Below are positions 1 to 64,000 of a stretch of 64,000 nt of DNA, piece by piece. The stretch is from Arthrobacter globiformis (GTDB taxonomy: Bacteria > Actinomycetota > Actinomycetes > Actinomycetales > Micrococcaceae). A program made the position numbers and the translations under genes. The stretch lies in contig NZ_QLNP01000074.1 in NCBI RefSeq assembly GCF_003261175.1, forward strand, positions 141,314 to 205,313, given 5' to 3'. How positions within the stretch are numbered: position 1 is the stretch's first letter; every line of letters begins with the position of its first letter. The notes under the pieces are model-generated. The model did not search any database and was not told the DNA's origin. It worked only from the letters and a program-made list of their open reading frames with translations.

Positions 1-42
1 TGAGGCGTTGACAATAGGCTCACTGTCCGCGGTGATGCTCAT
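1..42 (-). CDS. N-terminus of an unidentified protein, cut by window edge
   Basis: An ATG on the minus strand at 42 is preceded by AAGGAG about eight bases upstream and opens a frame reading MSITADSEPIVNAS to the window edge. Only 14 residues are visible, so no function can be assigned. It follows the MaoC-like gene in the same direction with about 40 bases between them and is probably the next gene of that operon. Confidence 0.6.
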   Translation of the reverse strand, partial: MSITADSEPIVNAS

Positions 43-81
43 GGGAGAAGCTCCTTGCTTGGTATACAGACTTCGTGTTGT

Positions 82-558
82 CTAGCGGCGCTTAATCAGG
101 AAGCTGCTGGAGAACGTCATCACCGTGCTGCCATCCTGCTTTACGACTGTGTAGTCGATGGTCCACAGCCCGGCACCGGCTTTGCTGGTTTCCCGGGCCT
201 GGCTGACAGTTGCCTCCACATGAATCGTGTCCCCAATGAAGACCGGCTTTACCGCGCGGACAGCATCCAGCCCAAGCCAGGCGATGACGTTGCTGAAGTA
301 TCCGGTCTGGGTCATCAATCCCAGCCCAACTGACAGTGTGAGCGGCCCGTGGCCGATCCTCTGGCCAAATGGAGTCTGCGCCGCGTACTCCTCATCCAAG
401 TGGAGGGACACCCAGTCGCCGGTGAGTCCGGCCCACTGCACCAGGTGCGCCTCGGTGACGGTGATACCCGGGCTTTGCAGCCGGTCACCTGTCTCAAGGG
501 CGTCCCAGAAATGGTCCGGGCGTCCCTTGACCAGCTTCTCCTGGACCTGCTCGCTCAT
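82..558 (-). CDS. MaoC-like (hotdog-fold) dehydratase
   Basis: This 158-residue protein matches the MaoC/R-specific enoyl-CoA hydratase family. It has the catalytic-loop pattern around LVQWAGLTGDWVSLHLDEEYA and the later segment FGQRIGHGPLTLSVGLGL, which carries the hydratase Asp/His region. Such enzymes hydrate enoyl-CoA esters, or act as dehydratases, in acyl-CoA catabolism. The start at 558 is preferred over a longer upstream reading frame because AAAGGAG lies just before it and because the family begins near this point. It is transcribed divergently from the MHS permease at 916, with two operator-like sites between them, and heads a minus-strand operon running off the window. The exact substrate is not predictable. 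Confidence 0.85.
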   Translation of the reverse strand: MSEQVQEKLVKGRPDHFWDALETGDRLQSPGITVTEAHLVQWAGLTGDWVSLHLDEEYAAQTPFGQRIGHGPLTLSVGLGLMTQTGYFSNVIAWLGLDAVRAVKPVFIGDTIHVEATVSQARETSKAGAGLWTIDYTVVKQDGSTVMTFSSSFLIKRR

Positions 559-635
559 CTGTTCTCCTTTGGGGGACCGTGATTCTCCACAGCATCGGCT
601 GCCTTTCAGCCGAAGCCTCTCAGGCAAGCATAGAC

Positions 636-654
636 TAACGGGCGTTCGTACGAC
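636..654 (-). promoter_or_regulatory. operator-like site (GTACGAACGC type), minus orientation
   Basis: Read on the minus strand this segment is TCGTACGAACGCCCGTTAG. It shares GTACGAACGC with the site at 767 and CGAACGC with the palindrome before fbiA (22918). It lies 78 bases before the MaoC-like gene and is followed on the minus strand by TATGCT, a possible -10. Binding by the TetR regulator at 16906 is an inference from these shared motifs. Confidence 0.45.
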
Positions 655-766
655 TAGGGATTTGGTGAACTCCCCCTTCGGCACCCAGGCGCAGCCCGCC
701 CAACCCCGTTCCCGGGGCGATGGATTAGGCGCCTCTTGCGTGCGACACGCATCACACCCTAAACTC

Positions 767-784
767 CGTACGAACGCTTGTTTC
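767..784 (+). promoter_or_regulatory. operator-like site (CGAACGCTTGTT), plus orientation
   Basis: CGTACGAACGCTTGTTTC shares the 12 bases CGAACGCTTGTT exactly with the centre of the perfect palindrome upstream of fbiA at 22918. It is inverted relative to the 636 site, and the two occupy the 357-bp divergent region between the MaoC-like gene and the MHS permease. That region has no gene of its own. Confidence 0.5.
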
Positions 785-915
785 TTTCCTCACCGTTATC
801 GAGCACTACGGGGGAGGGGAGCGCACCGAAGGTCCGCAGCAACCGACCCGAACCGCGAGCGTCGCGGGAGACGCCGATCTCCCCTACTCTTCAATTAACT
901 AAGGAATGAGTTCCA

Positions 916-2268
916 ATGTCGGAATTGACTAATCCCGTCCAAGCTTCGGCGCCGGATGTGCCCGGGGCCCCAGCGTTTGATCCGCGGACCTCGCGACGGG
1001 CGGTCGCGAGTGGCACGTTCGGCACCGCGCTGGAGTGGTTCGACTTTGCCGTGTACGGCACGCTGTCGGCGACCCTGTTCCCCCAGCTCTTCTTCCCCAG
1101 CTTTGACACGAATACGGCAATTCTGGCCTCTTTCGCCACCTTTGGAGCTGGCATGGTCGCCCGCCCCCTCGGCGGAATCTTCTTCGGGGCGCTCGGTGAC
1201 AAGATTGGCCGACGAAACGTCCTCATGTTCACCCTCATGCTCATGGGCGTTTCCTCGGTGCTGATCGGTCTGCTTCCGAATTACGCCGTGGCGGGGATCA
1301 TTGCCCCGATGCTTCTTGTCCTGCTGCGCTTCCTGCAGGGCTTCGCCCTCGGCGGGGAGGCCTCGGGCGTTCAGGTGCTTGTCGTCGAGCACGCCCCCTC
1401 AGCCCATCGAGGCCTGTACGGAGGAATCCTGGCTACAGGCTCGCCCCTTGCCCAGACCTTCGCGTCGGTCACCCTTACGGGGCTGGCTATGTTTCTCTCC
1501 AAGGAAGACTTTTCCTCGTGGGGATGGAGGGTCCCCTTCCTGATGGGTGTGCTACTGCTCGTTGTAGGTGTGTTCATCCGCCGGCGGGTCGAAGAAACCC
1601 CTGCCTTCAAGGAAAGCCAGAAGAAGGCTGCCGAATCCGCGGTTCCCCAGGAACGCGCCCTGGCAGTGATTGCGAAGAAGCCCGGAACCGTCATCAAGCT
1701 GGTGCTGTCCTGGGCCGCGTCCGCGGGGTTGTTCTGGATCAGCGTCACCTATGCCGTGAATTACCTGACCAAGGAGCTCGGCTACGACAACTCGATCACT
1801 TTCGGGCTCCTGCTCATGGCAAACCTCATCTCCATTCCTGCTGCGCTTCTTGGAGGCCGGCTCAGTGACAGCATCGGCCGCAAGAAGACAATGCTGCTCG
1901 GCCTGACCATGCAGGGTCTCGCGGCGGCCACCATGTTCCCCATCATGAATTCCATGAATTACCCGGCAAGCGTCGCGATCATCACACTGGCGCTGTGCGG
2001 TATCCAGGTCACGGCTGGCACCCAGGCCGCCTTCTTCTCCGAAGCGCTCCCTACGTCCATGCGCTACACGGGCTCGGCGCTGGGCATGACCCTGGCCGGC
2101 CTGTTCTTTGGGGCGCCGATCCCGTTCGTTGCCGCCTGGATCTTCCAGCACACCAGCAACGGCATCCTAGCCTTGACCTGCATCGGGCTCGGACTGGTGG
2201 TCATCTCTGTCATTGCCGTCCTGACGCTGCCGGAACGCTACAAGCAGTCGCTTCACGGGGAACACTGA
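916..2268 (+). CDS. MFS transporter, metabolite:H+ symporter (MHS) family
   Basis: This 450-residue protein has twelve hydrophobic segments. Its N-terminal part GTALEWFDFAVYG matches the EWxDFxxYG signature of the MHS family (shikimate, proline/betaine and alpha-ketoglutarate symporters), and the loop 2-3 motif is GALGDKIGRRN. It probably imports an organic acid or related substrate with protons across the inner membrane. AAGGAATGAG precedes the ATG. It is divergent from the MaoC-like gene and followed by a strong hairpin, so it appears to be a single-gene unit. The substrate is unknown; the setting suggests the compound broken down by the F420-linked pathway or an intermediate of it. Confidence 0.88.
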   Translation: MSELTNPVQASAPDVPGAPAFDPRTSRRAVASGTFGTALEWFDFAVYGTLSATLFPQLFFPSFDTNTAILASFATFGAGMVARPLGGIFFGALGDKIGRRNVLMFTLMLMGVSSVLIGLLPNYAVAGIIAPMLLVLLRFLQGFALGGEASGVQVLVVEHAPSAHRGLYGGILATGSPLAQTFASVTLTGLAMFLSKEDFSSWGWRVPFLMGVLLLVVGVFIRRRVEETPAFKESQKKAAESAVPQERALAVIAKKPGTVIKLVLSWAASAGLFWISVTYAVNYLTKELGYDNSITFGLLLMANLISIPAALLGGRLSDSIGRKKTMLLGLTMQGLAAATMFPIMNSMNYPASVAIITLALCGIQVTAGTQAAFFSEALPTSMRYTGSALGMTLAGLFFGAPIPFVAAWIFQHTSNGILALTCIGLGLVVISVIAVLTLPERYKQSLHGEH

Positions 2269-2310
2269 CATAAACGGGGATCGAAACTTTCACCTCCGGC
2301 ACCCTCGTTA

Positions 2311-2355
2311 GCAACACTTCGGGCCGCGCCCATATGGCGCGGCCCGCAGTGTTGC
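2311..2355 (+). terminator. hairpin after the MHS permease
   Basis: A two-part perfect stem: outer arms GCAACACT/AGTGTTGC and inner arms GGGCCGCGCC/GGCGCGGCCC around the loop CATAT. It starts 43 bases after the permease stop. There is no U-tract, so termination may be Rho-assisted or weak. Confidence 0.65.
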
Positions 2356-2517
2356 CTGATCCTCGGCGATTTAATGAGGCACGCTGAGGGAATCTTCGGG
2401 GATACGCCTGAAGGTTCTGTGGCGGGCATCGCTTTTAGATGACGGGCACCGAGGCTCCTCTTCCTAGTCCATGCCTGCACGCAAGTCCATGCCCTGCAGC
2501 GGAGCGGGTAACCGCGG

Positions 2518-4653
2518 TTAGGCCTTCCCGAGCAATTTGGCTTGTTCGACAAGATCGGCCGCCCACGGTCGCTTTCCATGGTGGAACAACATACCCTTGG
2601 GCAGGCCTTGGACGGTCGCGGTAGTACCGGAGATATCGATAGTGATCCTGCCGTTTGGTGATGTGCAGGTCGCCGTAAGATTCGGGGAGCACCGGATCCA
2701 TCCAGAGGCCGCCGCGGGCCACGTCGGCGTAATATCCCATTAGGCCCTTCACAAGCTGGATAGGGGTAGTGGCGGCGCAGGCCTGCGGCGAGCACGCCGT
2801 GGGATAGGGAAGCGGTTCGTCGAATTGGTCCCGGCTGAATCCACAGAACAATTCCGGCAGCCTCCCTTCCGAATATTCGGCCGCTTCAAACAAGGCAGTG
2901 GAGATCCGCTGCGCCTGCTCCACGAAGCCGTAGCGCAGGAGACCGGCCGCGATGATTGCGTTGTCGTGGGGCCACACCGATCCGTTGTGGTAACTTGCGG
3001 GATTGTAAGCGCCCATGTCACTCGCCAAGGTTCGGACGCCCCACCCGCTGAACATCTCCGGGGACATGAGTCGCTCCGCCACCAGCGGGGCCTTGTCCTG
3101 GTCGATGATGCCAAACAACAGGCATTGGCCCATGTTGGACGCGCACGCATCGACAGGCCGCTTCTTTCCGTCGAGGGCGACGGCGTAATAGCCGTGCTCA
3201 GGCAACCAGAACCGTTCGTTGAACTGCCTCTTCAACGTCGCCCCACGTTCCCGGTATTCAGCCGCCAAGGCCATGTCACCGGCGTCATAGGCTATCCAGA
3301 AGCGGGCAAGATACGCACTGTAGACGTAGGCCTGCACTTCGCAGAGTGCAATGGGCGGCTCGGCCAGGGTGCCGTCAGCAAAGTTGATGCCGTCCCAGGA
3401 GTCCTTCCAACCCTGGTTGATCAGCCCTTGGTCGTTCAGACGCTGGTACTCGACGAATCCGTCGCCGTCCTTGTCTCCGTAGTCCCGGATCCAGGCCAGC
3501 GCCCGGTCAACGTGCGGCAGCAGCGCTGAGATGGTTTCCGGGGCGAATCCCCAGCGGCTCACTTCCCCGAACAACGCGACGAACAACGGCGTGGCGTCGA
3601 CGCTGCCGTAGTAGGCAGACTTGCCGCCCAGGGCAAGACCGCTGGAGACATCGAGCCTGACCTCGTGGAGGATCTTCCCGGGTTCCTCCTCGCTCATCTC
3701 ATCGACGGCACTGCCCTGGCGATCGGCCAGCGTCTGGATGGTGCCAAAGGCCAGTGACGGGTCCACCGGCAACGCCATGAGGGATGCCCATAGGGAGTCC
3801 CGCCCGAAAAGCGCCATGAACCACGGCGCGCCGGCGGCTACCACGATCCGGTCCGGATGGGCGGGGTCCTCGATCCGAAGGGCGCCCAGGTCGTCATAGC
3901 TGCGCCGAAGCGTCCGCTCGATGGAGCGGTTGCCCATCCGCAGCAACGGGATCTTCGACACCCACTCCTGCCGACGAAGGTCCCGCGGCGATACTCCCCT
4001 GGCACGGATAAAGGGTGACAACGGATGGGACTGAATGGCGGTCGGCACCGCTCGTATGGTTGCGCTCCATTGTCCGTGCGGCGGCACTACCGTGCGGTAG
4101 GTCAGAGCCTCAGGCGAGGCGTCGGCGCCACTGGCGGACACGACGACACCTTTCCGAATGTCCTGCCAGGCGGCCCTGATGGTCAGCGCGTCGCCTTCCG
4201 CCTGCCGGGACTCATTCCAGCGCCGTTGGATGCGCGCCTCCTTCACCTCAAAGAGGTCAGCGAAATCCGCTTCAACCCTGAGGCGGACCACACATTCGGC
4301 CCGGCCGGCGCGTAGTTTCTGACCGTTATCTGCTCCACGATTCCGCCGCCGACCTCGCGGAGGCGTACAACAATCAGCGGGCTGTCCGCGTGCCCGTCCG
4401 GACGGGGAACGCGGCCGGCAAACAGGCCCCGGTACGGTTCCTTGGTTTTAGCCGCCAGCGGCTCCAACGGGGCACCATTAACGGTCAGATGCCAGCCGGA
4501 CAGGATACGGGTGTCCTCATAAAAAACCCCGTGCGGGTATTCCGGATGAATGTCGCCGTTCGCCGAGGAGATGCAGAAGGAAGAGCCCTCCACCAGGGTG
4601 ACCGAGCCGGGCCCCAACGGCCCGGCAGCGGTGTCAGCGTTCCATCCAGCCAT
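2518..4653 (-). pseudogene. amylo-alpha-1,6-glucosidase-like gene, frameshifted
   Basis: The gene is a close relative of the intact copy at 35006-37162 (718 residues): N-terminal glycogen-debranching domain (MAGWNADTAAGPL start, AAGGAG before it) followed by the (alpha/alpha)6 catalytic barrel. Two lesions are visible by comparison. One base is missing near 4305, which breaks the frame between NYAP and VVRLRVEADF. About 14 bases are missing near 2655, after GDLHIT; the ancestral frame then continues as NGRITIDISG to a TAA at 2518. The product as written would be two or three pieces. A sequencing error cannot be excluded for the single-base lesion but does not explain the second. It lies between the MHS permease and the ADH/ALDH operon and has no clear link to either. 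Confidence 0.8.
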
Positions 4654-4935
4654 CCGGGCTCCTTCAAAGGGCTGACCTCACCGCCAGGAGACCCGGCCCA
4701 GCACTGTACGCACCCCGGTCCGGCCACCTGCTCCAATCGACGCTACCCCTGTGTGCCTGATGATGCCATAGGCCGCTGGACGAGCCCTCGACGACCGCAA
4801 CCCAACCCGGAATTACTTGCAGTCGGCGGAACTCGATGGAGGAGTGCGATATTGCATCAAAGGAAACATTCACTTCTACCGGCACTCTACGTATCAAGCC
4901 GTACTCAGCTGATCCTTTCAACCCTAGGAAGATGA

Positions 4936-4963
4936 TTGACACCGAGTGAGACATGGGTAACAT
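4936..4963 (+). promoter_or_regulatory. sigma70-type promoter of the ADH/ALDH operon
   Basis: TTGACA (4936-4941), a 16-base spacer, and TAACAT (4958-4963). The spacer contains TGAGAC and ends in GG. The same layout and the same spacer motif occur in the fbiA promoter at 22949-22976. The operator-like site at 4975 follows directly, where the start of transcription would fall. The rest of the 392-bp gap between the pseudogene and the ADH gene shows nothing else. Confidence 0.6.
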
Positions 4964-4974
4964 TGAGGAAGCAA

Positions 4975-4994
4975 GAACGAGCGATTGTTCGTAC
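4975..4994 (+). promoter_or_regulatory. operator-like imperfect palindrome
   Basis: GAACGAGCGATTGTTCGTAC contains ACGA/TCGT and GAAC/GTTC inverted halves and resembles the fbiA palindrome (CGCTTGTTCGCTCTC against CGATTGTTCGTACTC). It sits 12 bases after the -10 box of the ADH/ALDH promoter, the usual place for a repressor. Confidence 0.45.
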
Positions 4995-5045
4995 TCGATT
5001 TAGTCAAGGATGACTGGCTGCTGCTCGGCCACGGATGGAGAAAAA

Positions 5046-6098
5046 ATGAAGGCTTTAGTACTGACGGAGTTCGGCAAGGATCTTGAAGTTCTGGAGGTGC
5101 CGGAGCCGGACCTGACAGCCAAGGGCGCGCTGATCCGGGTCGAAGCGAATGGGATCTGTCGCAGTGACTGGCACCTCTGGATGGGCGACTGGGACTGGCT
5201 GGGCCTGAAGCTGGAACTGCCCCACGTGATGGGCCACGAGTTCGCCGGCGTCATTGAAGAGGTGGGATCCGAAGTTTCGCGTTACAAGAAGGGTGACCGC
5301 GTCGTCGTACCCCACGCTCACGGTTGTGGGCACTGCGAGTACTGCCTCGCAGGGCATAACAACATCTGTGAAAACGTCTCGTTCGCCGGCACCAACTACT
5401 GGGGCGGCTATGGCCGCTTCGTCGAGGTTCCGGACGCCGACCGCAACCTCGTCCGTCTGCCCGAGAACGTTGACTTTGACGCGGCCGCCGGCCTGGGATG
5501 CAGGTTCATGACCGCCTTCCACGGCATCGTGGACCAGGTCAGCGTCAAGCCTGGCGAATGGGTATCGGTTCACGGCTGCGGCGGGCTGGGCCTCTCGGCA
5601 ATCCACATCGCCGCTGCCATGGGGGCCAACGTCATCGCCGTGGACATCAACGAGGACTCCCTCGCGCTGGCAAAGTCGCTCGGTGCAGTGGCAACCGTCA
5701 ACGGGCGGAACGAAGACCCGGTCGCGGCAATCCGGGAGCTTACCAAGGGCGGAGCCCACGTAGCCGTGGACGCCCTCGGGATCTCCATCACCTGCCAGGC
5801 CGCGGTCAATAGCCTCCGCAAGCGCGGCCGCCTCCTGCAGGTCGGCCTGACATCCAAGGAAGAAAAGGGCATGATTGCCCTGCCCATCGACAGCATCGTC
5901 CTTCAGGAACTGTCGATCGTCGGGTCAGCCAACATGCCGGTCTCCCGCTACCCCGACATGATGCGCATGGTCGAGCGCGGCATCCTGAACCCGGGCAGCA
6001 TGATCACCAACCGAGTAGGACTTGACGAAGCCGGGAGCATTATCGCCTCCATGGGTGAATTCAAAGGCAGCGGCATCAGTGTCCTCAACCGCTGGTAG
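5046..6098 (+). CDS. zinc-dependent alcohol dehydrogenase (MDR family)
   Basis: This 350-residue protein is a medium-chain dehydrogenase that would oxidise an alcohol to an aldehyde or ketone with NAD(P)+. Catalytic-zinc ligands are visible at Cys38 (GICRSDWH) and His64-Glu65 (GHEFAG). Four structural-zinc cysteines lie at about 94, 97, 100 and 108 (CGHCEYC...NNIC), and the nucleotide-binding loop is HGCGGLGLSA near 176-185. The start at 5046 is chosen over 5010 because GGAG lies five bases before it and MKALVL is the normal family N-terminus. The ALDH gene follows 49 bases later, so alcohol to acid oxidation is the likely combined step. An operator-like site shared with fbiA stands upstream. 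Confidence 0.9.
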   Translation: MKALVLTEFGKDLEVLEVPEPDLTAKGALIRVEANGICRSDWHLWMGDWDWLGLKLELPHVMGHEFAGVIEEVGSEVSRYKKGDRVVVPHAHGCGHCEYCLAGHNNICENVSFAGTNYWGGYGRFVEVPDADRNLVRLPENVDFDAAAGLGCRFMTAFHGIVDQVSVKPGEWVSVHGCGGLGLSAIHIAAAMGANVIAVDINEDSLALAKSLGAVATVNGRNEDPVAAIRELTKGGAHVAVDALGISITCQAAVNSLRKRGRLLQVGLTSKEEKGMIALPIDSIVLQELSIVGSANMPVSRYPDMMRMVERGILNPGSMITNRVGLDEAGSIIASMGEFKGSGISVLNRW

Positions 6099-6147
6099 CA
6101 CACCAGCCAACGTCACCACTCTCCTGAACAGCTGAAAGGCTCCTGAA

Positions 6148-7632
6148 ATGAAGATGCTTATCAATGGGGAAAAGCGCGACGCCCGCAATGGCGCCATCTC
6201 CGAAACACTGAATGTCGCCACCAATGAAGTCATCGATACGATCCCCTCTGCCACCGCGGAAGACATCCAGGAGGCCTTGGAACACGCGCAGGAGGGCGCA
6301 AAGATCTGGGCTGAGACACCTGCCCACCAGCGCTCATCCGTCCTGACAAGGTTCGTGGCGACACTGCGCGAAAACATCGATGAGCTTGCGGTCCTGCTGG
6401 CCGGTGAGAGCGGTAAGATCCTCGCCCATTCCCGGAACGAGCTGGAAACAGCCGCGCGAATCTTTGAGGGATTCGCCGAGGAGTCCAAGCGGATCTTTGG
6501 TCAGTCCATCCCGTTGGATATCCAGCCCGGGCTTGAGGGGGATCTCCTCATTACCAAGCGCGAGCCCTTGGGCGTTATTGCCGCCATCCTTGCCTTCAAC
6601 TTTCCGGCTGAACTTTACGCACAGAAAGTTGGCGCCGCCCTCGCCGGCGGAAACGCTGTTATCGTCAAGCCCCCGCAGGATGACTCCCTCACCTGCATCC
6701 GGATGACCGAAATGCTTCTTGAAGCCGGCGTGCCGGGCAAGACGCTGCAGATTGTGACGGGATCCGGATCGGTGACTGGCGACTACCTGTCTCGCAGCGC
6801 ACTGATCAACGGACTGAGCTTTACCGGCAGCACGAGGGTCGGAGAAATGATTGCGGAAAACACGGCGCGTAACGTCGTCCGCACCTTCCTTGAGCTCAAC
6901 GGCAACGATGCGTTCATCGTTTGCGAGGACGCCGACATCGACCTTGCGGTCCAGCACGCCGCCATCGGCCGCCTATACGGCAACGGGCAGGTCTGCGTGG
7001 CCACGAAGAGGATTCTGGTCGAGGAATCACGTTACAGCGAGTTCCTTGCAAAGCTTACGGATCAGGTGCAGGGCAAGAAATCAGGGGACCCGACCGATCC
7101 CTCGACCGAGATCGGCCCGCTCATCAACGAGCGTGCGGCGAAGGACGTTGAGAACCAGATCCAGCAGGCCGTGTCTGAAGGCGCCACTATTCACCTTGGT
7201 GGCAAGCGGGACGGGGCATTCGTCGAGCCCACCATCCTTGAAATCACCAGGGAAGTCGGGATTGCAACCGACGATGAAATCTTCGGCCCGGTGTTCTCCG
7301 TTCTGCCCTTCCGAGGCATCGAGGAAGCCCTTGAAATTTCCAATGCCTCCTCATTCGGGCTCGGCGGTGCGGTCTTCTCGACCGACTTCCACAAAGCCTA
7401 TTACGCTGCCAGCCGCATGCAGACGGGCATGGTTTCCATCAACGGCGGCAACTGCTACCGTCCCGACGGAAGTGCCTTTGGCGGGTACAAGAAGAGCGGC
7501 ATCGGACGCGAAGGCTTCCTGTACACGCTTGAGGAACTCACTCAGATCAAGAGCATTGTGATGCGCGGAATCCTCACGAACCCGCTGTCTCCCAGCGCTG
7601 CAACCGGAACTGAAACCATCACCGGCGACTAG
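6148..7632 (+). CDS. NAD(P)-dependent aldehyde dehydrogenase
   Basis: This 494-residue ALDH-superfamily enzyme oxidises an aldehyde to its acid. Expected active-site residues are present: Asn151 (AFNFPAE), Glu249 (FLELNGND) and the nucleophile Cys283 (GNGQVCVAT). The cofactor loop FTGST is also present. Length is normal. AAAGG lies upstream of the ATG. It forms an operon with the preceding zinc ADH and ends at a strong hairpin. The physiological aldehyde is unknown. Confidence 0.92.
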   Translation: MKMLINGEKRDARNGAISETLNVATNEVIDTIPSATAEDIQEALEHAQEGAKIWAETPAHQRSSVLTRFVATLRENIDELAVLLAGESGKILAHSRNELETAARIFEGFAEESKRIFGQSIPLDIQPGLEGDLLITKREPLGVIAAILAFNFPAELYAQKVGAALAGGNAVIVKPPQDDSLTCIRMTEMLLEAGVPGKTLQIVTGSGSVTGDYLSRSALINGLSFTGSTRVGEMIAENTARNVVRTFLELNGNDAFIVCEDADIDLAVQHAAIGRLYGNGQVCVATKRILVEESRYSEFLAKLTDQVQGKKSGDPTDPSTEIGPLINERAAKDVENQIQQAVSEGATIHLGGKRDGAFVEPTILEITREVGIATDDEIFGPVFSVLPFRGIEEALEISNASSFGLGGAVFSTDFHKAYYAASRMQTGMVSINGGNCYRPDGSAFGGYKKSGIGREGFLYTLEELTQIKSIVMRGILTNPLSPSAATGTETITGD

Positions 7633-7638
7633 CCGCTT

Positions 7639-7669
7639 GGCTGGCCGGCCCTCAGTGGGCCGGCCAGCC
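7639..7669 (+). terminator. terminator of the ADH/ALDH operon
   Basis: Perfect 13-base stem, arm GGCTGGCCGGCCC, five-base loop TCAGT, beginning seven bases after the ALDH stop. No poly-U follows. Confidence 0.75.
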
Positions 7670-7670
7670 A

Positions 7671-8393
7671 GAAACCGGTGGAAGGGCCTGGACGGCTCAC
7701 GCCGGAAAGCATGCATCACCACTGCTTGAATGGGTAATTTGATCCTGCCCATATATCTGTAAAAAACCCGGCATTAACCCCGTCACGGTGAAAACGACAC
7801 GGCGAAAAGCGAGGAGAATGCTTTTGCAGAAAGACCGCGGCAGCGTGTTCGCCAACGATTTCACACCCGTCCGTTTATCGACGAACATTTCTAATTAACT
7901 AAGCAACCGCACGCCTACGCCGTGAGCCTAGGGGTGCGGCCGAAACATTGCTTCGGGCTCTAGACTCCGCGGTCGGCGCTCTTCAGGCCTCGGAGTGCAC
8001 AGACCTGCGTCCCGCCCGGGCGCCAATCCCTGAGCGCGCCTTGGAAAAGTCCGCGCCAGCCCCGTAGTTCCGATCGTGGCCCGGCAGCGCCAGGAGCGCT
8101 GTCCCCTTGGCTGCGGGTAGTGCTCTGACACTCTTAATACCGGATTTTCCCTCATGCCCTCAACAGCACCGCCCCCGGTTCTCTTGGGGGCATTTTCATC
8201 TCCTGCAGATAAATTTTCACCGCCGAAATAGCGGGAGTTGTTAGCAATCAGGAATTTGTTGACAAAGTGGCGCCCGTCACAGCAAACTAGTGTATGTTCG
8301 TATTGAGCAGCCTGCCGAATTGCCCCACGAAGCGTATGAGGCGCAATGGAGCAGCCCCGGACGGTTTTACGTCTGCGACAGAAGAGGCCCAAA
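7671..8393. other. long non-coding interval before the SnoaL/ABC operon
   Basis: About 720 bases without a convincing gene; a 191-codon minus-strand frame overlaps the next gene and has no protein-like features. The interval contains TAATTAACTAAG (7891-7902), which resembles a segment just before the MHS permease start (AATTAACTAAGG), a TTGACA at 8259, and the operator-like site at 8287. It may be a long 5' leader. Confidence 0.4.
8287..8306 (-). promoter_or_regulatory. weak operator-like site before the SnoaL/ABC operon
   Basis: Read on the minus strand the site contains ATACGAACATACACTAG. It matches the 636 site in TACGAAC and TAG with the same spacing, but is not a good palindrome. It lies about 90 bases before the SnoaL-like start and 22 bases after TTGACA. 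Offered as a possible fifth member of the GTACGAACG site set. Confidence 0.3.
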
Positions 8394-8921
8394 ATGTCTA
8401 TTGAAACTAATGAAGACCGCAGTACCAACGCCACTCTTGAGGACCTGAGCCGGCGGCTTACGCGACTCGAGGATGTCCAGGCAATCGAGAAGCTCAAGTA
8501 CACATACGCGGGCTACTGCGACGACTCCTACAACCCGGACGGCATCGCCCGCCTCTTCGTGGAGGATGGCCGGTGGATCGTCGATGGAGAGGGCGCCACC
8601 CTGACCGGGCGCGACGCCATCAAGAATCACTTTGCAGCTCTCTCCGAGCGGATCTCATGGGCCCTGCATTTCGTCATGGCGCCCAATATTTCCGTCTCCG
8701 ATGACGGAGAGACCGCAACAGGGACGTTCTACCTGCTGTGCCTGTGCACCATCGAGCAGACCAATAACCCCGACAAGAAGGACGCCGTCGTCCTCACCGT
8801 CACCTACTCCGACAAGTTCGTCAAACGCGACGGCCGTTGGTTCTTCGAAGAGCTGATCGGGCGCACCCACCAGGTCTCCAACTGGGACAAAGGCTGGGCC
8901 GAGCAGCAGTTCCGGGACTAA
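8394..8921 (+). CDS. SnoaL-like (NTF2-fold) protein
   Basis: This 175-residue protein has the SnoaL_4-type pattern: an N-terminal helix (DVQAIEKLKYTYAGYCDD), then LFVEDGRWIVDG, GRDAIKNHF, and the late strands RDGRWFFEELIGR. The fold includes small dehydratases, isomerases and hydroxylase partners, so a catalytic role on a pathway intermediate is possible but not proven. The start at 8394 is chosen because GAAGAGG precedes it; the upstream ATG at 8346 lacks a ribosome site. It is the first gene of the run leading into the ABC importer and the F420 enzymes. Confidence 0.75.
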   Translation: MSIETNEDRSTNATLEDLSRRLTRLEDVQAIEKLKYTYAGYCDDSYNPDGIARLFVEDGRWIVDGEGATLTGRDAIKNHFAALSERISWALHFVMAPNISVSDDGETATGTFYLLCLCTIEQTNNPDKKDAVVLTVTYSDKFVKRDGRWFFEELIGRTHQVSNWDKGWAEQQFRD

Positions 8922-9009
8922 CCGTCCCCGCTTAGCGCCGGCCGGCGCATGACTTCGAACCACAGAGTGCCCCTTCGGGCCCCTCAGCTTCTCCCTCTAA
9001 GGAAACACC

Positions 9010-10146
9010 ATGAAATGCTCGCTAACTTCCCGGCGGACCCTTTCGGCCGCCGCCGCAGTCCTGACAGCACTGCTCTTCACCGGCTGCACGGTCGAAGGCC
9101 CTAATTCGGCCGCTCCGGGCGGCGAGGGAGCAGCTGCTGCAGCGGCGAAATCCGGAGGCGCACCGCTTCCCGTTGACCAACTCTGCGGTGACAAGCCGAT
9201 CAAGATCGCCCACGTGGCAGGGTTCGGCGCCAACTCCTGGCGGAAGATCACCGAAGCCGAGCTCAAGGACGAGCTCTCTGCCTGCAAGAACGTGACTGTG
9301 GACTACTCCCAGGCCGACGGCGACCTGCAAAAGTACATCACCGCAATCAACTCCTACAGCGCTCAGGGCTACGACGCCATCGTCACCTATGACGACTTCG
9401 GCAGCCAGGCGCTCAGCGCCCTCACCAACGCCAAGAAGGCCGGCGTTGTCGTCGTTCCGTACATCGCCGACCCGGGCGGCAAGGTCGGCACCGACTACGA
9501 CGGTTACGTGGCATACGACTTCAAGACCGAAGGTGACACCATGGCCAAATGGCTGGCCAAACAGGTCCCGGCCGGCGGAAACGTCATCTTCACCGGCGGA
9601 CTTCCCAGCGGCAGCCCATCAACCGTGGAGCTCCTCAAAGGCATCCAAGCGACCAACGAACAAACCAACGCCTTCAAATTGGCAACACCTGACCCGATTG
9701 CTTCAAGCTGGGACCCCGCGTTCATGCAGCGTGCGATGTCCGGTGTGCTGACGAAGTTCGACAAGATCGATGGCTGGGCCTCCGACTATGGCGTCGCTGA
9801 CCTGGGCGGTCTCCGCGCTATGGTCAACGCAAACCGCTCCATTCCCCCGCTGGCAACCTCCGCGACGGATAACGAGCTCGGTTGCTTCTGGCTGGAGCAG
9901 AAAGACAAGAACCCCAAGTTCCAGCTCCTGACCCTTGACGGCACCACCACGGTGGTCCGCATCGCCGGCCGCAAGGCACTCGCCGCGTTGAACAAGTTGC
10001 CGGACAACGAACCGGAACTCTTCAAGCTGACCACCTTCGTCGACACCGCCAACGGAAAGCTTCCGACCTGCAACAAGGACCTGCCGCCGGACGCTGATCT
10101 GTCCTCCGCTCTTTCACCCGAGAAGTTGAAGGCAGTCTTCCAGTGA
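9010..10146 (+). CDS. sugar-type ABC transporter substrate-binding lipoprotein
   Basis: This 378-residue protein has a lipoprotein signal peptide: SRRTLSAAAAVLTALLFTGC, with the lipobox cysteine at about residue 26. It continues as a periplasmic-binding-protein type I domain (ribose/xylose class), with the start strand IKIAHVAGFG and the typical YDAIVTYDDFG segment. It would be anchored outside the membrane and deliver substrate to the permeases encoded next. The following gene overlaps or is coupled at its stop (GTGA). Members of this family bind sugars, sugar alcohols, purines or autoinducers; the catabolic setting here suggests another small polar ligand may also be possible. Confidence 0.88.
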   Translation: MKCSLTSRRTLSAAAAVLTALLFTGCTVEGPNSAAPGGEGAAAAAAKSGGAPLPVDQLCGDKPIKIAHVAGFGANSWRKITEAELKDELSACKNVTVDYSQADGDLQKYITAINSYSAQGYDAIVTYDDFGSQALSALTNAKKAGVVVVPYIADPGGKVGTDYDGYVAYDFKTEGDTMAKWLAKQVPAGGNVIFTGGLPSGSPSTVELLKGIQATNEQTNAFKLATPDPIASSWDPAFMQRAMSGVLTKFDKIDGWASDYGVADLGGLRAMVNANRSIPPLATSATDNELGCFWLEQKDKNPKFQLLTLDGTTTVVRIAGRKALAALNKLPDNEPELFKLTTFVDTANGKLPTCNKDLPPDADLSSALSPEKLKAVFQ

Positions 10147-10184
10147 CTTCCTCTGTTCACGGAACTGCGCACAAGGAGATGACA

Positions 10185-12731
10185 GTGATCCACCAGGATC
10201 CCCAAGGGCTCGTCCAGGCAGAGCCTGCCGGCACCCTGGACGACACACAGACAGTCCTCCGGCTGGAGGGCGTCGACAAGCGCTACCCCGGCGTCCATGC
10301 CCTTAAAAATGTCTCCCTCGACGTCCGTCGGGGCGAGGTCCACGCTCTGGTCGGTGAGAACGGCGCCGGCAAGTCCACCCTTGTCGGCGTCGCAGCCGGC
10401 GCTGTTCTGCCCGAACAGGGTTCTGTTCAGATCTGCGGGGCGAGCACCGACTCCCCGACACCACAGTGGAGCCGTGAACAGGGATTGGCCATCGTCTACC
10501 AGGAGCCTGCGCTCCTTCCCCATCTGACGGTGGCGGAGAACATGCGGCTGGGAATGCCCAAGGCACTCCGCCCCGCAGTGCGCGATCAGGACCGGTGGGC
10601 CGAAGGGATACTCGAGGGCTGGAAAAACGTCGCCTCGATTGATCCGCGGTCCCTCGTAGGTAGCCTCAAGCCGGACGCCCGCTTCGTGGTGGAGATCGCC
10701 CGGGCCATGGCGGAGGATCCCAAGGTCATCGTCCTGGACGAACCGACGGAGCATCTCCTTCCGGCCGCGGTCGAGGAACTCTTCCACCTCATTGACGCCG
10801 TCGTCCGGCGAGGCGGGGCCGTCGTCTACATCTCGCACAAGATTAACGAAGTCAAGAAGATCGCAAACACGATTTCTGTTCTTCGTGACGGAGCCCTGGA
10901 GGGGACCTTCCCCGCCGCCGACATGTCCGAACAGGACATCGTCGACCTCGTCGTCGGGCATCAGAAGTCCCGTGAAGCTGCACGAACCACTACCCTCGAT
11001 CCAGCCGCGCCCGTGCAGCTGAAAATCAACGAGCTCAGCGGACACGGCTTCTCCCACCTCAACCTGGAGGTCCGGAAAGGCGAAATCGTAGGTTTCGCCG
11101 GCATCGAAGGCCAAGGCCAGCGCGATGCGCTGAGGGCCTTGGCGGGACTGTCACGGACCAAGGGGTCGGTCACCATCAACGGCGGCGACGTCAGGCTGGG
11201 AAGCACGACCACCGCCATGCGCGATGGGATTGTTTACCTGCCACATGACCGGCACAACGAAGGCATCTTCTCACGGCTCAGTCTTAGGGAAAACGCATCC
11301 ATCGGCTCCATCGCACAGTTCGCCAAGGCAGGAGCGGTGAGCTCCCGGCAGGAACAGAAGACGGTGATCCAACAGTTTGCCGCCCTGCGCGTCAAGGCGC
11401 CCTCGGCTGAAGTGGATATCGATACGCTGTCAGGAGGAAACCAGCAGAAGGTCGTCCTCAGCCGTGTCCTTCTGGGCGGCTCTCCTGTCCTCTTGGCTGA
11501 CGAGCCGACCCAGGGAGTCGACGTCGGAGCCCGTGGCGAGATCTATCAGATCCTCCGTACTGCAGCAGCGGGCGGGGCGTCCATCATTGTCCTTTCCTCC
11601 TCGGCCGCCGAGCTGGAAGAGCTGTGTGACCGTGTCATCGTCTTTTCCCGAGGCCAGGCCGCAAAGGAACTGACCGGTGAGGAGGTTTCTGAGCGTCGGA
11701 TCACCGAGGCCGCACTCACTGCCAGCCAGCACCGTGCAGTCTCAACTGAGGCGTCTCGGCCGGAGAAGAAGTGGAAGCGACAGCTGGCAGAGAACGACCT
11801 GATGCCCGGTGGCGTGCTCCTGGTGGCCACCATCGTCCTCGGAATCGTGGCCTCCTCCCAAAGCAGCTTCTATCTCACGCCGCGCAACTTCGGCCTGGTC
11901 CTGCCGCTGGTTGCCATCCTCGCGTTCTTCGCGATTGCCCAACAGCTGGTCATGATGGTCGGGGCGATAGACCTGTCGGTCGGTCCTCTGGCCGGGTTCC
12001 TCGTGGTCCTAGGGTCCTTCGTATTGTCAGAATTCCGGTCACCTGTTGGCATCGCCATTGGCATCCTGATAGTCACGCTCGCGGCGGTCGCCGTCGGGGT
12101 CATCAACTGGTTCCTGACCACGATAGTGAAGATCACCCCCCTCATCGCCACTCTCGTCACCTTCACAGCCCTCCAAGGCTTCGCCTACCTGCTGCGGCCG
12201 CTTCCCGGCGGCCGCATGGATCCAAATTTCACGGACATGGTCACGTCCTCCTTCGGTTTCCTTCCCTGGATGCTGGCAGGAGCAATCGCTGTTGCGCTCG
12301 GACTTGAGGTCACCCTGCACAAGTCCCTCTTCGGTGTCCGGCTCCGCGCCGTCGGCTCGAACCCGGCGACGGCAAAAAAAGTCGGTGTGAAGTCCAACCT
12401 CGTGGTGCTGGCAGCATACGTCGGATGCTCAGTCCTGGTCGTTCCCGCCTCTCTGCTGCTCATGGCACAGGCCGGAACCGGTAATGCCAGCATCGGCGAC
12501 AGCTATACCCTGGCGAGCATCGGAGCCGTCGTCCTGGGCGGTGCAAGCATTTTCGGTGGCCGCGGATCATTTCTCGGCGCCATCATGGGGGCAATCCTGG
12601 TGATCCAGGCCAACACCGTGGTGCAGTTCCTGGGCCTGCAAATGTACTGGCAGCAGTGGTTCATAGGCGGACTTACGCTCGCTGCCGCGGCCTTCTACTC
12701 AAAGACACGCTCCCTTTCGGAACGGATGTAG
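10185..12731 (+). CDS. ABC transporter, fused RbsA-like double ATPase and RbsC-like permease
   Basis: This protein joins three units. The first ATPase has Walker A GENGAGKST at about 57-65 and Walker B VIVLDEPTEH at about 181. The second ATPase has signature LSGGNQQ and Walker B LLADEPTQG. A membrane domain of about 320 residues, from residue about 530, resembles RbsC/XylH. The usual LSGG-type signature of the first ATPase is replaced by LKPDARFVVEIARAM, and the second nucleotide site lacks a clear Walker A, as is normal for RbsA. The start is uncertain: GTG 10185 has AAGGAG six bases upstream; GTG 10143 overlaps the previous stop. Together with the lipoprotein and the second permease it forms a complete importer. 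Confidence 0.88.
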   Translation: MIHQDPQGLVQAEPAGTLDDTQTVLRLEGVDKRYPGVHALKNVSLDVRRGEVHALVGENGAGKSTLVGVAAGAVLPEQGSVQICGASTDSPTPQWSREQGLAIVYQEPALLPHLTVAENMRLGMPKALRPAVRDQDRWAEGILEGWKNVASIDPRSLVGSLKPDARFVVEIARAMAEDPKVIVLDEPTEHLLPAAVEELFHLIDAVVRRGGAVVYISHKINEVKKIANTISVLRDGALEGTFPAADMSEQDIVDLVVGHQKSREAARTTTLDPAAPVQLKINELSGHGFSHLNLEVRKGEIVGFAGIEGQGQRDALRALAGLSRTKGSVTINGGDVRLGSTTTAMRDGIVYLPHDRHNEGIFSRLSLRENASIGSIAQFAKAGAVSSRQEQKTVIQQFAALRVKAPSAEVDIDTLSGGNQQKVVLSRVLLGGSPVLLADEPTQGVDVGARGEIYQILRTAAAGGASIIVLSSSAAELEELCDRVIVFSRGQAAKELTGEEVSERRITEAALTASQHRAVSTEASRPEKKWKRQLAENDLMPGGVLLVATIVLGIVASSQSSFYLTPRNFGLVLPLVAILAFFAIAQQLVMMVGAIDLSVGPLAGFLVVLGSFVLSEFRSPVGIAIGILIVTLAAVAVGVINWFLTTIVKITPLIATLVTFTALQGFAYLLRPLPGGRMDPNFTDMVTSSFGFLPWMLAGAIAVALGLEVTLHKSLFGVRLRAVGSNPATAKKVGVKSNLVVLAAYVGCSVLVVPASLLLMAQAGTGNASIGDSYTLASIGAVVLGGASIFGGRGSFLGAIMGAILVIQANTVVQFLGLQMYWQQWFIGGLTLAAAAFYSKTRSLSERM

Positions 12732-12735
12732 AACC

Positions 12736-13773
12736 ATGACCATCACCATCAGCAACGACCCGGCCACATCACGCCGGACGTCCGGCGAAGCAGCACGCTC
12801 CGTCGCCGGGCAACTCACCCGCTCACCTATCCTCATTGCCACCGTCGGACTGTTCCTCCTCAGCTGGCTCATCGCCCCCGGAAGCGTCTCCAGAAGCTCC
12901 ATAGACTCACTGCTGCCATTCGCAGCCATCCTCGCCATCACCGCCATCGGGCAGACACTGGTGGTGATGCTCAAAGGCATCGACCTCTCAGTTCCCGGCA
13001 TGATGACGATGGGGGCACTGGTCAGTACACAGTTCGCAGCAAAGAACTCCGACAACGTCCCGCTCGCACTGGCCGTTGTCGCCCTCATCGCCGTCGCCGT
13101 CGGTCTGGTCAACGGCTTGGTCATAGCAGTGTTCTCTGTCACGCCGCTGGTCGCGACGCTGGCCATGAACGCCCTGCTGCTGGGAGCCGCCCTGGCCTAC
13201 TCAGGGGGTACCCCCACCCGCGCGCCCCAGTCCGTATCCGACTTCGCTCTCGATAAGACCTTCGGAGTGTCAAACACCGTGTGGCTCTCAGTTCTCTTGG
13301 TCGTTGTGGTGGCACTTGCCACGAAACGCACTGTCTGGGGCAGGCGCCTTGTCGCGGTCGGTGCCAACGAATCGGCCGCCAAGATCGCCGGCGTGCGGGT
13401 AGTCAGCCTAAAAGTCAGTGGCTATGTTGCGGCTGCCCTCTGCTACAGCGGTGCCGGCGTCCTTCTTGCCGGTTACATCAGCACGCCGAACACCAACGTC
13501 GGAAACCAGTACCTCCTGCCGGCAATTGCCGCCGTGGTAGTCGGTGGAACAGCACTTAACGGTGGCCGGGGCAAGATCCTGGGCACAGCGATCGGGGCGC
13601 TCTTCCTCAGCCAGCTGACCCAGCTGGTTCTGTCGCTGGGCGCACCTTCGTCCACCCAGCTCCTCATTCAGGCGGCCGTCATCGCGGTGGCCGTGGGGCT
13701 TCAATCGGTCCAGGGAAAGTCCGTGTTGGGACGTCTGGCCCCGTCACGGCCGAAACGAAAACAGCCCGCCTAG
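12736..13773 (+). CDS. RbsC-like ABC transporter permease
   Basis: This 345-residue inner-membrane protein has 8-10 hydrophobic segments and the conserved cytoplasmic-loop stretch TAIGQTLVVMLKGIDLSVPG, plus the late GGTALNGGRGKILGT segment typical of the BPD_transp_2 family. It starts four bases after the fused ATPase-permease ends, so the two membrane domains would pair as a heterodimer. The last part of the protein is basic (RLAPSRPKRKQPA). Confidence 0.9.
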   Translation: MTITISNDPATSRRTSGEAARSVAGQLTRSPILIATVGLFLLSWLIAPGSVSRSSIDSLLPFAAILAITAIGQTLVVMLKGIDLSVPGMMTMGALVSTQFAAKNSDNVPLALAVVALIAVAVGLVNGLVIAVFSVTPLVATLAMNALLLGAALAYSGGTPTRAPQSVSDFALDKTFGVSNTVWLSVLLVVVVALATKRTVWGRRLVAVGANESAAKIAGVRVVSLKVSGYVAAALCYSGAGVLLAGYISTPNTNVGNQYLLPAIAAVVVGGTALNGGRGKILGTAIGALFLSQLTQLVLSLGAPSSTQLLIQAAVIAVAVGLQSVQGKSVLGRLAPSRPKRKQPA

Positions 13774-13848
13774 CCAGCCTCCTTGGGGCCCACGTATCCG
13801 GCGGCCACCGGCCGCCATGCACCCCAGGTTACAAACGAAAGGAAACCC

Positions 13849-14205
13849 ATGCCCGACAACAACGTCCGCCCGGTTAAGACCATGGCCCTTCTGGGCCGCA
13901 AACCCGGAATGTCCTTCGACCAGTTCTGCACCTACTGGCGGGATACCCACGCGCCCCTGGCCTCCAAGGTCCCCGGTGTAACACGGTACGTCCAGCGCCA
14001 CATCGTTCCGGACGCCGGGAACGGTGAACCGGACAACGACTTTGGCATCGATGGCATCGCCATTCTCGAATACGAAAGCCAGGAAGCAATGGAACAGGGC
14101 TGGGCCACGGAAGCCGGGCAGGCCGCACTGGCCGATGTCCCTAACTTCCTGGGCAAGCACTCCGTGATCGTGCTGAACGACTATGTCGTCGTCGACAACG
14201 ACTAA
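13849..14205 (+). CDS. EthD-domain protein
   Basis: This 118-residue ferredoxin-like-fold protein shows the EthD pattern: KTMALLGRKPGMSFDQFCTYWRDTHAP near the N-terminus, then VPGVTRYVQRH. EthD proteins are small accessory or isomerase-like proteins found in ether, aromatic and polyketide metabolism; the reaction here is unknown. AAAGG before ATG 13849 sets the start. It lies between the importer and the F420-dependent oxidoreductase and is probably cotranscribed. Confidence 0.8.
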   Translation: MPDNNVRPVKTMALLGRKPGMSFDQFCTYWRDTHAPLASKVPGVTRYVQRHIVPDAGNGEPDNDFGIDGIAILEYESQEAMEQGWATEAGQAALADVPNFLGKHSVIVLNDYVVVDND

Positions 14206-14241
14206 ACCCCTTCCACTTTTGAACAGAAAGACCTGAGATCA

Positions 14242-15099
14242 ATGGATATTGGTGGAGTTTATTTCTTCACGGACGAAGGCCCGGATCCGGTGAAGTTCGC
14301 ACAGGAGATGGAAGCCTACGGCTTCGAGTCCCTGTACGTGCCTGAGCACACTCACTTTCCTACCTCGAGGAAGACCCCGTACCCTGCCGCATACGGGGGA
14401 GGGGAGCTTCCCAACTTCTACCTGCGCACGTACGACCAGGTGGTCACACTTTCCTACATCGCCGCCACCACCAAGCTGAACATCGGCACCGGTGCATGCC
14501 TGATCGCCCAGCATGACCCCATCTCCAAAGCCAAGCAGCTGGCGACCCTCGACTACCTGTCCGGAGGACGCCTTACCGTCGCCGTCGGCCTCGGCTGGAA
14601 CGCCGATGAAGCCGAAGCACACGGGGTCATCTGGAAGCAGCGGTTCAGCATCGTCAAGGAAAAGGTCGCCGCCATGCGGGCCCTATGGACCGAGGACGAA
14701 GCCAGCTACGAAGGCAAACACATTCACCTCGCCCCGAGCTGGTCATGGCCCAAGCCGCAGCAGACAGGCGGCCCGGCCGTGTTCATCGGAGGCGCCGGCC
14801 CCACTACCTTCAAGCACGCCGCCGAATGGGCCGACGGCCTCTACATCGTCCCGCCGCCGGACGACCCGACGCTGGAAAAGACTCTCCCGAAGTTCTGGGA
14901 GATCGTGGAAGAATCCGGACGCGATCCGAAGACCATGCGGGTAGCGGTCGCGTCCGCACCACCAGATCCGAAGGTGCTGGAAAGATACGCCGAGCAGGGA
15001 ATTGAAAGGGCTGTTCTCTGGATTGACCCCTCGGATCCCAGTCAGGCGTTCCAGAACCTGGAGACCGCCGCGAAGGCCATGCAGGAATTCCAGCAATAA
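14242..15099 (+). CDS. F420-dependent LLM-class oxidoreductase
   Basis: This 285-residue luciferase-like TIM-barrel enzyme fits the actinobacterial F420-dependent LLM subgroup (TIGR03619-like). The N-terminal YGFESLYVPEHTHFP, IGTGACLIAQHDPI, and SGGRLTVAVGLGWNADE segments are conserved. It would use F420 or F420H2 for hydride transfer to or from a pathway intermediate in the cytoplasm. Linkage to an F420:NADPH reductase just downstream and to the F420-synthesis operon supports F420 rather than FMN as cofactor. The direction of reaction and substrate cannot be told from sequence. Confidence 0.85.
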   Translation: MDIGGVYFFTDEGPDPVKFAQEMEAYGFESLYVPEHTHFPTSRKTPYPAAYGGGELPNFYLRTYDQVVTLSYIAATTKLNIGTGACLIAQHDPISKAKQLATLDYLSGGRLTVAVGLGWNADEAEAHGVIWKQRFSIVKEKVAAMRALWTEDEASYEGKHIHLAPSWSWPKPQQTGGPAVFIGGAGPTTFKHAAEWADGLYIVPPPDDPTLEKTLPKFWEIVEESGRDPKTMRVAVASAPPDPKVLERYAEQGIERAVLWIDPSDPSQAFQNLETAAKAMQEFQQ

Positions 15100-15131
15100 T
15101 GCTCTCTCGTTAGCACAGCAAGGCTAACCCT

Positions 15132-15188
15132 GATCCCGTCATTGACCGCTTGCGGATTCCACCTCCGCATGCGGCCAATGACGGGATC
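15132..15188 (+). terminator. large stem-loop between LLM gene and F420:NADPH reductase
   Basis: The outer arms GATCCCGTCATTG and their exact complement (13 pairs) enclose an inner hairpin (GCGGA...TCCGC). It lies in the 123-bp gap between two genes that otherwise look like one operon. It may be a partial terminator or mRNA-processing element that sets different expression levels on each side. Confidence 0.55.
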
Positions 15189-15222
15189 CCCTATACCGTC
15201 TCAACGAGCTCCAAGGATCATC

Positions 15223-15924
15223 ATGCAACCCGACAACGACTCTCTGCCTTCGATTGGAATTCTCGGCGGAACAGGCGCCCTGGGCGGTGGCCTCGCCTAT
15301 CGATGGGCCGCTGCAGGCCTCACAGTCACCATTGGCTCCCGTAATGAAGAACGTGCCGCAGAGGCAGCGGCGAGAATCAGCAGCGCCATTCCGACAGCAC
15401 ATTCCCTTACCGGAGCCGGCTTGGAAGAATGCGCGGCCAACGCAGATGTGGTGGTCGTGGCCGTGCCTTGGGACGCCCATCGGGAAACACTGGAACAAAT
15501 CCGTGATGGCGTTCCGGGAAAGATCGTCATCGACGTCGTCAACCCCTTGGTCTTTGACAAGGGCGGGGCATATGCGCCGCCGGTCGAGGAAGGCAGCGCG
15601 GCGCAGCAGGCACAGGTTCTCCTTCCCGATTCACGTGTGGTCGCAGCTTTCCACCACGTCTCCTCGGTGTTGCTTTCCGACGTTACGGCAGAAACGGTTG
15701 ACACTGATGTCATGGTTCTGGGCGACGATGCCGAAAGCACCAAGAAGGTGCAGGACTTGGTGCGCCTGATTCCCGGGATGCGCGGTATTTTCGCAGGCAA
15801 GCTGCGCACTGCACATGCCGTTGAAGGTCTGACGGCCAACCTGATCGCCGTCAACCGCAGGTATAAAACTCACGCCGGGATTGGCCTGACCAACGTCGAG
15901 GAGGTGGCCCATGCCCAGGCTTGA
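15223..15924 (+). CDS. npdG: F420:NADPH oxidoreductase (NADPH-dependent F420 reductase)
   Basis: This 233-residue protein has the N-terminal dinucleotide-binding loop GILGGTGALGGG, the phosphate-binding GSRNEERA segment expected for NADPH, and the Fno/NpdG family pattern DVVVVAVPWDAH and VVAAFHHVSS. It transfers hydride between NADPH and F420 and so recycles F420H2 for the LLM enzyme. ATG 15223 follows AAGGA and matches family length; an upstream in-frame ATG at 15142 lies inside the stem-loop. Its end overlaps the next SDR gene by 14 bases, which suggests translational coupling. Confidence 0.9.
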   Translation: MQPDNDSLPSIGILGGTGALGGGLAYRWAAAGLTVTIGSRNEERAAEAAARISSAIPTAHSLTGAGLEECAANADVVVVAVPWDAHRETLEQIRDGVPGKIVIDVVNPLVFDKGGAYAPPVEEGSAAQQAQVLLPDSRVVAAFHHVSSVLLSDVTAETVDTDVMVLGDDAESTKKVQDLVRLIPGMRGIFAGKLRTAHAVEGLTANLIAVNRRYKTHAGIGLTNVEEVAHAQA

Positions 15925-16657
15925 GGGCAAGGTCGCACTCATCAGCGGCGCCGCCCAGGGCATGGGTGCCAGCCACGCACGAGCCATCATCGAGCACGGT
16001 GGCAGTGTAGTGATTGGCGACGTGGATGACGAACGCGGCAAAGTTTTTGCTGATTCACTGGGCCTGCGCGCCCGGTTCGTGCACCTCGATGTCCGCAGCA
16101 GCGCCGACTGGGAGGAAGCGGTGGCGTTGGCCGTGCGGGAATTCGGGGGATTGAATGTCCTCGTTAACAACGCGGGTGTGCTGCGGCACAGCGGGGTCGA
16201 GCAATGCTCCGACGAGGAATGGGATCTCGTGCTGGGCATCAACCTCACAGGAGCGTTCAAGGGAATCCGCGCGGCTGCCCAGGAGCTGAAACGCTCTGCA
16301 CCGTCGGCTGTCGTCAACATTTCCTCCACGGCGGGACTCAAAGGCTTTGCCGGGTTTACTGCCTACGGATCTTCCAAATGGGGCCTTCGCGGCCTGACAA
16401 AGAATGCAGCCATCGAGCTCGCACCTCATGGTGTGCGCGTGAACTCGATACACCCTGGGAACATCAAGACCCAGATGATCGACGGGCTCTACATGGACTT
16501 CAGCCATGTGCCTCAAGGCCGCGCCGGTGATGCTGAGGAAATCAGCAACCTCGTGGTTTTCCTTGCCAGCGAAGAGAGCTCATTCTCAACCGGCAGCGAG
16601 TTCGTGGCCGACGGGGGCGAAACAACAGGACTGCCGGCCATCGCGAAGGCCGAGTAA
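15911..16657 (+). CDS. short-chain dehydrogenase/reductase
   Basis: This 248-residue classical SDR has the cofactor loop SGAAQGMG at 12-19, NNAG at 86-89, and the catalytic Ser139-Tyr152-Lys156 set (NISST...AYGSSK). Asp37 after strand 2 suggests NAD(H) preference. It overlaps npdG and is the last gene of the long plus-strand run, closed by a hairpin. Probable role: oxidation of a secondary alcohol or reduction of a ketone in the same pathway; substrate unknown. Confidence 0.9.
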   Translation: MPRLEGKVALISGAAQGMGASHARAIIEHGGSVVIGDVDDERGKVFADSLGLRARFVHLDVRSSADWEEAVALAVREFGGLNVLVNNAGVLRHSGVEQCSDEEWDLVLGINLTGAFKGIRAAAQELKRSAPSAVVNISSTAGLKGFAGFTAYGSSKWGLRGLTKNAAIELAPHGVRVNSIHPGNIKTQMIDGLYMDFSHVPQGRAGDAEEISNLVVFLASEESSFSTGSEFVADGGETTGLPAIAKAE

Positions 16658-16671
16658 CCACCCGCAGGAAC

Positions 16672-16708
16672 CGCAGCCGGGCTCTCATCGTGAAGAGACC
16701 CGGCTGCG
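16672..16708 (+). terminator. terminator of the catabolic operon
   Basis: Stem of ten G/C-rich pairs (CGCAGCCGGG/CCCGGCTGCG) extended by CTCT/AGAG with one bulge; loop about eight bases. Begins 15 bases after the SDR stop. Confidence 0.75.
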
Positions 16709-16905
16709 CGGGTTCAAGAAGCCGGTGTTGCGGAACAGTTGCCAGGAGACGGGCCGGCACAGGCGACGCCGACCACCGGTCTTGTCCCGAAGTAGGCTTC
16801 GGCCTCCTCAGGGAAGGCCCAAAAGCGTGTAATTTCACTGATACTCAGCAAACGAATGTCCGTGCGGTTAAACTTGGGGCATCGACGAAACGATAGGTGA
16901 CGTAA

Positions 16906-17520
16906 ATGGTTGCAACGGCAGAACGCAGTACTGCGCAGGCTATCCGCGAGGAAGCTGCAAAGCTTTTTTTTGAACGCGGATACGACGCGACGAGCCTGCG
17001 GCAGGTGGCGTCTGCTGTTGGGGTAATGGTGGGCAGTCTCTACAACCACATTGACAGTAAGGAACATCTCCTGCTGCAGATCATGGGCGGGATCATTGAT
17101 GATCTGTTGGACACTGCCCGCAGTGCCGTCAAGATAGACGGGGACGCGGTCGACAGACTCCAGGCGGCGCTGGCTGCCCATCTGACCTTTCATGCCGAAC
17201 GCGCCCAAGAAGTGTTTATCGGCAACACCGAGCTGCGTTCGCTTTCGAACGGTGCCCGTGATGTCGTTATCGAAAAGCGCCACGAATATGAACTGTTCCT
17301 ACAGGAGCTGATCGAAGACGCGGGCCGAGCAGGACTCGCCGACGTCATCGACGCCAAAATCCACGTCTACAGTTTTGTCGCGCAGGCCACCCACATTGCC
17401 AGTTGGTTCAAACCAGGAGGTCGGATGAGCCTGGATGAGATCGTCGCCATCTACACCAAACTGGCCCTCCGCGAACTCAACGTCCCCGACGCCGACGCCA
17501 GGGTAGACGAGCGGCACTAA
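16906..17520 (+). CDS. TetR-family transcriptional regulator
   Basis: This 204-residue protein has an N-terminal TetR helix-turn-helix (AAKLFFERGYDATSLRQVAS and SLYNHIDSKEHLL, about residues 14-58), followed by a ligand-binding helical domain of the TetR_C_33 kind. It is the only regulator inside the F420-linked locus and lies between the catabolic operon and the converging F420-synthesis operon. It is the best candidate to bind the CGAACG/GTTCG palindromes at 636, 767, 4975 and 22918. No clear copy of that site lies before its own start. Confidence 0.88.
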   Translation: MVATAERSTAQAIREEAAKLFFERGYDATSLRQVASAVGVMVGSLYNHIDSKEHLLLQIMGGIIDDLLDTARSAVKIDGDAVDRLQAALAAHLTFHAERAQEVFIGNTELRSLSNGARDVVIEKRHEYELFLQELIEDAGRAGLADVIDAKIHVYSFVAQATHIASWFKPGGRMSLDEIVAIYTKLALRELNVPDADARVDERH

Positions 17521-17564
17521 CAGCAATTCAGCCATCCTCACGACGCCGCGGTTTCACCAGGGGA

Positions 17565-18365
17565 CTAACGGGCCCCGCCTCCAAAGGCAGACGCTGCGCG
17601 CTGGCCGTCTTTGTACCCGTTGGAGTAGGCCTCGTCGCTGCCGAGTCTGAACATGTCCTTATCCGCTGGCCGGACCAGGCTGCGCGCTGCCCCGGCAGGC
17701 GAATCAAGGTCGTCAATGACCAGATGGGACAGACCGCGCACCAGCGCAACGGGGCACCCGTTGGATTTGCCCTTAACCAGGTCAGCGGCACCAGCGATCT
17801 CATCGGCAACGGCGGCCGCGGAGGCAAGAAGCAGGTTCCCGTGCGGGTCGCGGGTTCCCCGGTAGTCTTCAAGCACGCGCACTCCCGCCGCACCGATGGC
17901 CGCGTCTGTTTGCCCTTCGCGCCACGGTCTGCCGAGAGTATCGCTGAGGATCACCGCGATCGCCACCCCAAACTGCATGCGCAGATCAGCGCACAGCTTC
18001 CTGGCAGACGCGTCGGGGTCGGTCGGAAGGAGCAGGACCGTGCCTTCGGGCGTGTTGCTATTGTCGACTCCCGCTGCGGCCAGAACCAGTCCCTGCCGGT
18101 TTTCCACGATGCGCGTCAGACCCCCGGGGTACGGTCTGCTGGCCACAAGCCGGACTGTCTCGGCGGTGATGGCAGCCTCACGGTCAGCGGCCGCGACCTG
18201 CCGGCCTTCGGCTTTGGAGACGATTTTGCTCGTAACGACGAGTATGTCCCCGTTCTGGATGCCCTCAGGAGACTTGCTGATCGCTGCGCCGATAATCTCG
18301 GCAAGGTTGTCGTCAGAGGTGACCTCTGGGATTCCCGCAAGGGTGGTAATTAAAAGGCCGGACAT
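17565..18365 (-). CDS. cofE: coenzyme F420-0:L-glutamate ligase, single-domain
   Basis: This 266-residue protein is the CofE domain that adds gamma-linked glutamates to F420-0. Conserved stretches include [33 protein letters not shown] and [13 protein letters not shown]. The usual actinobacterial FbiB is a fusion of about 450 residues, with a C-terminal nitroreductase domain that reduces dehydro-F420-0. That domain is absent here and there is no room for it: the TetR gene ends 45 bases beyond. The gene starts inside the end of cofC (16-base overlap) and is last in the F420 operon. Confidence 0.9.
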
Positions 18366-19141
18366 GACTTCCTTTGCACGCTGGGATTTGCTAACAGACG
18401 GATTTGGCGGTGCTCGCCTCCCAAGGGCACCGGACGAGCTGGGAAAAGGCCGGAGGCAAGCAGCGCGGCACGGGTGTGGGCGCCGACGCCCCGCTCTATG
18501 GCACTGGCAAGGTCCTCAAGAGTGTCTACGTCAGCACGCAGGGTCGAGCTGCGGGGTATGGGCAGCAGACGGTGGCCGGCGTGCTGGTGTCCGGCACGGG
18601 AATGAGGGCCAAAGCAGGGATTCACCGGGGCTCCTGGCAGCGCCGATATCATCGTGCTCCCCGTCCCGTCCAGATCCGGAACGATGCCGAGTGAATGATG
18701 TTTCGCGCCTTCGAGTGCGTATTCCAGATCTCTCACCTCAAGGCACGGAAGGTCTGCTGTTATCGCGGCTACGGGAGTCACCCCCAGCGATCGTGCGAAG
18801 GCGAAGCCCGCCTTAACCGCACCATTGAGCCCCTGCCCGGGATCCGGGAGCATCTGGATCTTCCCTGCATCCATGACGGTGGCGGGGTCGGAAGAAACGA
18901 CAATGATGTGTGCAACATTGGCCGCTGCCGCTGCTGCCGTAACGGTGTCCCGGAGAAATCCGAGCGCGATTTCACGTCGAAGGCCGGGACCCAGTCGATC
19001 CGTCCCTAAATTGCCCTGAAGGCGGCTCTTGCCGTTCGGTCCGCCCTTGAACGGCACCACAAGAGTCCACTTGGCGTCCCTGCTCGCCCAAATTGGGAGG
19101 CCTCCTCCAGCGGGCGCGACCCCGGAGCCGCTGCTGATCAT
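18350..19141 (-). CDS. cofC: 2-phospholactate/phosphoenolpyruvate guanylyltransferase
   Basis: This 263-residue protein matches CofC/FbiD. It has [14 protein letters not shown], a nucleotidyltransferase N-terminal loop, [16 protein letters not shown] and the ITADLPCL metal-site motif. It activates PEP (actinobacteria) or phospholactate with GTP to give the FbiA substrate. About 20 residues precede the normal family N-terminus. The frame closes by overlapping cofE and it lies 29 bases after fbiC, within the fbiA-fbiC-cofC-cofE operon. Confidence 0.9.
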
Positions 19142-19170
19142 GAAGTGGTTCCTTTCGAGATGTGTGCTCG

Positions 19171-21795
19171 CTACTTCAGGGACAGGGGGAGCAGGCGAAG
19201 GTCTTTGCCTGTAGCGGCGAATCCGGTGTCTGCGTTTTGTCGGGCGACAGCTAGGCGCTCCGCTGTCGGCGTTCCGTAAGTCGTAGTGCGCTGCAAGGGA
19301 ATCCGCCCGATGGAGCTGATCATGCGCTCAAGTTCCGAGACTGTCTTCTCGGAACCGTTGTCGGCTCCGGCCATGCGGCTGATGGTCTCTTCCATGAGTG
19401 TTCCGCCCAGGTCATTGGCTCCTCCCTGAAGCATGAGTTGCGTACCCTCGGTACCGAGTTTTACCCACGACGTCTGTATGTGATCGATCCGGCCGTGGAG
19501 CATGAGGCGGGCCACGGCGTGGATGGCACGGTTTTCCTGCATGGTAGGTCCAGGGCGGGCGATGCCTGCAAGATAGACCGGGGCGTTCGTGTGGATGAAC
19601 GGAAGCAGAACGAATTCGGTGAATCCGCCGGTTTCGTCCTGAATCCTGGACAGAGTGCGCAGGTGTCCCACCCAGTGCGAAGGGTTGTCGACATGGCCGT
19701 ACATCATCGTTGAACTGCTGGGGATGCCGAGCCGGTGAGCTGTACTGACGATGTCGATCCATGTTGCCGCCGGCAGCTTTCCTTTGGTCAGCAGCCATCG
19801 GACTTCATCGTCAAGTATTTCTGCGGCAGTGCCTGGAATGCTATCGAGCCCTGCATTGCGCGCTTCGGTCAGGAACTCCTCGAAGGACATCCCGAGGCGT
19901 GTCGCCCCGTTGACGATTTCCATCGGGCTGAAGGCGTGCAGGTGCATACCGGGCTGGCGCTTCTTCACCTCCCGTGCAAGATCAAAATATGCGCTGCCGG
20001 GCAAATCGGGATGAATACCGCCCTGCATGCAGATTTCAGTCGCGCCGACGGCCCAGGCTTCATCAACCCGGTCCCCGACCTGCTTCATCGACAGTGTGTA
20101 AGCGTCGGCGTCGGTCCGTCGCTGCGCGAAGGCGCAGAAACGGCAGCCTGTGTAACAGACGTTGGTGAAATTTATATTCCGGTTCACCACATAGCGCACC
20201 TCATCGCCAACCGTGTGTGCTCTCACATCATCGGCCAGCGCAGCCAGGGCCTCCAGCTCCGGACCCTCTGAGGAGAGCAGCCGGAGGTAATCGGCGTCTG
20301 AGAGCCCTGCCGGGTTGTTCTCCGCCCGGCTGAGAACTTTGCGGATGTCACTGGCCTCGTGGCCGCCGGGGGAGTGGCGTGGGCTATGGTCGCGGGCGGC
20401 GTCTTCACGGAGCGTGGCCCAGTCGCCGTAGACGCCGTCAAAATCACTCCGGCGGTCACTCGTCCGGCCGATAGTGTCTATCTCGATGTGGAGGTTGACC
20501 CGGCCGTGCCCGCCGCTTGCCCATTCCACGTCCGGGTCCTGCCATGGCAGGCCGGCAGGATTTCGTCCTTCTACGGCGAGGCCGTCAGCGCCCGCCAGTG
20601 CACGGACGTGCGGCAGGATGCGCGGATCAAGCCAGGGCTCCTCTTCCTTTATATAGCGGGGGTGGGCGGTCAAGCGTTCGCGGAGTGTGAAGCCGTTGGC
20701 TGCTGTTAAGCGGGCAAGGTCTTCCAGATGTGGCCATGGGCGCTCCGGGTTGACGTGGTCCGGAGTCAGAGGGCTGACTCCGCCCCAGTCATCGATCCCT
20801 GCGCCGATCAGGAGGGCCAACTCGTCCGCGTCGGTGAGGTTTGGTGGTGCCTGGAGTCGGACCTTCGGTCCCAAGACCACGCGGGTGACTGCTATGGCTG
20901 CCACGTATTCTTCCGTTCCGAGGTCCGGTGCAGCCATCATGGCTGTTGCATCCTTGGCACGGAAGTTCTGAACAATGACTTCCTGGATGTTGCCGTACCG
21001 ACGATGCGCGGCCCGGAGGGCGAAGATGGCATCAACACGCTCGGCGTAGTTTTCCCCGATGCCCAACAGGACCCCGGTGGTGAATGGAACGCTGGAACGT
21101 CCGGCATCTTCAAGGACCCTGAGTCGCAGCGCAGGGTCCTTATCCGGCGAACCGTAATGGGGCCCGCCCTTTTCGGACCACAGCCGGGTGGCGGTTGTCT
21201 CCAGCATCATTCCCATAGAAGGGGCGACCGGTTTGAGCCGCTGGATCTCCTCCCAGGTCATGACTCCGGGGTTCAGATGGGGCAGGAGGCCTGTTTCTTC
21301 CAGGACCCTGACCGCCATCGCGCGGACATAGTCCAGCGTTGAGTCATAGCCATGAGAGTCAAGCCATTCCCGGGCGGCAGGCCAACGGTCTTCGGGCCGG
21401 TCTCCCAGCGTGAAGAGCGCCTCCTTGCAGTCCAATTCCGCTCCCTTGCGTGCGACGTCCAGAATCTCATCCGGTGACATGAAGATGCCCTTCCCGGCCT
21501 TTGCCAGTTTGCCGGGAGTGCTGACAAAGGTGCAGTAATGGCACCGGTCACGACACAGGTGCGTGACTGGGATGAAAACCTTCCGGGAGTAGGTGATGAT
21601 GCCGGACTGGCCGGCCTGCTCCAGACCGGCATCGCGGACCCTGGAAGCCGCGGTCATCAGGCGCGTGAGATTTTCCCCTCGGGCATGCAGGAGCGTTTGG
21701 GCCTCGTCGGGGTTTAGAGTCACCCCGTCCTCTGCGCGGCGCAGGGCCCTTCGTATTGCGCTTTCGGAAGGGACGAACGTATCCATCGCGGTCAT
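19171..21795 (-). CDS. fbiC: FO synthase (bifunctional FbiC, CofG-CofH fusion)
   Basis: This 874-residue protein carries two radical-SAM domains. The N-terminal (CofG) cluster motif has Cys81, Cys85 and Cys88 ([10 protein letters not shown]). The C-terminal (CofH) motif has Cys547, Cys551 and Cys554 (VCYTGCRFC). It joins tyrosine and the flavin precursor diaminouracil to make FO, the deazaflavin core of F420. Length fits the mycobacterial enzyme. ATG 21795 is chosen because GGAG lies about seven bases upstream; the longer frame to 21939 runs into fbiA. Second gene of the F420 operon. Confidence 0.95.
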
Positions 21796-21860
21796 GATCA
21801 AACTCCAGGGTAGGGGCGGAGGGTTGCTGCGCCCGACAGGGCGTGGGTGGATTGCAGGGG

Positions 21861-22874
21861 CTAGGGGGTGGCCATCGAGGTGGCCATGTCCAATGCGGCT
21901 GAAGCCATGGCGGCAGTGGCCTGCGTATCTGTCATCCACAGTGGGGCCGTCGCCCCCCGGATGCCGAGTTCCTTCAGACTGGGAAGGTATTCGGCATCAG
22001 TAACATCCATGAGCCATCCGTCCAGAACGCCGCCGCGAGTTCTGGCGCCATAGAAACCAGCCACTCCGAGAGCAGTGGCATCCACGCCGACGGTCTGGAG
22101 GCACTGCTCGGCCATCCCGCGCACGGCCGATCCGCCGATGATGGGGGACAGGCCGACAATCCGGGCGTCCGTGCTGTCGAGGGCATCACGGACGCCGGGA
22201 ACTGCCATGATCGTTCCCACCGACACCACCGGGTTTGACGGACACATGATGATGGCGTCCGCGGATCCTATGGCTTCGATGACCTCCGGTGTGGCCGAGG
22301 CCTGCTCCAGGCCAACCTGGATGAATTCGCTAACCGGGATACCGGCGCGGTAGCGCACCCACCATTCTTCAAAATGGATCAGCTCACCGGCCATATGCTC
22401 GGAGGTGCCCTGAGCAAGGCGGACGTGCGTTTCGACGGGTTGATCGCTCATGGGAAGGAGGCGAACCCCAGGACGCCAGCGCTGGCACAGCGCTTCAGTG
22501 ACCCGAGTCAGCGTTGCGCCTTCACGCAACATGTCCGTGCGGACGATGTGCGTCCCCAGATCGAGATCGCCGAGGGTAAACCAGTCCCAGCCACGGCCGT
22601 AGGCACTGATTTCAGCAGCCGCACGACGGCTTTCGCCACTGCGTCCCCAGCCCTGGTCCTCGTCCACTCCGTCACCCAATGTGTACATGACAGTGTCCAA
22701 ATCCGGACAAATACGCAGGCCGTTCAGCCACATATCATCTCCGGTGTTGGCAACTACGGTGACTTCAGGGGCCTTAGAACCGGCATCAGCGAAAGCGTCG
22801 GTCAGATGTGCACGGAGGCCGCGGACGAAACGGGCGCCACCCACGCCGCCGGCCAGAACCGTGATTCTCTCCAT
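21861..22874 (-). CDS. fbiA: phosphoenolpyruvyl/2-phospho-L-lactate transferase
   Basis: This 337-residue protein is FbiA/CofD, which transfers the activated phosphoenolpyruvyl group to FO. The N-terminus [17 protein letters not shown] and the [17 protein letters not shown] stretch are characteristic, and [15 protein letters not shown] binds the nucleotide. It is the first gene of the minus-strand operon. The ribosome site is modest (AAGGAT 14 bases upstream). A perfect palindrome lies between the promoter and the start codon, so regulation of the whole F420-synthesis set at this point is likely. Confidence 0.93.
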
Positions 22875-22917
22875 CGTGATGCACCGATCCTTCTACCAAG
22901 ACACAGAACACAGTAAC

Positions 22918-22947
22918 TATGAGAGCGAACGCTTGTTCGCTCTCATA
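22918..22947 (-). promoter_or_regulatory. perfect palindromic operator of the F420 operon
   Basis: Arms of 13 bases (TATGAGAGCGAAC and its exact complement) with a four-base spacer GCTT. It lies 44 bases before fbiA, directly after the -10 box, which is the usual place for a TetR-type repressor. The centre CGAACGCTTGTT recurs before the MHS permease (767) and a related form before the ADH gene (4975). Confidence 0.8.
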
Positions 22948-22948
22948 T

Positions 22949-22976
22949 ATGTTACCTGCGTCTCATTAGCTGTCAA
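22949..22976 (-). promoter_or_regulatory. sigma70-type promoter of the F420 operon
   Basis: On the minus strand: TTGACA (22976-22971), 16-base spacer, TAACAT (22954-22949). The spacer contains TGAGAC and ends in GG, as does the ADH promoter at 4936. The -10 box abuts the palindromic operator. Confidence 0.7.
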
Positions 22977-23333
22977 CGTGCTCGCTCGGCAAGTGATGCG
23001 GCCTGTCCACGGGCCCCGCCCCCTCTCATGGAGCCTTGGCGACGGCATATCCTTTGTTACCCACTCTTTATGCCCAATTTCAGACGCCATACGAGGCTTT
23101 AAGGGATCATTTGGGCGCCAGCTGCTCGAATCCCGCATCCAGTAACAAGGGCAAGCTGCTTTACAGAATCTCGGCCTACAAGCCCTGCAGGCAGGGTCGA
23201 TACATTCCAGCGAGCGGGGCGCTTCTTCGCGGCCGGTTTCGGTGAATCGCCCGCCGGAGCTGACGCCTTGGGCTGGCGGGCCTTCATCGTGGTCATGCTG
23301 AGCATCTTTACGGCAAGGGGCACTGTGGGAACC
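22977..23333. other. interval between fbiA promoter and csp terminator
   Basis: No firm gene. A minus-strand frame starting at 23305 or 23296 would encode a short Lys/Ala/Pro-rich peptide (MTTMKARQPKASAPAG...) ending at 23099. It could be a small basic protein or the remains of one, but no good ribosome site is seen. Confidence 0.3.
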
Positions 23334-23369
23334 AAAAAAGCTGACCGGCTTGTGCCGGTCAGCTTTTTT
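23334..23369. terminator. bidirectional intrinsic terminator after cspA
   Basis: Perfect 16-base stem AAAAAAGCTGACCGGC with four-base loop TTGT, giving a U-tract in both directions. It lies ten bases beyond the cold-shock gene stop. Confidence 0.9.
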
Positions 23370-23378
23370 AACAACCGC

Positions 23379-23582
23379 TTAGAGCGGCTGGATGTTCTCC
23401 GCCTGCGGACCCTTAGGGCCCTGGGTGACGTCGAACTGAACCTTCTGGTTCTCGTCGAGGGAGCGGTAACCGCTGGATGCGATTGCCGAAAAGTGTGCGA
23501 ACACGTCAGCGCTTCCGTCGTCGGGGGCGATGAAACCGAAGCCCTTTTCGGCGTTGAACCACTTGACTGTACCCGTTGCCAT
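23379..23582 (-). CDS. cspA: cold-shock protein, CspA family
   Basis: This 67-residue OB-fold RNA/DNA-binding protein has both RNP motifs (KGFGFIA and VFAHFSAI) and the start [17 protein letters not shown]. Length is normal. It acts as an RNA chaperone in the cytoplasm. ATG 23582 is the family start; the longer frame to 23645 is not needed. It is monocistronic, with a strong terminator, and appears to be a core gene marking the left side of the island. Confidence 0.95.
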
Positions 23583-24130
23583 GCTTGTTTCCTTCACGGG
23601 TCGCGGACCGGATCCGCTTTTCAGATTGCCGTCCCCGCCACTCACACCCTGAGCCTATGTGGCAGCAGCGGCGGCAGGCAAGAGATTGGTCAAAGGCTGG
23701 ACGCCCCCCGGAGGACGGCCACACCAATGCGGGGAGTCTTCGGATGGCGGAACTAGAAACCCGCCGAAGTTGAAAGGCCCGTTACCAAACAGGCCGAATG
23801 CCGAGCGGGCCCCAGTTGACCGCACAGCCCGTCCTGGACACGGTGTCCGTTCTCAATGTATATGCCAGTGGCGACTTGGGAACTGACAGGTTGGATGAGA
23901 GGAATCTGGTGAATTCTTTCTCACTTAAGTTGACAGTTCCGTAAGTCAGCGCAGTCCATGCGGCGTCGCGGTCAGGTACTTCGTCAGCCACAGCAAGACT
24001 AAACGCCAACTGACAACTTGACTGAGAAACGTCCAAAATCCGTCGACTGATACCTTGGATGCGAAAGCTGACACCTAAAATGGGAACGGACACACGGCTA
24101 CCGTTAAGGCCGCTCCCCCGGCCATTTTGA
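23583..24130. other. cspA leader and island border, no gene recognised
   Basis: About 550 bases up to the dif-like sequence. The part nearest cspA probably holds its promoter and cold-shock leader. Short frames on both strands (65-103 codons) have no ribosome sites or recognisable features. Confidence 0.4.
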
Positions 24131-24158
24131 AACGCCGATAATAAAGATTCTGTAAAGC
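24131..24158 (+). repeat. dif-like 28-bp sequence, left border of island
   Basis: Contains GCCGATAATAAAGATTCTG followed by TAAAGC. It matches the inverted copy at 33446-33473 in 27 of 28 positions and resembles the XerC/XerD site of actinobacteria (CCGATAAT, six-base centre, ATTATGT, AAG). The only difference from the right copy is C for A in the XerD-type arm. Confidence 0.65.
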
Positions 24159-24436
24159 TCCGGGGTCATCCGGAGCAGCGAAACGAGCGTGAATCTAGGC
24201 AGCCGTCGACGGAAGGTGAACAGGCGCGACGATGGGCAAAAGCTGCCAGCGCGAGCCTTCTGAGAGACGTTTCTAACGGAGATGCCATGGAAGCGGGAAC
24301 TGTTGACCGCGAACGCTCTAAACCGCGGCAGTGGATCCCGCCTGGCGTAGCGGGTAGTCCTCGAATACCGAACTAAGCGCGGAAACAAAGGCTAGGTCTG
24401 CAGGTGAAGCGGGTGCCGGCAGCTAGGATTCGTTCA

Positions 24437-25282
24437 ATGCAGCATCAGTGGACGGGCGGACAACTCAAGCGATTAAGCAAATGTCTCCGCGACGGGCTGG
24501 AACCCCGTGGCGACGTCCCGGATTATGGCGAGGTGATGGTCTTTTACAACGACGTGGCCGTCCATGTCGAGCAACAAATCGACGAGATTGACTGGCCGGA
24601 GCTTCTCGGCGGCGTACGGCCGAAAGTTACATCCCGGGCCAAGTCCATTGACACTCTTCGGGAAAAGCTGCAGAGGGAACCCACCACGCCACTGCCCAGC
24701 GTGCAGGACGTCGCCGGTGTCAGGTTTGAGGCCGATATGACGCTGGCTGAGCAAGACAAGGTTGTTCAACAGCTCGTGGGGGCGTTTGGCGCCGGCTGCA
24801 CAGTTCGCGATCTTCGCAAGGAACCGCACAGTGGCTATCGAGCTGTGCACATCTGGCTCAGACTTCCTGTCCGGGCGGAGCTCCAGGTTCGTACTCAGCT
24901 CCAAGGCGCTTGGGCGAACATGTATGAGTCGGCTGCCGACGTTTTCGGCCGCGAGATTCGGTACGGCCACATGCCCGAGGACGACGCGTCAGCCAATCTC
25001 GTCGAGCAGATGCACGCCCTTTCTCTGGACCGCATCGTCACCTTGGAGAAGTCACGCAATGAGGTCCAACAACTTGAGATTTCCCATGGCCGGTCTTCTC
25101 AATTTCTCCAAACTCTCATGCCAGGGCCGAAGGGAGAACGGATCGCGGACGAAGTGGCGCAGCTGCGAGGAACGCTGCACAGAGTGCGCGAGCTGCTTCG
25201 AAAGCAGGAGGAAGCGACCACAGAGGAGATGGTCGTTCTTAAGCGTCGCTTTGATACCATGCGAGAAGAACGAAAGGGGTGA
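24437..25282 (+). CDS. RelA/SpoT-domain small (p)ppGpp-type synthetase
   Basis: This 281-residue protein contains a single synthetase domain, about residues 50-185: VTSRAKSIDTLREKL, VQDVAGVRFEAD, EPHSGYRAVHIWL and the AELQVRTQLQGAWA motif. There is no HD hydrolase and no TGS/ACT domain. The C-terminal part is helical, with a coiled-coil-like stretch. It could make alarmones or, like toxic small alarmone synthetases, act as a toxin by pyrophosphorylating nucleotides or tRNA. ATG 24437 has AGGA eight bases upstream; GTG 24404 is an alternative. The next gene starts at its stop, suggesting a toxin-antitoxin type pair. Confidence 0.82.
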   Translation: MQHQWTGGQLKRLSKCLRDGLEPRGDVPDYGEVMVFYNDVAVHVEQQIDEIDWPELLGGVRPKVTSRAKSIDTLREKLQREPTTPLPSVQDVAGVRFEADMTLAEQDKVVQQLVGAFGAGCTVRDLRKEPHSGYRAVHIWLRLPVRAELQVRTQLQGAWANMYESAADVFGREIRYGHMPEDDASANLVEQMHALSLDRIVTLEKSRNEVQQLEISHGRSSQFLQTLMPGPKGERIADEVAQLRGTLHRVRELLRKQEEATTEEMVVLKRRFDTMREERKG

Positions 25283-25284
25283 CC

Positions 25285-25515
25285 ATGCCGGGCTTTGTTA
25301 TCGAATACAACAGGATTACGGGCGACCACTTGGTCACCGAGTACTCCGGTGCTGACGGACATCGAGCAGCGCTGCTGCGTCGGCTCGAGCTGGAAAAGAT
25401 CCGCCCAAGCGCCGAATGGGAGATAGTTTCGCTGAACAGTGACTCCCTGGACACTGTCAGAAAGACGCACTCCAGGTACTTCACAGGCCACGCCGTTCAC
25501 AAAATGAGTGCGTAG
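25285..25515 (+). CDS. small unknown protein paired with the synthetase
   Basis: This 76-residue acidic/basic mixed protein (FVIEYNRITGDHLVTEYSG at the N-terminus) has no family I recognise. It starts three bases after the synthetase stop; a GTG at 25279 would overlap that stop. AAAGG lies before ATG 25285. The coupling and size would fit an antitoxin or regulatory partner of the RelA/SpoT-like protein. Alternatively it is an unrelated small protein. Confidence 0.65.
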   Translation: MPGFVIEYNRITGDHLVTEYSGADGHRAALLRRLELEKIRPSAEWEIVSLNSDSLDTVRKTHSRYFTGHAVHKMSA

Positions 25516-25806
25516 CTTCCGTCGTTCAAAGATCTGTGAACGGCCTAGGGTCAACGCCACCATGATGGCCGTTTTTCTGGCAACATCCAACGTGGGGCAT
25601 AACAGAGCCTGCTGTTTGGCACCCGCAGAGACTGCAAATAGATGCACGGTTCGCTTATCTAATGACACCCCTGACCGAACGCCGATAAGCGACAAGCTGA
25701 GGGCCGGACAGATAGGCGCCATTTCGTTCGTCCATTCAGCTGTGCTGAGGCGCCACGCCTGGATTGTGTCCGTAGTTGGAAGCAGTTGGCACATTGGCTA
25801 CGAACG

Positions 25807-26373
25807 TCAGGCCAAGGTGGCGTCCACCTCGTCCTTTAGCTTAGTGCGTACGGCGCGCAGATCTTTGGCCCAATGCGTTCTTCTCTTCGCGGGAGTCTTG
25901 GCCCACTGCTGCGTGGTTCCTATGAGTGTGCCAAGAGCTCGACGCAGCAGGGCCCACACTTCATGCGATCTCTCGGCGTGACCATCCGAGTGTAGTCGTC
26001 CGGCTCGCACGGCCAAGACCCCAAGGTCTAGGGGCCACAGGCTTAGTTCTTCCGCGAGGGGAAAGTCATCAATGTCCATAGTGATGCGATTGCTAGCCGC
26101 GTCGGCTTGAATTACCAGCCGCTGAATCGATTCTTTCCCGTCCGCATACCTGCGTGGCATCTCGGAAAGTGCAGCTTGAAAGTCGGCAAGGGCACCCAAA
26201 ACGCGAGCTTGCGCGGCAAGCTTCTTCTGGTGACCATTCGTGAGTCTGACCACCATCAGCGCGACCAGACCACCAACGAAGGCGGCCACGACAGCCCCGA
26301 TCGCCCCACTCCAAAACCCGAGCCAAGTACCGCAAGAAACCGAGGCGAAATTGCCGCACACGAACCAATCCAT
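25807..26373 (-). CDS. unknown membrane-anchored protein downstream of the cyclase operon
   Basis: This 188-residue protein has one long hydrophobic stretch at about residues 17-43 (WSGAIGAVVAAFVGGLVALM), then a helical cytoplasmic region rich in Ala, Arg and Leu. No known family is recognised. It lies 149 bases after the Pycsar-type effector gene in the same direction and could be a fourth gene of that defence unit, but the gap and lack of a clear ribosome site at ATG 26373 leave this open. Confidence 0.6.
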   Translation of the reverse strand: MDWFVCGNFASVSCGTWLGFWSGAIGAVVAAFVGGLVALMVVRLTNGHQKKLAAQARVLGALADFQAALSEMPRRYADGKESIQRLVIQADAASNRITMDIDDFPLAEELSLWPLDLGVLAVRAGRLHSDGHAERSHEVWALLRRALGTLIGTTQQWAKTPAKRRTHWAKDLRAVRTKLKDEVDATLA

Positions 26374-26522
26374 CTCCGGATCATATAGGCGGCCCGCAGA
26401 CTCCCAGGGACGGGAAACCGATGTCCGGCATTATGCCCGACCCAGCGCGCAAACCTCAGCCTGGCACAGGTGAATAATTGCCTTGCCCGACACAAGGGAG
26501 AAATGGACTAGTTTCGATGCTC

Positions 26523-27104
26523 TTAGGCGGTGGTAAACAGCATTGATGCGCCTACGCATGCCGTCCCGAACAAGACAAGTGCGGCGAAGCCATTGACCGC
26601 CTTTCCGCATGCGGTGAACTTGCGTTCCGCCAGGAGTGATAGGTCGAGGACTTGTTGCCACGCGTCCGCGCGGACATCATTGTGGCTCGTATGCTCGAGT
26701 AGTTGTTCCGGTGTTGCCCGGACGAGGGAAGGCCAGGCAAAACGATTTAGTCGGGCGTAGAAGACCTTGTTTTGTGGTCCAATTGCTCGCACTAGCCAAA
26801 ACAGTGTCCATCCAACTGCCAACACGGTTCCGACAGCGAGCCCGCTGACGACTGCTGCCGAGACATGACTCTTGCCCATTGCGTCAAGGATCGTTCGCGA
26901 GTTATTGATCAACATTGTCAGGACGACGCCCAAGCCAGCTGTCAGGATCGTGGCCTTTGTGTCTGCAAAGCGAACCCAGTTTGCCAGTTGGTCCATAGCC
27001 TGGAACCCGCCGTCAGCTGGTTTGCCATCTGCGGGCTTGCCAGCAAACGTGGGGTCCGGTGCCGCCGGCTCGGGTTCGGAGTTTGGGTTACGTTTAGACC
27101 GCAA
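26523..27104 (-). CDS. Pycsar-type membrane effector (PycTM-like)
   Basis: This 193-residue protein has a Pro/Ala-rich N-terminal 36 residues, the segment LANWVRFADTKATILTAG (about 40-57) and three predicted membrane helices (about 50-67, 82-107, 170-191). An N-terminal helix with WxxFADTKA is the hallmark of the Pycsar effector membrane domain, thought to breach the inner membrane once a cyclic pyrimidine nucleotide is made. The probable start is TTG 27104, which overlaps the E2-like gene by 11 bases. Met37 (26996) is an alternative start that would drop the Pro/Ala tail. Third gene of the operon. Confidence 0.78.
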   Translation of the reverse strand: MRSKRNPNSEPEPAAPDPTFAGKPADGKPADGGFQAMDQLANWVRFADTKATILTAGLGVVLTMLINNSRTILDAMGKSHVSAAVVSGLAVGTVLAVGWTLFWLVRAIGPQNKVFYARLNRFAWPSLVRATPEQLLEHTSHNDVRADAWQQVLDLSLLAERKFTACGKAVNGFAALVLFGTACVGASMLFTTA

Positions 27105-27708
27105 TGCCCTGTGATCCTTCCACGGGCCAACGGCGAGTCATGCGCCATTCGGTGTAGGCAGCGAGCCAGTGAGCAGCCCAGGACGCGGCGGTAGCAACGG
27201 TGTGTTCCCGTGGATTCCAGTCCTCAGCTGCTGCCACGCAAAGGGTGCCGTTCAAGTACAGGTGAGGCGACGGGATCCAGCGCCGACCTGCGTTCACGCC
27301 AAGTTTCGGCCCCAGAACCGTAATCCTAGGCAGTCCCTCATCACGGCGGGGGTAGATGGCCACGAGGAACTTGCCGCGCCCGGTGTCGATGGTGCCTCCC
27401 CAAGATGGCGCTTCGTCATCTGTTGCAGCGAGATAGACCCAACCCGGGAAAGATTTATCCATGGCGGCGCGGTGGCGGTTGAATCGGGGAGCGTCATTCC
27501 ACCATGGCGAGGTTTCGGTGCCTTTGTCGGCCGGTGGGTTCTCTCCTCCGTGAAAGGTGTGGTTGGCTACAGGCGTCACCGTGCCGTGGGCAGGGTGCGA
27601 GGAGTTTGCGGGCGTCGTGGTGACGTTATCGAAGACGATTTGCCCGTCGATGGTGACCCACCTCGGGACGTTAACCCCGTGGTGTCGGAGCAGTGCAGCG
27701 ATTGTCAT
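27094..27708 (-). CDS. stand-alone E2-like (ubiquitin-conjugating fold) protein
   Basis: This 204-residue protein has features of bacterial E2-like proteins. A proline/glycine-rich strand region is followed by PSPHLYLNGTLCV, with His149 and the presumed catalytic Cys157, then Trp164 (EDWNP). The C-terminal helix WAAHWLAAYTEWRMTRRWP matches the W..W...Y..W...W P pattern of CBASS-type E2 domains. No E1 or JAB partner is nearby. GAGGAG lies six bases before ATG 27708. It is 18 bases after the cyclase gene and overlaps the effector gene, so it is a built-in part of the operon. The assignment rests on motif recognition and needs a fold comparison. Confidence 0.68.
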   Translation of the reverse strand: MTIAALLRHHGVNVPRWVTIDGQIVFDNVTTTPANSSHPAHGTVTPVANHTFHGGENPPADKGTETSPWWNDAPRFNRHRAAMDKSFPGWVYLAATDDEAPSWGGTIDTGRGKFLVAIYPRRDEGLPRITVLGPKLGVNAGRRWIPSPHLYLNGTLCVAAAEDWNPREHTVATAASWAAHWLAAYTEWRMTRRWPVEGSQGIAV

Positions 27709-27726
27709 GATGAACTCCTCGTCAGT

Positions 27727-28536
27727 TCAATTGATCGTGATGCTGGCTGTGGACTTGCCGTTGACCTGCTGGACGGTGCCCGGAATGTATTTAAGGGCTC
27801 TACGCCAGTGGTACTGGTAGAAGTTGTAGGTCTTGACTACTCCGGCTCGCTGGTAGGACTTCGGCGATTTTTCATGCCGGCTGTACGTCGTGGAATCGGG
27901 GACTTGTTGGGCGATACCCTGGCCGATCACGATCTCCCAAGATTTTGCCTGCTTTTCGCATTTGGCTGCGAAGTTGGCGGCGAACCCCAGGGGGTTGACC
28001 TCGCTGTGCTCGTGGTTCCCGCTACGAACAAAGGTTATGCGTCCGTAGTCCAGGCCGGCCCGGGCTTGGACTGGCTCGATGTTCTTGCGCTGCAACCGTG
28101 GATTTACTTCATTTTGTACGGCGTCCAGGGCAAAGGCGCAGGCGCTCAATGCCATGACGCTGTCGATTTGAGCATTGCCCGGACCGAAGCCGGCAAACAG
28201 TCCGTCGCCGCGGAGTCCAAGAGGGAAGCCGCCGAACGCGGTTACTGTTTGTATGAACCCTGTGAGGAGGGCGTGGGCTAGGTCGGCAACTTCTGTCTCG
28301 TCGTCCCAGAAGCTGCGGCCGGTGAAGTCGGTCAGATCGATGAACACCACCACCATGGGTGAAGTTAGGCGCTCCCCGACACGCAGCGTCTCGAACGCTG
28401 GATGACCGAGTGCTTTGGTCTCCAGAGCCGCGGAAGCACGGAGAGACTCTTTCATGACGCCGTTAGTTGCACGACGAATCGAGAAATCACCCATGACGGC
28501 GTCGCCGAACATGCCGGGCGTGTACTCAGTCATCAT
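27727..28536 (-). CDS. class III nucleotidyl cyclase, PycC-like
   Basis: This 269-residue protein has a single cyclase domain and no sensor domain. Metal ligands are expected at Asp67 and Asp111 (VVVFIDLTDFT and GLRGDGLFAGFG), and the transition-state region is LGFAANFAAKCEKQA with Asn188. The compact architecture and the gene order with a PycTM-like effector point to a pyrimidine cyclase (cCMP or cUMP) that senses phage infection, not to a housekeeping adenylate cyclase. GGAG precedes the first ATG. The C-terminus (TASITIN) has no terminal glycine of the kind used for conjugation in CBASS. Substrate specificity cannot be read with confidence. Confidence 0.82.
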   Translation of the reverse strand: MMTEYTPGMFGDAVMGDFSIRRATNGVMKESLRASAALETKALGHPAFETLRVGERLTSPMVVVFIDLTDFTGRSFWDDETEVADLAHALLTGFIQTVTAFGGFPLGLRGDGLFAGFGPGNAQIDSVMALSACAFALDAVQNEVNPRLQRKNIEPVQARAGLDYGRITFVRSGNHEHSEVNPLGFAANFAAKCEKQAKSWEIVIGQGIAQQVPDSTTYSRHEKSPKSYQRAGVVKTYNFYQYHWRRALKYIPGTVQQVNGKSTASITIN

Positions 28537-28634
28537 GTGGTCTCCGAACTAGAGGGACGAGGCAAGGTGAATAAAACATAGCGTTGGCCACCGACATTCT
28601 TTCTGGCACCTACGGGATTGTGGCTTCTTGAACT

Positions 28635-28913
28635 CTAGAAGCGGGGGAGTGAGAGCAGATTATTGTTCCATTCGCCATCCGCGTAAGTCCGAAGGTATGG
28701 AACTCGGCCGTTGGGCTTGATGACACCGACTTCCGCTCTTCCGTTTGGTGAGCTTACGTAGGCGCGTACACCCTGAACGTCGATAAATTCGACTATCGAG
28801 GCCTTTGTGTTCGATCCCGTCTCCGAGCTTTCTTCCTCAATCCAGCGAAAATTGGTGATGTTTTCGTGGTTGATGGAGCCAGAAAGACGAACATGTGTAA
28901 TCCGTACAGCCAA
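28635..28913 (-). CDS. DUF3892-domain protein
   Basis: This 92-residue protein reads (TTG start) VRITHVRLSGSINHENITNF, with a middle FIDVQGVRAYV and the end PYLRTYADGEWNNNLLSLP, the pattern of DUF3892. The function of that family is unknown. AGGAG lies five bases before TTG 28913. It lies 98 bases upstream of the cyclase gene and could belong to the same transcript. Confidence 0.72.
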   Translation of the reverse strand: MAVRITHVRLSGSINHENITNFRWIEEESSETGSNTKASIVEFIDVQGVRAYVSSPNGRAEVGVIKPNGRVPYLRTYADGEWNNNLLSLPRF

Positions 28914-29613
28914 CGCTTCTCCTGTCGATTTCCGGTCCAGCCTTGCACTCCCTACTGTTGCAAATGTTTCTCAATTGCATATCAATATTGGATCAAGACA
29001 CGCTCAAGTCGGCGAGCAAAGCAGGAGCCCCCGGCGATGCGACGGAGTAGACCCGAAGTCTTCGTTCTGGCCTTCAAGCACCCAGGCCGGGAAACACGTA
29101 TTCAATGAAAGTCCCCATCTACGGCAGATAGCGCAGGACCTGGCGGGTGCAGCGTAGGAACTGCACGGCCGGACAGCTGGTTCGAGCCGGCACCCGGCCA
29201 CTCCGGCATCCAGCGAGGACGCACGGCCAATGCTGAGAATGCCGGCTCGTCCAATTTTATGTGCCCGCTGCTCTTCAGCTGTGCCCGCGGTGAGCGCGAA
29301 CGAGTAAACCTCCGGAGGAGGAGATACTGGAAGCTTCAACTAGCTAGGTTGACGTAACGGCGGCTATCGGCCTCTAGGGATCGACGGAGCTCGTTTCATC
29401 GTGGGCCCGGCGGGGGGAGTGGAGGAGTTGTAAGCAGAAGGCGTCGCCAAGCTATCGCTCGTATTCTTCGTCGGTCCAGCCGCGGTTCGAGACCAGGAGT
29501 TGCCACACGCTGGGGTGGTTAAGCGTCCAGAGAATGTCAGTTGCCTGCGGCCTCCGACACTCACGAAATACTCCTGCAGCCCTGGAGCGGATCGCGTATT
29601 GAGCAACCGTGTC
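28914..29613. other. 700-base interval in the island, no supported gene
   Basis: Frames on both strands reach 80-116 codons but show no ribosome site, family resemblance or protein-like composition. A GGTTCGAGCC stretch near 29181 resembles a tRNA T-arm, but no cloverleaf forms around it. May hold decayed genes. Confidence 0.4.
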
Positions 29614-30249
29614 CTACTTAGGGATCACTAGTTCCTGTCGCCGTCCTTCAAGAAGCGCCTTTAGCGCAAGGGACATACCTACCCCTTTTGCGTGACGCAC
29701 AATCTGCTGCGGCTCCCTGTTTCCCCAACATTTGAAACTAGACCCATGTTTTCCCTTTTCATATGGAGGAAAACTTCGGTCAAGCATCAGTATGTCGTCC
29801 TCGGTCATGGCAGAGGCTGTTAGGTCATTTTCGACTCTTGTTCCCGATGAAAAAACCTTCGCTTCCTCCCACCGCCAAACTTTGAGGAGACAACCGTCTT
29901 TTTGAAGCACCCAGTATTTTTGCTCATAGTACTCGGTGTAAATACCCCGTTCCTTTGACTCGATATTGTGCCAGGTCTGGTGCAACACCCAGTGAGGGCC
30001 AACCACTTCTTCGCTAGTCACCACCGCTCTTTGCACATCTACGGTTTTAGACCTCAAGCCTAGGAAGCCGCTTCTGATTGTCTCCGTAGACATGACGGCT
30101 TTCTCAACTTGGCGTGTGAGGCTGCCTGCGGGGGGAACACTAGTTTCGGCCGCAACTCTCTTGGCGTACGCAATTAACTTTCGCGTTTCAAGAGTCGTGG
30201 ACGTATATGAAGTTACTCTTCCTTCTGATCCTCTAGACGCTGCAGACAC
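29614..30249 (-). CDS. unknown island protein, distant member of the local small-protein family
   Basis: This 211-residue protein uses GTG 30249, with GGAG five bases upstream. Its middle (YWVLQKDGCLLKVWRWEE) resembles the corresponding strand pair in the proteins at 30853, 31660 and 32447, each of which has a display like 'LxxDGxxWxxxxxW'. The N-terminal 60 residues are basic and hydrophilic; there is no signal peptide or membrane segment. No known family is recognised. Base composition is visibly more A/T-rich than the flanking catabolic genes. Confidence 0.62.
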   Translation of the reverse strand: MSAASRGSEGRVTSYTSTTLETRKLIAYAKRVAAETSVPPAGSLTRQVEKAVMSTETIRSGFLGLRSKTVDVQRAVVTSEEVVGPHWVLHQTWHNIESKERGIYTEYYEQKYWVLQKDGCLLKVWRWEEAKVFSSGTRVENDLTASAMTEDDILMLDRSFPPYEKGKHGSSFKCWGNREPQQIVRHAKGVGMSLALKALLEGRRQELVIPK

Positions 30250-30852
30250 TCTCTCTCCGTCTCGGTTCGGCGATAACGGCGCGGCAACTCGTGATGACGT
30301 GGCGCATACTTAGGCATACGCTACTTCTTACCGCTTGTCCCTGATTCGTTGTCTCCTCGGTACTCGCCAATCGACGGCTCCAGCCTGCTTTGGCTTTTTC
30401 CTGTGCGAGCCTTCCGCCGCGGCGAAAATTTCTCGCCCATAGCTGCTCTCTGAAGCCAGCCAGTGCGGAATAACCAGGCATAACGTCGTCAACAATTCAT
30501 GCCCGGATGAATGAGAAGCCTCTGCGGATTTCCACCGGTGTCCCAAACAGTCCGTTCCAGTCATGGTAGGGGTAGCGTCAGCAGCGAGCTCCGAACCTAG
30601 TTTCTTACGTTCGATGCCGTGGCCCCCTCCGACCGTCGGAGGAATCGGCCCTTGATTTATCTGACCTTTGAAGTCGCTTATCATGGGCCCAGTTCCTTTA
30701 CGGGCGGTCGCCCCGACGCAGGGCTATGACATCAATGTCGTAGTAGCGCAGTACCTGCTGCGCTACAGCGCCTGCCGCCGAGCGGGCCATAGGCATCACG
30801 TTGCTAGATGTTGCGGTGCTTTTCTATGTCCCGCAGTGCGATGCATTGTAGG
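30250..30852. other. 603-base interval in the island
   Basis: One minus-strand frame at 30328-30684 (118 codons, MISDFKGQINQGPIPPTVGGGHG...) has AAAGGA nine bases before its ATG, so it may be a real gene. It resembles nothing I recognise and its composition is odd, with many Ser, His and Arg. Otherwise nothing is seen. Confidence 0.35.
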
Positions 30853-31236
30853 TCACGATGAAATAGCCTCTAAACGCCTCAGCGCACTTGCGACTTTTTC
30901 GAACGGCTCGTTGTCAGTACCAACTAGGCGCTCGGCAGTTGCTTCTTTGACCGTCAACTTGTCCCAGTATGGCCTTTCCGATGTTTCCCCCCATGATCGG
31001 TCTACTTCCCAAAGATAACCGTCGGTGCCCAGCACCAACGTGCCACCGATGTAATGGAAGTCTTTCCAATCGTTCCCCAATGCATCGCTATACTTTTGGC
31101 CGCTAGCGTGATCGGAGCGACGACCAGGCACGAGCTCCCATCCGTTAATTTCACCGAAGGTCTGGATGCGGGTAGACGCCGTAGTGGCAAGGGCGGCTAC
31201 GCGCTTCGCTTCAGATCGAAGCTCAGTGAGATTCAC
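30853..31236 (-). CDS. small unknown protein, paralogue family member 1
   Basis: This 127-residue cytoplasmic-looking protein (MNLTELRSEAKRVAALA...) contains DGYLWEVDRSWGE and ends with RLVGTDNEPFEKVASALRRL. The C-terminal pattern LVGxxxxPFxKxxxxLxRL is shared with the proteins at 31660 and 32447. AAAGGACGA lies directly before ATG 31236. Function unknown. Confidence 0.7.
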   Translation of the reverse strand: MNLTELRSEAKRVAALATTASTRIQTFGEINGWELVPGRRSDHASGQKYSDALGNDWKDFHYIGGTLVLGTDGYLWEVDRSWGETSERPYWDKLTVKEATAERLVGTDNEPFEKVASALRRLEAISS

Positions 31237-31420
31237 ATTCGTCCTTTACTGGAGACTCAGATTTCCGGCACCTCTTGGAACTTCCCCGCCGTCGTCCGCA
31301 TCAGAAGCTTTACTGAAGCCCACGCGAGTGGGCTTCAGCAAAGCCGGACGATCAATATCGAGGGCCGTCACTTACACAGCCAACACCCCAGACGGAAGAA
31401 CCTAATCTATAAATTTAGAC

Positions 31421-31576
31421 TTACTTCTTTTTTGCCGCATCTTGGGCCTTTTGACCCTCATTTTTGATTCGAGCTTCTTCTTGGCTGCGGTTTGGAGTGT
31501 TGTTCTGCTTTTCGGCTTGGCGAACAATAGCGCTTGCAGCGGTGTTGGCTAGGTTCGGAGGGAGATCAATCGGCAT
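31421..31576 (-). CDS. 51-residue unknown protein, too short for usual calling
   Basis: ATG 31576 is preceded by AAGGAG with seven-base spacing and opens a 51-codon frame (MPIDLPPNLANTAASAIVRQ, then a very polar tail rich in Gln, Asn and Lys ending in DAAKKK). It lies between two members of the local paralogue family in the same direction. The strong ribosome site and helical polar composition support a real gene; function unknown. Confidence 0.6.
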   Translation of the reverse strand: MPIDLPPNLANTAASAIVRQAEKQNNTPNRSQEEARIKNEGQKAQDAAKKK

Positions 31577-31659
31577 ATTCGGACTCCTTGTTCGAGTAAA
31601 GCAGGTAGGGGCAATCCTACGTCCTCACCACAGCTTGTACTAGACCTTGAATACCAGCC

Positions 31660-32043
31660 CTAGTACTGGTATCGAAGGCGTTGGAGTATCTCTTTGTACT
31701 TACTGAAGGGCTCTCCCTCTGATCCCACAAGGTAACTTTTCGGCATTGGCCTAATTCCATGACTGAGACGCGTGTCGCGCTCATGCTCATCGACGCCGGA
31801 GAAGGAATACTCCCAAAACCTGCAATCGGAATCGATGACATACGCGGTCCTGCCCCAGGCCTCCTGCCACCACCCCCTTCCTGGATTTCCGCGGATCTCG
31901 ATGTCTCGCTCAATCCCATCGAACTGCCAACCAAGGATGGTTTGTCCATCGCTGCTTGTGAACGTGGCTTTCGGCACGGATTTTGAGATCAACGTCGCAA
32001 CAGTGTCTTGAGCCGTTGTCATAAAGTCTTGCTCGTAGTCCAT
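31660..32043 (-). CDS. small unknown protein, paralogue family member 2
   Basis: A 127-residue protein if read from ATG 32043 (MDYEQDFMTTAQDTVATLIS). This start aligns with the N-terminus of the plus-strand paralogue at 32447 (NYESDFW...). An upstream ATG at 32082 adds 13 residues and has AAGG before it. It shares TFTSSDGQTILGWQ and SYLVGSEGEPFSKYKEILQR with the other members. No known family is recognised. The gene faces away from the paralogue at 32447. Confidence 0.7.
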   Translation of the reverse strand: MDYEQDFMTTAQDTVATLISKSVPKATFTSSDGQTILGWQFDGIERDIEIRGNPGRGWWQEAWGRTAYVIDSDCRFWEYSFSGVDEHERDTRLSHGIRPMPKSYLVGSEGEPFSKYKEILQRLRYQY

Positions 32044-32082
32044 ATCGGCCTGCCTAGTCTCTTTCCCTTGGGTTTCTTGCAT

Positions 32083-32446
32083 GGGCTGCCTTGTTTATAC
32101 ACCAACCGCCGCGGGAACCCGTGCTGCTGATGGGGGTATTCGGACGACCGATCTGCCCACTCTTGTTAACGAACTCCTGAAGCTATCGAAGGTTCCTTGC
32201 CTTGGATTGCCCGGAGTGCGGTTGGACGGAATTTGGACCTGAATATTACGAAAGGAGAGCTCGGTGGGGGCACACAGGCGCGCAGTCGAGCTGTCTTTCG
32301 AGGGGCACTGAGCCAAGAGAGAACGGCGAAGGCGGTGAGTCCCTTCCAATATAGAGGCATTGATATAGGCTTTGAAGATGGCAGCGAAGAGTGCATTTCT
32401 AGTTCGCATTGGTCTTGCATAGGCCCAGGCACGGGAGTCAGTTCTT
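32083..32446. other. divergent interval between two paralogues
   Basis: 364 bases between the start regions of the paralogues at 31660 and 32447. It presumably holds both promoters; no convincing inverted repeat or extra gene is seen. Confidence 0.35.
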
Positions 32447-32803
32447 ATGGTGAATTACGAAAGCGATTTCTGGGATGCTGTTAGAAACAGCATCGACGTC
32501 TTGAAGGCCAAAGGAGTTCCTACAACGCTTTTTACATCATCAAGTGGGCACGCGCTGCAAGGTTGGCTGGTTGAAAGATGGCATGAAAATACAGATGGTG
32601 TAGGCCCCGGAGGCACGCCTCTCGAACGTTGGCACAGTGAAGTGGTTCTCAGCGAGGACGGAAAGTTTTATCTCTACAGCGTCGAGTGGACTTACGGTGA
32701 AGGCGAAACGCGTTCGTTGCAGCCTCATTCGGGACTGGTTGGATGGGAAGGAAAGCCATTCTCCAAGCTTAAAGAGCAGATTGAACGGCTGCCGTACCTT
32801 TAA
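32447..32803 (+). CDS. small unknown protein, paralogue family member 3
   Basis: This 118-residue protein (NYESDFWDAVRNSIDVLKAK) aligns end to end with the minus-strand protein at 31660: TLFTSSSGHALQGW, YLYSVEWTYGEGE and GLVGWEGKPFSKLKEQIERL. Oppositely oriented close paralogues suggest local duplication and inversion. No family is recognised. Confidence 0.7.
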   Translation: MVNYESDFWDAVRNSIDVLKAKGVPTTLFTSSSGHALQGWLVERWHENTDGVGPGGTPLERWHSEVVLSEDGKFYLYSVEWTYGEGETRSLQPHSGLVGWEGKPFSKLKEQIERLPYL

Positions 32804-32834
32804 GACCTCACTCCGTGCCCTATGCGATGTGTCT

Positions 32835-33035
32835 TCACTCCGCGACCCACTGATAAACAATTTGTGCCGTATTCACCGTGTAACCTTGGTCGGTCGTGAT
32901 GCTGACAAGTTTCGTCAGGAGGAAACTTGCTTGCACATTCGCATCCCGCACGCCCATAGGCCCACTCGCACCGTAAAACGCATTACTGACAGAAAACTCT
33001 TCCCCTGTTGAAACTTTGAAACGAATTACAGCCAT
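32835..33035 (-). CDS. 66-residue unknown protein
   Basis: A small protein, MAVIRFKVSTGEEFSVSNAF at the N-terminus, with a strand-rich look. AGGAG lies nine bases before ATG 33035, a good ribosome site. No similarity is recognised. It converges with the paralogue at 32447, 31 bases from its stop. Confidence 0.55.
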   Translation of the reverse strand: MAVIRFKVSTGEEFSVSNAFYGASGPMGVRDANVQASFLLTKLVSITTDQGYTVNTAQIVYQWVAE

Positions 33036-33194
33036 TCTTGTTCACTCCTAATGCTCGTCGATGACGATGACACTATCCAGACAGACACCCCAAAGCAACC
33101 GGTTAATGTTTGACGTCAATGAGGGTTGAACAAGTAGCTCACTGGACTGTTCTGATGCGCCCTTCCTTCACTGCATTACAAGGAACTCTCAAGA

Positions 33195-33380
33195 TTGGCT
33201 CAAGGGGTATGTTGTTCCACTGATTTTGGGTCCCCGTTGGGGACCAGCCTCAAGGGGATCCTCAGGTTTTCCGGCATCTTGGCGGAGTTCCGGTCAACCA
33301 CTATTCGACTGGAGCTCCGCCAATTGCAGGCCCGTGCAGGGGTGAGGCCGCGCTCGAACAAGGGGTGGATTGCTGCGGTA
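33195..33380 (+). pseudogene. possible serine recombinase (resolvase/invertase) remnant
   Basis: The plus frame reads LKGILRFSGILAEFRSTTIR followed by LELRQLQARAGVRP. The order G-L-x-F-x-x-x-x-x-LAEF...R...L...x-AR-G-x-RP matches the region after the catalytic domain of small serine recombinases (GRLVFxxxxxLAEFERxLIRERT...ARARGRxGGRP). Key residues are lost and no N-terminal catalytic Ser segment is present, so it would be a decayed fragment. It lies just inside the right dif-like border. Low certainty. Confidence 0.4.
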
Positions 33381-33445
33381 ACGCGGCCCGTAGGGTCATC
33401 CGAAGGTGTCGTCGGGAAGCCTTTGGTGAGCCCCTCTCAGCGTCA

Positions 33446-33473
33446 GCTTTACATAATCTTTATTATCGGCGTT
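33446..33473 (-). repeat. dif-like 28-bp sequence, right border of island
   Basis: On the minus strand: AACGCCGATAAT, AAAG, ATTATGTAAAGC. ATAAT/ATTAT form the inner palindrome typical of XerC/XerD sites. It matches the left copy (24131-24158) in 27 of 28 positions but in the opposite orientation; both are preceded on the outer side by TTGA or TTG. It is 40 bases from the MFS gene stop. Confidence 0.68.
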
Positions 33474-33512
33474 CAAGCAGGACGAGCAGAAGTAGATAAG
33501 AGAACGCCCGGT

Positions 33513-34871
33513 CTACGCGGACGATTCGTGGCTACCGGTGTTCATTGGTCCGCGCCCCGACAGGTCCCTGACGCCTAAACGGCACCCAGAGACTCCCACG
33601 GCCGGCGTCGTCTCCCGCCTTGTTTGCTGAGACGAGGCGGCGGCGGCCGGGCGTGTGGGCGACGGGCTGCCTTTTGCCGCGAGGGCACGGTTTCTTTGGA
33701 AGAACCACAGCATGAGCGCAAAGACCAGGACCACTGCTGAGCAAATCATGATTGCCGGCCATTGCCCGATGTGCCAAAGCGTCGCGGCAAGGGTCGAACC
33801 GATGGCCCCACCGATGAAGTTGCTGACGATGTGGGCGGTGTTGAGGCGGCTGCGCGCGGCAGGATTTATCGAGACCATCATCGTCTGAAGGAGCACCAGC
33901 ACGGACTGCGCGCCAACTGACAGCATTGAGACTGCGATAAATACGGCGACGATGGATGAACTGCCGAATCCTGCGACGGCGATCGCGGCTAGCGTGATAA
34001 CCAAGCCGATGCCGATGGCGGGGACAGCCCACCCGCGGTCATGCACTTTTCCGGTGTACTGGGCGCCGATAACTCCTAAAACCCCGAGCAGGCTCACGAG
34101 GCCAATGTGTGATGCCGGAAGGGAGAACGGAGGTGCCGCCAGCAGCAGAGTGAGCCCGGTCCAGAAGGCAGTGAAAACGCACATCAGGGACGCTCCGAAG
34201 AGCGGGATGATCTTTCCCTGCCGATGCCGGAGGGCAACCTGAACCACTGAGGCGAGAAGCCGGCCGTAGGCTATACGCTTCCTGGGCGTCAGGACAGGAA
34301 TTGCGCGCCACATGATGACGGCGAGGACGAGGATCGTCCCGGACGCCAAAGCATAGATCATGCGCCATCCGAAGGCGTCCCCCACCAGTCCGCTGAGAGT
34401 GCGAGACAGCAGGATACCGGTCAGGAGCCCAGAAGCAACCGTGCCGAGGACGCGACCGCGTTGTTCGTCAGTGGCAAGGTCCCCGGCGAGTGGCAGCAGC
34501 ATCTGCCCGGCCACGTTAGTGAAGCCAACCAGGGCAAGAGTGCTCAACAGAAGGGCGAAGTTGGGCGCCAGAACGCACCCGGCAAGGGATATGGAGCAGC
34601 CGGCCATGATCGCCGGGATCAGGCGCTTCCTGTTAACGGTGTCACCGAGCGGCACGACGAAAAACACCCCAAGCGCGTAACCGATCTGTGTGAGTGTGAC
34701 GAGGAGCCCCGCGGTGCCGGGAACGACACCCAGCTCCGCAGCGATGTCGCCCAGGAGGGGTTGGGCCCAGTAGAGGTTGCCGACGCCGGCTCCGCCGACG
34801 AAAGCGAAAAGAAGAGTTAAGCCCAGGCGGATGCCAGGAGTTCGGTTGGGGACGTGCTGGCGGGTGACCAA
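33513..34871 (-). CDS. MFS transporter, probable drug/metabolite exporter
   Basis: This 452-residue protein has twelve hydrophobic segments. The N-terminal motif LYWAQPLLGDIAAELGV and PLGDTVNRKRLIP (motif A) place it with YnfM/AraJ-like exporters. A basic, low-complexity C-terminal tail of about 50 residues follows the last helix and may have been lengthened by the adjoining island border. A 7-7-7 palindrome lies 84 bases before its start. Confidence 0.85.
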   Translation of the reverse strand: MVTRQHVPNRTPGIRLGLTLLFAFVGGAGVGNLYWAQPLLGDIAAELGVVPGTAGLLVTLTQIGYALGVFFVVPLGDTVNRKRLIPAIMAGCSISLAGCVLAPNFALLLSTLALVGFTNVAGQMLLPLAGDLATDEQRGRVLGTVASGLLTGILLSRTLSGLVGDAFGWRMIYALASGTILVLAVIMWRAIPVLTPRKRIAYGRLLASVVQVALRHRQGKIIPLFGASLMCVFTAFWTGLTLLLAAPPFSLPASHIGLVSLLGVLGVIGAQYTGKVHDRGWAVPAIGIGLVITLAAIAVAGFGSSSIVAVFIAVSMLSVGAQSVLVLLQTMMVSINPAARSRLNTAHIVSNFIGGAIGSTLAATLWHIGQWPAIMICSAVVLVFALMLWFFQRNRALAAKGSPSPTRPAAAASSQQTRRETTPAVGVSGCRLGVRDLSGRGPMNTGSHESSA

Positions 34872-34954
34872 GGGTGGCCCCTTTCAAGGCAGTAAGAAAT
34901 AGGCGTGTGAGTCTCTCCTGAATAGGCATCTAGCACTGATGGCCTTAATCAATA

Positions 34955-34975
34955 ATATCCTAAATGGCGGGATTT
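34955..34975 (-). promoter_or_regulatory. 7-7-7 palindrome site (ATATCCT-N7-GGGATTT)
   Basis: Half-sites ATATCCT and GGGATTT around seven bases, before the MFS exporter. It is one of five sites with the same spacing in this window (also 47845, 51095, 57820, 63821). Confidence 0.5.
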
Positions 34976-35005
34976 TCCGGAAAATGTGAGGAGTCCTACA
35001 GGCAG

Positions 35006-37162
35006 TTACTGTTCCGAGCGGCCCTTCGCCCGTTCCGCCAATTCCGTAGCTCTTGGACGAATCCCACGGTAGAACTTCATACCGGCGGGCATCCCGGTCA
35101 CCTTCGCATCCGCGCCGGAGATGTCGATGGTGATCCTGCCGTTGGCCATGGGCGCATTCGTTATGTGAAGGTCGCCGTAAGACTCCGGAAAAGCTGGATC
35201 CATCCAAAGGCCTCCGCGGGCAACGTCGGCGTAATAGCCCATCAGGTTCTTGATCAGCATGACCGGAGTCGTGGCAGCCCAGGCTTGGGGAGAGCACGCC
35301 GTCGGATACGGAACGGGTTCGTCGAAGTGGTCCCGGCTAAAGCCGCAAAACAACTCCGGCAACCGGCCGTCGGAAAACTCAGCCGCCTCCAGGAGCGCCG
35401 TGGAGATCCGCTGCACATGATCTTTGAAACCGTAACGCAGGAGGCCGGCAGCAATGATGGCGTTGTCGTGGGGCCACACCGACCCGTTATGATAACTGAC
35501 AGGGTTATAGGCCTCCATGTCGCTGGCCAAGGTTCTCACGCCCCAGCCACTGAACATTTCCTTCGACATGAGCCTTTCGGCCACCAGGGGTGCCTTGTCG
35601 TCATCGACGATGCCGAACAGCAGGCAGTGCCCCATATTGGAAGCACACGCATCAACCGGTCGCTTCCTCCCGTCCAGTGCTACGGCGTAATACCCGCGTT
35701 CCGATAACCAGAACGCCTCGTTGAATCGCGCCTTCAACTCCTCGGCGAGGTTTCTGTACTCGGCGGCTAAGGCGAAGTCACCTGCGTCGTACGCCAGCCA
35801 GGACCGGGCCAGATAGGCGCCATAGACATATGCCTGCACTTCACACAGCGCGATCGGCGGCTCCGCCAGCCTCCCGTCCGCGAAATTGATTCCGTCCCAG
35901 GAATCCTTCCAGCCCTGGTTGATCAGTCCGCGGTCATTGAGGCGCGCATATTCGACGAAACCGTCGCGGTCTCTGTCGCCGTAGTTACGGATCCAAGCCA
36001 ACGCCCGGTCCACGTGGGGCAGCAAGGCGGAGATGGATTCGGGGGCGAACCCCCACCGGCTGACTTCCCCGAAGAGGGCCACGAACAATGGCGTAGCATC
36101 CACGCTGCCGTAGTAGGCGGATTTACCGCCCAAGGCCAGTCCGGTGGAAACTCCGAACCGGACCTCGTGGAGGATCTTGCCAGGCTCCTCCTCACTCATG
36201 GCATCGACGGCCATGCCCTGGTGGTCGGCCAGCGTTTGGAGTGTGCCGAAGGCAAGAGACGGATCAACGGGCAGTGCCATGAGAGACGCCCACAGGGAAT
36301 CCCGGCCGAACAGTGTCATGAACCACGGTGCTCCCGCGGCCACCACGATGCGCTCGGGGTGGGCAGGATCTTCGATCCGGAGCGATCCCAGGTCGTCATA
36401 GCTGCGGCGGAGAGTCCGTTCGATGGAGCGGTTCCCCATTCGCAATACCGGAATCCTGGCCACCCACTCCTGCCGGCGCAGGTCGCGGCGGATCGACTGG
36501 TCCTCGTCGGGACGAACGAACTGGCCGCCCGAACCGGCCTCCTCCCTCAGGGGTACAACACTTACACTGGCGCTCCATAGCCCATGCGGTGGCGCCACGA
36601 TCCGGTACGTCAGCCCTTCGGGGGACGCCTCAGCACCGGCTCCAGAAACGACGACGGCCTTCCGGATGTCGTGCCAAGTGGCCCGGATCGTCAGTGCGGT
36701 GCCGTCAGGCTCGCGGGACTGGTCCCATTGCCGCTGGAATCTGGCTTCCTTCACCTCGAACAGATCAGCAAAGTCCGACTCAACCCGCAAGGAAACCACA
36801 CACCGGGCCGGAACGGACGAGTAGTTCCGGACAGTGATCCGCTCCAGAATTCCGGCCCCCACCTCGCGAAGACGTTCAACAATGAGCGGGGTATCGGGAT
36901 GCCCGTCCGAGCTGTGCACGCGGCCGGCAAACAGGGCACGATAGGGTTCCTTTAGCTTCGCCGTCAACGGCTCCACAGGTTCGCCATTCACTGTCAGATG
37001 CAACACGGACAGGATACGCGTGTCGTCATGGAAAACCCCGTGCGGGAGTCCGGGATGGATGTCGCCGTTTCGGGACGAGATACAGAAAGAGGAACCCTCC
37101 ACCAGGATGACTGATCCAGGTTCCAGCGGCCCGGCAGCAGTATCAGCGTTCCATCCAGACAT
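35006..37162 (-). CDS. amylo-alpha-1,6-glucosidase / glycogen-debranching-like enzyme
   Basis: This 718-residue cytoplasmic protein has an N-terminal glycogen-debranching N domain (about residues 15-210: VEGSSFCISSRNGDIHPGLP) and the (alpha/alpha)6 glucosidase barrel. Barrel stretches include AAGAPWFMTLFGRDSLWASL, YNPVSYHNGSVWPHDNAIIA and GLWMDPAFPESYGD. Proteins of this family hydrolyse alpha-1,6 or related glucosidic bonds, and in some cases trehalose-like or sucrose-like substrates. ATG 37162 has AAAGGAG upstream. It is the intact copy of a family present three times in the window (pseudogene at 2518, remnant at 44424). Confidence 0.88.
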   Translation of the reverse strand: MSGWNADTAAGPLEPGSVILVEGSSFCISSRNGDIHPGLPHGVFHDDTRILSVLHLTVNGEPVEPLTAKLKEPYRALFAGRVHSSDGHPDTPLIVERLREVGAGILERITVRNYSSVPARCVVSLRVESDFADLFEVKEARFQRQWDQSREPDGTALTIRATWHDIRKAVVVSGAGAEASPEGLTYRIVAPPHGLWSASVSVVPLREEAGSGGQFVRPDEDQSIRRDLRRQEWVARIPVLRMGNRSIERTLRRSYDDLGSLRIEDPAHPERIVVAAGAPWFMTLFGRDSLWASLMALPVDPSLAFGTLQTLADHQGMAVDAMSEEEPGKILHEVRFGVSTGLALGGKSAYYGSVDATPLFVALFGEVSRWGFAPESISALLPHVDRALAWIRNYGDRDRDGFVEYARLNDRGLINQGWKDSWDGINFADGRLAEPPIALCEVQAYVYGAYLARSWLAYDAGDFALAAEYRNLAEELKARFNEAFWLSERGYYAVALDGRKRPVDACASNMGHCLLFGIVDDDKAPLVAERLMSKEMFSGWGVRTLASDMEAYNPVSYHNGSVWPHDNAIIAAGLLRYGFKDHVQRISTALLEAAEFSDGRLPELFCGFSRDHFDEPVPYPTACSPQAWAATTPVMLIKNLMGYYADVARGGLWMDPAFPESYGDLHITNAPMANGRITIDISGADAKVTGMPAGMKFYRGIRPRATELAERAKGRSEQ

Positions 37163-37262
37163 CACGGCTCCTTTGATGGACTGTTTCAACGGCGCTATTA
37201 AACCGGCATCGCAAGTGGCGGCGCGCAAACTGCTCTGCACGCCAGCACCTGCGGACCTGACG

Positions 37263-37568
37263 CTACGCCTGGCTGGGGGCCGGGACCAGAGCCGGCCGCC
37301 GAATTGTAGGTTCCGGGCTGAAGGATTTTGATGGGCCCCAGCTCGTTGGCTGCCCGGGCAAGAGCGGTGTTGAGGGACTCGTGGTCACGGGCGTCTGAGG
37401 CTTAACCGCGGGCGCCACTTCCGGCGTTGACCAGTTCCGCGGCGAATGCATCGAGCTGTTCTTGGGTGCGGGAGAGGGAGGACAACGTTGAAGCCTTCGT
37501 CTCCCAAACGGCTGGCAGCGGCGAGACCCAGCCGGTCCGGCGCCGATGATACCGATCGTGGTCGTCAT
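37263..37568 (-). pseudogene. remnant of a short-chain dehydrogenase
   Basis: The frame opens MTTTIGIIGAGPAGS like the SDR at 43529 (MTTIAILGAGPGLG), but then shifts. Continuing frames show the coding of FNVVL...RTQEQLDAFAAEL and ARDHESLNTALARAANELGP before the sequence ends. Frameshifts and loss of the catalytic half make it non-functional. Confidence 0.65.
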
Positions 37569-37729
37569 GGTGTTCCTTTCGTGGAGGGTATCAGGCTAGG
37601 TTGCCCGGTGACTGGGGCTGGTACCCGCTGCGGTCCTGTCGTTGGGCGGCCCGGCATGAAGCTGTGTCACGGGGCTCGTGACTGCTGTCGTTGGCGGTTT
37701 CACGTTCGGTACCGATAGCGCCGCCGTCG

Positions 37730-38635
37730 TCAGCGGGTCCTGTGCGTACTTTCGGACTCGGACGGGACGGCGTTTCCGTATTCGCTGGCCGCCCATGAGG
37801 CGAGCAGCTGCATGCGCTCTGCCGAGGGCGAACCAGGTTCGGCCGTGTAGATCGTGAGAGTCATGCCAGGTTCGGCAGCCATTTCCAGCCCCTCGAAGGC
37901 GAGGGTCATTTCGCCCACGATGGGGTGGTTGAAGGTCTTGAAGCCCGCGCCGTGGTGGCGGACGTTGTGGGCGCCCCAGCGGCGGCGAAACTCCTCGCTC
38001 CGGGTGCTGAGCTCACCAATGAGATCATGGAGTTCCTTGTTGTGGGGGTCTCGGCCGGCCTCGCTACGCAGGATGGCGACGGTCACCTCTGCGAAGGCAT
38101 CCCAATCCGGGTAGAACTCGTGGGCACGTCCAGCAAGGAAGGTGAACCGGGCAATGTTCGGCGGCCGCCCCGGGGTTTCGTAGCAGTCCTTGTAGAACGC
38201 CCTCGCCAAGGGATTGGCCGCCAGCAGATCCATCCGGCCGTTACGCACGAATGCGGGACCGGCGGTGATCGAATCCAGTGCCCACTGCAGGCTCTGGTGC
38301 GGGACATAGGACTTCGAGCTCCGACGCCGCGGGGGCCGCGCAACCGGACTGGCCGCTTGGGCGAGGTCGAACAGATGTGCCCGTTCTGCGTCGTCGAGGC
38401 ACAAGGCCCTGGCGATACTCTCGAGCACTTGCGGGGAGGCTCCGCTGATCACACCGCGCTCCAGACGCGTGTAATACTCCACGCTCAAACCGGCAAGAGT
38501 AGCTACCTCGCTGCGCCGTAACCCCTTTACACGCCGGTTCGTCCCGGCGGGCATTCCAACGTGCTCTGGGGCGACCTGAGCGCGTCTGGAGATCAGGAAT
38601 TCGCGTACTTCCGCTCGGTTGTCCACGTCATCCAC
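37730..38635 (-). CDS. XRE-family regulator with MmyB-type ligand domain
   Basis: This 301-residue protein has an N-terminal helix-turn-helix (LRRSEVATLAGLSVEYYTRL, about residues 38-58) followed by the MmyB-like ligand-binding domain (MDLLAANPLARAFY, HNVRHHGAGFKTFNHPIVGE, YTAEPGSPSAERMQLLASWA). It starts at GTG 38635 or GTG 38626. Such actinobacterial regulators usually control a neighbouring SDR or reductase; the SDR remnant next door (37263) may be the former target. Confidence 0.9.
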   Translation of the reverse strand: MDDVDNRAEVREFLISRRAQVAPEHVGMPAGTNRRVKGLRRSEVATLAGLSVEYYTRLERGVISGASPQVLESIARALCLDDAERAHLFDLAQAASPVARPPRRRSSKSYVPHQSLQWALDSITAGPAFVRNGRMDLLAANPLARAFYKDCYETPGRPPNIARFTFLAGRAHEFYPDWDAFAEVTVAILRSEAGRDPHNKELHDLIGELSTRSEEFRRRWGAHNVRHHGAGFKTFNHPIVGEMTLAFEGLEMAAEPGMTLTIYTAEPGSPSAERMQLLASWAASEYGNAVPSESESTHRTR

Positions 38636-39011
38636 GCTAAACCACCCCTGACGGCGGAGGGAGTCCCTTCCAGTACCTCTATCGCGCAGGCCCCCTCCAC
38701 GTGCCTGTGCCTGTAGCTTCTCGTCCCAATCTCCGCTTTATGACCGGGACCAGTGAGGTTCACAGTGATCTGTGCGGCCAAGTGGCAACTATTGCCTTCT
38801 GCTTCGATCCAAATCCATGAGCGGTGTGCGCTATCACCCGTACCCGCCGGCCGGACTGGCTGCGGGAAGGCAGTGCAGCGTGTACCGGGCTGCTGGGCGA
38901 CCGCAGCCCAGCCGCAAGTGTGAACCGGGCACCGGTACGGCGCATGTGCTGTTCACTGCCCTCTTCCCGCCGGGGCCACCCGTGACAACCATCGCAGCCG
39001 TCGCCGGAATA
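38636..39011. other. interval upstream of the XRE regulator
   Basis: 376 bases with no supported gene; short frames on both strands overlap each other. Probably holds the regulator promoter and decayed sequence. Confidence 0.35.
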
Positions 39012-39512
39012 TCAGCAGAGCAAGTGCGGCCACCACCGCTGTAGCAGCCCATTGGGGTGCCGGCCAGTTATCAGGCGGGGCCGGTATCCGCCGCGGGACA
39101 GACCGGCGTCCTGCTCGCAATGTTTGCGCGAGGCGGGAAACAGCGCGTCATCAGCAAAATAGGCGGCCGGGAACGCAAATGGGCCCGCGAGGCGATTTGC
39201 TACAGCCCACTGGCCCACATGGAGCGACTCGTGGTAGCCGAGCTCCTCTTCATGGGCGCGGTCCTGTGAAATGTTGGGGCCGTACCTGATGTACATCCGC
39301 TCGCCCTCGGTTCCGTACCCGTTGATGCTCAATGGCCCCGCTGACGTTTCGCCCGGGGGCATCCACGCGACAAACACATCCCCCAGGGCGCTTCCGCCGT
39401 CGCTTGTGCGGGGAGGGAGCCAAAACATGACCAGCAGTGGCGGGCCGGAACAATACTCCATGCCTGTCGCCCGGCCGGCCAGGACCCCTACTCCGCTGAT
39501 GGGCGCGACCAA
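39012..39512 (-). CDS. hypothetical protein with HExxHxxQ motif
   Basis: The frame of 166 codons contains two hydrophobic segments near the N-terminus and a YHESLHVGQW motif near residue 95. This resembles the HExxHxxQ arrangement in a group of actinobacterial small membrane proteins of unknown role (possible metal site), followed by AGLSRGGYRP. The end may be altered by a frameshift and the start is unsure, so it may be a decaying gene. Function unknown. Confidence 0.45.
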   Translation of the reverse strand: MVAPISGVGVLAGRATGMEYCSGPPLLVMFWLPPRTSDGGSALGDVFVAWMPPGETSAGPLSINGYGTEGERMYIRYGPNISQDRAHEEELGYHESLHVGQWAVANRLAGPFAFPAAYFADDALFPASRKHCEQDAGLSRGGYRPRLITGRHPNGLLQRWWPHLLC

Positions 39513-39989
39513 GAAGTTGAGGGTACTTCATGGGACAGGCGGCGAGACTTCAAGGTGCGGCTCGGGTTGCACTTGCCCGTCCGGGATGATGTGACTATGG
39601 CAGATGATCTGCGGCGAGGCCGACTCGATGGCGCGGGCATACAGCTCCGGAGAGGAGCAGCGAGGCGGCCACGAAAAACGGTCACATTGCGCATCCTCAC
39701 GTGTAACGCGCAGGTTCGGCATATATGGCCGCCCGTCTCAACCGGCGTGCCCGACGACGCGGTGCGGACCAGATCAGGCCGGCGATGCCGAAGATCCGGC
39801 AGGCAGGGCACGCAGGAGCGGACAAGCCCTTCTGACTAATGTGCCTCCTGGTCGCGCCATAGGGGATCATCTCGTGTTCCGGCACTACCGCAAGCATCGC
39901 AAACCGCAGCTTTCCCCAATGGTCGCCGCTTCGCCCCCAGACTGCAACCCTCAAAGAACCGCAGCACCGCTTGAGGCTGGCTAGTGGGA
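39513..39989. other. interval with overlapping short frames, probably decayed
   Basis: A minus-strand frame at 39528-39722 contains PQIICHSHIIPDGQVQPEPH, which looks protein-like, and could be an upstream piece of the 39012 gene in another frame. Nothing else is recognised. Confidence 0.3.
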
Positions 39990-40026
39990 GGGGAGCCCGC
40001 GGAGCGGGGATTTCCGCGGGCTCCCC
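39990..40026. terminator. hairpin after the Tat hydrolase gene
   Basis: Perfect 14-base stem (GGGGAGCCCGCGGA) with a nine-base loop; TTTT follows on the plus side. It lies seven bases beyond the hydrolase stop. Confidence 0.75.
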
Positions 40027-40033
40027 TGCTTTT

Positions 40034-41173
40034 CTAGAGCTTTGTCCGGAAGAAGTCCGTGAGCTTGCCGAAGGGGATGAGGCCCACCCGGTCATAGAGG
40101 TCGACGTGGCCGGCTCCGGGGACCCAGAAGAGCTCCTTTGGCCCTGCGGCGAGACGGTAGGCCTCTTCGCTGAATTCCCGTGAATGCGCTTCGGTGCCCG
40201 TGATGAGCAGCAGCGGCCGCGGCGCAATGAGCTCCAGGTCGGCGAACGGATGGAAGTTCATGAACTTGGTGTTCGTGGCCAGGGCCGGATGCGTGGTCGT
40301 ATTCGAGGCGTACCCCCGTGCCGTGCGGTAGAAGTCATAGAATTCCCGGTCCACCGCCGTGGATTCGGCGGTGAGCTCTTCCGGTGTCCCGCCGGTGTAC
40401 TCGATCGGGCCGCCGGCGAACTCGACGTCACGCTGGGCGGCTGCCTGCGCGATAATCGCCTTCCGCTGTTCCAGGGTCACGGATTTATTGAGCCCGTCAC
40501 GGTTGGCAGCACCCATGTCGTACATGCTCACCGTTGCGATGGCCTTGATCCTGGGATCGATTTTTGCCGCGCTGATCACGAAGCTGCCGCTGCCGCAGAT
40601 CCCGATCGCACCGACGCGTTCCTTATCAACGAACGGCTGGGACCGCAGGTAATCGACAGCGGCGCTGAAGTCTTCAGCGTAAATGTCAGGTAAGACCGCG
40701 TTTCCCGGCTTTCCGGCGCTTTCCCCCCAGAACGAGAGGTCGAAGGACAGCGTGACAAATCCCTGTTCAGCCATCTTTGTTGCATAGAGGTTAGCGCTTT
40801 GCTTCTTCACTGCACCCATGGGATGGCCTACCACCAGTGCCGGGTTGGTGGTCCTGCGGTCCAGGTTGTTGGGAACGAACAGGTTGCCCACTACCTTCAT
40901 CTCGTACTTGTTCTTAAACGAAATCTTCCGGACTGTGACCTGGTCACTGGTGTAGAAGTTATCTGCCCCGTTCGAGGTGTCTCCCGGTTCCAGGTTCTTT
41001 CTCGGACCGGCGGGGGCGGCAACGGCCGGCCCGGCTCCGGCCAGACCTGTCGCAGAGTAGAGCCCGATTGCCGCCGCACCGGCACCAGTGAGCTTTATGA
41101 GGTTCCGGCGCGATACACCTTCCGACGGGGTCGCCGCGGTCGTGGTGTTTGTTGCGTTGGAATTGGTGTTCAT
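40034..41173 (-). CDS. Tat-exported alpha/beta hydrolase
   Basis: This 379-residue protein has a twin-arginine signal (VSRRNLIKLTGAGAAAIGLY and an Ala-rich cleavage region near residue 53). The alpha/beta-hydrolase core follows: oxyanion region VVGHPMGAVKKQSA, nucleophile Ser in GICGSGSF, and late DxxxF and GAGHVDLYDR with the catalytic His. It would act outside the cytoplasmic membrane as an esterase/lipase or dienelactone-hydrolase-like enzyme; substrate unknown. A C-terminal fragment of a close relative lies at 42366. Confidence 0.88.
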   Translation of the reverse strand: MNTNSNATNTTTAATPSEGVSRRNLIKLTGAGAAAIGLYSATGLAGAGPAVAAPAGPRKNLEPGDTSNGADNFYTSDQVTVRKISFKNKYEMKVVGNLFVPNNLDRRTTNPALVVGHPMGAVKKQSANLYATKMAEQGFVTLSFDLSFWGESAGKPGNAVLPDIYAEDFSAAVDYLRSQPFVDKERVGAIGICGSGSFVISAAKIDPRIKAIATVSMYDMGAANRDGLNKSVTLEQRKAIIAQAAAQRDVEFAGGPIEYTGGTPEELTAESTAVDREFYDFYRTARGYASNTTTHPALATNTKFMNFHPFADLELIAPRPLLLITGTEAHSREFSEEAYRLAAGPKELFWVPGAGHVDLYDRVGLIPFGKLTDFFRTKL

Positions 41174-41355
41174 CGTGTTTCATCCTCGTCAGGGTCGGTT
41201 ACGTATCTCGATGCGTTCGTTCCGCCCTTCGAGCACACCACAGCGTCGCCGGGTGAGGGAGTCCCTACCGTAAGTGGTACTGCCAGTGCCCCATTACGGG
41301 GTTTCCCTGCCCTCAGCACGGCAAACGGGTGTTTGACTTAGCGATCCAAGGCTGC

Positions 41356-42306
41356 TCAGGGCACCCGGTGCCCAGCGGCCTGGATGAGCCCGTACCACTC
41401 CGGCCGGGTGAGGGGGATGTCCGCGCCGGCGGCGGCCTCGACGACACGCTGCGGTGAGGTGGTGCCGAGCACCACCTGCATGCCGGCCGGGTGGCGGGTG
41501 ATCCAAGCCGTTGCGATCGCGATGGGGGTCACCCCGTATTTCGCGGACAGGCGCTTCAATGCGGCATTGAGCTCCGGGTACTCCTCGGAATCGAAGAAGA
41601 CGCCGTCTTGGAAGCTTTTTTGGAACGGCGACCAAGCTTGGATCGTGATGTTGTTGATGCGGCAGTAGTCGACGATGCCGCCTCCATCCCGGGTGAGGGA
41701 GTCGGCCTCATCCGCCATGTTGGAGGCCAGGCCCTGTGCGACGATCGTCGAATGCGTTACCGAGAGCTGGATCTGGTTGGCCACCAGCGGCTGGCGTACG
41801 GCCGTCTTGAGCAGGTCGATCTGCCGGGGGGTGTGGTTGGAGACGCCGAAGGACCGCACCTTTCCCGAGGATTCGAGATCGTTGAAGGCGCGGGCTACCT
41901 CCTGGGGTTCGACCAGCGCATCCGGGCGGTGCAGGAGCAGCACGTCGATGTAGTCGGTGCTGAGCGCCCGCAGCGAATCCTCCACGGAGGAGACGATGTG
42001 TTCGTAGGAGGAGTCGTAGTGCCATTCCTCGTCCACGATGGTGGTCTTGGTCTGCAGTGTGATCTGCTCCCGCTCGGAGCTGCTGAGTCCGAGCGCTTCG
42101 CTAAAGCGGCGTTCGCACAGGTGCGGGCCGCCGCCGGGATGGTTAAACCCGTAGAGGTCGGCATGGTCGAAGAAATCGATCCCTGCCTCTCGTGCTGTGC
42201 CGTAGAGGGTACGGATCTGCTCGTCGGTCTTTCCTGCAATGCGCATCATTCCCGCGATGATGTTCGCAACGCGGGTTTCGGCGGCGCCGAAGGGCACGGT
42301 CTTCAT
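41356..42306 (-). CDS. aldo/keto reductase
   Basis: This 316-residue TIM-barrel NADPH-dependent oxidoreductase has catalytic Asp-Tyr-Lys-His in order: GIDFFDHADLYG, TKTTIVD and LLHRPD. The late SPFQKS and LGTTSPQRVVEA segments bind NADPH. It belongs to the YdhF/AKR-11-like group. ATG 42306 follows GAGGAT, and the frame upstream of it is Pro/Thr-rich and not coding. It reduces an aldehyde or ketone, possibly for detoxification. Confidence 0.9.
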   Translation of the reverse strand: MKTVPFGAAETRVANIIAGMMRIAGKTDEQIRTLYGTAREAGIDFFDHADLYGFNHPGGGPHLCERRFSEALGLSSSEREQITLQTKTTIVDEEWHYDSSYEHIVSSVEDSLRALSTDYIDVLLLHRPDALVEPQEVARAFNDLESSGKVRSFGVSNHTPRQIDLLKTAVRQPLVANQIQLSVTHSTIVAQGLASNMADEADSLTRDGGGIVDYCRINNITIQAWSPFQKSFQDGVFFDSEEYPELNAALKRLSAKYGVTPIAIATAWITRHPAGMQVVLGTTSPQRVVEAAAGADIPLTRPEWYGLIQAAGHRVP

Positions 42307-42365
42307 TCTTATCCTCTTCGTGTCTTCTTGAGTCGGGGGTGTTGGTGTTGTGTGGGTATGGGCCG

Positions 42366-42490
42366 GCTCAGCCGGCCAGGTGCGCGGCGAAGAAGGACTC
42401 CACCGCGCCAAACGGGGATCAGCTCGAGGCGGTCGTAGAGGTCGATGTGTCAGGCGACCGGGACGACGATCAACTCTTTGGTTCGACGGA
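42366..42490 (-). pseudogene. C-terminal fragment of an alpha/beta hydrolase
   Basis: Read on the minus strand it gives KELIVVPVA, then an in-frame stop, then HIDLYDRLELIP and FFAAHLAG after a frame change. This matches the end of the hydrolase at 40034 (ELFWVPGAGHVDLYDRVGLIP...). Stop, frameshift and truncation make it a relic of a second copy. Confidence 0.6.
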
Positions 42491-42971
42491 CTTCCTATCC
42501 GCCTGCCCAGTCTGTGTTTTCCAGACCGTCGCCCTCACGGTCTCCTCACCGATCATCAACCCGGACCGGAGTGCCCTCCTGCTCCTCGGCCTCAGCGGTC
42601 GGAGTTGGATCGGCAGCGGTGACCGGTTGCTCACTGCTATGGTCCTTTCCTCAAAGGGTCCCGGTGGCGGCAGGGACCCGACCGTGAGCCTCCGCGTCCG
42701 GGCCTCCCGCTGCATTTGGGTGTAGGGCCGGTGGCCAACCAAGTGGAACCGCACCCTACTTCACACAGCCCGAGGTGTTACGTGCCAACGCGGAGCTCGG
42801 CACTCTGACGGAGGCTGGTCGCCCACTGGTGGCGTCACCTTTTACCCTGGGTGAAGGAGAGCCGCGCGAGTGTCCCTGGAGGACGAGATCACGGGGCCAA
42901 GGCAACTGTTGCGAACAGTGCCCGGCCGCGAACGGAGTCCGCCGTGGGCGGGATGCATGCATGCCGACCGG
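42491..42971. other. interval after hydrolase fragment, no gene recognised
   Basis: 481 bases. A 94-codon minus frame (42470-42754) and shorter frames have no ribosome site and skewed Arg/Pro/Ser composition; probably the remains of rearrangement around the fragment. Confidence 0.35.
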
Positions 42972-43532
42972 TCACCCGGCGGCCTCGAGGGTGGCGGTGA
43001 AGTCCTCGGCGCGGCCGCTGATGGCCGACAGATCGCCGTGGATGCGGCCGATCCGGGCGATACCATCCCAGTAGCGGACGTCGCCGTAGTAGAGGACGAC
43101 GTTGCCCCACGGGGCGTACCAGCCGAGGTCACCGACCCGTGGGTCGTCGCCCTGGGGCATACCGTTCATAGTCAGCGACTGCTCCAGGTGACCGACTTTC
43201 TCTTCGCCGTTGAGATCTCTGAAGGAAAGCGTCCGCGGAAGCTGTGTGAGCAGATCCCGGCCCGCCGGGGTGTCCCAGACAGTCGCGTCCAGCGTTTGGT
43301 TCCCGATCCTTATCCTGATGTGCGTTCCCTCCCGGTCATCGTCTGCGGAGGAGGAACCGGACGTCGAAGAGGAACCGGCAGCCGACGAGGAGCCGGACGG
43401 GGCGGCCGCCGAAGACGGGGCCGCAGAGCTGTCGCCGGGGCCCTGTGCGGACGGCTGCATGCAGGCGGCAAGGCCCATGCTGAGCAGGATGGCGATTGAG
43501 ACGGCGGCGGTACGTTGTGGCATTGCTGTCAT
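42972..43532 (-). CDS. cyclophilin-like-fold lipoprotein
   Basis: This 186-residue protein has a lipoprotein signal (ISIAILLSMG-type core, lipobox LAAC at about residue 24). A Ser/Ala/Gly-rich linker (about 30-65) follows, then a cyclophilin_like2 domain with IGNQTLDATVWDTPAGRDLL, FRDLNGEEKVGHL and GDLGWYAPWGNVVLYYGD. These domains are small beta-barrels of unknown substrate found with reductases. Its start overlaps the SDR stop by four bases (ATGA). Confidence 0.85.
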   Translation of the reverse strand: MTAMPQRTAAVSIAILLSMGLAACMQPSAQGPGDSSAAPSSAAAPSGSSSAAGSSSTSGSSSADDDREGTHIRIRIGNQTLDATVWDTPAGRDLLTQLPRTLSFRDLNGEEKVGHLEQSLTMNGMPQGDDPRVGDLGWYAPWGNVVLYYGDVRYWDGIARIGRIHGDLSAISGRAEDFTATLEAAG

Positions 43533-44194
43533 GCGTTCTCCTCTCCGACAATGGTGCGGAACTGTCCTCGGTTCCGGTGCAGGGTCCAGATTGTCTCGGC
43601 TAGGGCGTCGGGCTCGTGGTCAGGTTCCCCGCCGCCGATTCCACGGGGAATGATCAGCTGCGCCACGTGGATGCCCGCAGGGGCGAGGGCCTCGTGGAGC
43701 ATCTGGCCATAGGCGCTCTCTCCGGCGAAAGCAACCGAGGTCCCGGCGACGCCCGCACTGGACCTCATGGCGCTGCCGCCGTTGATAAACAGGATCGTGC
43801 CACGTCCCAGCTCCCGCAGCCCGGGCAGGAGATGCTGGACAGCGGCGGCCGGCCCGTACACGGACTGTTCGAAGGGACCGACGAGATCCTCAGCAGTTGT
43901 CTCGAGCACAGGCTTCATGAACTCCTTGGCTGGCACCGGACTGTACTGGAGTACACCGATGGGCCCGAGGTCGGCCGTCGCAGCGTCCAGCGCGGAGCGC
44001 AGCGCCTGCGTGTCGCGAAGGTTCGCGGCGTACCCGCGCGCAGTGATCCCGTCGTCAACAAGCTGCTGCGCGAGGGCGTCAACGTGGGCATGGTCGCGCG
44101 AGACCAGGGCGACGGAGAATCCTTCGTTGCCAAAGCGGCGGGCGACGGCGGCTCCGAGTCCAGGGCCAGCTCCGAGAATGGCGATGGTGGTCAT
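43529..44194 (-). CDS. short-chain dehydrogenase-like protein
   Basis: This 221-residue SDR (MTTIAILGAGPGLGAAVARR) has the cofactor loop and LVSRDHAHVDAL, LGPIGVLQYSPVP and GRGTILFINGGSAM. The canonical Tyr-x-x-x-Lys is not clear (ESAYGQMLHEAL), so it may be a divergent SDR. AAGGACCACC precedes ATG 44194. It is coupled to the cyclophilin-like lipoprotein gene by a four-base overlap. Confidence 0.82.
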   Translation of the reverse strand: MTTIAILGAGPGLGAAVARRFGNEGFSVALVSRDHAHVDALAQQLVDDGITARGYAANLRDTQALRSALDAATADLGPIGVLQYSPVPAKEFMKPVLETTAEDLVGPFEQSVYGPAAAVQHLLPGLRELGRGTILFINGGSAMRSSAGVAGTSVAFAGESAYGQMLHEALAPAGIHVAQLIIPRGIGGGEPDHEPDALAETIWTLHRNRGQFRTIVGEENA

Positions 44195-44423
44195 GGTGGT
44201 CCTTCTGATCGTTGGCGGTTGACGAACCCACGTGCTGCGGGGACCAGCTCGTCGACAGCCCGCATGCGCCGGGCGCCGCGCAGACGCCGATACAGAGCCG
44301 ATCGGGCTCTTCCGGCGGGGCTGTTTGTTCCGTTTCAAACATATGCGGCGAACTCAAGGGCTTGGGAGTCCCTCTCAGTACCACCGAAGGATGGACTCCA
44401 CTTCGGGACGGACAACGGGGTCC

Positions 44424-44556
44424 CATGAACAGGAGCGTGGCATCGACGCTGCCGTAGTAAGCGGATTTGCCTCCCAGAGCCAACCCGCTGAGACGCCGAA
44501 GCGCACCTCGTGGAGTATCTTCCCCGGCTCCTCCTCGCTCATGAGGTCGACGGTAC
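44424..44556 (-). pseudogene. third remnant of amylo-alpha-1,6-glucosidase
   Basis: About 130 bases match the part of the glucosidase genes that encodes MSEEEPGKILHEVR and then GLALGGKSAYYGSVDATLLF, with a frame change between the two halves. Nothing before or after aligns. This is an internal scrap of a further copy of the gene at 35006. Confidence 0.75.
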
Positions 44557-44785
44557 AACCCTGGTAAACGAGTGCGGAAGCCTACCGAGAATTGCAGTTC
44601 GACCGCTTCATGGCCCGGCCCCCGTGTGCAAGCCCCTCGCCAGACTTTGGCGTTGAAGGTCCCGTGTCGCGAGTGATTAGGGCTGAAAACATTGTGGGTG
44701 CCGTCTGGGGAAGGCTTCAGCACGGGTGCCGGGCCAGGAAGGGCGGGTGGAGGCGGCGCCTCCCACCCACCATTGGACTTCCGGT

Positions 44786-45820
44786 TCAGGGGCGCACAAG
44801 AACCTTCAGTGCTTTGCGGGCGTCCATCAGGCGGTATCCTTCCGCGATGTCGTCGAGCGGAAGCTCCGTGTCGAAAACGCGACCTGGATTGATCGTGCCA
44901 TCAAGGACTTGGGGTATGGCGGATTCCAAGTAGGCGCGGACGGTTGCCGGGCCACCGGTAAGAGTTGCGTTCTTGCCGAAGAGCGACGTGAACCCTACGG
45001 GAGCGTTTTCGTATTGCGGAACACCAACGCGTGAGATGACGCCACCGGGTCGGAGGATGCCGTACGCCTGCTCGTAGGCCGCCATATAACCGACGGCTTC
45101 GAGCACGATGTGGGAGCCCTCCCCATTTGTAATGTCCATGACTTTCCTGATGCCTTCGTCACCGCGCTCGGCGACGACGTGGGTGGCACCAAATTCCCTG
45201 CCAAGGTCGGTACGGGCAGTGTGGCGGCCCATAAGGATGATCGTCTCGGCCCCCATCTGCTTCGAGGCCAGCACGGCCGAGAGGCCTACCGCCCCATCGC
45301 CGATTACGGTCACAGTCTTGCCCGGTCCCACCCGGCCCTGCAATGCGGCGTGGTACCCGGTGAGGTAGACGTCCGAAAGGGTGAGTAGCGATGGCATTAG
45401 GGACTCGTCAGTGCCGGCGGGGATGACGACGGCGGTCCCGTCAGCCTGCGGAACGCGCAGCTTCTCGGCTTGCGTCGCGGAGGCCGCCCCGTCGAAAAAA
45501 CCGCCGTGGATGCAGGAAGTCGTAATGCCGTCACGGCAAAACGAACATGTGCCGTCTGACCAGGCAAACGGAACGATGACCGTGTCACCGAGGCTGAGCG
45601 TAGTGACCTGATCACCGATCTGCTCGACCACCCCGATGGCTTCGTGGCCCATACGGCGGCCCTCAGGGGTTGCCTCGAGGCCATGGTAGGGATGAAGGTC
45701 AGACCCGCAAACACACGCGTAGGTCACACGGACAAGGGCATCGGTCGGTTCCTGAATGACTGGGTCCGGCACCTCCTCGACACGAACGTCGCCGGACTTA
45801 TACATGAGTGTCGCTTTCAT
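44786..45820 (-). CDS. zinc-dependent alcohol dehydrogenase
   Basis: This 344-residue MDR enzyme has catalytic-zinc residues Cys38 (VCGSDLHPY) and His59-Glu60 (GHEAIG). The structural-zinc lobe has GTCSFCRDG and a later Cys at about 103. It differs from the other two ADHs here in lacking the first of the four usual structural cysteines. Cofactor loop GDGAVGLSA. It is likely an S-(hydroxymethyl)- or general alcohol dehydrogenase; downstream is a decayed region. Confidence 0.88.
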   Translation of the reverse strand: MKATLMYKSGDVRVEEVPDPVIQEPTDALVRVTYACVCGSDLHPYHGLEATPEGRRMGHEAIGVVEQIGDQVTTLSLGDTVIVPFAWSDGTCSFCRDGITTSCIHGGFFDGAASATQAEKLRVPQADGTAVVIPAGTDESLMPSLLTLSDVYLTGYHAALQGRVGPGKTVTVIGDGAVGLSAVLASKQMGAETIILMGRHTARTDLGREFGATHVVAERGDEGIRKVMDITNGEGSHIVLEAVGYMAAYEQAYGILRPGGVISRVGVPQYENAPVGFTSLFGKNATLTGGPATVRAYLESAIPQVLDGTINPGRVFDTELPLDDIAEGYRLMDARKALKVLVRP

Positions 45821-45883
45821 GGCTTTGCCTTTCTTCAGCGGAGCTGCAATTTCGGTTGGTTTAGGTCCGGTTGATAGCGGATC

Positions 45884-47086
45884 TCAAGTTGCCTTTGCCT
45901 CGGCTCTAACCGCTGCCTCGTCGTGCCTTTGCTTTTCGCCCGTGGCGTTTCTTCGATCGAGGACTAAGAGGATGGTCAGCGGAAACAGTAGGAGAAAGGC
46001 GAAAACAGCTCCTACGACCGGGATCGCGATGGTACCGACGCCGTCAATCGCTCGCGCCGTGACCCAGCTGCCGAGAGCTGTTCCGATGTTGAAGAACGAA
46101 GTCGCAAGGGAGGTGGCAAGGGTAGGCGCGTGGCGGGCATATCGCACGGCCAGTGCCATGAGTACAGGGTTTGTGCCCATGCCGAAAAGTCCCGCCAGAG
46201 CAAGCAGCACGGTAGCGGGAATAGCGAACACGGACAGCAAACACAGTGCACCCAGCGCTGCAAGAACAGCTGTGCCACCAGTGAGCGCGGTGGCGAATGG
46301 GGCCCTGTCACCGAAACGCCCGCTACTGAACGAACCTAGCAGCGCGCCCAAACCGAAGATCACGAGGCTAACGGGAAGAAGCTGGTCCGGGATGCCGGCT
46401 CTTTCAGTCAAGAGCGGGGCTATGAAGGCGTAAGTGGACAATACCGACGCATTTATCAGGACGCACGCCAGTAAGACAAGCCAGAGCTTCGTCGTCACGA
46501 GGAGGGCTATTTGCTTGCGTACGCTTGTTATAGGCCCAGCGGGCATGCTACCTGGTAAGCAGCGAGCGATGGCCGCTGCTGTCACCACGGCTAGCACGGC
46601 GAGAGCCCAAAACGGCCCGCGCCAACCCGCGACTTGTCCCGCGAAGGAGCCGATGGGAACTCCGATGACCGTTGCCAGTATGCCGCCGCTAATGACGTAG
46701 CCTATGGCGCGAGCAGCCGCCCCGGGTCCGGCCACACGGGCCGCGACTGCTGCCCCGATGGACCAGAAAGCCCCTGTTGCAAGGGCTGTAAGGAAGCGGG
46801 CCACGAGGATGACAGGAAGATCCGTACTGAGTGCAACCGTGATATGTCCAGTGGCGAATACAGCTAAGGCAACAACAAGAGTGGTCCGCGGCGGAACCTT
46901 CAAGGAAGCCAACGCGACGACCGGGGTACCGATCATCCCAACGGCGAAGGCTGTGACGAGGAGTCCAGCACCAGTAATTCCGGCGGAAAGATCTCTGGCG
47001 ATCTCCGGCAGCAGGCCGACAACTACGAATTCCGACGTTCCCATCAAGAACGTACCCAAAGCGAGCACTGTAACGAGGAACGGCAT
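45884..47086 (-). CDS. MFS transporter, DHA1/AraJ-like exporter
   Basis: This 400-residue, twelve-helix protein has the N-terminal FLMGTSEFVVVGLLPEIA signature of sugar-efflux/AraJ-like exporters and motif A near VPPRTTLVV. ATG 47086 is the family start; upstream codons are not conserved. It may export drugs or metabolites. Confidence 0.87.
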   Translation of the reverse strand: MPFLVTVLALGTFLMGTSEFVVVGLLPEIARDLSAGITGAGLLVTAFAVGMIGTPVVALASLKVPPRTTLVVALAVFATGHITVALSTDLPVILVARFLTALATGAFWSIGAAVAARVAGPGAAARAIGYVISGGILATVIGVPIGSFAGQVAGWRGPFWALAVLAVVTAAAIARCLPGSMPAGPITSVRKQIALLVTTKLWLVLLACVLINASVLSTYAFIAPLLTERAGIPDQLLPVSLVIFGLGALLGSFSSGRFGDRAPFATALTGGTAVLAALGALCLLSVFAIPATVLLALAGLFGMGTNPVLMALAVRYARHAPTLATSLATSFFNIGTALGSWVTARAIDGVGTIAIPVVGAVFAFLLLFPLTILLVLDRRNATGEKQRHDEAAVRAEAKAT

Positions 47087-47331
47087 ACGCTTCCGCTTAA
47101 TCGAAAGGAATGAGTAAAGGGACACAGGGCTGCCTATCTCAAAGGTTCGGAGCCAGCTCCAAAACATCACCGCTGGCAGTTGGAAAGGCCCACAGTAAGC
47201 AAGGCGGCATTACCAGCTGGTCGCCTTCTGCGGGCAGCCAAGGGGCAGTTCGGAGAAGTGCTGGGCAGCGCGGCACGCGCAACCGGAAATGAACCAAGCG
47301 AAAGACCCGAACCGACCAGGCCGTGCTCTTG

Positions 47332-47757
47332 CTAGTCGGTGTCGTAGGTGTTTGCGATATAAACATCACATGGCGCATTGTGCGCAACGCTATTCGCTAC
47401 GCTTCCGAGCACGCGTCCAATTCCATGCATTCTTCGGTTCCCCACCACAATTATGCGAGCGTCCATGCGGGCGGCTTCCTTCAACAGCGCATCCGCCGGC
47501 CTTCCGCGGGCGGCGGAGTAGGTTATGTTCGTGTACCCCAGGGATTCAGCCTCTGAGCGGGCTATGTTTTCAGCTACCTCCGCTTCAGGGACGATTACAG
47601 GGTGCTGACCATCCCCATAGACTGCAGCGCGGTCGCTATCGAAAGCCGTCACGACATGGAGACCTGCATTTAGCGCGGCAGCCAGGTCTCTTGCCGCCGC
47701 GGCCGCCTTTTGAGCGGTTCCACTGCCGTCAACCCCCACTACGATGATGTCCCTCAC
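47332..47757 (-). CDS. universal stress protein (UspA family)
   Basis: This 141-residue protein begins IIVVGVDGS and carries the ATP-binding pattern G-x2-G-x9-GS-type near VVGNRRMHGIGRVLGSVANS. It is cytoplasmic; such proteins respond to starvation or stress. A 7-7-7 palindrome lies upstream of it and of the divergent MFS gene. Confidence 0.9.
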   Translation of the reverse strand: MRDIIVVGVDGSGTAQKAAAAARDLAAALNAGLHVVTAFDSDRAAVYGDGQHPVIVPEAEVAENIARSEAESLGYTNITYSAARGRPADALLKEAARMDARIIVVGNRRMHGIGRVLGSVANSVAHNAPCDVYIANTYDTD

Positions 47758-47844
47758 AGTTGCTCCTCCACTTGGTTAGCCGGCAGAAACGGTAATACGG
47801 TCGACCCGTGCATGATAGGCACGGAATCCGCCGACGGCTTAATG

Positions 47845-47865
47845 ATATCCCATATATCGGGATAT
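47845..47865 (+). promoter_or_regulatory. 7-7-7 palindrome site (ATATCCC-N7-GGGATAT)
   Basis: A perfect inverted pair ATATCCC/GGGATAT with seven bases between, 90 bases before the plus-strand MFS gene and 88 before the usp gene on the minus strand. It is the cleanest of the five related sites. Confidence 0.65.
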
Positions 47866-47954
47866 AGTAAACTCAAAGAGATGCAAGGAGCAGCGGACGT
47901 CCGTACGCCTTCCACAAAGTCTGCGCGCTGAGATTAAGCCACGGAGGACGAGAA

Positions 47955-49157
47955 ATGCAGAGCCGGCCAGCTTTCCACGTGTGGCTTTGGATGCTCATCG
48001 CGTCGGCCGTCCTTTGCCAAATCGCATCGAATTTCGCGCGCCCGTTGATCTCGTACAAAGTCCTCGCCCTGGGCGGCGACTCCATTGCCATTGGCCTGAT
48101 CTCAGCCTCCTATGCATTCATCCCTCTGACCACGGCTCTATGGCTGGGCAGAATCTCGGACAGGCGCAACTCACTCCGGGGATTAGTGGCGACGGGTACT
48201 GCCCTCTTGGCGGCCGCCCCCATCGTCCTTTCGCACTCTCCGTCCCTTTTCATAGTCGGCGTCGGCAGCACCATACTTGGTATGGGTCAGCTGTGTTTCA
48301 CTATTGCCGGTCAATCGGCCATCGCACGTTTTGTACGTCCCAAAAGCATGGACTCTGCCTTCGGCTGGTTCACTGCCGCTTTCTCCGCAGGCCAGATGGT
48401 CGGCCCTCTGCTGGCCGGTCTCGCGATGGGACCGGCGGGGCAAGTTTCCCCGGAAGCACGGCTCCAAAACGCCGATTCCGGCCTTCTTCTTGCCGGCGCT
48501 ATCTCCCTGCTCGCTGTTCCGATCGCATTCGGATCCTCCGCGAAGAAGGACGGGGCACCGGAGGATAACGGCATTTCTCCCCCGCTCCCCGAGAGCATCA
48601 CATCCTTACTTCGCTATCCCGCAGTGGGAACAAACATCATCGCAAGCCTTGCCCTTCTCACCACCACCGATATTTTGGTAGCGTTCCTCCCTCTCGTGGC
48701 AGAAGAAAAAGCAGTCCCGCCGATCATCGTAGGCCTCCTGCTGGCCACAAGAGCAGCAGCATCCATCGGCTCGCGGTTGCTCCTTCCCGTCCTGCTCGCG
48801 CGGTCGAGCCGCCCTGGCCTAGTCCTCATGAGTCTTGCGGGAACCGCCGCCACCCTGTCATTGCTGCCGTGGGTAATCCAGCTTCCGTGGATTGCGGCAG
48901 CCTTGCTGGCCGTAGGGGGGTTCTTTCTGGGCATAGGCCAGCCGATTACGATGACCCTCGTTACCCAAGCCGTTCCGGCTGCCTCAAAGGGAGCCGTGCT
49001 TGCCGTTCGACTACTCGGTAACCGAGTTGGTCAAGTGGGCCTGCCCGCCGCGGCAGGACTGCTGGCTGCTCCAATAGGTCCCAGCGGAGCCCTTTGGATG
49101 TCATGCCTGGTGCTTGCCGCAGCCTGTCTGCGTTCGTCAAAAATTACCGGGAACTAA
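47955..49157 (+). CDS. MFS transporter
   Basis: This 400-residue protein has about twelve membrane segments, with motif A at WLGRISDRRNSLRG. GGAGG lies before ATG 47955. The substrate is unknown. It stands next to a 7-7-7 palindrome and opposite the ALDH gene at 49374. Confidence 0.85.
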   Translation: MQSRPAFHVWLWMLIASAVLCQIASNFARPLISYKVLALGGDSIAIGLISASYAFIPLTTALWLGRISDRRNSLRGLVATGTALLAAAPIVLSHSPSLFIVGVGSTILGMGQLCFTIAGQSAIARFVRPKSMDSAFGWFTAAFSAGQMVGPLLAGLAMGPAGQVSPEARLQNADSGLLLAGAISLLAVPIAFGSSAKKDGAPEDNGISPPLPESITSLLRYPAVGTNIIASLALLTTTDILVAFLPLVAEEKAVPPIIVGLLLATRAAASIGSRLLLPVLLARSSRPGLVLMSLAGTAATLSLLPWVIQLPWIAAALLAVGGFFLGIGQPITMTLVTQAVPAASKGAVLAVRLLGNRVGQVGLPAAAGLLAAPIGPSGALWMSCLVLAAACLRSSKITGN

Positions 49158-49373
49158 GCGGCAGCCGTCGATAGCAGCCACAGTTCCACGCGGAAGGGTA
49201 GCCAAAAATGCCCAGACAAGTGGGACGTCAGTGGCAAAGCCGAGAACCTGGTCAGACCGAAACTGGTGCGACTCCACCGCCCCATGACGGCGGCCATGAG
49301 TAGATTAGGGGCAGCGCTCCGGGCCTTGGGAGATTCCCAGGGCGGGGGGTAGAGGTCTCTTCAGCCCGTCAAG

Positions 49374-50891
49374 CTAATTGGTGGTGTAGGGGAGTTCCCG
49401 TTCCGTGGTGAGGTCCCAGACGATGGCTTTGCGGCGGGTGTACATGGCTACGGAGTCGAAGCCGTTTTCTTTGCCGAAGCCGCTTTGTTTCATGCCGCCG
49501 AAGGGGACGGTGGGGTGGAAGGATCGGTAGGTATTGATCCATACCGTTCCGGCGACCAATTCTTTGGAGAGGTGTTGGATGGTGCGTGCGTCGTTGCCCC
49601 AGATTTGGGCGCTGAGCCCAAATTCTGAAGCGTTGGCGCGGGCAATGACTTCATCGGTGTCGGTGTAGGACAGCACGCTCGCCATCGGGCCGAAGGCCTC
49701 ATTACGCGCGGCCGGGTTCTCGTCGGTGACTTCTGCCAGCACGGTGGGCTGGTAGAACGCCCCTTCCGCGAGGTCGCCGTCCTCTGCCGAGCCGCCGCCG
49801 GCCAAGGCCACCGCACCGGCATCGACGGCGCTTTTGACCAGGGCATCGACCCGCGCCCGGTGCTGACGGTTAATGAGTGTGCCCATCTGGGATGATGTCC
49901 GTGTCGGCAGCCCGACACGGACCGTTTTTGCCTTGTGCCCGAGGCGTTCGCTGACCTCCGCGTACATTGAGGCTGGAACGAAGATCCGGGATCCAGTCAC
50001 GCAGCTCTGGCCGCTCTTGGCAAAGTTTGAATGCAGCAGCGAGGGGATGGCAATGTCCAGATCGGCATCCGGCAGCAGGATCGCCGGGCTCTTCCCGCCC
50101 AGTTCCAGGAACGTCGGCACAATGTTGGTCGCGGACTGGTGAATGATTGCCCGTCCCGAACCCGGCCCCCCGGTGAACGCGATCATCCCGATATCCGGGT
50201 GCTCGGTCAGCAGGGGCCCGACCTTGTCGCCGCGGCCTGTCACCACGTTGACCACACCGGCGGGAAGGCCGGCCTCAAGGGCGAGCTCGACCATGCGGTA
50301 GTTCAGGAGCGGGGCGACTTCGGGGGCCTTGATGACGATGCAGTTGCCGGCGACGAGGGCAGGCCCTGCTTTCAGGGCGACGAAGTTCGCATTGCCGTTG
50401 TAGGGGCTGACGCCGGCGACGACTCCGAAGGGCTCGTCGAGTCCATAGGAGAGCCGGTCGGGCAGCTGCGCGAATGTACGACCTTCAATCTTGTCAGCCA
50501 GGCCCGCATAGTAGCGAAGCACCCTGGCGCTGTTATCGATGTCCGCCATCGCCTCACGGCGCAGATGGCCCACGTCAGAGACCTCGAGATCGGCCAGTTC
50601 CTCGCGGTGCCCGCTGATTGCATCCGCCCAGGCGGCAAGCATCCTGGCCCGCACCTCCGGCGCTGTCCGCCGCCACACCTTCTCGTACACAGCCTTCGCA
50701 CCCGCGACCACCGCATCAATGTCAGCCGCACCAGCCTCATACAGCGTCCCGATCACCTGACCCGTAGCAGGGTTGCGGATCTCCATCTCATACCCGCCCG
50801 CAGGAACCGTCACGCCCTGTGCAGAGATAAGGCCAGCACGATGGTCATCTTTGCCGGAGGCTACAAGCCCTGCTGACATCTTCGTCTTCAT
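49374..50891 (-). CDS. aldehyde dehydrogenase
   Basis: This 505-residue ALDH has catalytic residues Asn165 (SPYNGN), Glu263 (FLELGGKS) and Cys297 (SGQSCVTG). The N-terminal 20 residues are longer than usual. GGAG lies ten bases before ATG 50891. It is possibly of the benzaldehyde/medium-chain type; the 7-7-7 palindrome at 51095 lies 204 bases upstream. Confidence 0.92.
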   Translation of the reverse strand: MKTKMSAGLVASGKDDHRAGLISAQGVTVPAGGYEMEIRNPATGQVIGTLYEAGAADIDAVVAGAKAVYEKVWRRTAPEVRARMLAAWADAISGHREELADLEVSDVGHLRREAMADIDNSARVLRYYAGLADKIEGRTFAQLPDRLSYGLDEPFGVVAGVSPYNGNANFVALKAGPALVAGNCIVIKAPEVAPLLNYRMVELALEAGLPAGVVNVVTGRGDKVGPLLTEHPDIGMIAFTGGPGSGRAIIHQSATNIVPTFLELGGKSPAILLPDADLDIAIPSLLHSNFAKSGQSCVTGSRIFVPASMYAEVSERLGHKAKTVRVGLPTRTSSQMGTLINRQHRARVDALVKSAVDAGAVALAGGGSAEDGDLAEGAFYQPTVLAEVTDENPAARNEAFGPMASVLSYTDTDEVIARANASEFGLSAQIWGNDARTIQHLSKELVAGTVWINTYRSFHPTVPFGGMKQSGFGKENGFDSVAMYTRRKAIVWDLTTERELPYTTN

Positions 50892-51586
50892 CTTTCGCGA
50901 TCTCCCTAAAGCATGGTGAACACCGGTTGGGTCCAGAATCTGAACGCCTGATAATTGTGTCCATGGTTTGTCGCATCATCACGCGTTCAGTCCAGGTGGC
51001 CCACTGGGCTCCCGGCGGTGACGATGAGTCTGGTCCCTTTGAAATGCTGCGGCCCTAACAGTTCATATCAGTCCGCAAAGGAACAAAAATAAAGATATCC
51101 TGAATTATGGGACATGGTCAACGGCCTGCGGCAATAGAGGTCACAGTTGCGGAGTCAACCTGGTGCTCCGCTGCGAATTCACTAGAGCGGGGCCTGTAAG
51201 CGAGGGGCGACGCTCGGGCTTTTCTTCATTCTCGACATTGCACCTCTCCCGACCACCCAAAGATTGAACTAAGGGTCAAGGACGAGAATGGCTTCCTTTT
51301 TGAGGATTGCTGGAATGAAACCTTTCCGGCTCCTATCGCGTGGAGGGTCGCAGAGGAAGGGGCGGGGCGATGAGACTTGCTCCCTATCTGATAACCCCGC
51401 CAAGGCGCACCTCGCCCGGGAGCGCCTTCAGCCGCCGCGGAGCGGGGTCTGCGGGATACCCCAGGGGAGATCTCTTTACGTCCCCACCCGGCCGGAAGTG
51501 ACCGCCGGCTTCGCCCGGGCTAGCACTTCCCCAGCCATCCCAGGGAGAGGTAACGCTGGGCAGCACTGGAGATAGACCGCCGGGAA
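50892..51586. other. long divergent interval between ALDH and IclR genes
   Basis: About 700 bases. It contains the 7-7-7 palindrome at 51095 and the TATTTCACATA motif at 51587. A plus frame at 51288 (95 codons) overlaps an equally long minus frame and lacks family features, so no gene is called. Confidence 0.45.
51095..51115 (-). promoter_or_regulatory. 7-7-7 palindrome site (ATATCCT-N7-GGGACAT)
   Basis: Half-sites ATATCCT and GGGACAT, seven bases apart, upstream of the minus-strand ALDH at 50891. The central bases GAATTAT resemble those of the site at 57820 read on the minus strand (GCATTGT). Confidence 0.55.
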
Positions 51587-51600
51587 TATTTCACATATAC
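51587..51600 (+). promoter_or_regulatory. TATTTCACATAYA motif before IclR gene
   Basis: TATTTCACATATAC occurs 65 bases before the IclR start. The same 12-13 base core is repeated at 52847, before the SDR operon, the next plus-strand unit. Confidence 0.45.
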
Positions 51601-51665
51601 TCAAGCTGTTTTATATTTGAACGCTCGGTGCCGGATGTGGCAACGGCAAACCTAGGGATTCAACT

Positions 51666-52448
51666 GTGCAGACCAACTCAAGTGAGAGCAAATATAAGGC
51701 GCCGGCGTTGTCGAAGGGCCTGGATATTCTCGAACTCCTGGCGTCTGCAGACGAGGGGCTGGGGCAAGCAGAACTCGCCAAACGTCTGGGTAGAACCACG
51801 TCCGAGATCTTCCGCGTGCTAATGGTGCTGCTGGAACGAGGCTACGTGGAGTTGGATAACGGAGAGCGCTATCGTCTCGCTACCAAACTGTTCGAAGTGG
51901 CCCATCGCCACCCCATCATCAGGCGCTTGACAGCTATCGCCGGAGACGAGATGCAGAAGCTCGCCAACCGCATCAGCCAGAGCATTCACCTTTGCATCCT
52001 CAGTTCGGGAAAGCTCCTCGTGATCGCTCAAGTGGACTGCCCGGACACCAACGTCAACACTGTGCGCCTGGGTTCCCAGATACCCATCGACGATTCTGCT
52101 TCTGGACGGGTTCTCGCAGCGTTCATGGAACACGAAGAACTGAATCATCTGCTCAAACTCGCCGGCAACGAGACAAGCGCCCGGCGAGCAAGATTCCTTA
52201 ATGACCTGGCCGAAGTTCGCAAGGCCGGCTTTTGTCAGGGCAAGTCCCTCACGATCGAAGGCGTCACCAACATTTCAGCCCCAGTATTCGACTACACCGG
52301 CAAAGCTGTGGCAGCTGTCACCGCCCCTTACATCCATCGTCTCACCGGGACGGACAACATGCCCGTGGATGAAGCACGTGCACTACTCGTGGAGACCTGC
52401 AAAGAACTCTCCCGCAGGATGGGCGCCGGCGCGGCCAGGGGAAACTAA
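51666..52448 (+). CDS. IclR-family transcriptional regulator
   Basis: This 260-residue protein has an N-terminal winged HTH (AELAKRLGRTTSEIFRVLMV, about residues 33-55) and the IclR effector domain (about 80-255: VRLGSQIPIDDSASGRVL, GVTNISAPVFDYTGKAVAAV). GTG 51666 has TAGGG upstream. It likely controls the SDR-SMP30-PrpD-MFS operon that follows and perhaps itself through the repeated TATTTCACATA motif. Confidence 0.9.
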   Translation: MQTNSSESKYKAPALSKGLDILELLASADEGLGQAELAKRLGRTTSEIFRVLMVLLERGYVELDNGERYRLATKLFEVAHRHPIIRRLTAIAGDEMQKLANRISQSIHLCILSSGKLLVIAQVDCPDTNVNTVRLGSQIPIDDSASGRVLAAFMEHEELNHLLKLAGNETSARRARFLNDLAEVRKAGFCQGKSLTIEGVTNISAPVFDYTGKAVAAVTAPYIHRLTGTDNMPVDEARALLVETCKELSRRMGAGAARGN

Positions 52449-52846
52449 CGCGATTCCGCACTCTGCGGGGATTAGCGCCCCGATGAGACTTTGCACGACT
52501 TGTACTCGCCCCGGGTGGCGGCGTTAGTCGCATCAGATTCTCGCCGTTGCAGGGAACCTGCGGACATTGCACGTTTAGCGCGCTTACTGGTCATGACGCG
52601 GCTTAAGGAACACCGCCCTCCCGCAGGAGCCACCTTGCACTTGCCAAGGTAGATGCTGGCGTGCGTGGCCGAAAAAATTTTCCTCTTGAGGCGCATCACC
52701 CTCAAGCCAGTGTTGTTATAGCCGTTCGCACCCTTGCCGCACCCGCTCCTCACTGAGGACAACTCCGTTCCACCTGCGGCCGCCGTCTGTCCTTTCCCCA
52801 AGCCTTAGCAAGCCCCCTTGACGCTGGCCCCGCACATATGGAACTC
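52449..52846. other. interval between IclR gene and SDR operon
   Basis: About 400 bases without a supported gene; a 109-codon minus frame is Arg/Ser/Lys-rich and has no ribosome site. The SDR-operon promoter is expected near the end of this stretch. Confidence 0.4.
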
Positions 52847-52859
52847 TATTTCACATACA
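52847..52859 (+). promoter_or_regulatory. TATTTCACATACA motif before SDR operon
   Basis: Second copy of the motif at 51587, 74 bases before the SDR start. The position and repetition fit an IclR operator. Confidence 0.45.
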
Positions 52860-52932
52860 AAAGACCTGGTTCTATGCTGCTGCGGATGCAGGCAGCCATC
52901 GAAGGCCAGCCGGAACATAAGGAGGACTCTCG

Positions 52933-53688
52933 ATGAAGAGGTTCGAAGGGCGAAGTGTAGTAGTAACCGGTGCCGGGAGCGGAATCGGAGCAGCGAGCGT
53001 GAAGAGACTGCTCGATGAAGGGGCCACAGTAGTCGCGGTGGACGTCACCGAGGCCGGCATTAACGCAGCCAAAGCAGCTGCCTCTGACTCACAGCAGATT
53101 CATGGCGCGGTACTCGACGTTTGCGATCATGCTGCGACAGTTTCCACTCTTGCCGATCTACGAAAAAAACTTGGTGGTCTCAATGGCTTGATCAATTGCG
53201 CGGGAATTACGGGAGAGGGAAACATTGTTGATACCGATCCCGAAAAGCACCGAAAAATCATGGCAGTGAATTTGGATGGAACCATCAATATGTGCCAAGC
53301 CTTTGTGCGCGCAGTGCAGCACGACACAGGGCCACGAGCTATTGTCAATATATCTTCAGGTGCCGGCCTGCTGGGCGTGCCAAACCGGCTTTCTTATGTA
53401 GCCTCAAAATTCGGCATCTCGGGCATCACCAAGTCAATGGCACCCGAGCTGGGGCCGCTCGGAATCCGAGTCAACGCAGTGGCGCCTGGGATGACCAGGA
53501 CGCCACTGATCGAATACATGATGGAAGACCCGGCCGCCGTCGCGCGGATTAACGCCAAACACCCCATCGGCCGGATCGGAAACCCCGAGGAAATCGCGGC
53601 AGTGATCGCTTTTCTACTCACGGATGATGCAAGTTTTATGACAGGCGCTGTCGTCTCCGTGGACGGCGGCCAAACGGCCTGTCTCTGA
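52933..53688 (+). CDS. short-chain dehydrogenase/reductase
   Basis: This 251-residue classical SDR has the cofactor loop TGAGSGIG (12-19), Asp37, NCAG, and catalytic Ser142-Tyr155-Lys159. AAGGAGG lies before the ATG. It is the first gene of a four-gene plus-strand run with an SMP-30 lactonase and a PrpD-type dehydratase, which suggests oxidation of a sugar or hydroxy-acid to a lactone that is then opened and dehydrated. Confidence 0.92.
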   Translation: MKRFEGRSVVVTGAGSGIGAASVKRLLDEGATVVAVDVTEAGINAAKAAASDSQQIHGAVLDVCDHAATVSTLADLRKKLGGLNGLINCAGITGEGNIVDTDPEKHRKIMAVNLDGTINMCQAFVRAVQHDTGPRAIVNISSGAGLLGVPNRLSYVASKFGISGITKSMAPELGPLGIRVNAVAPGMTRTPLIEYMMEDPAAVARINAKHPIGRIGNPEEIAAVIAFLLTDDASFMTGAVVSVDGGQTACL

Positions 53689-53730
53689 CAGTCAGGCTGA
53701 CCGAGCTTCCCAGCAACGAGGGAGAAGTCC

Positions 53731-54633
53731 ATGGTCGAGATCCGACTTCTGGTCGATTGTAAGAACCACCTTGGTGAGGGCCCCCTGTGGGACGTCGGGG
53801 ATCAAAGGCTGTACTGGGTAGACAGTACGGCAGGTGAAATCTGGAGCTGCCGGGAAGATGGGTCGGAGAGGCTCACCTACTATGTTCCTACGTACATTGG
53901 TTCCATGGCGTTGCGCGAACGCGGCGGCGCTGTTGTCGCACTGGCGAATGGCTTCAGCTTCTATGACTTCGATACCCAGGAAGTCACCCCCATCGCCAAC
54001 CCCTTGCTCCACAACCCGGACTACCGTTTCAACGATGGCAAGGTCGACCGAGCCGGCAGGTTTTTTGCAGGGACAATGGGTTACGACTTTGATCCTCTGA
54101 ACGTGAACGTTTTGCGAAAGCCTCCCGTGCAGGGATCCCTCTACCGGCTCGATCCCGACCTCTCCGTGACGGAGATCGACACCGGCATGATCTGTTCAAA
54201 TGGCCCCTGCTGGAGTCCTGACAGCAGGACGTTCTACTTCGGAGATTCCGAGCACAAGGTTATTTGGGCCTATGACTATGATCTGGTCAACGGGAACGTA
54301 TCTAACAAACGGGTCCATTGTTCCGACCAAAATTTTGCCCGAACCGTCGATGGCGCGACCGTTGACTCCCAAGGCTTCCTGTGGAACGCGAAAGTCCTAG
54401 GTGGCCGCATCATCCGCTATGCACCTGACGGATCAATTGACCGCCAAATCACCCTTCCTGTCCGAAACGTGACGAGCGTGATGTTCGGTGGACCCGATCT
54501 GGACATCCTCTACTTCACCAGCATGGCCAAGCCCGTGCGTGGTGTGCCAAGCACACAGCCCGGAGCGGGCGGACTCTTCGCGATCTACGGACTCGGTGTC
54601 ACCGGCCTCCCTGAAACACGCTTCGCGGGATGA
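53731..54633 (+). CDS. SMP-30/gluconolactonase-family lactonase
   Basis: This 300-residue six-bladed beta-propeller has metal ligands visible at Glu16 (LGEGPLWD), Asn in YRFNDGKVDRAGRF and Asp in WSPDSRTFYFGDS. It hydrolyses an aldonolactone or similar lactone. AGGGAG precedes ATG 53731; it lies 42 bases after the SDR. Confidence 0.92.
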   Translation: MVEIRLLVDCKNHLGEGPLWDVGDQRLYWVDSTAGEIWSCREDGSERLTYYVPTYIGSMALRERGGAVVALANGFSFYDFDTQEVTPIANPLLHNPDYRFNDGKVDRAGRFFAGTMGYDFDPLNVNVLRKPPVQGSLYRLDPDLSVTEIDTGMICSNGPCWSPDSRTFYFGDSEHKVIWAYDYDLVNGNVSNKRVHCSDQNFARTVDGATVDSQGFLWNAKVLGGRIIRYAPDGSIDRQITLPVRNVTSVMFGGPDLDILYFTSMAKPVRGVPSTQPGAGGLFAIYGLGVTGLPETRFAG

Positions 54634-54690
54634 CCTTCGCCACCAATGTTCATTTCAAGCGTCAACAACCACCAGAAAGATCACCACCTC

Positions 54691-56073
54691 ATGGGAAACA
54701 AACTTGACCTCTCCCACCACCTTGGGGAGTTTGCCGCGGGGCTACGCTTTGCAGATCTACCCCACGATGCAGTCGATGCCGCCAAGAAGAGCCTTCTGGA
54801 TACCCTGGGGGTCATGCTCGGCGCCAGCGGCATGGAACCATCTGTCAGGCCAATTATCGAACTCGTCACTGATGCCGGGGGCAAGGAAGAAGCACGGATT
54901 CTGGGGTTCGGCGGCCGCGTACCGGCGGCAGCCGCAGCCTTCGCCAACGGAACACTCGCACACGGCCTGGACTTTGACAGCCAGACACCTTGGGGCGCGC
55001 ACCCAGACAGCTCCCTCATCCCCGCTCTCCTAGCCCTGGCAGATCGCCAGGGAAATGTAACCGGCGAGGAACTGATCACGGCAATTGCCATCGGTCAGGA
55101 ACTGTTTATTCGCCTGCGCTGCAACGTCGGCTGGAAGATGGACTGGAACCTGTCCAGCGTGATCGGAGTCTACTCCGGCGTTGCAGCATGCGGTTCACTC
55201 CTGGGCTTGAGCGCCGAGCAGATCACCCACGCCATGGGCATCGTCAGCCTCAATGCCGGCGGGACGATGCAACAAATCTTCGGAACCGGCAGTAACCTTC
55301 GTGGACTTTACGCCGGATTCATCGCACAAAGCTGCGTAAACGCAGTCCTTCTTGCCCAGAAGGGGATGCTCGGCATGGAAGACCTCTTCGAAGGCGAGGC
55401 AGGCATTTTCACGGTCTACTTCCACGGCGATTATAACCGCGAAAAGATCCTGGAGAACTTAGGTGAGACATTTCTTTCTGCAGGAATGACGTACAAATAC
55501 TGGCCGGCTGTGGGCAACGCCCATACCTACATCCATGCCGCCATCGAACTTGCACGGGAATACGAGATAAAGCCCGACGAGATAAAGGAGGTGCGCGTCT
55601 ATGTGGGCGACTTTGCTGAACGAATGGTTAAACCTGTCGAAGAGCGAAAGAAGCCCAACACAATAATGGACGCTAAATTCTCATTGCCCTTTACTGTCGC
55701 CCTGGCACTCATCAAGGGCAAAATGAGGATCTCCGATTTCTCTACGGATAGCCTCAGCGACCCCCGTGTCCTGGCTCTCGCCGACAACGTGGAACCGGTC
55801 TTCGACCCAAATCTCAACTGGGACCTCAAGTTGCCAGCAGGGAAGGTCGAAGTCACCACCCGTGACGGCCGCCGCCTAGAGCGTGACGGGTCTGCAGTCC
55901 CCGGTACACCAGAAAGGCCCATGACGTGGGAGGAGCTCAACGAAAAGTTCAGCGACTGCATCCAAGCATCACCCGCACATTTGGCTGCAGAAACGATCAC
56001 CAGAGCGCAGAATCTCATCAGGACATTGGAACACTGCAGCGAGGTCACTCAGCTTCTTGAACTGACTCACTGA
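54691..56073 (+). CDS. MmgE/PrpD-family dehydratase
   Basis: This 460-residue protein has the MmgE/PrpD pattern: FADLPHDAVDAAKKSLLDTL, NGTLAHGLDFDS and the C-terminal half with YKYWPAVGNAHTYI and TIMDAKFSLPFTVALALI. The family includes 2-methylcitrate dehydratase, cis-aconitate decarboxylase and other hydro-lyases; the context points to a dehydratase for a sugar-acid-like compound. ATG 54691 is preferred to 54646 for family length. Confidence 0.88.
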   Translation: MGNKLDLSHHLGEFAAGLRFADLPHDAVDAAKKSLLDTLGVMLGASGMEPSVRPIIELVTDAGGKEEARILGFGGRVPAAAAAFANGTLAHGLDFDSQTPWGAHPDSSLIPALLALADRQGNVTGEELITAIAIGQELFIRLRCNVGWKMDWNLSSVIGVYSGVAACGSLLGLSAEQITHAMGIVSLNAGGTMQQIFGTGSNLRGLYAGFIAQSCVNAVLLAQKGMLGMEDLFEGEAGIFTVYFHGDYNREKILENLGETFLSAGMTYKYWPAVGNAHTYIHAAIELAREYEIKPDEIKEVRVYVGDFAERMVKPVEERKKPNTIMDAKFSLPFTVALALIKGKMRISDFSTDSLSDPRVLALADNVEPVFDPNLNWDLKLPAGKVEVTTRDGRRLERDGSAVPGTPERPMTWEELNEKFSDCIQASPAHLAAETITRAQNLIRTLEHCSEVTQLLELTH

Positions 56074-56287
56074 GACCTGAAGAAGTGTCTTTGGATGATC
56101 TTCCCCACGGTCATCTGCCTTTCCAGTGCGATCCTTTTCGTCGAATATAAATCGAAATACTGCGCCTTTCTCATGGCACCAATTTCAATGCGGACGCCGG
56201 TAGGCATCCGGCAACCAACTGCCCACCGAAATCGTCAGTGGAGCTAAATCATCACGCCCTCGCGGGCGCACTCTACAAGGAGGTAGC

Positions 56288-57685
56288 GTGGCTACAAATT
56301 CATTGCCTGCCAACAAGGCGGTAGGCCGAGCCGAAGTGACTAGGAAAGTCAGGCGAACAATTCTTCCCATCGCTTTCCTGCTGTATGCATTCAACTATAT
56401 GGACCGGTCTTCCATCAGTTACGCGCAATTGACGATGGGAAAGGAGCTCGGTATAGACGTCGCCACATACGGCGCGATCGCCGCCATCTTCTTCATCGCC
56501 TATGTGGTGCTGGAGGTGCCCAGCAATATGATCCTGGCCAAGGTCGGCGCCCGGCTCTGGCTGGCCCGTATCGCCATCACGTGGGGACTGGTCACGGTGG
56601 CCACCGGGTTTGTGTACAACGTGACCCAGCTCTACATCGCCCGGATCCTTCTCGGCATCGCCGAAGCCGGACTCTTCCCGGGGCTTATCCTCTTTCTCAC
56701 CTACTGGTTCCTCAATAATGACCGCGGCCGTGCCATTGGCGCCATGGCACTGGCCATGCCCGTCGCCCTCATTGCCGGAAGCCTCAGCGGTGGATTCATC
56801 CTCGATCACGCCAACTGGTTCGGCCTTAGCTCCTGGCGCTGGATCTTCATTCTCCAGGGCCTGCCGCCCGTCCTTCTGGGCATCTGGATCCTCCTGACCC
56901 TCGCCGACCGTCCGAGTAAGGCGAAGTGGCTCAAAGCTGACGAAAAACAATGGCTGGAAGGTGCAATCGCGGACGAGTATGCCGCCATGCCTGGCGAAAA
57001 GCAGGACCATGCAAGCGAGCTGCGCGCCTTGAGGAACCCAAAAATTCTCTACCTCGGCCTGATAAACGCCCTCGCCGGAGTTGCGACCTACGGCATGACT
57101 TTCTTCCTCCCCCAGGTTGTCTCCCAGCTGAACCCGTCCTACTCCCCCACCAATATCGGCGTCTTCGGTGCCATCCCTTACGCCTGCGGCGCTGTCGTTA
57201 TGCTGTTGCTCGTTCGCTATGCGGACATCAGTGGCCGCCGCAAGTTCATCGTCCTCGCCTGCTTCGCGACAGCCATTATCGGTCTGATCATGACCGCGGT
57301 CTTCCGCGGCTCCCCCGTGCTCGGCATGCTCGGCCTCATCCTCCTCGCGTGCGGCGTTATCGGAAACATACCCACTTACTGGGCCCTGATCAGTGAGGTG
57401 TTGACCAAGCGGCAGGCTGTTGTAGGAATCGCCGTGATCAACGCCCTTGCATCCGCGGGTGGCTTCTTCGGTCCATTCCTGATCGGCAAGCTCGCCACAC
57501 CCGGCGACACCATCGTCGGAATGACCGTCCCCATGGTTGCACTGGTCCTGGCATTCGTCCTGCTACTCTTCGTCAAGGTCCCCGCCCGTACCCCTGCTCA
57601 AACGCAGGTTCAGGAAAAACCGCACGAGCCGGCACAGTCGGCAATCGAGGAGAGTGTCGGCCGATCAGCGGCCGAGCAGCTCTAG
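56288..57685 (+). CDS. MFS transporter, anion:cation symporter (ACS) family
   Basis: This 465-residue protein has the ACS signature FNYMDRSSISYAQLTMGKEL and YVVLEVPSNMILAKVGARLW. GTG 56288 has AAGGAGGT upstream. It likely imports a sugar acid or other organic anion with H+ or Na+, matching the lactonase and dehydratase of the same run. A strong terminator follows. Confidence 0.92.
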   Translation: MATNSLPANKAVGRAEVTRKVRRTILPIAFLLYAFNYMDRSSISYAQLTMGKELGIDVATYGAIAAIFFIAYVVLEVPSNMILAKVGARLWLARIAITWGLVTVATGFVYNVTQLYIARILLGIAEAGLFPGLILFLTYWFLNNDRGRAIGAMALAMPVALIAGSLSGGFILDHANWFGLSSWRWIFILQGLPPVLLGIWILLTLADRPSKAKWLKADEKQWLEGAIADEYAAMPGEKQDHASELRALRNPKILYLGLINALAGVATYGMTFFLPQVVSQLNPSYSPTNIGVFGAIPYACGAVVMLLLVRYADISGRRKFIVLACFATAIIGLIMTAVFRGSPVLGMLGLILLACGVIGNIPTYWALISEVLTKRQAVVGIAVINALASAGGFFGPFLIGKLATPGDTIVGMTVPMVALVLAFVLLLFVKVPARTPAQTQVQEKPHEPAQSAIEESVGRSAAEQL

Positions 57686-57697
57686 CTTCGAACGACC

Positions 57698-57732
57698 ATA
57701 GGCCCCACCCGCATGAGCGGTGTGGGGCCTAT
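57698..57732 (+). terminator. terminator of the SDR-lactonase-PrpD-MFS run
   Basis: Arms ATAGGCCCCAC and its complement, with inner CCGC/GCGG and loop ATGA. Starts 13 bases after the stop. Confidence 0.8.
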
Positions 57733-58208
57733 GCCGTTAACTGGAACGGGTTCGAGGTTTTCGCCGCATGCCACGTGCGATTTTGAATGCCGACGGGAGT
57801 GCAGGTCCCCATATTGACTAAGTCCCACAATGCAGGATATTGTAAACGTGTTATAAGAACTGTGCGCACCGTCACTGTCGTGGCAAAGGTTGACTTCCGA
57901 CTTTCTGTCCCGGCGGGTACGGCAAACTCTCGTCCTCAGAGGTGTCCGGCAGGGCCATGAGGATCAGTTCGCTACACACCGTCGTGTTCGTGCCGATGCG
58001 CAAAGAACACCGAGCCAAAGGTAGTTAGACGCATGCCTGAACAGTGTCGATCGAATTCATGCGAATCCTGTGCCCTAAGCCCAGCCCTCCGCACCCCTGT
58101 CGCACGAGCTCTCCCGGAGCGTGCCCTGCTTCCTCTTGCCTCCCCCCGTACCGCAACAACTCCGTGTCAGGAACCGTCCCCGGCAGCACGTACGAAAGGT
58201 GCTGTCCG
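57733..58208. other. interval before the second MFS gene
   Basis: About 475 bases; only the 7-7-7 palindrome at 57820 is recognised. A frame starting at 58044 is in phase with the MFS gene but Pro/Ser-rich and not membrane-like. Confidence 0.4.
57820..57840 (+). promoter_or_regulatory. 7-7-7 palindrome site (AAGTCCC-N7-AGGATAT)
   Basis: Half-sites AAGTCCC and AGGATAT, seven bases apart. On the minus strand it reads ATATCCT-N7-GGGACTT, very close to the ALDH site at 51095. It lies 368 bases before the MFS gene. Confidence 0.55.
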
Positions 58209-59612
58209 ATGACCACCATGCATGTCAACGCGACTCACAGGCTCGACAGCCTCCCCATCAGCAAATTCCATCGGCGCATGATGTGGCTGGTTGGCCTCGG
58301 GTTGTTCTTCGACTCGTTCGACAACACACTCTCCTCAGCCGTGCTGGCCTCCATGCTGCCCACCGGGTTCTCCACGCTCGAGCTGAACTCCCTGTTCCTT
58401 TCAGCCACATTCGCCGGCCTGGCAACTGGCGCGGCACTCTCGGGCTGGCTCAGCGACCGGATCGGACGAGGCTTCGCGTTCCAGTTCAGCCTTGGCCTGT
58501 TCGGAATCTTGGCCTTGGCCGCCGCCTTTGCGCCCAACATTGAAGTGCTCATCGGTCTGCGGCTCCTGATGGCCATCGGAATGGGCGCCGAATACGTCAT
58601 CTGCTACGGCATGATTACCGAATTCTTCCCGCGTTCCCACCGCGGCAAATACCTCGGCTTCCTCGGAGTTTTCGGCGGATTCGGCGTCTCACTGTCCTCG
58701 CTCATCGGCTTCCTGGTCATTCCCGCCTTTTCGTGGCGGGCAATGTTCGTCATCGGCGGCGTTGGCGCCCTGATCGCTTGGTGGTTGCGCCGTAATATGC
58801 CCGAGTCTCCCCGGTGGCTGGAATCGCGCGGCCGCTACGAGGAAGCCGAAGCAGCTCTTCAGAAGATCGAAAAGGAATCGGGCGTTACTAGCCCGAAGGT
58901 CACCCCCACTCCGGTTGTCGACCAGAAGGCCAGTGCCGCCCATGACAAGGCCAACTACGTGCCCGTCACGGTGCTCTTCTCACGCGGCGTTATCGGGCGG
59001 ACCATACTAGCCCTTTGCCTGACCGTCATCTGCCTGTTTGGCTCCTACTCCGTGACGGGCTGGATGCCCACCTTCTTCGTGAAGCAGGGAATGAACGTTA
59101 CGTCCTCCCTTGGATTCAACGCCGCGATCATGTCCGGCTACGTCGTAGGTCCGCTGCTGTGTGCGTTGCTTGCTTACAAGCTGGGCCGCCGCCGCAGCAT
59201 CGTCGGTTCCGGTACCCTCGCAGCGATCTTCGCCGGCATCTACCCCTTCATGACCGAACCCGCACTCATCATCACCATCGGCTTCATCCTGGTCGCCATG
59301 GCTGCGTCGTTCCTGACCATGTGCCTGGGTACCGTGCCGGAGTTCTTCCCGACCGCCTTCCGCTTCCGCGGCGGTGGCCTTGCCCAGACCGTAGGCCGCG
59401 TCTGCCTGATCGCCTCCCCGTTCATTGTCCTGGGGCTGTTCACCAGCTTCGGCATCGTCGGAGTGATCCTGACCGTGTCCGGCCTGTACATCGCAGCTAC
59501 AGTAATCTTCGCTGCCGCCCGTGTGGACACTTCCGCCGAGGCCCTGGCTCACATCGCTCCCGGCGGTGACACCGCCGACGCAGATGCCGAGGAGCCCAAG
59601 GCCCACGCATGA
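58209..59612 (+). CDS. MFS transporter, sugar-porter/aromatic-acid-type
   Basis: This 467-residue protein has twelve membrane segments, with motif A WLSDRIGRGF and the half-way pattern EFFPRSHRGKYLGFLG. It resembles AAHS/niacin or sugar MFS symporters. ATG 58209 has AAAGG ten bases upstream. It heads the run MFS-ADH-ALDH-IclR and would import the alcohol or acid precursor. Confidence 0.88.
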   Translation: MTTMHVNATHRLDSLPISKFHRRMMWLVGLGLFFDSFDNTLSSAVLASMLPTGFSTLELNSLFLSATFAGLATGAALSGWLSDRIGRGFAFQFSLGLFGILALAAAFAPNIEVLIGLRLLMAIGMGAEYVICYGMITEFFPRSHRGKYLGFLGVFGGFGVSLSSLIGFLVIPAFSWRAMFVIGGVGALIAWWLRRNMPESPRWLESRGRYEEAEAALQKIEKESGVTSPKVTPTPVVDQKASAAHDKANYVPVTVLFSRGVIGRTILALCLTVICLFGSYSVTGWMPTFFVKQGMNVTSSLGFNAAIMSGYVVGPLLCALLAYKLGRRRSIVGSGTLAAIFAGIYPFMTEPALIITIGFILVAMAASFLTMCLGTVPEFFPTAFRFRGGGLAQTVGRVCLIASPFIVLGLFTSFGIVGVILTVSGLYIAATVIFAAARVDTSAEALAHIAPGGDTADADAEEPKAHA

Positions 59613-59692
59613 CCCATTGAGGGCGAACGCGCGGCAGCGTCGCCGACGTCTGAGACAGTCCGGCCGCCGGGCCTGAATTCATACAACTAAGC

Positions 59693-59733
59693 CTGACGTC
59701 CTCGGACCTGACTTACCGGTCCGAGGACGTCAG
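59693..59733 (+). terminator. terminator after the MFS gene
   Basis: A perfect 16-base stem CTGACGTCCTCGGACC with a nine-base loop. The stretch 59613-59915 between the MFS and ADH genes holds nothing else that I can recognise. Confidence 0.8.
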
Positions 59734-59915
59734 ATCCATCAGCCGGCAGAACTCGCCACTGTGAACCCCCCCCCGCTGAGGACTTCAGCACAATCCATCG
59801 AATGTAACGTCACGTCCCTCCGGTCAGGGAGGGCCTGGTGCAGCAACTCCGATGCAGAATGTACCCGAGGCGTCACTGATGCCGTCCATCTCCTGACCAT
59901 CAAGGAGCAGTAGTT

Positions 59916-60944
59916 ATGAAAGCCGTTGTTTTCCAAGGCGAGGGTAGGCTCGAGATCCGCGACTATCCGGACCCCGTACCCGGGCCAGACGAAGTAGTTA
60001 TCCGCATCAAGGCCTCCGGTATGTGCGGAAGCGACCTCCATCACCTGCACGGCCCTGTCCGTACCGGCGAGGAACTGGTCATCGAGGGCCATGAGCCGTG
60101 TGGAGTCGTCGAACTTGTCGGCGACGCCGTCAAGGCAAGCGAGGCCAAAGTAGGTGACCGGGTGATGGTCCACCACTATGACGGATGCCGCACCTGCCAG
60201 TACTGCCGCTCCGGCTGGACCCAGTACTGCCCCAACGGACGCATCGTCTACGGTGGACTGAACGGAGACGGCGGCCACGCCAACTTCATGAAGGTCCCCG
60301 CACACACCCTCATCAAACTGCCCGAATCGCTCTCGTTCAAGACCGGTGCGGCCATCTCGTGCGGCACTGGAACGGCCTTCGCCGCCATCAAGAGGGTTAA
60401 CCTGTCCGCCGACGAAACCGTCGCAGTCTTCGGTCAGGGACCTGTCGGACTGAGCGTCACCCTGCTGGCCAAGGCCTTCGGAGCCAGGGTCATCGCCGTG
60501 GACGTCGAACCGTCACGGCTGGAGATGGCCAAGCAATTCGGCGCCGACCACGTCGTCGACTCCCGAGAACAGGACCCTGTTGAAGCCATCCGCGAGCTGA
60601 CCCGCCGCGGCGAAGGGGCGGATAAGACCATCGAGTGCAGCGCCATCCCCGCCGTACGCCGACAGGCCATCCAGGCAGCCCGGCCGTGGGGGACCGCGTG
60701 CATGGTGGGAGTCTTCGGCAAGATCGACCTGGACAGCGAAGAGCTCATCCATCTGCACAAGACCGTTCTCGGGTCGCTCACGTTTAGCAAAAACCAGCAG
60801 GAAGACTGCGCCCAGTTCGTTGCCGAACGTGGCCTGGACGTGGAGTCCCTGTTCACCAATGAGTTCAGCCTCGCCGAAGCCGAGAAGGCCTACGAGCTGT
60901 TCGACCAGCGCAAGATCGGCAAAGGCGTTTTCATCTTCGACTGA
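59916..60944 (+). CDS. zinc-dependent alcohol dehydrogenase
   Basis: This 342-residue MDR enzyme has Cys37 (MCGSDLHHL), His59-Glu60 (GHEPCG), four structural cysteines at 91, 94, 97 and 105 (GCRTCQYCRSG...QYC), and the cofactor loop GQGPVGLS. It is a close relative of polyol/threonine-type ADHs. It forms a pair with the ALDH that follows 33 bases later. Confidence 0.92.
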   Translation: MKAVVFQGEGRLEIRDYPDPVPGPDEVVIRIKASGMCGSDLHHLHGPVRTGEELVIEGHEPCGVVELVGDAVKASEAKVGDRVMVHHYDGCRTCQYCRSGWTQYCPNGRIVYGGLNGDGGHANFMKVPAHTLIKLPESLSFKTGAAISCGTGTAFAAIKRVNLSADETVAVFGQGPVGLSVTLLAKAFGARVIAVDVEPSRLEMAKQFGADHVVDSREQDPVEAIRELTRRGEGADKTIECSAIPAVRRQAIQAARPWGTACMVGVFGKIDLDSEELIHLHKTVLGSLTFSKNQQEDCAQFVAERGLDVESLFTNEFSLAEAEKAYELFDQRKIGKGVFIFD

Positions 60945-60977
60945 CAGCATGTCAACGGTCATCCTGGAAGGAATGTC

Positions 60978-62477
60978 ATGACCACAACCCAGCAGAGCTT
61001 CGCACCGTCCGAGCAGGCCCAGAGCTTCCTCTCCCGCGAGGTGCACCAGCTCTTCATCGACGGCCAGATGGTTCCGGCCGAGTCCGGAAAGACCCTTACC
61101 ACCAATAATCCGTCCACCGGCGAGGTCCTGGCGCGTTTCGCCGCCGGCGGCCCCTCCGACGTCGACCGGGCGGTCCTGGCCGCACGCAAGGCCTTCAACG
61201 GCCCGTGGAGCTCCTGGAGCCCTTACGAGCGGCAGGCGCTGTTGAACCGTGTCGCGCAGGTCCTTGACCAGAGGTTCGAGGAACTGGCTGAGATCGAGGC
61301 CCTGGACATGGGCGCTCCGGTTTCGAGGCTGCGCAACTCCAAGGCGTCGCTGATGAAGATGCTGTCGTTCTTCGCCTCCCAGGCGACCAGCATCTCCGGT
61401 GAGACCCTGATGAACGGCATCCCCGGGAACGTGGCAACAATGACGCTTAAGGCACCCGTCGGTGTCATCGGCGGCATCATTCCCTGGAACGGACCGCTCA
61501 ACGGACAGTTCTGGATCATAGGCGCCGTCCTGGCCAGCGGGTGCACCGCGGTACTCAAGCCGGCCTCGGAAGCGTCGCTGTCGGTGCTGCGCACAGCCGA
61601 GATCCTCCACGAGGCCGGCGTCCCCGCAGGTGTCATCAATGTCATCACAGGATCCGGCAGTTCAGCCGGTAACGCCCTCGCAGCCCACCCCGACGTTGAC
61701 CGGGTGGCGTTCACGGGTTCCACGGAGACCGGCCGCCGCATCATCGAAGCGTCCACCGTCAACATCAAAAAGCTGCAGCTCGAATTGGGCGGCAAATCGG
61801 CAGACATCATCTGCGCAGACGCGGACCTGGACAAAGCAGTCGCTGGCGCGGCGATGGGCGTCTTCGCGAATTCCGGCCAGATCTGCTTCGCGGGGACCCG
61901 TGTGCTGGTCCAGAGGCCCATCGTCGACCAATTCACGGAGCGGCTGCTGGCATTCATGGATACGCTCAGGGTCGGGCACAGCCTCGACAATGCATCCACC
62001 CTGGGGCCGGTCATCAACCAGAATCAACTGGACACCGTCCTTAACTACATTGACATTGGCCGGAACGAAGGCGCCGAGCTACTTTACGGCGGGGCACGCC
62101 TCGGCGATGACCTCGGGAACGGATACTTCGTCCAGCCCAGCGTCTTCGGCGGCGTCAACAACAACATGCGCATCGCCCGTGAAGAGATCTTCGGCCCGGT
62201 GCTTTCCATCCTTCCGTTTGACGACATCGACGAAGCCATCGCCATCGCAAACGACTCCGAGTACGGCCTCGGAGGAGCAGTCTGGTCGCAAAACCTCTCC
62301 ACAGCCCTCCGGGCCGTTAACGGGGTCCACACCGGTACGATGTGGGTCAACTGCTACGGCTACATCGATCCGCTCGTTGGATTCAGCGGCACCAAGCTCA
62401 GCGGTTACGGCTACAAAGGAACTGCGGCGCATATGGACACCTACCTGTACACCAAGAGCATCTACATGCAGCTGTAG
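60978..62477 (+). CDS. aldehyde dehydrogenase
   Basis: This 499-residue ALDH has Asn171 (IIPWNGP), Glu269 (LELGGKS) and Cys303 (SGQICFAG). It oxidises the aldehyde made by the adjacent ADH. Normal length; GGAAGGAATGTC precedes the ATG. Confidence 0.93.
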   Translation: MTTTQQSFAPSEQAQSFLSREVHQLFIDGQMVPAESGKTLTTNNPSTGEVLARFAAGGPSDVDRAVLAARKAFNGPWSSWSPYERQALLNRVAQVLDQRFEELAEIEALDMGAPVSRLRNSKASLMKMLSFFASQATSISGETLMNGIPGNVATMTLKAPVGVIGGIIPWNGPLNGQFWIIGAVLASGCTAVLKPASEASLSVLRTAEILHEAGVPAGVINVITGSGSSAGNALAAHPDVDRVAFTGSTETGRRIIEASTVNIKKLQLELGGKSADIICADADLDKAVAGAAMGVFANSGQICFAGTRVLVQRPIVDQFTERLLAFMDTLRVGHSLDNASTLGPVINQNQLDTVLNYIDIGRNEGAELLYGGARLGDDLGNGYFVQPSVFGGVNNNMRIAREEIFGPVLSILPFDDIDEAIAIANDSEYGLGGAVWSQNLSTALRAVNGVHTGTMWVNCYGYIDPLVGFSGTKLSGYGYKGTAAHMDTYLYTKSIYMQL

Positions 62478-62751
62478 ACCGTTCTAGGTCCTCGGAAACG
62501 AGTCCCTTCAGCTTGCAGGGCGTGTCCCAACACGCTTCAAAAATGCCTGCATATCTGACGGCGGCGGTCACTGGCCACAGAAGCCAATGACCGCCGCCTG
62601 TCGACACTATAATGGTCACCGTTGCCCGTACCGTCGAAAGACATGTTGGCGGTAGCTGTCCGTGAATCAGCAGCCACACCTGGATGCCTCACCGCAGAGC
62701 AGAGGTGCCCCTTAATAAGGGCCACGTGAAGAGAAGGATGGGAATCATCTT

Positions 62752-63558
62752 ATGAGTGGACGCGGTTCGGCTGGCGTTGGCGAGGTCGCAGACGCGGCGG
62801 ACAGTGCGGGCAGCCTGGCGCGGATGCTGCAGATTCTGGAATTGTTTACAGAGCAGGAACCGGTGTGGTCCACCGCGGAGCTCATCAATGCACTGGACAC
62901 ATCCCGCTCCACGGGTTACCGCTACATTAAGACCCTGCATGATGCTGGGCTTCTCACCACGGTGCGCAACGGCTACTACAGTCTTGGTCCACGCATCATC
63001 GAAATGGACCTGCAGATCCGGCAGACGGACCCCCTCCTTCTGGCAAGCCAGGGAGTTCTTGAGGATCTGGTGGAAAATGTCGGACACTCGGCACTCTTGC
63101 TGACCGCTTTCCGCGATTCAGTCCTATGCATTGGCGAATGCCGGGCACCGCAAAGCCCCGCCAACAGATTCAGCCGCGGGCAAAGGCGTCCGATGTTCCA
63201 GGGAGCCGGCTCCAAAGTCATCCTGGCCCATCTGCCACACCACCGCCTGAAGGCCATCTATCCCCGTCACCTCGAAGAAATAGAGCGCGCCGGTCTAGGC
63301 ACCAACTGGAGCGAATTCCGCAAAAGTCTTGGAGAGATCAAAAAAAATGGCTACCTGTTGACCAAGGGAGAATTCAATCCCGGTGTCTACGGTGTCGCAG
63401 CGCCCATCCTCACTGACCAGAAAACTGCTGTAGGCAGTGTCGGGGTCGCATGGGACGAAAACGTCCGTGACATCAACGTCGAACAGGCAATCCACGCTGT
63501 GAAACAGGCGGCAAACACCATCTCCAGACGCCTCGCCGAAAGCCAGGGACAGTCGTAA
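62752..63558 (+). CDS. IclR-family transcriptional regulator
   Basis: This 268-residue protein has a winged HTH (STAELINALDTSRSTGYRYI, about residues 42-62) and an IclR effector domain (VENVGHSALLLTAFRDSVL, GVYGVAAPILTDQKTAVGSV). It lies downstream of the ADH/ALDH pair and upstream of the 7-7-7 palindrome at 63821. It is one of two IclR candidates for those sites. Confidence 0.9.
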   Translation: MSGRGSAGVGEVADAADSAGSLARMLQILELFTEQEPVWSTAELINALDTSRSTGYRYIKTLHDAGLLTTVRNGYYSLGPRIIEMDLQIRQTDPLLLASQGVLEDLVENVGHSALLLTAFRDSVLCIGECRAPQSPANRFSRGQRRPMFQGAGSKVILAHLPHHRLKAIYPRHLEEIERAGLGTNWSEFRKSLGEIKKNGYLLTKGEFNPGVYGVAAPILTDQKTAVGSVGVAWDENVRDINVEQAIHAVKQAANTISRRLAESQGQS

Positions 63559-63945
63559 AATCAACAAGGCCCCACAACGGGCCCGCAGGCAACGGAAGCT
63601 CTGGTCTCTCGTTCCGACTCTGACGGTACTGACCAACCGGCCATGCCCGCCCTCTGCACGAGGTCGGCCTGTAAGTTCCCCTGGAAAGACGCTGCGTCCA
63701 AGGCCTGTGACGTCTCCCCTGCCGTGGTCCGGCCCGTTAGCCTCGGGTTTCTTCCATCTCCTACCGAGTGTTGCTTTAAGCTCGCCACCGCGAGGAAAAG
63801 TGTTCGCGTAGATATTGATCAGATCCCGTCATATGGGATATGGTTAATGCAGGCGCTCGGCCGGCAAGGTATTTCAGCGGCTGGCCGGCCGCCGTCCCCC
63901 GCCGTTCGTGCCGGGGTTGAATCGACTTTTGTGAAGGAGCAGCAG
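63559..63945. other. upstream region of the gene at the right edge
   Basis: 387 bases with the 7-7-7 palindrome at 63821 and no gene; a 75-codon minus frame is not convincing. Confidence 0.4.
63821..63841 (+). promoter_or_regulatory. 7-7-7 palindrome site (AGATCCC-N7-GGGATAT)
   Basis: Half-sites AGATCCC and GGGATAT, seven bases apart, 105 bases before the partial gene at the window edge. Confidence 0.58.
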
Positions 63946-64000
63946 ATGCGCGTAAGCAAGGCAGCGGAAACGGACATCGAAGCAGTCGGATCCATGCGTG
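63946..64000 (+). CDS. N-terminus of an unidentified protein, cut by window edge
   Basis: AAGGAG lies six bases before ATG 63946; 18 codons are visible (MRVSKAAETDIEAVGSMR). No function can be assigned from so little. The palindrome at 63821 probably regulates it. Confidence 0.6.
   Translation, partial: MRVSKAAETDIEAVGSMR

Follow-up and report, generated by a model that had tools for sequence, protein, structure and literature searches.

To our knowledge, the CD-NTases of CBASS are the only immune nucleotide synthases described as being under ubiquitin-style control. In the E2-only ("type II short") form of these systems, the E2 is said to prime its cyclase, as Yan 2024 reportedly proposed. 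The control of CD-NTases in CBASS is described in PMC11153139 and PMC10419184, and the latter states that Cap2 uses the C-terminal Gly or Ala of the CD-NTase. For the Pycsar cyclases, PMC11224242 names F100, R142 and Q144 as the base-recognition residues of EaPycC, and leaves open whether oligomerisation activates PycC.

In this work we describe an operon of Arthrobacter globiformis that joins a Pycsar-type cyclase and a Pycsar-type effector to a stand-alone E2-like protein. The operon lies in a window of 64,000 nucleotides, i.e., the whole stretch of DNA that was analysed.

Organization of the operon

The operon has a size of approximately 2.0 kb and contains three genes:

27727..28536, minus strand: operon gene 1, PycC-type class III nucleotidyl cyclase (269 aa)
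27094..27708, minus strand: operon gene 2 (middle), stand-alone E2-like protein (204 aa)
26523..27104, minus strand: operon gene 3, PycTM-type membrane effector (193 aa, TTG start, PADLOC PycTM 8.2e-12)

The cyclase and E2 genes are separated by 18 bases (27709-27726), and the E2 and effector genes share an 11-base overlap (27094-27104). A previous sequence-only reading of this DNA had described the same three packed genes, with these lengths, gap and overlap, and had called their products a PycC-like cyclase, an E2-like protein and a PycTM-like effector. The PADLOC profiles agree with the three calls, since the cyclase was recognised as PycC (1.5e-28) and the middle protein as E2 (2.5e-17), in addition to the effector match given above. 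In Pfam, the PycTM model gave 19.1 bits on the effector (0.0018), under its cut-off of 27.2, and the Guanylate_cyc model 14.1 bits on the cyclase, under its cut-off of 21.9, while the middle protein had no Pfam match and none of the three proteins had an NCBIfam match. The operon would have escaped detection by Pfam alone.

Conservation and distribution of the operon

The order and direction of the cyclase, E2 and effector genes are kept in 20 of 20 loci, the window included. This set comprises the window, 16 loci obtained by querying genome contigs with the E2, and L020, L023 and L041 from further genome searches; the near-copies L002 and L003 are both counted, and L019, L022 and L042 duplicate L002, L015 and L007, respectively. 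The loci span at least seven actinobacterial families (Micrococcaceae, Microbacteriaceae, Gordoniaceae, Nocardioidaceae, Intrasporangiaceae, Kribbellaceae and Mycobacteriaceae), and PADLOC recognised PycTM in 7/7 more effectors, including that of L006. Given that the order recurs in all 20 loci, it is far from chance, and the conserved three-gene order put forward by the sequence-only reading thus stands, even counting L017 (6001-6613), where the E2 frame is broken near residue 22 and the cyclase and effector are intact. The broken frame of L017 reflects either a decayed gene or a sequencing error.

Locus L012 contains, approximately 2 kb upstream of its intact operon, a remnant of a second cyclase N-terminus (3159-3347; 48% identical over 65 aa).

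The E2 family is rare. It was found in at least 3 of 59 genomes of relatives (own genome counted), at least 1 of 396 genomes of a phylum sample (the own genome) and at least 4 of 396 genomes of an order sample (the own, two close and one distant), and the PADLOC E2 model was found in at least 4 of 296 genomes of a class sample (again the own, two close and one distant). These counts are lower bounds, and a cyclase devoid of E2 could be overlooked, because the surveys with alignments scored at most eight candidates per genome. When the cyclase was used as query on 297 genomes of the order, the only close matches among the candidates scored were those of the own genome, G638 and G617, the latter two being the same genomes that yielded the close E2 matches; on 296 genomes of the phylum, the own genome gave the only close match among the candidates scored. 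A close cyclase without E2 was seen in neither of these samples among the candidates scored, and the 14 remote cyclase loci of the 296-genome phylum sample had no E2 match by tblastn. Homologous loci lacking the middle gene, which according to the sequence-only reading would speak against it, were looked for and not found, a result that leans mainly on the cyclase-first searches because the E2 had served to find most of the loci. Moreover, tblastn with the E2 found no relative in 50,697 phage records or in 72,556 plasmid records, and neither an E2 nor a cyclase relative was confirmed in viral contigs.

Concerning selection, dN between the window and its two nearest loci was 0.10-0.21 for the three genes and dS was 1.35-2.46. 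Compared with L004, dN was 0.28-0.40, and dS, which could be computed only for the E2, was 1.7. As dS is close to saturation, these values are only a rough sign of purifying selection on the three genes.

Genes surrounding the operon

The 18350-22874 region (minus strand) contains coenzyme F420 synthesis genes, with Pfam CofC and CofH/radical SAM domains, and its 21861-22874 gene is presumably CofD. The DNA of this flanking gene has a full match in the own genome alone among 41 same-genus genomes, and short fragments only in 3 of the 40 others. The other flank of the operon is a member of a multi-copy gene family. The 24404-25282 gene (plus strand) encodes a RelA/SpoT-domain protein resembling small alarmone synthetases (Pfam 4.3e-7; PADLOC PDC-S33 3.9e-13), which is possibly a further defence gene. 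Just past the operon, three related small proteins are encoded at 30853-31236 (minus), 31660-32082 (minus) and 32447-32803 (plus), sharing 30-34% identity over 55-125 residues, and none of them had a match in Pfam, PADLOC or NCBIfam.

The cyclase and its C-terminal tail

The best sequence match and the best fold match of the window cyclase is EaPycC, the cCMP synthase from Elizabethkingia (PDB 8jsf). The cyclase belongs to the PycC family by sequence and fold, and is closest to the cCMP-making clade E. The following features were located in its gene:

28336..28338, minus strand: codon of Asp67, first metal-binding Asp by homology, aligned with EaPycC Asp102
28204..28206, minus strand: codon of Asp111, second metal-binding Asp by homology, aligned with EaPycC Asp146
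27730..27804, minus strand: C-terminal tail, i.e., the last 25 residues beyond the final Trp, of the same length in 20/20 loci
27757-27759, minus strand: codon of Gly260, in the tail

Asp67, Asp111 and Asn188, the residues named by the sequence-only reading, are invariant in the 18 cyclases aligned. At the base-recognition positions of EaPycC (F100, R142 and Q144), the window cyclase has F65, G107 and R109, respectively, F65 alone being kept.

The tail has a conserved pattern. Position -10 is Gly in 18 of 19 cyclase rows, being replaced by Asn in L006, and position -4 is Ile or Val in all 19, while the final residue is variable (R in 7, G in 5 and others in 7); L003 was omitted from these counts. 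The tail is predicted to be ordered, with a pLDDT of approximately 82 over residues 261-269, unlike a floppy ubiquitin-like tail. In contrast with the fixed actinobacterial tail, the 12 plasmid cyclases included in the cyclase tree (239 to 468 aa) have dissimilar ends. The constant tail fits recognition by some partner. Nevertheless, the C-terminal end of the E2 is also almost constant in length (18 of 20 loci), and thus a fixed tail length is by itself weak evidence.

The E2-like middle protein

When the predicted model of the middle protein was compared with known folds, E2-type folds occupied all 50 rows listed, among them that of the Serratia CdnG-E2 complex. By this comparison, the middle protein has an E2 fold; the lack of such a fold, named by the sequence-only reading as an outcome contrary to it, was not what the comparison gave. 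The ten top rows are UEV domains (Tsg101, Vps23), which are catalytically dead relatives of E2s without the catalytic Cys. The features of the gene are:

27238..27240, minus strand: codon of Cys157, putative catalytic Cys of the E2, invariant in 17/17 rows
27262..27264, minus strand: codon of His149, His of the H-x7-C motif, invariant in 17/17 rows
27514..27708, minus strand: N-terminal region (residues 1-65) with an HTFHxG motif, not covered by the profile matches to E2

The alignment has 17 rows, omitting L017 with its broken frame, and the aligned start was used for L004, L006, L012 and L016, where the automatic first-start open reading frames were overlong for the E2. Together with the PADLOC profile, the invariance of His149 and Cys157 agrees with the original E2-like call. 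In addition, a weak match (E 0.094) pairs Cys157 with a Cys of the E2 of PDB 8hsb, and the H-x7-C spacing is common to the window E2 family and to the SEC-C E2 family described below. The PADLOC E2 matches on the window protein begin at residue 77 or later, and ahead of them His50, Thr51, Phe52, His53 and Gly55 are invariant in 17/17 rows. This N-terminal region may bind a metal or serve in docking. The invariant His of its 65 residues are H9, H50 and H53.

Co-inheritance of the three genes

To what extent the partners travel together was examined by distance correlations over 18 loci (L017 omitted), which were 0.87 for cyclase-E2, 0.69 for cyclase-effector and 0.67 for E2-effector; a 19-row version gave 0.86, 0.74 and 0.72. 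The correlation of each gene pair, including those of the effector, was unmatched in 2000 permutations (0/2000). In L005, L006, L009 and L013, the effector is 22-28% identical to that of the window, and the cyclase and the E2 are 51-57% identical. Judging from these distances, the cyclase and the E2 appear to be a stabler unit than the pairs with the effector, whose divergence may be due to quicker evolution in two lineages and not to exchange. Since the cyclase and the E2 remain paired while the effector diverges, the cyclase is a likelier target of the E2 than the effector.

A second pairing of PycC with an E2-like protein

Eleven plasmid PycC-type loci (L044, L045, L049-L053 and L058-L061), out of 34 records listed, were examined. 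In the plasmid pA2BH1 of Chryseobacterium, a member of the Bacteroidota (NZ_MN657149.1), the order is PycTM, PycC and a protein annotated only as SEC-C, which matched PADLOC E2 models with E-values down to 1.4e-51 and the "E1-E2" model with 1.7e-56, and which bears an H-x7-C motif, as the window E2 does. In the remaining 10 of the 11 loci, neither the annotated neighbours nor those that were scanned included a recognisable E2. Relatives of the SEC-C protein adjoin CD-NTases in Haliscomenobacter, Aliarcobacter and Ligilactobacillus, and the Aliarcobacter locus also has a gene annotated as a CBASS phospholipase. The SEC-C proteins are likely to be E2s; a PDB sequence search with the Chryseobacterium protein returned SecA zinc motifs and one unrelated weak match.

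In the cyclase tree, the 19 actinobacterial cyclases form a single clade (support 97/97), and linkage to E2 requires two changes, which are imposed by well-supported branches, some plasmid rows, including that of Chryseobacterium, being long-branched. Because the tree requires these two changes, PycC seems to have acquired E2-like partners on at least two occasions, in one case from a family that is also present in CBASS-like loci.

A profile comparison of the window E2 family with the SEC-C family was weak, with E 0.007 and a probability of 5.5, and the PADLOC E2 model PDLC00862 weakly matched both the window E2 (3.5e-5) and the Chryseobacterium protein (4.4e-5); the putative link is built on the H-x7-C motif, the PADLOC naming and this shared model. 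An E2 tree including distant E2s was discarded, and no branching order was drawn from it, because it was saturated (branch lengths up to 10).

Other arrangements were observed in the plasmid records. In a Runella plasmid (L054, 1899-5394), a SEC-C E2-like gene adjoins MBL-fold hydrolase genes, with no annotated cyclase among its neighbours, and it is perhaps another system that employs this E2 family. In a Desulfosporosinus plasmid (L052, 2381-4545), one PycTM-type gene is flanked by two cyclase genes. In an Acinetobacter plasmid (L053, 1690-3307), a short PycTM-type gene (99 aa) is followed by a PycC-type cyclase, and the plasmid record contains a second cyclase match.

E1 and JAB partners

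ThiF and Prok-JAB gave no match on the contig of the E2 within 60 kb in the 20 genomes, the search covering the contig only where it was shorter than 60 kb (e.g., 26.8, 31.2, 55.4 and 59.1 kb), and none of the three genes of the window operon matched ThiF or JAB in Pfam or PADLOC. This result is in agreement with the sequence-only reading, which saw neither an E1 nor a JAB partner at the locus. The nearest match of either kind was a 21-bit partial one to ThiF, approximately 69 kb from the E2 in genome G1060. Elsewhere in the genomes, ThiF-family genes are present in 19 of 20 and Prok-JAB in 8 of 20; the own genome has ThiF matches on other contigs only and no Prok-JAB match. As no E1 was found near the E2, any charging would therefore be E1-free or proceed via a housekeeping E1.

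Two further loci with lone E2 matches belong to other systems and were rejected as members of the family: in L024, the protein next to the E2 matched Prok-JAB weakly (14.8 bits, cut-off 25), and in L043, the E2 adjoins ThiF.

Proposed mechanism and alternative explanations

We propose that the operon is a Pycsar-type abortive-infection system with an added E2 regulator that would covalently prime the cyclase, and we give this proposal about an even chance of being correct. Its logic is copied from the proposal for E2-only CBASS. The sequence-only reading had suggested an E2-like protein that primes either the cyclase or the effector, and our observations are consistent with priming of the cyclase. 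The E2 would act on the cyclase, and Cys157 would form a thioester with the C-terminal tail of the cyclase, or cut inside this tail, without an ATP-using E1. The E2 would then hand the cyclase to a lysine, perhaps on another cyclase. Upon phage infection, the primed cyclase would produce a burst of cyclic (pyrimidine) nucleotide, which would open the PycTM effector, and the cell would stop.

Priming is favoured by the invariant Cys157 and His149, the gene order kept in the 20 loci, the close cyclase and E2 matches falling in the same genomes of the order sample, the higher cyclase-E2 distance correlation, the fixed cyclase tail, the lack of a nearby ThiF or JAB and the second PycC-E2 pairing. 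Against it, we count that the cyclases differ in their final residue, whereas Cap2 uses a Gly/Ala end, that the tail is predicted to be ordered and has Asn at -10 in L006, and that in L017 a broken E2 frame lies next to an intact cyclase and effector. The main rival to priming, which we regard as unlikely, is that the E2 is a non-catalytic partner that holds or inhibits the cyclase until infection, Cys157 being structural or a redox sensor. Such a role would agree with the lack of an E1 gene at the locus, with the UEV domains heading the fold comparison and with the conserved additional N-terminal region, which could serve docking; however, UEV domains lack the catalytic Cys, whereas Cys157 and His149 are invariant in 17/17 rows and the H-x7-C spacing is kept even in a distant E2-like family.

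We find it rather improbable that the E2 targets the PycTM effector, or else a protein of the host or the phage, by means of a host ubiquitin-like protein that a housekeeping ThiF/MoeB-type E1 would charge. The ThiF-family genes found elsewhere in 19/20 genomes could provide the E1, and an 11-base overlap between the E2 gene and the effector gene is seen in 12 of the 20 loci when the first possible start is taken, but the effector diverges while the cyclase and the E2 remain paired, a fourth gene that could encode a ubiquitin-like protein is missing from the operon, and in Chryseobacterium the E2 gene overlaps the cyclase gene and not the effector gene. Finally, we consider it very improbable that the operon is not antiviral, its cyclase supplying a housekeeping pathway with cAMP or cGMP and being linked to the E2 only incidentally. 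Class III cyclases are common, and the conservation of F65 alone among the three base-recognition positions of EaPycC points in this direction, as well as counting, together with the Pfam PycTM score under the cut-off, against the Pycsar reading; the PADLOC PycTM match and the closeness of the cyclase to EaPycC support the latter.

The priming proposal can be taken one step further, to a version that we find conceivable and on balance doubtful. The cyclase itself would play the part of the ubiquitin-like molecule in an E1-free conjugation with two components. The E2 would use transpeptidation to cut or capture the tail, either near Gly260 or at the terminus, building cyclase-cyclase conjugates that would switch on cyclic pyrimidine signalling, and E2 families that also occur in CBASS would have brought Pycsar under E2 control at least twice. 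If so, E2-cyclase coupling would be a portable immune module, independent of the cyclase fold. The operon suggests that bacteria may apply ubiquitin-style chemistry to a Pycsar-type cyclase as well. Should a class III cyclase, whose fold is unrelated, prove to be under E2 control too, E2 coupling would be a general, transferable switch, and such control, if true, would bear on how Pycsar cyclases stay off and are then triggered.

Comparison with known systems

The sequence-only reading knew of no Pycsar type with this layout, and the literature agrees as far as it was searchable: among the texts on Pycsar and E2 or ubiquitin other than the founding Pycsar paper and the E2-only CBASS paper, no E2 in Pycsar is described. 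We found no description of a Pycsar system with CBASS-type E2 logic in this searchable literature. PycC-E2 operons may already figure in some supplementary table, since PADLOC numbers its "E2" and "Pycsar cyclase" models in one range. In Paenarthrobacter lasiusi, PMC11719660 reports two PADLOC "PycTM, PycC" systems of approximately 1.5 and 1.2 kb, which are too short to fit three such genes.

The operon resembles Pycsar systems with a clade E PycC such as EaPycC in its single-domain class III cyclase, with both metal-binding Asp and an N-terminal helix, and in the PycTM-type effector encoded in the same operon. It differs from them in the E2 gene placed between cyclase and effector, and the window cyclase differs from EaPycC at two of the three base-recognition positions. 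In comparison with the short type II CBASS (Serratia CdnG-E2, PDB 8hsb and 8yjy), the cyclase is of class III and not a CD-NTase, the E2 has approximately 65 residues ahead of the E2 core, and the effector is PycTM-like. With the type II CBASS that carries Cap2 (an E1-E2 fusion) and Cap3 (JAB), as presented in PMC10419184, it shares a putative E2 chemistry tied to a nucleotide-signal synthase, whereas no E1 or JAB was found at the window locus and the terminal Gly/Ala of the Cap2 substrate is not kept in the window cyclase family. The Chryseobacterium pA2BH1 locus likewise combines a PycC with an E2-like neighbour and PycTM; its E2 belongs to a family with a SEC-C motif, its E2 gene is the last one instead of the middle one, and its PycC sits elsewhere in the cyclase tree than the window cyclase.
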